The notes beneath the pieces were generated by a model, which made no database searches, was not told the origin of the DNA, and was given only the letters and a program-made list of their open reading frames with translations. A DNA stretch of 20,377 bases, taken from positions 1-20,377 of the forward strand of contig CAKUEZ010000032.1 of assembly GCA_934646965.1 (NCBI GenBank), written 5' to 3'. The DNA is from an uncultured Collinsella sp. Its GTDB lineage: Bacteria; Actinomycetota; Coriobacteriia; Coriobacteriales; Coriobacteriaceae. Positions 1-20,377 of this stretch are shown here, one piece after another (within the stretch, counting starts at the first letter, position 1; every line of letters begins with the position of its first letter). The position numbers and the translations under genes were made by a program.

Positions 1-909
1 CTGGCGGACTTTACCTTTGGCGAGCAGGCGTTTGAAGCCAATGCTTCGTTGGATGCCGAGGGCAGGCTTGTCCGCGGCGATGCGGAGGCGGAGGGCGCCG
101 GTGCAGATGCTCGCGTCGCCGTTCCCGGTCCCGCTGATCCAGCACCCGATGCGTTTGAGCTCGTGTATCCCCAGGCGGTGGGCGTGCGCATGGGCACGTG
201 TCCGTTCCCGACACGCGATTCGTACAGCTACTCGTCAATCGCTGCGGCGTTGCATGCCGAGGGCGAGGACCGTGCCGCCGAGGCGCGCGTGCCCATGGAC
301 GAGGCAGGCGATGATGCAGAGTCGGATGGCTTGGAGATGACGGATACGGACGTGGCTGCTGCCGAGCCCGTCGGCAACCCTATGGCACTGGGCTCTGCCT
401 TCCATGCCGCCTGCCAGTGGCTGATCGAGATGGGCGCCGACGAGTTGCCCGCCGAGCGCGCCGATGCGCTGGCGCGTCTGTGGCGTCTGACGCCGGAGCA
501 GCGCGAGCGTTTTGACGTCGCCTTGAATCGCTGGCTCAGGTCGTCGGTTCGTGCCGAGCTGCTTGCCTGGCCGCGTGTCCGTGCCGAGGTACCGTTCTTC
601 TCGCTCGGTTGCGAGGACGAGGACATCGCCCGCTACGGTGCGTATGCCGAGGGCGCCATAGATGCGCTGGCGACCGACCCTGCCGATCCGTCGCGTGCGC
701 TGGTCATCGACTACAAGACGGGCGGCACGCCGGACGAGACGCCGGACCAACTGCTGGAGAAGCATGCCCTGCAGGCGCGTGTCTACGCTGATGTTCTGCA
801 CAAGGCAGGCTTTGAGGCCGTGACCGTCAAGTTTGTCCGCGTGGAGCAGACGGCCCCAGCCGTCTTCATCGAGCTCGCCGAGCCCCAAGTAGTCACCTAC
901 AGCCTCTAG
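1..909 (+). CDS. addA: C-terminal part of AddA-type helicase-nuclease (PD-(D/E)XK nuclease domain), 5' truncated by window edge
   Basis: The reading frame is open from the first base, so only the last ~302 residues are present and the helicase motifs lie outside the window. What remains is a RecB/AddA-family nuclease domain. It shows a histidine in AFHAAC (motif I region), the Asp of a G-A-I-D segment (658-663), the core I-D-Y-K catalytic motif (Asp 709-711, Lys 715-717), and a downstream Q-A-R-V-Y helix (from 772) matching the family's QxxxY motif. All expected catalytic positions are present, so the nuclease should be active. AddB also has such a domain but carries a C-terminal Fe-S cysteine cluster; no such cysteines follow here, which favours AddA. 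In the family this subunit processes double-strand breaks before RecA loading. An acidic, Ala-rich linker (about residues 75-120 of the fragment) precedes the nuclease. Alternative: another UvrD-like helicase with a fused Cas4/RecB-type nuclease. Confidence 0.75.
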   Translation: MADFTFGEQAFEANASLDAEGRLVRGDAEAEGAGADARVAVPGPADPAPDAFELVYPQAVGVRMGTCPFPTRDSYSYSSIAAALHAEGEDRAAEARVPMDEAGDDAESDGLEMTDTDVAAAEPVGNPMALGSAFHAACQWLIEMGADELPAERADALARLWRLTPEQRERFDVALNRWLRSSVRAELLAWPRVRAEVPFFSLGCEDEDIARYGAYAEGAIDALATDPADPSRALVIDYKTGGTPDETPDQLLEKHALQARVYADVLHKAGFEAVTVKFVRVEQTAPAVFIELAEPQVVTYSL

Positions 910-919
910 CCTCAATAAC

Positions 920-982
920 TTGCGGTGGAATAGTTCCTGTTTTACGGCCCAGACGGCCCAAACAGGAACTATTTCACCGCAA
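920..982. repeat. 23-bp intergenic hairpin between the addA-like gene and dnaE
   Basis: Arms 920-942 and 960-982 pair over 23 bp without a gap. The only non-Watson-Crick position is a G-T (928/974), which is still a pair in RNA if read on the plus strand. The 17-nt loop holds most of a direct repeat of ACGGCCCA (944-951 and 953-960). It lies 10 nt after the upstream stop codon, so it could stabilise or end that transcript, but no run of T follows the right arm, so it is not a standard intrinsic terminator. It could be a member of a dispersed palindromic (REP-like) family; that cannot be judged from one copy. Confidence 0.8.
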
Positions 983-1083
983 CTGCAGTAGGAGCCGTGT
1001 GGGTTTGGCTAGGTTCGGGTGGCGTCCGTGCCGTGCGGTAAAATCGTTCAGTCAGAACACGAACCCGCATCGGAGCTCATCAC

Positions 1084-4000
1084 ATGGCATTCGTCCATCT
1101 GCACAACCACACTGTTTTCTCTATGCTCGACGGCGCAACCCGTATCCAGGATATGGTCAATCGCGCTGTTGAGCTGGGCATGCCCGCCGTGGCTATTACC
1201 GACCACGGCTACATGTACGGCGTTCCCGACCTGGCGCTGGCCTGCGACGCCGTCAACCACAACACGCCCGAGTACAAAACCTGGAGCCACGACAAGGCCT
1301 TCTTGGAAAAGGACCGCCGCGACGAGCTGGTGGAGCCCGACGCCGAGGCAAACCCGCGCGAGCATGCCCAGTATGTGAAGGACATGGCCATGTGGGACGA
1401 GAAGGGCAACATCGACGAGCTCAAGCCGCCCCTGGTCATCAAGCCCATCTTTGGCTGCGAGGTCTACTTTACGCCGGACGAGACGCTCGCTCGCGACCAT
1501 AAGCCCGAGCTCTACCACATGATCCTTCTGGCCAAGGACCAGGAAGGCTACGTTAACCTGATGCAGACGGTCTCCGAGGCCGCCGTGCAGGGCTTTTACT
1601 ACAAGCCCCGCGTGACGCTCGACAACCTGCGTCGCCACGCCAAGGGCATGATCTGCACGAGCGCCTGCATCGCGGGCATCATCCCCAAGTACATCGACCG
1701 CGGCGACATGGAAGGCGCCATCAAGTGGGCCGAGACCTTCCGCGATACCTTCGAGCCCGGCGACTTTTATATCGAGATCCAGGAACACGGCATTACCACC
1801 GACAACGGCCTGACCGACGAGCAGATGGACCGCACGCTCATCGACATCGCCAAGCAGGTGGGCGTCAAGGTCATCGCCACCAACGACTTCCATTACCTGC
1901 GCCGCGAGGATGCGCCCGTGCAGGACGTCATCATGTGCATCGGTATGAACGCCAAGGTCGACGACCCCAACCGCATGCGCATGACCGGCTCGGAGTTTTA
2001 TATGAAGACCGAGGAGGAGATGCGGGCGATGTTCCCGTATTGCCCCGAGGCCTGCGACAACACGCTCGAGATCGCCGACAAGTGCTACGTCGAGCTCGAC
2101 TGGGACTCCATCATCCTGCCACGCTTCCCGCTGCTCGATCCCGGCGAGACGCACGAGAGCCAGTTCCGCCGCGAGTGCGAGAAAGGCCTGCGCCAGCACT
2201 ACGGCGATGACTGGGCCACGCGCGAGATCGGCGGCGTCAACATCAAAGAGCGCTTTGAGTACGAATATAAGGTCATCTGCGATAAGGGCTTTGCCGCCTA
2301 CTTCCTCATCGTTGCCGAGTACGTGCAATGGGCCAAGGACAACGGCATTGGCGTCGGCCCCGGCCGTGGCTCGGCCGCCGGCGCTATCGTCGCCTACGCC
2401 ATGAACATCACCGCGTTCGACCCGCTCGAGAACGGCCTGATGTTCGAGAGATTCCTGTCCCCGCAGCGTACCGAGATGCCCGATATCGATATGGACTTCG
2501 ACGATGAGCGGCGCCTCGAGGTCGTGGAGCACGTTCGCCAGCTCTACGGCCCCGAGAAGGTCACCCACGTCATCACCTACTCGACCATTAAGGCCAAGCA
2601 GGCCATCAACGACGCCGCGCGCGTTCTGGACTATCCGGTCTACATGGGCCAGCGCCTGTCCAAGATGGTCTCGAGCGACCCCAAGGTCAAGCTCAAGCAG
2701 GTGCTCGACAAACAACCCGGCAAAGAGGATTTGTTTAACCCCGACTTTGCTGAGGCCTATAAAAAGGACGACGACGCCCGCCGTATCATCGACACGGCGC
2801 TCTCGATCGAGGGCCTCACCCGTGGCGAGGGCGTGCACGCGTGCGCCGTTCTGATCTGCCGTGACCCCGTCAACGAGCACGTGCCCACCAAGCTCGATAC
2901 CAAGGGCGGCGTCGAGATTACCCAGTACGAGGGCCATACTGTCGCCGACATGGGCCTGCTCAAGATGGACTTCCTGGGCCTGCGTACGCTGACGGTTATC
3001 TCCAAGGCCAAGGCCAACATCAAAAAGAACTTTGGCATCGACATCAAAGAGGAAGAGATTCCCTTTGACGATCCAGAGATCTTTAAGCTCATGGGCTCCG
3101 GCCACACCGCCGGCGTCTTCCAGGTCGAGTCCGCCGGCATGACGGCCACGATCAAGAACATGAAGCCCACCGAGTACAAGCACGTCGTAGCATTGATCGC
3201 CCTGTACCGCCCGGGCCCGCTGGGCGCCGGCATGGTCTCGTCCTACATCAACCGTATGAACGGCAAGGAGCCGGCGGTTTCCTACGACGACCGCCTGGAC
3301 GACATCCTGGGCGAAACCTACGGCACCATGGTCTACCAGGAGCAGGTTATGCTCATCTCCGTCGAGATGTGCGGCTTCTCCAAGGGCGAATCGGACTCGC
3401 GTATCCGTAAGCCCGTGGCTAAGAAAAAGATCAAACTACTCACGTCGACGGTGCTGCACTGGGAGGATGGCTCGGACGAGACCACCTACGACCACTGGAT
3501 GAACGGCGCCATCAAGAACAACTACACGCGCGAGGTCGCCCAAAAGATTTGGGACGATGTTCTCGAGTTCGCGTCCTACGCCTTTAACAAGTCGCACTCC
3601 GCCGGTTACGCCATTCTGGTTATGCAGACGGCATGGCTCAAGGCGCACTATCCGCACGAGTACATGGCGGCCGTTCTGACGTCCTATACGGGCAAGACCG
3701 ACAAGATCGTGCACTACGTCTCGGCATGCCGTCACGACGGCATCCCCGTGCTGTCGCCAGACGTCAACGAGTCCGGCACCGAGTTCACGGCTACCAAGGA
3801 AGGCGTGCGCTTTGGTCTGGCCGGCATCCGCGGCGTGGGTACCGGCGTGGCGCAGGCGATTATTGCCGAGCGCGAGGCGGGCGGCCCGTTTAAGACGCTG
3901 CACGACTTTGTGGAGCGCGTGGACTCCAGCCAGGCCAACCGTCGCGTGATCGAATCGCTCATCAAGGCAGGTGCCTTCGACTCCACGGGCTATCCGCGTC

Positions 4001-4887
4001 GCCAGATGATGCACTTTGTGGACAAGAACAATCCCGAGAACATCATCGACGCCGCGGTGAAGCGTCAGAAGGATCGCGCGAGCGGCCAGACCTCGTTCTT
4101 CGATATGTTCGGCGACGTTGAGGGCTCGGGCTTTGAGGTGAGCGTGCCCGATCCGGACGGCCAGGAGTGGGACCGCCACCTTAAGCTGAGCCAGGAGAAG
4201 GAGGTTCTGGGCATCTATGTCTCGGACCACCCGCTGCGCCCGTTTGAGTATGCGCTCAGCAAAGCGCGCGACTTCTCGTTCTCGCAGATCGACACTGGCT
4301 ACGAGGTGCAAAATCCCACGGGCGGTACCATCAACCAGGAGATTCCCGAGGGCAAGGCGCTATGGTGGGCCGGTATGGTCTCGAGCGTGTCCAAGCGCGT
4401 GACCAAAAACGGCGACCCCATGGGCATCGTGCAGCTCGAGGACATGGAAGGCGAGGCCACCGTCGTGGTGTTCCCCAAGACCTATAAGGAGGCCGAGGGG
4501 TATCTGTACGGCGAGGTCGATCCCGAGACCGGCGCGCAGCTGTCCGACGCGTTTGTGCGCATTAAGGGCAAGCTCGAGCGTTCGGACCGCGGCGACCAGA
4601 TCATCGCGCAGGAGATCGTGCCGCTGGAGCTCAACGAGGAGAACAACAAGCCCAAGGTGTTTGAGGTCATGGTGCCCAACAGCCGCTTTAGCCAGGGCAA
4701 TATGGCGCGCCTGGCCACGGTGCTCACCACCAATCCGGGCGGCGACCGCGTGGAGATCTTTATTGAGCAGGTGGACGGGCGCGTGCTGCGCGCCGAGGTA
4801 CCGGCCAAGGTCAACGCACGCTCGATTCCGCTGCTAGCTGAAGCCAAGGCGATTGTGGGTAACCAGGGCAGGGTAACGGTGATCTAA
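1084..4887 (+). CDS. dnaE: DNA polymerase III subunit alpha (DnaE1 type)
   Basis: This is the replicative polymerase catalytic subunit, 1267 residues, about 100 longer than the E. coli protein. Domains in order: an N-terminal PHP domain (about 1-290) with an intact set of likely metal ligands (H5, H7, D16, H41, E126, H145, C195, D268, H270); palm/fingers with catalytic aspartates D467 and D469 in PDIDMDF and D629 in KMDFLGLRTL; the conserved G-P-G-R-G-S-A-A-G segment near 425-433; a helix-hairpin-helix region near 910-940; and a C-terminal OB fold near 1090-1160. Full PHP ligands in DnaE1 proteins are associated with intrinsic 3'-5' proofreading, so that activity is inferred. About 85 residues lie between the TDHG and GCE motifs, against roughly 25 in familiar DnaE proteins: an insertion. 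The ATG has GGAG at 1072-1075. A possible -10 TAAAAT lies at 1039-1044 without a convincing -35. The Snf2 gene starts 38 nt after the stop. Confidence 0.98.
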   Translation: MAFVHLHNHTVFSMLDGATRIQDMVNRAVELGMPAVAITDHGYMYGVPDLALACDAVNHNTPEYKTWSHDKAFLEKDRRDELVEPDAEANPREHAQYVKDMAMWDEKGNIDELKPPLVIKPIFGCEVYFTPDETLARDHKPELYHMILLAKDQEGYVNLMQTVSEAAVQGFYYKPRVTLDNLRRHAKGMICTSACIAGIIPKYIDRGDMEGAIKWAETFRDTFEPGDFYIEIQEHGITTDNGLTDEQMDRTLIDIAKQVGVKVIATNDFHYLRREDAPVQDVIMCIGMNAKVDDPNRMRMTGSEFYMKTEEEMRAMFPYCPEACDNTLEIADKCYVELDWDSIILPRFPLLDPGETHESQFRRECEKGLRQHYGDDWATREIGGVNIKERFEYEYKVICDKGFAAYFLIVAEYVQWAKDNGIGVGPGRGSAAGAIVAYAMNITAFDPLENGLMFERFLSPQRTEMPDIDMDFDDERRLEVVEHVRQLYGPEKVTHVITYSTIKAKQAINDAARVLDYPVYMGQRLSKMVSSDPKVKLKQVLDKQPGKEDLFNPDFAEAYKKDDDARRIIDTALSIEGLTRGEGVHACAVLICRDPVNEHVPTKLDTKGGVEITQYEGHTVADMGLLKMDFLGLRTLTVISKAKANIKKNFGIDIKEEEIPFDDPEIFKLMGSGHTAGVFQVESAGMTATIKNMKPTEYKHVVALIALYRPGPLGAGMVSSYINRMNGKEPAVSYDDRLDDILGETYGTMVYQEQVMLISVEMCGFSKGESDSRIRKPVAKKKIKLLTSTVLHWEDGSDETTYDHWMNGAIKNNYTREVAQKIWDDVLEFASYAFNKSHSAGYAILVMQTAWLKAHYPHEYMAAVLTSYTGKTDKIVHYVSACRHDGIPVLSPDVNESGTEFTATKEGVRFGLAGIRGVGTGVAQAIIAEREAGGPFKTLHDFVERVDSSQANRRVIESLIKAGAFDSTGYPRRQMMHFVDKNNPENIIDAAVKRQKDRASGQTSFFDMFGDVEGSGFEVSVPDPDGQEWDRHLKLSQEKEVLGIYVSDHPLRPFEYALSKARDFSFSQIDTGYEVQNPTGGTINQEIPEGKALWWAGMVSSVSKRVTKNGDPMGIVQLEDMEGEATVVVFPKTYKEAEGYLYGEVDPETGAQLSDAFVRIKGKLERSDRGDQIIAQEIVPLELNEENNKPKVFEVMVPNSRFSQGNMARLATVLTTNPGGDRVEIFIEQVDGRVLRAEVPAKVNARSIPLLAEAKAIVGNQGRVTVI

Positions 4888-4925
4888 GGGCGACCTTGCT
4901 GGTCCGCGTGAGATTGGAGGAAGTG

Positions 4926-7900
4926 ATGGCACAGGGGACGTTTGTGCAGGCGCTTCGTAAAGAGGCGGCGTTGAGCGGCACCTTTATGAAGGGGCGTTCG
5001 CTCATGCTCAACGGCGCCGTGCTGTCGTTTGAGGACTCCGGCTCGCGCTTCTCCAAGAACGTGACGGTCGAGGGCACGGTGCGCGGTTCCCGTGGCGACC
5101 TGTACAAGACGCACGTGGCGCTCGATGTGGACGAGCACGAGGTTATCGACTACGACTGCGACTGCCCCGCCGCATACCGCTATCCCGGTATGTGCAAGCA
5201 CGCTATTGCCACGGCGCTGGCGTACCTGGACGCCAGCGGCATTGAGCCCGTCGAGGGCCTGCGCACGCCGGTCCGTACGTTTACGGCACCGCCCAAGCAA
5301 CCCGCGCGCCCCGCGTCCGCCGCGCCGGCGGTCAACCCCAACTTTCCCTTCCCGGCACCCGTCCCCACGAGCCCCAGCCTCATGGCGGCGCTTTCCGATC
5401 TTTCGGACGCGCGTCTAGGCGAACTAGCGGACATGCGCCGCAAGCTCGCCGGCAGCGTGGACCCCGATGCTCCCAAGGCAGTGTTGGAACCCTCGCTGGT
5501 GCCGTACTACAGTCCGCTGTTTGCCGATCGCTTTAACTGGGCGCTCGAGTTTCGCATTCGCTGCGGCTCGGTGTCCTATGTGGTTAAGGACATCGACGGC
5601 ATGGCCGATGCCTATGTCCGAGGCGGCACCTTCTCGTACGGCAAGAAGCTCACGTTTCTTCACACGCCCGAGGCCTTTGACGAGGTGTCGGCAAAGCTGC
5701 TCGACCTCGTTGCGGTGACGGTTGCCTACCTGAGCGATATCACGAGCTCACGCTCGGCATCGTATGACTTTGCGCGCAGCGGTTTTGTCGCGGAGCGCCA
5801 GCTTCCGTTGGCCGAGCATGACATCGTGTACGTACTGGACCTGCTGCGTGGCCGGACCATTTCCTTTGAGCCCGCTTGGTCGCGGGGGACAACGACACAT
5901 CGCGCCTACGACGTGGCGGTTGAGCCGGTACCGGAAGGGGAGGACGAGGCGTCGACAAAACGCCCGCCGCTCCTTGCCGCCAAGATCGCGCCGGCGGCCG
6001 GTGGCAGCTATGACCTGCGCCTGCCCGCCGATATGTACTGCTTTACCTCGGGTGATGCCGCCTATCTGGTCAACACGCACCGCGCGCGCCGCACCGATGC
6101 GGCGTTTGCTCAGCATGCCGCACCGTTTTTGTCGCGCTTGCTGCCGTGCCGTACGCCCGCCCATATTGCCGCCGAGCAGGTGGGCGAGTTCTGCCGTATG
6201 GCACTGCCCATCTTGCGCGATTACACCGACCTCACTGCGCCCGCCGCACTCGACACCGTGGCGCCCGAGCCGAGCTTTGCAATGTCAATCGGTGTCAGTG
6301 ACGGGCTTGTGACCTGCGAGATCTCGGTCGCCTACGGCGATTGGTCGGCAGATCTCTTTAGCCTGGGTGCTCCGGGAAGCCCTTTCGAGGACCAACGCCC
6401 CGGCGTGCCGCCCCGTGACGTTGTGGCGGAGTTTCGCGTTATGGACACGGCTGCCATGTACTTCGATTTCTACGAGGGTGGTCTGGCGTTTGAGGAGCGC
6501 GATGACGAGAGCTTGTTCTGCCTGCTGACCGAGGGCCTGTCTGCGCTGTCCGAGCTGGGTGAGGTCATGCTCGGCGACCGCCTGCGCCAGATTTCGGTGC
6601 GCCCTGCACCTAAGCTCTCGGTGCGCGCGACCGTCAAGAGCAACCTGCTCGATGTCGAACTGGGTGCATCCGGGCTTTCGGCGGCCGACCTTGCCACCTA
6701 TCTCGACTCGTACAAGCGCCATCAGACGTTTGCGCGCCTGACCTCCGGCGACATCGTGCGTCTGGACGAGGGTGCCCGCGCCGCGTTTGGCCTTGCCGAG
6801 GACCTGGGCGTCGATGCCGTCGACCTGCTCGACGGCGTGTCGCTTCCCGCATCGAGCACCCTGTTCGTCGATAGTATGCTCGCGCGCACGCCTGCGCTCG
6901 AGGCCGATCGCGACGCCGCGTTCCGCCGCACCGTCGAGCGCCTGGACACGCTCGGCAAGATGGACTTTACGGTGCCCGCCTCGCTCAAGGCCACGCTTCG
7001 TGGCTACCAGGTCGATGGCTACCAGTGGCTCGGATCGCTCGAGCACCTGGGGTTCGGTGGCATCTTGGCTGACGATATGGGCCTGGGCAAAACGCTGCAG
7101 ATGATCGCGCATATCCTGGCGCGCGTGGAGGCGGGGGATACCAAGCCCACGCTCGTGGCGTGCCCGGCGTCGCTCGTGTACAACTGGACTGCCGAGCTGG
7201 AGCGGTTTGCCCCGTCGCTCGATGTGTGCGCCATCGTGGGCGCCAAGGCACAGCGCCGCGTGCAGATTGCCGGCGTGGCTGAGCATAACGTGGTCGTGAC
7301 GTCGTATGACCTTATGCGCCGCGATATCGACGAGTATGCCGAGCAGGACTTTGCCCGCGTGGTGCTCGACGAGGCCCAGTACATTAAAAACCCGCTCACG
7401 CAGGTGGCGCGCGCCGCCAAGCGCCTGCCCGCCGGTGTGCGCTTTGCCCTGACGGGCACGCCTATCGAAAACCGCCTGTCCGAGCTTTGGAGTATCTTCG
7501 ACTTTTTGATGCCGGGCCTTTTGGGCACGCGCGAGTCCTTTGCCAAACGCTTTGAAAGTCCCGTCGAGCATGCCGAGGGCGACAGTGCCGCCCGCCTGCA
7601 GGCGCTCGTGTCGCCGTTTGTGCTGCGTCGTGTTAAAGAAGACGTGGTGGCCGACCTGCCCGAGAAGATCGAGGACACGGTGATGGCACAGCTCACCGGC
7701 GAGCAGCGCAAGCTCTACCTGGCCAACCAGGACCGCATTGCCCAGCAGGTACAGCATCGCGAGGCCAATGAGTTTAAGAAGGACAAGCTCAAGGTGCTTG
7801 CCGAGCTCACCAAGCTACGCCAGATCTGCTGCGACCCGCATCTGCACTACGAGGACTACAAAGCGGGGAGCGCCAAGCTCGATACGTGCATGGAACTCGT

Positions 7901-8390
7901 GCACGGCGCGCTCGACGGCGGGCATCACATTCTGCTGTTCAGCCAGTTTACGGGCATGCTCGATATCATCGGCAAGCGCCTGGCCAAGGAGGACATCGGC
8001 TTTCTTAAACTCACGGGCGCTTCGTCCAAGGAAAGCCGCGCCAAGATGGTCGCGCAGTTCCAAGCGCGCGAGGTGCCGGTCTTTTTGATCTCGCTCAAGG
8101 CGGGCGGCGTGGGCCTAAACCTTACGGCTGCCGACGTGGTCATTCACTACGACCCGTGGTGGAACGTGGCGGCTCAGGACCAGGCGACCGACCGCGCCCA
8201 CCGTATTGGCCAGCAACACACCGTGACCGTGTACAAGCTCATCGCCAAGGACACGATCGAGGAACGCATCATGCAGATGCAGGAGTCCAAGCGTGACCTA
8301 GTCAACAGCGTGCTCGGCGGCGACGGTATCTCGTCGGCGCTGTTTACCCGCGAGGATGTCCTGGCACTGCTGGGAGGCGACGGACGCTAG
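4926..8390 (+). CDS. SWIM zinc-finger Snf2-family DEAD-like helicase/ATPase
   Basis: A 1154-residue Snf2/SWI2 ATPase of the bacterial SWIM-containing group (HepA/RapA-like helicase core). The N-terminal SWIM zinc finger is visible as C78-x-C80 ... C90-x-H92. A long central region (about 100-680) is not recognisable by motif. The helicase core shows Walker A DDMGLGKT (716-723), Walker B DEAQ (815-818), motif III L-T-G-T-P-I-E-N, and in the second lobe FSQFTGM, SLKAGGVGLNLT and the DRAHRIGQ box (1089-1096). These motifs mean ATP-dependent translocation on double-stranded DNA and remodelling of protein-DNA complexes; the biological target is not shown by the sequence. The start is placed at ATG 4926 because GGAGG at 4916-4920 lies 5 nt upstream. 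An in-frame TTG at 4896 lacks such a site. The 38-nt gap after dnaE and absence of a terminator suggest cotranscription. Confidence 0.93.
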   Translation: MAQGTFVQALRKEAALSGTFMKGRSLMLNGAVLSFEDSGSRFSKNVTVEGTVRGSRGDLYKTHVALDVDEHEVIDYDCDCPAAYRYPGMCKHAIATALAYLDASGIEPVEGLRTPVRTFTAPPKQPARPASAAPAVNPNFPFPAPVPTSPSLMAALSDLSDARLGELADMRRKLAGSVDPDAPKAVLEPSLVPYYSPLFADRFNWALEFRIRCGSVSYVVKDIDGMADAYVRGGTFSYGKKLTFLHTPEAFDEVSAKLLDLVAVTVAYLSDITSSRSASYDFARSGFVAERQLPLAEHDIVYVLDLLRGRTISFEPAWSRGTTTHRAYDVAVEPVPEGEDEASTKRPPLLAAKIAPAAGGSYDLRLPADMYCFTSGDAAYLVNTHRARRTDAAFAQHAAPFLSRLLPCRTPAHIAAEQVGEFCRMALPILRDYTDLTAPAALDTVAPEPSFAMSIGVSDGLVTCEISVAYGDWSADLFSLGAPGSPFEDQRPGVPPRDVVAEFRVMDTAAMYFDFYEGGLAFEERDDESLFCLLTEGLSALSELGEVMLGDRLRQISVRPAPKLSVRATVKSNLLDVELGASGLSAADLATYLDSYKRHQTFARLTSGDIVRLDEGARAAFGLAEDLGVDAVDLLDGVSLPASSTLFVDSMLARTPALEADRDAAFRRTVERLDTLGKMDFTVPASLKATLRGYQVDGYQWLGSLEHLGFGGILADDMGLGKTLQMIAHILARVEAGDTKPTLVACPASLVYNWTAELERFAPSLDVCAIVGAKAQRRVQIAGVAEHNVVVTSYDLMRRDIDEYAEQDFARVVLDEAQYIKNPLTQVARAAKRLPAGVRFALTGTPIENRLSELWSIFDFLMPGLLGTRESFAKRFESPVEHAEGDSAARLQALVSPFVLRRVKEDVVADLPEKIEDTVMAQLTGEQRKLYLANQDRIAQQVQHREANEFKKDKLKVLAELTKLRQICCDPHLHYEDYKAGSAKLDTCMELVHGALDGGHHILLFSQFTGMLDIIGKRLAKEDIGFLKLTGASSKESRAKMVAQFQAREVPVFLISLKAGGVGLNLTAADVVIHYDPWWNVAAQDQATDRAHRIGQQHTVTVYKLIAKDTIEERIMQMQESKRDLVNSVLGGDGISSALFTREDVLALLGGDGR

Positions 8391-8491
8391 CCTCGCTCGT
8401 TATGTGTTCATTTGCGATGCCGTGGATGGTTCGCTTGCCTTTGGGCATAAGAGACATCGAGAACATTGGCACATCAGCAAAGGAGAACATC

Positions 8492-8854
8492 ATGGCGAAA
8501 TTCTTTAAGGACCCCGAAGGCAAGCTCATTGCCGCCCTGGGCGACGACGTTGCGACCCCTGCCGGCTGCACGGAGCTGACCGCGAACACCGAGGACGCGG
8601 CGCACGAGAAGCACGTGCCCGTCGTCGAGAGCGAGCGCGATGGCCATGTGATTCGTGCGCGCGTGGGATCGGTCGAGCACCCCAGCCTGCCCGAGCACTA
8701 CATCGAGTGGATTGCCCTCGAGGCCGAGGGCCGTCTGGAGGTCCACTACCTCCAGCCCGGCATGAAGCCCGCGACGTTTTTTGCCGGCGGTTCCAAGACC
8801 GGCACCGTCTATGCCTATTGCAACCTGCACGGGCTGTGGTCCGCGACGTTCTAG
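8492..8854 (+). CDS. Superoxide reductase / desulfoferrodoxin family protein, class III-like (degenerate N-terminal iron site)
   Basis: A 120-residue protein of the desulfoferrodoxin/neelaredoxin family, which reduces superoxide to hydrogen peroxide in the cytoplasm of anaerobes, usually with rubredoxin as electron donor. All centre II ligands expected for the active Fe(His)4(Cys) site are seen: H41 (EKHVPV), H63 and H69 (VEHPSLPEHY), and C110 and H113 (YCNLHG), with the lid residues E39-K40. The N-terminal 35 residues align in length and pattern with the rubredoxin-like centre I domain, but its four cysteines are reduced to one (C26). This is the arrangement of class III superoxide reductases, which lack the electron-storage iron. 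The start at ATG 8492 is set by AAGGAG (8480-8485) 6 nt upstream and by where homology begins; upstream in-frame codons to 8402 look non-coding. No clear promoter was seen in 8391-8491. Confidence 0.93.
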   Translation: MAKFFKDPEGKLIAALGDDVATPAGCTELTANTEDAAHEKHVPVVESERDGHVIRARVGSVEHPSLPEHYIEWIALEAEGRLEVHYLQPGMKPATFFAGGSKTGTVYAYCNLHGLWSATF

Positions 8855-8900
8855 GAGCGTGCCCCCCGCTCGGGGTATCATAGCTAGCATATGCACATGC

Positions 8901-8934
8901 AAGCGCCGACTGCATCTTGCGGCCGGCGCTTTTA
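8901..8934 (+). terminator. Probable rho-independent terminator after the superoxide reductase gene
   Basis: Stem AAGCGCCG (8901-8908) pairs with CGGCGCTT (8924-8931), followed by a short T run (TTTT within 8930-8933). It lies 46 nt after the superoxide reductase stop and 39 nt before the next start codon. The T tract is short, so termination may be partial. Confidence 0.6.
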
Positions 8935-8972
8935 CTACGATAACGACGGTTTACGACGGAAAGGGCTGAGCC

Positions 8973-10958
8973 ATGAAGCTCGCACTTGCACAGATCGATA
9001 TGCGCCTGGGTGATATTGAGGGCATCTGCGGCCGCATCGAGGACCAGGCACGCCTGGCCCATGAGCGCGGTGCGCGCGCGCTGTGCGTGCCGGCTCCGCT
9101 CTTTATGGGGGCCCTGCCCGGCGGCCTGGTGGGCGCTACCGACTTTGAACACGACATGCTTGCCGGCCTGACCGGCGTCGCTGAGCGTATCCAGGAGCTC
9201 GACATGATTTGCATCGTGCCCGCGGCGGTTTCGTTTGAGGGCCAGCCGCTGCTCGACTACATGATGCTCAAGGACGGTCATGTGGTGCCGGCACGTTCGA
9301 GCATTGCCCTGCAGCGCGGGGAAAACAGCGACGCGCGCTGGGCGCCGCCGGTGTTTGACGTGGACGGCGTGCGCATCGCCGTGATTTTCGATCTGGACCG
9401 TGAGCTCGACATGCTGCCGACCGGGGTCGACCTCATTGCCTATTTCCAGTTCAACGCATTCGACATGACCGATCGCGAGACTGCCGCGATCGCCGCCGTG
9501 CGCAGCGGTGCCTACCGCAAGATCGCATCCAAGCGCAGCGTGTGGTTTGCCTGCATGGCGCCGGTCGGAGCCTATGACGAGTCGGTGTATACCGGTGGGT
9601 CGTTTGTGCTTGACGACTGCGGTCGCGTGGTGGCGCAAGCGCCGTGTTTTGAGGAGAGCCTGCTGGTCCAGGAGATTCAGCGCGGCGTGATGCTCGACGC
9701 TCTGGAGGACCATGAGCTGCCCGAGTTTCGCTCCGAGGAATGGCTGTGGCAGGCGCTGGTGCTCGCCGTGCGCGATAACGCCCGTGCCCATGGTGCGTCG
9801 CGTGCCGTGGTGGCGCTCGAGGGCGACCTGCCGTCGTCCCTGCTGGCGGCGCTTGCCGTCGACGCCCTGGGCCCACGCAACGTAACCGGCCTGGTGCTGG
9901 GGCGCAACCGCATCTTTACGCCGGCGCAGGAGGAGGCCGAGGCGGCCCGCTGCGCTGCCGTCCGTGCCATTGCCGAGCGCCTGCACATTCGCACCGTTGA
10001 GCGCGATGCGCCGGATGCGTCGCGTGTGCTCGACCGCGACGTGTCGGCGGGCGACGCCGAGCGCCTGCGTTCGCGCACCCTGGGCCTGATGCTCGAGGAT
10101 ACGGCGCTCGAGCTGGGCGCGATGGCACTGAGCCCGCTGTCCAAAACCGAGTACGCGCTGGCGGCGCCGGCGCTTTGCGGTGGCTACCAGGGCGATTACG
10201 CGCCCTTTGGCGATGTGTACCTGTCGACGCTCGAGTTTGTGGCGCGCGTGCGCAACCGTACGTCGGCCGTGGTGCCGCAGGAGCTCGTGACGCTCAACGC
10301 AGTGGAGGATTGCATGGAGCGCGTGTTGGCGCGGGCGCTCTCGACGCTCGATGGCCCGGTCGACATGCTCGACCGCGCGGCGCAGCTGCTCGGCGGGCTT
10401 GAGCCGGGTGAGGTCGACGGCGTGCTCGAGTCGCACGTGGACCGCAATCGTCCCTTTGACGATATCCCGATGGCTGCCGGCAAGCCCGAGGCCTGCTCGC
10501 TGCTGCTGATGCTCGTGCGTCAGGGCGAGGCTGCCCGCCGCATGCTGCCGACGGCGCCGATCGTTTCGGCCCGTTCGTTTGCCGAGCGCTCCTGGCCGTA
10601 CATGCTCGCGTGGTCCGACCTGGGACTTAACGGCAAAGAGCGTGTAACGGTTGATTCGCTGGCGCGCGCCGAGCTGCGTCGTTTTTCCGACGAGGATACA
10701 ACCGAGCGCATGCGAAACGAGATGATGGGCGTGCTCGGTGAGTTGCTGGGTATTTCGCCCGAGCAGATGGAGGAGCTGCGTTCGGAGGACGGTCAGCGCC
10801 GCCTGCATGAGGGCATGAAGAAGTTCGAGGGCGAGGTCCAGGACGCCATCGATAAGATGATGGGCGGTCAGGGCGGCCCGCAGGGTGGACCCCAAGGCAC
10901 GCCGATGCCGCATCCGCCGGTGGATCCGAGGCAGTTCCCATTTTTCAGCCAGAATTAA
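8973..10958 (+). CDS. NAD+ synthetase (glutamine-hydrolysing) family protein with both active sites degenerate; probable pseudoenzyme
   Basis: A 661-residue protein with the two-domain layout of glutamine-dependent NadE: nitrilase-like domain (about 1-250), then a synthetase domain (about 265-560). Homology is clear from stretches such as ALAVDALGP, S-K-T-E-Y-A-L-A and YAPFGDVY. The catalytic residues are altered: the FPEL glutamate region reads CVPAPL, the Cys segment (usually I-C-E-D) reads V-I-F-D-L-D, no matching catalytic Lys is seen, and the ATP pyrophosphatase loop SGGxDS reads E-G-D-L-P-S-S. The frame is intact with no internal stop, so it is probably maintained for another role, binding or structural. 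The last ~90 residues are a charged helical stretch and a Gly/Pro/Gln-rich tail ending in PRQFPFFSQN, unusual for NadE. AAGGG (8961-8965) is the ribosome binding site. Automatic annotation would likely name it nadE; I doubt it makes NAD. Confidence 0.85.
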   Translation: MKLALAQIDMRLGDIEGICGRIEDQARLAHERGARALCVPAPLFMGALPGGLVGATDFEHDMLAGLTGVAERIQELDMICIVPAAVSFEGQPLLDYMMLKDGHVVPARSSIALQRGENSDARWAPPVFDVDGVRIAVIFDLDRELDMLPTGVDLIAYFQFNAFDMTDRETAAIAAVRSGAYRKIASKRSVWFACMAPVGAYDESVYTGGSFVLDDCGRVVAQAPCFEESLLVQEIQRGVMLDALEDHELPEFRSEEWLWQALVLAVRDNARAHGASRAVVALEGDLPSSLLAALAVDALGPRNVTGLVLGRNRIFTPAQEEAEAARCAAVRAIAERLHIRTVERDAPDASRVLDRDVSAGDAERLRSRTLGLMLEDTALELGAMALSPLSKTEYALAAPALCGGYQGDYAPFGDVYLSTLEFVARVRNRTSAVVPQELVTLNAVEDCMERVLARALSTLDGPVDMLDRAAQLLGGLEPGEVDGVLESHVDRNRPFDDIPMAAGKPEACSLLLMLVRQGEAARRMLPTAPIVSARSFAERSWPYMLAWSDLGLNGKERVTVDSLARAELRRFSDEDTTERMRNEMMGVLGELLGISPEQMEELRSEDGQRRLHEGMKKFEGEVQDAIDKMMGGQGGPQGGPQGTPMPHPPVDPRQFPFFSQN

Positions 10959-11027
10959 CTATGGGATAGGATTCGCTTCCAACCCCGACACTTCAACTAA
11001 GCATCCTGGCTCCGTTGTGTTATTCTA

Positions 11028-11039
11028 GAACAGACGTTC
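11028..11039. promoter_or_regulatory. LexA (SOS) box upstream of ruvCAB
   Basis: GAACAGACGTTC is an exact GAAC-N4-GTTC inverted repeat and its spacer AGAC fits the RNRY pattern of the Bacillus/actinobacterial LexA operator. It lies 57 nt before the ruvC start and next to a TATTCT (11021-11026) that could be part of the promoter. The position in front of Holliday-junction genes, a known SOS target in many bacteria, supports the call. No lexA gene is in the window. Confidence 0.72.
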
Positions 11040-11095
11040 GTGAATAGTGCGTGGGGCCTTGCCTTGCGCTTGGCAAAAGGCGAGGGGAGGCTGGC

Positions 11096-11617
11096 TTGGT
11101 TATCTTAGGTATCGACCCCGGTTTGGCCCATACGGGTTGGGGGATTATCGAGGAACGGCGCGGCGAGGTTCGCTGCCGTGCCTACGGTTGTATCGAGACC
11201 AGTGCCGGAAGCCCGCTCGCGGTGCGTTTGTCGCACATCGCCCGCGACCTCAAGGATGTCGTCGAGCGCTACCGCCCCGATACTGCCGCCATCGAGAGCA
11301 TCTACTTTGGCGCTAACGTTCGCTCGGCAATTCCGACGGCGCACGCCCGCGGCGCCGCGCTCGTGGCGCTTTCGGAGTGCGCACTCGAGATTGGCGAGTA
11401 CACGCCCATGCAGATTAAGCAGGCTGTGGTGGGCACCGGGGCCGCTGATAAACGCCAGGTTGCCTACATGGTGCGTACGCTCACACAGCTCGATCACGAC
11501 CCACATCCCGACCATGCCGCCGATGCCCTGGCCTGCGCCATCTGCCACGTTAACTTAAGCCGCACCCGCGCCCTCACCGGCGGCGAGTTCTATCAACAGA
11601 GAGGAACCGGATACTGA
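11096..11617 (+). CDS. ruvC: Crossover junction endodeoxyribonuclease RuvC
   Basis: Holliday-junction resolvase, 173 residues from a TTG start, the same length as E. coli RuvC. The RNase H-like fold has acidic residue D7 (GIDPG), E67 (A-I-E-S-I-Y-F-G), and the C-terminal pair H140 and D143 in D-H-A-A-D-A-L. Histidine at the third position is a known natural variant, as in Thermus RuvC, so the site is judged active. The start at TTG 11096 is preferred over GTG 11051: AGGGGAGG ends 5 nt upstream of it, and family members begin immediately before the V-I-L-G-I-D-P-G strand. First gene of the ruvCAB operon. Its TGA stop overlaps the ruvA ATG by one base. Works with RuvAB to cut branch-migrated junctions during recombinational repair. 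Confidence 0.97.
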   Translation: MVILGIDPGLAHTGWGIIEERRGEVRCRAYGCIETSAGSPLAVRLSHIARDLKDVVERYRPDTAAIESIYFGANVRSAIPTAHARGAALVALSECALEIGEYTPMQIKQAVVGTGAADKRQVAYMVRTLTQLDHDPHPDHAADALACAICHVNLSRTRALTGGEFYQQRGTGY

Positions 11618-12237
11618 TGATCTCCCAGCTCCATGGAACGCTTGTCGAGGCCACGATGAGCTCGGCCGTCGTCGATGTATCGGGCGTGGGCTTTGAGGTC
11701 GGCATCTCGGGCAGCACTGCGGCCACGTTGCCGACGCCCGGCGGCGAGGTTCGCCTGTATACCCGTATGCAGGTGCGCGAGGATGCGATGACGCTCTTCG
11801 GTTTTGCCTCCAAGGACGAGCGCACGATGTTCGATCGGCTTGTGTCCGTCTCGGGCGTCGGTCCGCGCCTGGCACTTGCCGTGCTCTCCACCTATACCGT
11901 GGGACAGCTGTATTCCTTGGTGATGGCCGAGGACGACAAGGGCATGGCCAAGGTGCCCGGTGTGGGCAAAAAGACAGCTCAGCGCCTGATTCTGGAACTC
12001 AAGAGCACGTTTGCCAAGGATAAGGGCTTTGTGCCGGTCGACGTCATACCCGGCCAGGTCGCGATGACCGTGCCCGCCGCCGCGCCCTCGGCGATCGATG
12101 ACGCCCGTGCGGCGCTCCTTTCCATGGGCTTTAGCCCGCAGGAGACGGATGTTGCCCTGAGCGGGTATGATGGGCAGAATATGCGTGTCGAGGATCTGCT
12201 CGGCGCGGCGCTTAAGCGACTCGGAATGGATGCGTGA
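11617..12237 (+). CDS. ruvA: Holliday junction branch migration protein RuvA
   Basis: A 206-residue junction-recognition subunit. Domain I (about 1-63) is the OB fold beginning M-I-S-Q-L-H-G-T-L. Domain II carries two helix-hairpin-helix motifs, [10 protein letters not shown] (78-87) and [10 protein letters not shown] (113-122). After a Pro/Ala-rich flexible linker, domain III (about 157-206) is the RuvB-contacting helical domain. RuvA tetramers bind the four-way junction and load RuvB rings. The ATG lies in a TGATG overlap with the ruvC stop, and AGAGGA is seen near 11600-11605, so translation is probably coupled. Confidence 0.97.
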
Positions 12238-13304
12238 TGTGGGAAGCCGATGACTCTCAGGACCTGTGGGCGACGCCTGGCAACTCGCCGGCGGCATCCA
12301 TGGCGCATGGCGAGCGCATGGTGGGCTCGGAGCTGACGCCCGAGGACCTCGATGTCGACCGCACCCTGCGCCCCCAGCGCCTGGACGACTACTGCGGCCA
12401 GGAGCACATCAAGCAGAGTCTGCGCGTGCTGATCGAGGCCGCGCAGAGCCGCGGCGAGACGCTCGACCACGTGATCTTCTCCGGTCCTCCGGGCGTGGGC
12501 AAGACCACGCTGGCCACGGTTATCGCCAACGAGCTGGGCGCTCAGATTAAGACCACGAGTGGTCCCGCCATCGCGCGTACCGGTGACCTGGCGGCCATCC
12601 TTACCAACCTGCAGCCGGGCGACGTGCTGTTTATCGACGAGATTCATCGCCTCAACCGTTCGGTCGAGGAGGTCCTGTATCCCGCGATGGAGGATTTTGC
12701 CCTCGATATCGTGATCGGCAAGGGTCCGGCTGCGCGCTCGATTCGCCTGGATATCCCCAAGTTTACGCTGGTGGCGGCCACGACTCGCTCGGGCATGTTG
12801 ACCGGCCCGCTGCGCGACCGCTTTGGCATTTCGTATCGCCTAGATTACTACACCGTTGAGGAGCTCGCCCAGATCGTGACGCGCTCGGCGACCATCCTCG
12901 GCGTGACGATCGATCACCCGAGCGCGCTCGAGATCGGCTCGCGCTCGCGCGGTACGCCGCGCCTCGCAAACCGTCTGCTCAAACGTGTACGCGACTATGC
13001 GCAGGTACGTGGCAACGGCCCCATCGAGCTCGATATCTGCCGACAGGCGCTCGAGTTCTTCGAGATCGACGAGCTTGGCTTGGACTGGATGGACATTCGC
13101 ATCTTGGAGACGCTCGCCAAGACGTTTTCCGGTCGCGCCGTGGGCCTGACCACGCTTGCCAGCGCGGTGGGCGAGGATCCGGGCACGCTCGAGGATGTCT
13201 ATGAGCCCTATTTGCTGCAGTGCGGATTGATGATTCGCACGCCGCAGGGCCGCCAGGCAACCCTTCGCACCTTTGAGCACTTGGGAATCGAGCCGACCCT
13301 GTAG
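12237..13304 (+). CDS. ruvB: Holliday junction branch migration DNA helicase RuvB
   Basis: AAA+ motor of branch migration, 355 residues from ATG 12237, again in a TGATG overlap with the preceding stop. A GTG three bases earlier is an alternative start adding one residue. Walker A is GPPGVGKT (83-90), Walker B LFIDEI (131-136) and sensor 1 A-A-T-T-R-S-G; the arginine-finger segment is P-L-R-D-R-F-G-I (191-198). The C-terminal winged-helix domain includes [10 protein letters not shown]. The N-terminal ~40 residues are longer and more acidic than in E. coli RuvB. No terminator was recognised between the stop and fhs. Confidence 0.98.
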
Positions 13305-13382
13305 GAACGGGCTTGTTTGAGCGCGTCTGTAGGCTATCGCTGGGCATCGGGTAAACATATCGCCGTTCGTCGGTTATGGGTG

Positions 13383-13410
13383 TTTTACTATTGCACGCGC
13401 GTGCTATGCT
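13383..13410 (+). promoter_or_regulatory. Possible fhs promoter with a perfect 12-bp palindrome in the spacer
   Basis: A TATGCT at 13405-13410 resembles a -10 element. TTTTAC at 13383-13388, 16 bp upstream, is a weak -35. GCACGCGCGTGC (13393-13404) is a perfect palindrome filling the spacer directly before the -10, where a bound repressor would block RNA polymerase. Promoter and operator roles are inferred from position only. Confidence 0.4.
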
Positions 13411-13450
13411 GGATTGGTCTTTTTCTCATTCGGTAACGAAAGGACCGCCC

Positions 13451-15118
13451 ATGCCTACTGACATCGAAATCGCACGTTCTGTCACGCCGCTGCCTATTAC
13501 CGAGGTGGCCAAGAACGCCGGCGTCGACGTTAAACACCTCATTCCGTACGGCTTCGACAAGGCTAAGGTCGACTATTCACTGCTCAACGAGCCAACCGAT
13601 CACCAGGCCAAGCTCGTCCTCGTGACCGCCATCAACCCCACGCCCGCGGGCGAGGGCAAGACTACCACGACCATCGGTCTGGCCGACGGCCTGCGCCGTC
13701 GCGGCGTTAAGAGCGCCGTGGCCCTGCGCGAGCCTTCGCTCGGCCCCGTCTTTGGCGTGAAGGGCGGTGCCGCCGGCGGCGGTTGGGCTCAGGTCATCCC
13801 CATGGAGGACATCAACCTGCACTTTACCGGCGACTTCCATGCCATCGGTGCCGCCAACAACCTACTGGCCGCCATGCTCGATAACCACATTCAACAGGGC
13901 AACCAGCTCGGCATCGACGTTAAGCGCATCACCTGGAAGCGCGTTGTCGACATGAACGACCGTCAGCTCCGCCACGTCATCGACGGCATTGGCGGCAAGG
14001 CTCAGGGCGTGCCGCGCGAGGACGGCTTCGACATCACCGTCGCCTCCGAGGTCATGGCAATCCTGTGCCTGTCCACGAGCATCAACGACCTCAAGGAGCG
14101 CTTGGGCGAGATCGTCGTCGGCTACAGCTTTGCCGGTGAGCCCGTCCGCGCCCGCGATCTTAAGGCTCAGGGCGCTATGGCTGCTCTGCTCAAGGATGCG
14201 CTCAAGCCCAATCTGGTCCAGACGCTCGAGGGTACGCCCGCGTTTGTCCACGGCGGTCCCTTCGCCAATATCGCCCATGGCTGCAACTCCATCATGGCCA
14301 CCCGCATGGCCATGCGTTTTGGCGATGTCGCCATTACCGAGGCCGGCTTCGGTGCCGACTTGGGTGCTGAGAAGTTCCTCGATATCAAGTGCCGCATGAC
14401 GGGTGTTCGCCCCAGTGCCGTCGTGGTCGTCGCGACCGCCCGTGCGCTCAAGTACAACGGTGGAGTCGCCAAGGCCGACCTCAACGAGGAGAACCTCGAA
14501 GCCCTCAAGGCCGGTATGCCCAACCTGCTGCGCCACGTCGACAACATTCAGAATGTCTACGGCTTGCCCTGTGTGGTTGCCATCAACCGCTTCCCGACGG
14601 ATACCGAGGCCGAGCTCGAGCTTATCGAGTCCGAGTGCCAGAAGCTCGGCGTGAACGTTAAGCTGTCCGAGGTCTGGGCCAAGGGTGGCGAGGGCGCGCT
14701 TGAGTTGGCCGATGAGGTTATGCGCCTGATCGAGCAGCCGAGCGAGCTCAAGTTTGCCTACGAGGACGGCGCCGATGTGGCCGACGCCCTCGAGGCCGTT
14801 GCCACCAAGGTCTACCGCGCCGATGGCGTCGACTTTACGCCGGCCGCCAAGCGACAGCTCGCCGAGCTGCGCGAGAACGGCTTTGGCAACCTGCCGGTGT
14901 GCGTGGCCAAGACGCAGTACAGCTTTAGCGACAACGCCAAGGCGTTAGGTGCCCCCGAGGGCTTCCGCATCACGGTACGTGAGCTCAAGGTTTCCGCCGG
15001 TGCCCACTTTGTGGTCGCGCTGACCGGTAGCGTTCTGACCATGCCGGGCCTGCCGAAGGTCCCCGCGGCCGAGAACATCGACGTCGATAACGACGGCAAC
15101 ATCACCGGCCTGTTCTAA
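13451..15118 (+). CDS. fhs: Formate-tetrahydrofolate ligase (10-formyl-THF synthetase)
   Basis: ATP-dependent ligation of formate to tetrahydrofolate giving 10-formyl-THF, for purine synthesis and, in anaerobes, one-carbon fixation or the Wood-Ljungdahl methyl branch. The protein has 555 residues, the family's usual length. Diagnostic segments include the P-loop TPAGEGKT (64-71), [18 protein letters not shown], the region [12 protein letters not shown], and the C-terminal [11 protein letters not shown]. The start is ATG 13451 with AAAGGA (13439-13444) 6 nt upstream; the frame stays open upstream to 13376 but that stretch overlaps the likely promoter. It is flanked by ruvB and a strong terminator, so it is probably monocistronic. 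No other folate-pathway gene is in the window. Confidence 0.98.
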
Positions 15119-15143
15119 GCCCGCTATCTATAGCCGCTTGTCC

Positions 15144-15179
15144 GCCCCGCCGCGCCCTCAAGGCCCGGCGGGGCTTTTT
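15144..15179 (+). terminator. Rho-independent terminator of fhs
   Basis: GCCCCGCCG (15144-15152) pairs perfectly with CGGCGGGGC (15166-15174), followed directly by TTTTT (15175-15179). It lies 25 nt after the fhs stop. Confidence 0.93.
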
Positions 15180-15258
15180 GATTCGCATGTGACGGAAGGA
15201 TTACGAATAAATTTGAGCTTTTGGCCGCTCTTTGGTAGCTGGAGAGGAGTTGCTCGCC

Positions 15259-15410
15259 AAAACTATGCCGGTTTACTACGATGATTTGGTATCCCTCAAC
15301 CACACCCGGTTTTTTGAATATTGGACAACTCGTCTACCTGCGGTTTTGTTTTTTCAAATAGTTGGGTGTTCGCCCCTAGTCGATTCATCGTAGTAAACCG
15401 GCATAGTTTT
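15259..15410. repeat. Long palindromic low-GC element, copy 1 (shared core TACCTGCGGTTTTGTT)
   Basis: The outer arms 15259-15284 and 15385-15410 are perfect inverted repeats of 26 bp. Inside, ACACCC (15302-15307) can pair with GGGTGT (15364-15369) and TTTGAA (15313-15318) with TTCAAA (15353-15358). This leaves an apical loop of about 34 nt holding the core TACCTGCGGTTTTGTT (15335-15350). The interior is about 38% GC (15301-15360, my count), far below the neighbouring genes. A second copy with the same core but different arms lies at 17661-17824. It sits after the fhs terminator and about 110 nt before the next start codon. With that terminator and the palindromes at 15425-15448, it accounts for the 400-nt gene-free stretch; nothing was recognised in 15180-15258. 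Confidence 0.85.
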
Positions 15411-15424
15411 TGACGCGGCGGCAA

Positions 15425-15448
15425 TGTTGCGCAACAAGAATCGCGATT
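15425..15448. promoter_or_regulatory. Two adjacent perfect palindromes upstream of the zinc-ribbon gene (possible operator)
   Basis: TGTTGCGCAACA (15425-15436) and AATCGCGATT (15439-15448) are perfect palindromes 2 nt apart, centred about 82 nt before the start codon of the zinc-ribbon gene. No clear -35/-10 pair was recognised in 15411-15518. A binding-site role is inferred from symmetry and position. Confidence 0.35.
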
Positions 15449-15518
15449 TCTCTCGTACGGTGTAGTTGGAAGAAATGCGCGCCGGCCTTTGCGGTTGCGA
15501 CGAGAGACGGGAGATGCG

Positions 15519-17552
15519 ATGTATTGCACCAAGTGCGGAGCTCAGATACCCGATGGCTCCACATTTTGCACGAGCTGCGGCGCTCGCGTGGGTGGCGCCG
15601 AGGACCAAGCGGAGCCTGTGGCGTTTCCGGTAGGGGATGAGCCGGCGACCGCTCCTGCGGGGCAGCACGCCCCTCAGGATGTTCCGGCTTATGTGTTTTG
15701 GGAACCTCCTTATGAGCCTCCTGTCACCGAACCCGCCGAGGCTGCTGAGTCGTTTGACCTGACGCCGCAGCCCAAGAAGCCCAGGCACAAGGGCCGCATC
15801 GTTGCTGCCGTTATCGGCGGTGTGGCCGTTGTTGCCATTGTCGCCGCCATCGTGATCGTTCCGCGTATCGGTTCGTCGTCCGAGGTAACCTCGGGCGGCA
15901 AGGGCTACGTTGTCTGCGCATGCGAGACCAAGGTCCTCCCCAAGAACAGCAAGGGCAAAAAGCTCGATAGCTATACCGTCGAGCTGGCGCCCGCGAACGG
16001 CAAGGGCAAGAGCTATACCATCAAGGTCGATGGCGAGGACGGCTTTGCCATGGAGGACTTTGGCGAGCTGCCCGACCAGAAGTACCAGATGACCATCACC
16101 TCGGGAAAGGGCAAAAAGAAGAGCACGACCACCATGAAGGTCGACTATACCAAGGAAGGTTCGGACGCCCCCAAGAGCGTTGAGCTCACGCAGTCCAAGA
16201 AGGAAGCCAAGGCCTCTGCCAAGGCAGCAGTAAAGACGGCAGACGAGCTGTTCACCGACAAGATCCTCGAGTACCAAAAGAAGTACGGCGAGGGCGAGGC
16301 TGTTGAGATTGACGATTCTTCGATGTTTGGAACACGGGGCGTTGCCTACGCTAAGCTCATCGATTTTGACGGCGATGGCCAGGACGAGCTTCTGATTGAG
16401 TACTCTGACGAGCCGATTGAAAACGACAATGGCGCCACTGCCGCCAAGGCCGAGGTTTGGGCATACCGCGATGGCGAAATCGAGAAGGTGTACGAGCCTG
16501 ATACTCAGGTCTACACCATGTGTGCTGGCGTCTCGCTTTACGTATGTGAATACGATGGTACCTATGGATTCAAACGGTACCTGCATGATGGGGAGACAAT
16601 TAATTTCAAAGATGTCCCAAATGGCTTTAATCAATCTCATGATGGTTATGAGTGCGAATTTAACGCCTATGATGGCAAATCATTTAGCGCCATTGTTGGA
16701 CCCATGGCGATTGACGATTCGAAGATGACCGACATCAAGGAAGTGCACGAGTTTTGCACCGAGCTTTTCAGCAGTGAGGAAAATGTAGGTCGCACCATCG
16801 GCACGGTAGCAACGACCCTGGAGCAGTTGAAGTCAAAGAACTCTGACGATGCGCAGGCGAGCTACGAGGCCGTTTCTGCCACGCAGGATGTCGACTTTAC
16901 GGCTGCAGTTGGCGAAGGCCCGCTGAACCCGTCTCCCGATGACACGTGCCAGATCACGGCTACGTGGACTTATCCTCAGGTGAAGGGCCAAGGCGTGGGC
17001 GTCGCCAAGTTCAACAAGGACATGGTCCAGCTCGTTGCGGACACGCTCGACGCGAGCAAGCGGGCCTCGATGGATGACGAGGACAGCCGCGTGACCATGG
17101 TGTACACGGCCGAGATCGTCTCGATTGACGGCGATATCGCCTGCGTGCGTACGTTTACACGCAGCTATCAACCTCCGTATCGATCGGTACAAATGACGAG
17201 GTCGGCGTACTACAACCTCAAGACGGGCGAGCAGGTCTCTCTCGAAGACTCGCTTGCACAGCACGGCCTTTCATTCGACACGCTCAAGAGCGAGGCCAAG
17301 CAGGCGATCAAAACGGCAAAGTCGGATATGGACTCCGCATATAACGATGGTCTCGACGATGAGGACAACTTTACCGAGGACCATTTCTACTACGACGGCA
17401 AGGGCTACATCGTTGTCCTCGATACCGGCGTATTTGACTGCATGGCATGGGATACGCACGACTTGGTTGCGCACGCCTTCGACTCGAGTTATTCCAGCGG
17501 TCAGGATGTAACGCCCGAGCGTGCAAAGGCTACATACGTGCCCAACGAGTAG
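15519..17552 (+). CDS. Zinc-ribbon, single-pass membrane protein with C-terminal RsiV/DUF3298-like domain
   Basis: A 677-residue protein. An N-terminal zinc ribbon C3-x2-C6 ... C17-x2-C20 is followed by a Pro/Glu-rich linker (about 28-92) and one transmembrane helix (about 94-117). This predicts a cytoplasmic ribbon and a large external part. Residues 120-230 are Lys/Gly/Thr-rich. An Asp-rich segment D-F-D-G-D-G-Q-D-E-L-L-I (from 282) resembles FG-GAP or EF-hand-like calcium loops. The last ~220 residues (from about 457) contain W-T-Y-P-Q-V-K, S-A-Y-Y-N-L-K-T-G-E-Q-V-S-L-E-D-S-L and a terminal beta-rich part that recalls the RsiV/DUF3298 fold. Function is unknown; sensing or envelope binding is a guess. 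The start ATG 15519 has GGGAG (15509-15513) 5 nt upstream and places the first Cys at residue 3, typical for such ribbons. A low-GC patch (16561-16680) interrupts otherwise GC-rich codon use. Confidence 0.85.
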   Translation: MYCTKCGAQIPDGSTFCTSCGARVGGAEDQAEPVAFPVGDEPATAPAGQHAPQDVPAYVFWEPPYEPPVTEPAEAAESFDLTPQPKKPRHKGRIVAAVIGGVAVVAIVAAIVIVPRIGSSSEVTSGGKGYVVCACETKVLPKNSKGKKLDSYTVELAPANGKGKSYTIKVDGEDGFAMEDFGELPDQKYQMTITSGKGKKKSTTTMKVDYTKEGSDAPKSVELTQSKKEAKASAKAAVKTADELFTDKILEYQKKYGEGEAVEIDDSSMFGTRGVAYAKLIDFDGDGQDELLIEYSDEPIENDNGATAAKAEVWAYRDGEIEKVYEPDTQVYTMCAGVSLYVCEYDGTYGFKRYLHDGETINFKDVPNGFNQSHDGYECEFNAYDGKSFSAIVGPMAIDDSKMTDIKEVHEFCTELFSSEENVGRTIGTVATTLEQLKSKNSDDAQASYEAVSATQDVDFTAAVGEGPLNPSPDDTCQITATWTYPQVKGQGVGVAKFNKDMVQLVADTLDASKRASMDDEDSRVTMVYTAEIVSIDGDIACVRTFTRSYQPPYRSVQMTRSAYYNLKTGEQVSLEDSLAQHGLSFDTLKSEAKQAIKTAKSDMDSAYNDGLDDEDNFTEDHFYYDGKGYIVVLDTGVFDCMAWDTHDLVAHAFDSSYSSGQDVTPERAKATYVPNE

Positions 17553-17577
17553 AGCAAGGCCGCAAGAACTGAATTTC

Positions 17578-17621
17578 AAAGTCCCCGGTGACGCAAAACG
17601 CAGCGCCGCCGGGGACTTTTT
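17578..17621 (+). terminator. Rho-independent terminator of the zinc-ribbon gene
   Basis: GTCCCCGG (17581-17588) pairs with CCGGGGAC (17609-17616), extended at the base by AAA/TTT (17578-17580 with 17617-17619), and TTTTT runs 17617-17621. It lies about 25 nt after the stop codon. Confidence 0.92.
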
Positions 17622-17660
17622 GATGCAAATAAGCTCCGGAAAAAGCCGTCTGGGTCAGCC

Positions 17661-17824
17661 GTGCCACGAAAAGCGCCCATCTACTACGTTTGCTCGGGGT
17701 GGGCCGACCACAGAGTGTTTTTCGACAATCTTGCAAGGTGTTTACCTGCGGTTTTGTTAACGCAAATATGGCCGTGGTTGGCACCCTTGGGTTAAACGTA
17801 GTAGATGGGCGCATTTTGTGGCAC
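17661..17824. repeat. Long palindromic element, copy 2 (shared core TACCTGCGGTTTTGTT)
   Basis: Arms 17661-17691 and 17794-17824 are inverted repeats over 31 positions with two differences, one of which is a G-T wobble. An inner pairing, CCGACCAC (17704-17711) with GTGGTTGG (17774-17781), extends the hairpin. The core TACCTGCGGTTTTGTT (17743-17758) is identical to that of copy 1 at 15335-15350, and both arms share a CTACTACG/TACTACG segment. The rest of the arm sequence differs from copy 1, yet each copy pairs with itself. It lies between the terminator of the zinc-ribbon gene and the PASTA-like gene, in the same orientation as copy 1, and fills most of a 400-nt gene-free stretch. Confidence 0.85.
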
Positions 17825-17902
17825 ACGGCCCAAGCGGAGACCGTTAGCCGCGCATGTCTTGTGATGCCGACGGGCTCTGCTCATCATAGGCTTTTGCGCG
17901 GG

Positions 17903-17908
17903 TAGAAT
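17903..17908 (+). promoter_or_regulatory. Possible -10 element for the PASTA-like gene
   Basis: TAGAAT (17903-17908) lies 45 nt before the start codon and matches the -10 consensus in four of six positions. No convincing -35 is at the right distance, so this is only a candidate. Confidence 0.3.
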
Positions 17909-17953
17909 GCATGGATAACTTGATGCTTACGGGCGACGGAAAGGAATCGTTGC

Positions 17954-18910
17954 ATGGACCAGGATAAGACGACCGTAATGGGCGGCTACGGCTCCCCGCG
18001 GACGGGCAATGGCGCCGATACGACTCGCGTCGTGCCGAATCCCGGCTACGCCGCTCCCGATGCAACACAGGCCTCGGCCGACCCCACGCGCGTTGTGAAC
18101 TACGGCAACGCAGTGCAGGACCCGCATGGCGTCTCGTCGCAGAGCCCTTACGGCGATGCAGCGGCAGACCCTTATAGCGACCTGCTGCAAAATCCCATTC
18201 CGCAGCCTCAGCAGACGACGTATATACCGCGTACGGCACAGCCTCGCTACGAGTCGCGTGACCGGTATGCGCGTGAGCCGTACCGCGAGTATCCCAAGTC
18301 CATTCCCCAGTACGGCGAGGACGAGGAGAAGAAGCCGTCACGTTCGTCGAGCGTGATCAAGAAAATCCTCATCGTTCTGGCGATCTTCTTTGCCCTGTCG
18401 GTTGTGTTTGCCATCGTGTCGGGCATGCTCAACAAGCGGGGTGCCACGACTGATACCACGGCCGAGCAGACCGAGGCCACCTCGTCAGCCGCGGTCGACC
18501 TGAGCGATATCCCGGGGCAGTATTGGTCCAACGCCAAGAAGCTCCTGAAGTCGCGCGGGGCCGACCTTTCGAATGCCGTGATCCTGACCGATGATGGCTC
18601 GACGCCTGTCGTCGATGCCAACTGGGTCGTAACGTCTGCCTACTATAACGACAACGGCAACCTGGAGGTTCAGCTCACGCGCAAGGACAGCTCGTCGGGC
18701 AATGTGTCCGGCGATCAGAGCACCACGGACAGCTCGAGTTCCGATACGCTGGAGGACCTGAGCAACAAGGCTCAGGAGCTGGGAGATAAGGCCCAGCAAC
18801 TGGGAGACACGGCTCAGAATCTCGGCGATACCGCGCAGAATCTGGGCGATATGGCAACGAACGCCTGGGATACCCTGCAAAACGGCATTTCGGGCGCGCA
18901 GGGGAACTAG
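17954..18910 (+). CDS. Single-pass membrane protein with PASTA-like external domain, N-terminal TxRVV motifs and C-terminal heptad repeats
   Basis: A 318-residue protein. The cytoplasmic side (about 1-135) is disordered, Pro/Tyr/Arg-rich, and carries three similar threonine motifs: D-K-T-T-V-M (4-9), D-T-T-R-V-V (22-27) and D-P-T-R-V-V (43-48). They resemble phosphothreonine sites bound by FHA domains in actinobacterial Ser/Thr-kinase circuits (inference). One transmembrane helix spans about 137-159. Outside, D-I-P-G-Q-Y-W-S-N-A-K-K-L-L-K-S-R-G (185-202) has the PASTA pattern (V-P-x-V-x-G ... A-x-x-x-L), suggesting peptidoglycan or muropeptide contact. A Ser/Thr/Asp linker leads to five heptads with the pattern L-G-D-T-A-Q-N. 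The start ATG 17954 has AAGGA (17941-17945) 8 nt upstream. No kinase domain is present, unlike PknB-type PASTA proteins. The exact role is unknown. Confidence 0.8.
   Translation: MDQDKTTVMGGYGSPRTGNGADTTRVVPNPGYAAPDATQASADPTRVVNYGNAVQDPHGVSSQSPYGDAAADPYSDLLQNPIPQPQQTTYIPRTAQPRYESRDRYAREPYREYPKSIPQYGEDEEKKPSRSSSVIKKILIVLAIFFALSVVFAIVSGMLNKRGATTDTTAEQTEATSSAAVDLSDIPGQYWSNAKKLLKSRGADLSNAVILTDDGSTPVVDANWVVTSAYYNDNGNLEVQLTRKDSSSGNVSGDQSTTDSSSSDTLEDLSNKAQELGDKAQQLGDTAQNLGDTAQNLGDMATNAWDTLQNGISGAQGN
18758..18862 (+). repeat. Five in-frame 21-bp repeats encoding heptads (LGDTAQN-type)
   Basis: Five consecutive 7-residue units: L-S-N-K-A-Q-E, L-G-D-K-A-Q-Q, L-G-D-T-A-Q-N twice, and L-G-D-M-A-T-N. The codons differ between units (for example ctg/ctc and gat/gac), so the repeat is older than a recent slippage event and is kept at protein level. 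An amphipathic helix or coiled coil is likely. Confidence 0.85.
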
Positions 18911-18944
18911 CGGTCGAGCGACTAGAGCATTAGCAGTGCAAACA

Positions 18945-19012
18945 AAAACGGGACGCAGGATCGCGTGACCGGGCGCACATGAGCGTTGGTCGGCGGTCCT
19001 ACGTCCCGTTTT
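18945..19012. terminator. Bidirectional terminator between convergent genes
   Basis: AAAACGGGACG (18945-18955) pairs with CGTCCCGTTTT (19002-19012), and the stem continues imperfectly inward (GCAGGATCG against CGGTCCTAC). The T run on the plus side and the A run on the left side give a U tract in both directions. It serves the PASTA-like gene (+) and the cation transporter gene (-), whose stop lies 9 nt beyond. Confidence 0.88.
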
Positions 19013-19020
19013 GCTGCCGA

Positions 19021-20202
19021 TTACAGTCGTTCTGCCGGGCGGTCGGGCGAGCTAAAGCCGGAGTCGAACGTGACGACGCACGAGGCATCGGGCCGGCGCT
19101 CGTGCACGATGCGCGTGACGAGCTCCAGCAGCTCCTCGTCGGATATGTCAAAGCCGTCGGGGCGCACCAGGTCAAACGAAACGAAGCCGTCGTGCTCGTG
19201 CAGGTCGTGGATGGAGAGCGCGGGGTCGATCTGCATGATGCCACGTTTGACCCAGCCGCGCAGGTCGTCGCCGGTCGTGGCGATGGGGTCGCAGTGCAGC
19301 GTGATGTCGATGCCCATCTGGCGCTTGATATCGTGCTCGATGGTATCCAGGATCTCGTGGTGCTCAAACGCATCGCCCTCGCCGGGCATCTCCACGTGGG
19401 CGCTGGCAAATTGGCGACCGGGGCCGTAGTCGTGCACCATGAGGTCGTGCGTGCCCAGGACCTGCGGGTATGACATGATCTTGTCGCGGATTGTCTGGAC
19501 GAGCTTGGGGTCGGGCGCTTGTCCCAGCAGCGGGCTGATGGCGTCGCGCACCAGGCCCATACCGCTGATGCAGATGAAGATGCCCACGCCCAGGCCCGCC
19601 CAGCCATCGAGGTCAAAGCCGGTCGACTGCGAAATGAACGCTGCTGCCAGGACCGATCCCGAGGTGATGACATCGTTTTTGGAGTCCTGCGCCGTGGCGA
19701 TGAGCGTCTCGGAATCGATACGGTTGCCCAGTGTGCGGTTGAACGCCGCCATCCAAAACTTGACGAGCATGGACAGGATAAGGGCGGCCATGGAGACCAG
19801 CGTGTAGGCGGTGGGCGAGGGCTTGATGATCTTGGTGACCGATTCGATGATCAGGTTGATGCCGACGGCGCACACGAGGACGGCGACGAACAGACCGGCA
19901 AGGTACTCGTAGCGGCCGTGACCATAGGGGTGGCCCTCATCGGCAGGGCGGCTGGCAAGGCGGAACCCGAGCAGGCTCACGATGTTGCTCGAGGCATCGG
20001 AGAGGTTGTTGAAAGCGTCGGCGACAAGCGAAACGGAACCCGCGAGCAGGCCCGCGATGCCTTTGGCCAGGCACAGCGTGATATTGAGGCCGATGCAGAC
20101 GAGGCTTGCGGCGAAGCCGGCGTTGGTGCGGCAGGAGGTATCGACCGGCTCGCTTTCGCTGCCGGGAACAAGCGTATGTACCAGCCGATTTACAAATAGC
20201 AT
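19021..20202 (-). CDS. Cation diffusion facilitator (CDF) family efflux transporter, possibly Mn2+
   Basis: A 393-residue metal/proton antiporter of the CDF family. Family signatures include S-L-V-A-D-A-F-N-N-L-S-D (helix 2), H-P-Y-G-H-G-R-Y-E-Y-L-A-G-L, and D-S-K-N-D-V (helix 5). The membrane metal-site positions read N-x3-D in helix 2 and D-x3-D in helix 5. Zn-type CDFs have H-x3-D, while N/D-x3-D pairs are reported for manganese exporters such as MntE, so Mn2+ is the best guess. The cytoplasmic domain begins with H-D-L-M-V-H-D-Y-G-P-G and is followed by ~80 further residues (H-D-L-H-E-H-D-G-F-V-S-F-D-L-V...) giving a second, ferredoxin-like half. The start is placed at the ATG whose first base is 20202, because a GAGGA lies 8 nt before it. 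Upstream in-frame ATGs (20223, 20337) lack a site. Convergent with the PASTA-like gene. Confidence 0.92.
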   Translation of the reverse strand: MLFVNRLVHTLVPGSESEPVDTSCRTNAGFAASLVCIGLNITLCLAKGIAGLLAGSVSLVADAFNNLSDASSNIVSLLGFRLASRPADEGHPYGHGRYEYLAGLFVAVLVCAVGINLIIESVTKIIKPSPTAYTLVSMAALILSMLVKFWMAAFNRTLGNRIDSETLIATAQDSKNDVITSGSVLAAAFISQSTGFDLDGWAGLGVGIFICISGMGLVRDAISPLLGQAPDPKLVQTIRDKIMSYPQVLGTHDLMVHDYGPGRQFASAHVEMPGEGDAFEHHEILDTIEHDIKRQMGIDITLHCDPIATTGDDLRGWVKRGIMQIDPALSIHDLHEHDGFVSFDLVRPDGFDISDEELLELVTRIVHERRPDASCVVTFDSGFSSPDRPAERL

Positions 20203-20235
20203 AGCGGTCGTCCTCACAATCATGTTTAAGGGGAT

Positions 20236-20263
20236 AGTGTAGCTCGCACGGGCGCGTCGTGCG
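20236..20263 (-). promoter_or_regulatory. Possible promoter -10 and adjacent inverted repeat upstream of the CDF gene
   Basis: Read on the minus strand, TACACT (20241-20236) could be a -10 element. CGCACG (20245-20250) and CGTGCG (20258-20263) form an inverted repeat immediately upstream of it, where a metal-responsive regulator could bind. No good -35 is seen. Nothing was recognised in the remaining sequence to the window end (20264-20377). Confidence 0.25.
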
Positions 20264-20377
20264 CCGATGTTCAGAAAATGCAGCAATGGTCTGCCGGCGC
20301 TAACGGGCGCAAGGTGGAGGGGGGCGGTTGCCCGCATGGCTTAGAGCCCGCTGCGCCTTCTCGTCCGTGCGAGTGCT

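Follow-up and report, generated by a model that had tools for sequence, protein, structure and literature searches.

The locus raises the question of what kind of element is formed by two palindromes that share an identical core and differ in most of their arms. The window, that is, the whole 20,377-nt stretch of Collinsella DNA that was analysed, carries both on the + strand, where they were delimited by inverted-repeat search and folding. Copy 1 (15259-15410, 152 nt, type B) is flanked by the formate-tetrahydrofolate ligase gene (fhs, PF01268) and a zinc-ribbon protein gene (PF13240). The best Collinsella-genus loci match the 3' end of fhs at 93-94% identity, which places the window in Collinsella or a near relative. 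The 15259-15284 segment of copy 1 pairs with 15385-15410 as a 26-nt inverted repeat of 100% complementarity, which includes the outer arm AAAACTATGCCGGTT (15259-15273, partner 15396-15410). The outer arms enclose an inner 122-nt unit, TACTACG...CGTAGTA (15274-15395), placed by gapless alignment. Copy 2 (17661-17824, 164 nt, type A) lies between the zinc-ribbon protein gene and a 318-aa open frame with no Pfam match; its arms (17661-17711 with 17774-17824) form a 51-nt inverted repeat of 78% complementarity, and pairing may reach ca. 10 nt further out, to about 17651-17832, as predicted by folding. Its inner 122-nt unit spans 17682-17803 and belongs to a cluster represented by the orthologue of copy 2 in locus L174. 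The core TACCTGCGGTTTTGTT is found as an exact match in both copies (15335-15350 and 17743-17758). Allowing up to 3 mismatches, 0.06 matches would be expected in the window, and two or more were reached by none of 100 shuffles. Both copies folded on both strands better than all of 200 shuffles in all four foldings (z -7.0 to -8.9). The two palindromes, their identical 16-nt core and the TACTACG segment of the arms, which is present in all four, had been described in the initial annotation and were borne out.

A search for further copies in related genomes, proposed at the same time, yielded many, and their arms remain complementary. Both window palindromes are members of a hairpin family dispersed in Collinsella genomes. 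A first screen of species-representative genomes with the pattern GACAAN{4,20}core gave 9 loci, 7 of them in Collinsella; the 2 outside the genus look like chance matches. The pattern ACCTGCGGTTTTNTT matched 59 times over 7 of 7 Collinsella genomes, which had been picked for holding the element, with 0 matches for the reversed-pattern control. With one base of the core left free (TACCTGCGGTTTTNTT), matches were obtained in 29 of 43 Collinsella-genus genomes and again 0 for the reversed-pattern controls. Neighbouring copies occur in clusters. Several arm types could be distinguished: type A (GCCACGAAA..GGCCCATC plus TACTACGTTTA), type B (AAAACTATGCCGGTT plus TACGGGGCTAA or TACTACGATGA; present in 6 of the 7 genomes by arm search), type C (CCGGAAGTGCGG) and type D (CTAAGTGAGTAGACTTTT), together with arms quite unlike these four in genomes G030, G038, G040, G041 and G031. 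The core is the sole part common to all arm types. Two chance matches (L081 and L100) were left out of the family alignment A1. Candidate open reading frames that overlap the elements, as given by a crude caller, have at most 114 codons. In the available parts of the openly licensed literature, supplements aside, no description of this hairpin family was found among the matches listed (including PMC8040213 and PMC7771070).

The geometry of the family is nearly fixed. Arm-to-arm distances were measured without use of the core, and removing reverse-complement duplicates gave the same counts. In case of type A, the spacing is 113 nt in 44 of 45 distinct copies and 112 nt in the remaining one; for type B it is 139 nt in 23 of 25 copies, 140 nt in one and 399 nt in another, where the arm of a neighbouring copy was probably picked up. 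The spacer between the inverted arms thus keeps its length while its sequence varies. The inner TAC...GTA unit is 122 nt long in both types. Among 50 cluster representatives, 31 allowed its placement, always at the same distance from the core, and these 31 units align gaplessly, having been chosen at 122 nt with the 19 clusters lacking such a unit left out. Considering only loci fetched by their arms, a 14-nt core was present in 41 of 41 units with 0-2 mismatches (28 with none), and mean column conservation in 11 cluster representatives was 0.97 for the core compared with 0.67 for the variable parts.

It had been suggested from the two window copies that pairing is kept while arm sequence changes. 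We assessed this in the 31 representatives for the outer arm helix (helix 1), helix 2 (GACCAT/ATGGTC) and the apical helix. Pooled over all three, 82.0% of cells pair (76.0% in shuffles), 68 cells carry two-sided changes (shuffles give 30.5, slid controls 9-19), and covariation scores 0.233 as opposed to 0.127 in shuffles. Shuffles were not exceeded when we counted the pairs that have a two-sided change (11 versus 10.2) or the further types of pair (27 versus 28.4), so that three of five measures support covariation of the arms and second helix and two do not. The apical helix showed no two-sided change within this set, and 25 interior pairs tested in the symmetric register were paired in 45.4% of cases compared with 46.3% in shuffles. 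The original claim therefore holds for the arms and second helix, whereas the interior stays at shuffle level in this register: the family is built of arms, one further short helix and a core, with variable stretches of constant length between them, and is not one continuous hairpin. The covariation, which had been called suggestive, is real for the arms; in helix 1 it largely reflects a block switch of arm type and hence few independent events. Paired changes were also seen between orthologous copies. In the orthologues of the copy 2 locus (G001, G033 and G034) the inner arms and core are kept while helix 2 shows a C-G to T-A change, and at a site next to a LuxR gene the apical stem carries paired changes in L264, L260 and L265. 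Template switching within a palindrome can also yield paired changes, and these observations fit either selection for pairing or template-switch correction inside the palindrome.

Selection on an RNA should tolerate G.U pairs over their A.C counterparts on the other strand. Among the 256 core matches, 41 lacked a palindrome score of 18 and were left out; the other 215 palindromic copies gave the 50 cluster representatives, whose mismatches comprised 62 G.U and 70 A.C (p=0.54), and the counts over all 215 copies were similar (371 and 394). These equal frequencies indicate no general strand preference. The best Rfam match to the palindromes (E 0.47, 21.5 bits) was far below the cut-off of 70, with nothing above gathering, and gene orientation around 44 copies was mixed (11, 11, 14 and 7 in four classes, 1 unassigned), as counted with a crude caller and with some copies orthologous. 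Based on these three results, we read the element as a DNA palindrome with no sign of selection as RNA. A structured RNA family, either cis-regulatory or a discrete small RNA, would explain the strong predicted folds of both copies, the better folding of the + strand of copy 2 (-105 versus -85 kcal/mol), the covarying arms and the terminator-like apical hairpin followed by T-rich sequence in some copies, but given the balanced mismatches, the interior pairing at shuffle level, the mixed orientation and the missing Rfam family we consider it very improbable. Out of the three options offered by the initial annotation (structured RNA, protein-bound cruciform and non-autonomous mobile hairpin), the mobile hairpin fits best, while the structured RNA is disfavoured on the grounds just given.

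Mobility is suggested by differences between orthologous sites. Downstream of fhs, copy 1 is missing from genomes G033 and G034, in which both the zinc-ribbon gene and copy 2 are present; compared with these genomes, the window contains 232 extra nucleotides (15183-15414, no strand assigned) between the 8-nt near-repeats TTTTTGAT (15175-15182) and TTTTTGAC (15407-15414). This difference can be an insertion in the window or a deletion between the near-repeats in G033 and G034. The pair is the only target-duplication candidate, at copy 1 alone. ERIC, NEMIS and YPAL are long hairpin-forming intergenic repeats, as are MITEs. The palindromes could be ordinary MITEs derived from a DDE transposon, their arms serving as terminal inverted repeats. 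Inverted ends, an apparently non-coding interior, presence/absence polymorphism and the near-repeats flanking copy 1 all speak for such an origin. We nevertheless find it quite improbable, since unrelated arm types share a central core, the target duplication is a candidate only, and no autonomous element or parent transposon with the same ends was found in the 7 genomes searched by arms. Unlike MITEs and the other repeats named, the Collinsella element has arm types that differ around one core and keeps its length despite a diverged interior.

A second informative position is the LuxR-gene site, which was matched in 33 of 43 genomes. Of its 21 loci at 89% or above, 18 hold a complete type B palindrome, with the cassette TACGGGGC in forward orientation in 10 loci and TACTACGA reversed in 8. 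Both cassettes sit in the same outer arms, and the flanks are mostly similar. The remaining loci comprise L254, which was missed by the script and by eye contains a reversed GGGG cassette with degraded arms, L262 with an IS110 element inside the hairpin, and L267 with a different hairpin (AGTTGCGGTG). The cassette difference could result from recombination between copies; a dedicated enzyme behind the exchange is only a possibility.

The IS110-family element that inserts into the hairpins has a DEDD transposase domain (PF01548, E 2.2e-19, 70.2 bits against 29, in one N-terminal piece). Using its left end alone as query, with no core letters included, we obtained 23 matches in 6 of 43 genomes, or 22 insertions after removal of a duplicate left end in G017; these are counted per genome, and two genomes may share one event. 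Judged by eye from the left flanks, 20 of the 22 split hairpin cores (11 of type A, 4 of B, 1 of C and 4 of D), 19 after ACCTGC and one after ACCAGC, and the other two lie elsewhere, both after CCTGC. In the five distinct right ends seen, the sequence resumes at CGGTTT. A 1.7-kb arm-to-arm span in G002, tried as a candidate autonomous element, is such an insertion and was rejected. IS110-family elements insert into REP elements and use a bridge RNA (PMC11208160). The likeness to REP targets, for instance those of IS621, lies in the use of a repeated palindrome for insertion, and the difference is that the Collinsella target is a central core common to four arm types. A further difference from the IS621 case concerns the left non-coding end of the Collinsella element: its best target-like pair is weak, with 4 mismatches in 16 positions, and 271 of 1000 shuffles were as good. 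By eye, bridge RNA and core seem to match, but the match is not significant. Its presence in no more than 6 of 43 genomes makes the element an unlikely cause of core conservation. The hairpins are a natural example in which several hairpin types provide an IS110-family element with a repeated landing pad.

A more far-reaching reading is a modular hairpin-cassette element of Coriobacteriia. Here, a putative enzyme would read the core (14-17 nt) at the tip of the hairpin; between outer palindromic arms it would insert cassettes whose length is fixed (122 nt in types A and B), or swap them, with either orientation allowed; the arms would turn over freely, the core would be fixed, and the IS110 element would parasitise it. 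We regard this scheme as rather unlikely.

The initial annotation knew of no fitting family, a statement that is now partly overturned because the organisation of the element resembles that of REPINs. REP ends carry a GTAG or CGTC tag, and type A arms contain GTAG as a simple occurrence. Two conserved inverted ends at fixed spacing (44 of 45 type A and 23 of 25 type B copies), a spacer of conserved length and variable sequence, dispersal, clusters and a hairpin with compensatory changes, the latter by three of five measures and with the interior at shuffle level, are shared with REPINs, which are described, in the part of the source available, as REP doublets forming hairpins with RAYTs as their likely enzymes (PMC3116915). 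With the same restriction on the source, the differences are a conserved asymmetric central core, which is not a REPIN feature, several arm types sharing one core in a single genome, and no linked RAYT in the loci examined. RAYT-type genes (PF01797) do occur in 37 of 43 genomes. However, A or B arms or the core were found at none of 30 RAYT loci, a part of the PF01797 matches, and TACTACG was absent from a set of 12 RAYT regions, about four of which contain the same genes as the 30 loci. RAYTs as mobilisers were rejected accordingly, and since no RAYT gene is linked in these loci, the element may work like a REPIN and is not filed as one. One RAYT locus (L386) contains a lone ACTATGCC, and several carry other repeats (GGGACGG, GGGACAG). 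An IS200-like locus with ACCTGCGG on both sides (L201) was also considered; the core is not present there.

Taken together, we favour, with a probability of roughly 60%, the reading that both palindromes belong to a non-autonomous DNA hairpin element that is REPIN-like, dispersed within Collinsella and distinguished by its unusual central core. Dispersed copies of near-fixed length, inverted arms, a near-invariant core, presence/absence, clustering, 122-nt units of opposite orientation inside the same outer arms and IS110 insertion into the core all support it. It is weakened by the two covariation measures at shuffle level, by the missing RAYT link and autonomous element in the loci and genomes examined, by the possible deletion at copy 1 and by the in-place conservation of arms and core, which could mean a host function. 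Movement or copying of the element would start from single-stranded or supercoiled DNA that extrudes the hairpin, a putative enzyme acting in trans would need both hairpin geometry and core, and recombination between arms, or template switching from one to the other, may in part maintain arm identity. Such a family would be a new hairpin repeat for an abundant human gut genus, in which conserved ends are separated from a recognition-like conserved sequence, features that are joined in REPINs, and it raises the question of which enzyme reads the core.

In-place conservation was quantified in an orthologous type A set, with 15 copies used and 1 of 16 left out for length or N. Mean pairwise identity was 0.95-1.0 for the inner arms, apical stem and core, 0.88-0.89 for the outer arms, 0.89-0.90 for helix 2, 0.66-0.93 for four variable stretches and 0.74-0.81 for the flanks. 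Arms and core are thus the most conserved parts, yet one variable stretch (0.93) is nearly equal. This pattern, the same-site paired changes in the apical stem at the LuxR-gene site and the presence of the core in other Coriobacteriia would be expected if the hairpin served the host as a protein-bound cruciform or a structural DNA site, for instance in chromosome organisation or in marking a transcription-unit boundary, with its arms and core selected in place. We judge such a function to be a possibility to be taken seriously, albeit an unlikely one: copies are missing in some close relatives, the core pattern is absent from 14 of 43 genus genomes, one site harbours different cassettes in opposite orientations, and template switching can produce the paired changes as well.

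Besides its place in the hairpins, the core also occurs independently of palindromes. Of 396 genomes sampled across the class Coriobacteriia, 43 contain the pattern CTACCTGCGGTTTTNTT. Beyond the 43 genus genomes, the core matched 21 times in 17 genomes, with 1 reversed control in the whole search. Four of the 21 sites (L356, L376, L377 and L378) are palindromic with a score of at least 17 and have other arms; the remaining 17 are not palindromic (scores 6-11). In viral contigs the bare 16-mer matched 67 times, 65 of these with no exact inverted repeat of at least 12 nt within 90 nt of the core; the other two (L054 and L065) print the same sequence, look like plasmid iterons and were set aside. 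Copy 1 was unmatched in phage records. By eye, the non-palindromic cores of L349-L351 lie upstream of dnaB-like genes, and other non-palindromic core sites are found near tRNA, integrase or phage-like genes.

The arms of the two copies of the main hairpin element contain TACTACG (window positions 15274-15280 and 17682-17688), which is identical to the nick site of pMV158-type rolling-circle plasmids. Since other type B copies carry TACGGGG in place of TACTACG, this sequence identity is probably a coincidence.

Adjacent elements of the main family often have CAAAATGATCCGTTTTCCTCCGTCCCCAAGGGATCA, itself a small hairpin, between them (loci L098, L118, L143 and L090), and neighbouring elements arranged in this way form units about 250 nt apart. 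Several type A elements are further adjoined by a repeat resembling GGGACGGGGCTTTTTTAGCTAC. Repeats of GGGACGGGGCTTTTTTAGCTAC or GGGACAGAC..ATGAGTG were observed on the flanks of RAYT-type genes at L388, L381, L385 and L386 and are probably the REPs of the genes they flank.

Another fixed-length hairpin family, distinct from the main element, was seen in flanking sequence at L097, L121, L127, L267 (one of the LuxR-gene site loci) and further loci. Its arms consist of AGTTGCGGTG(A/G)AATA together with CGGACTG or GTTCCTG, and the spacing between GTTGCGGTG arms was 56 nt in all 20 of 20 distinct copies.

Outside the Collinsella genus, the 17-nt core was matched 21 times in total compared with a single match for the reversed control across the entire search. 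It occurs without the palindrome at L349, L350, L351 and 14 further sites; in the three named cases it lies upstream of a dnaB-like gene, and some of the remaining sites are near tRNA, integrase or phage-like genes (all genes assigned by eye). On L054, a contig from a viral collection, GGTGCAGTTTTTTTAACC repeats with two TTTACCTGCGGTTT sites (positions 11800-12700) probably represent plasmid iterons.
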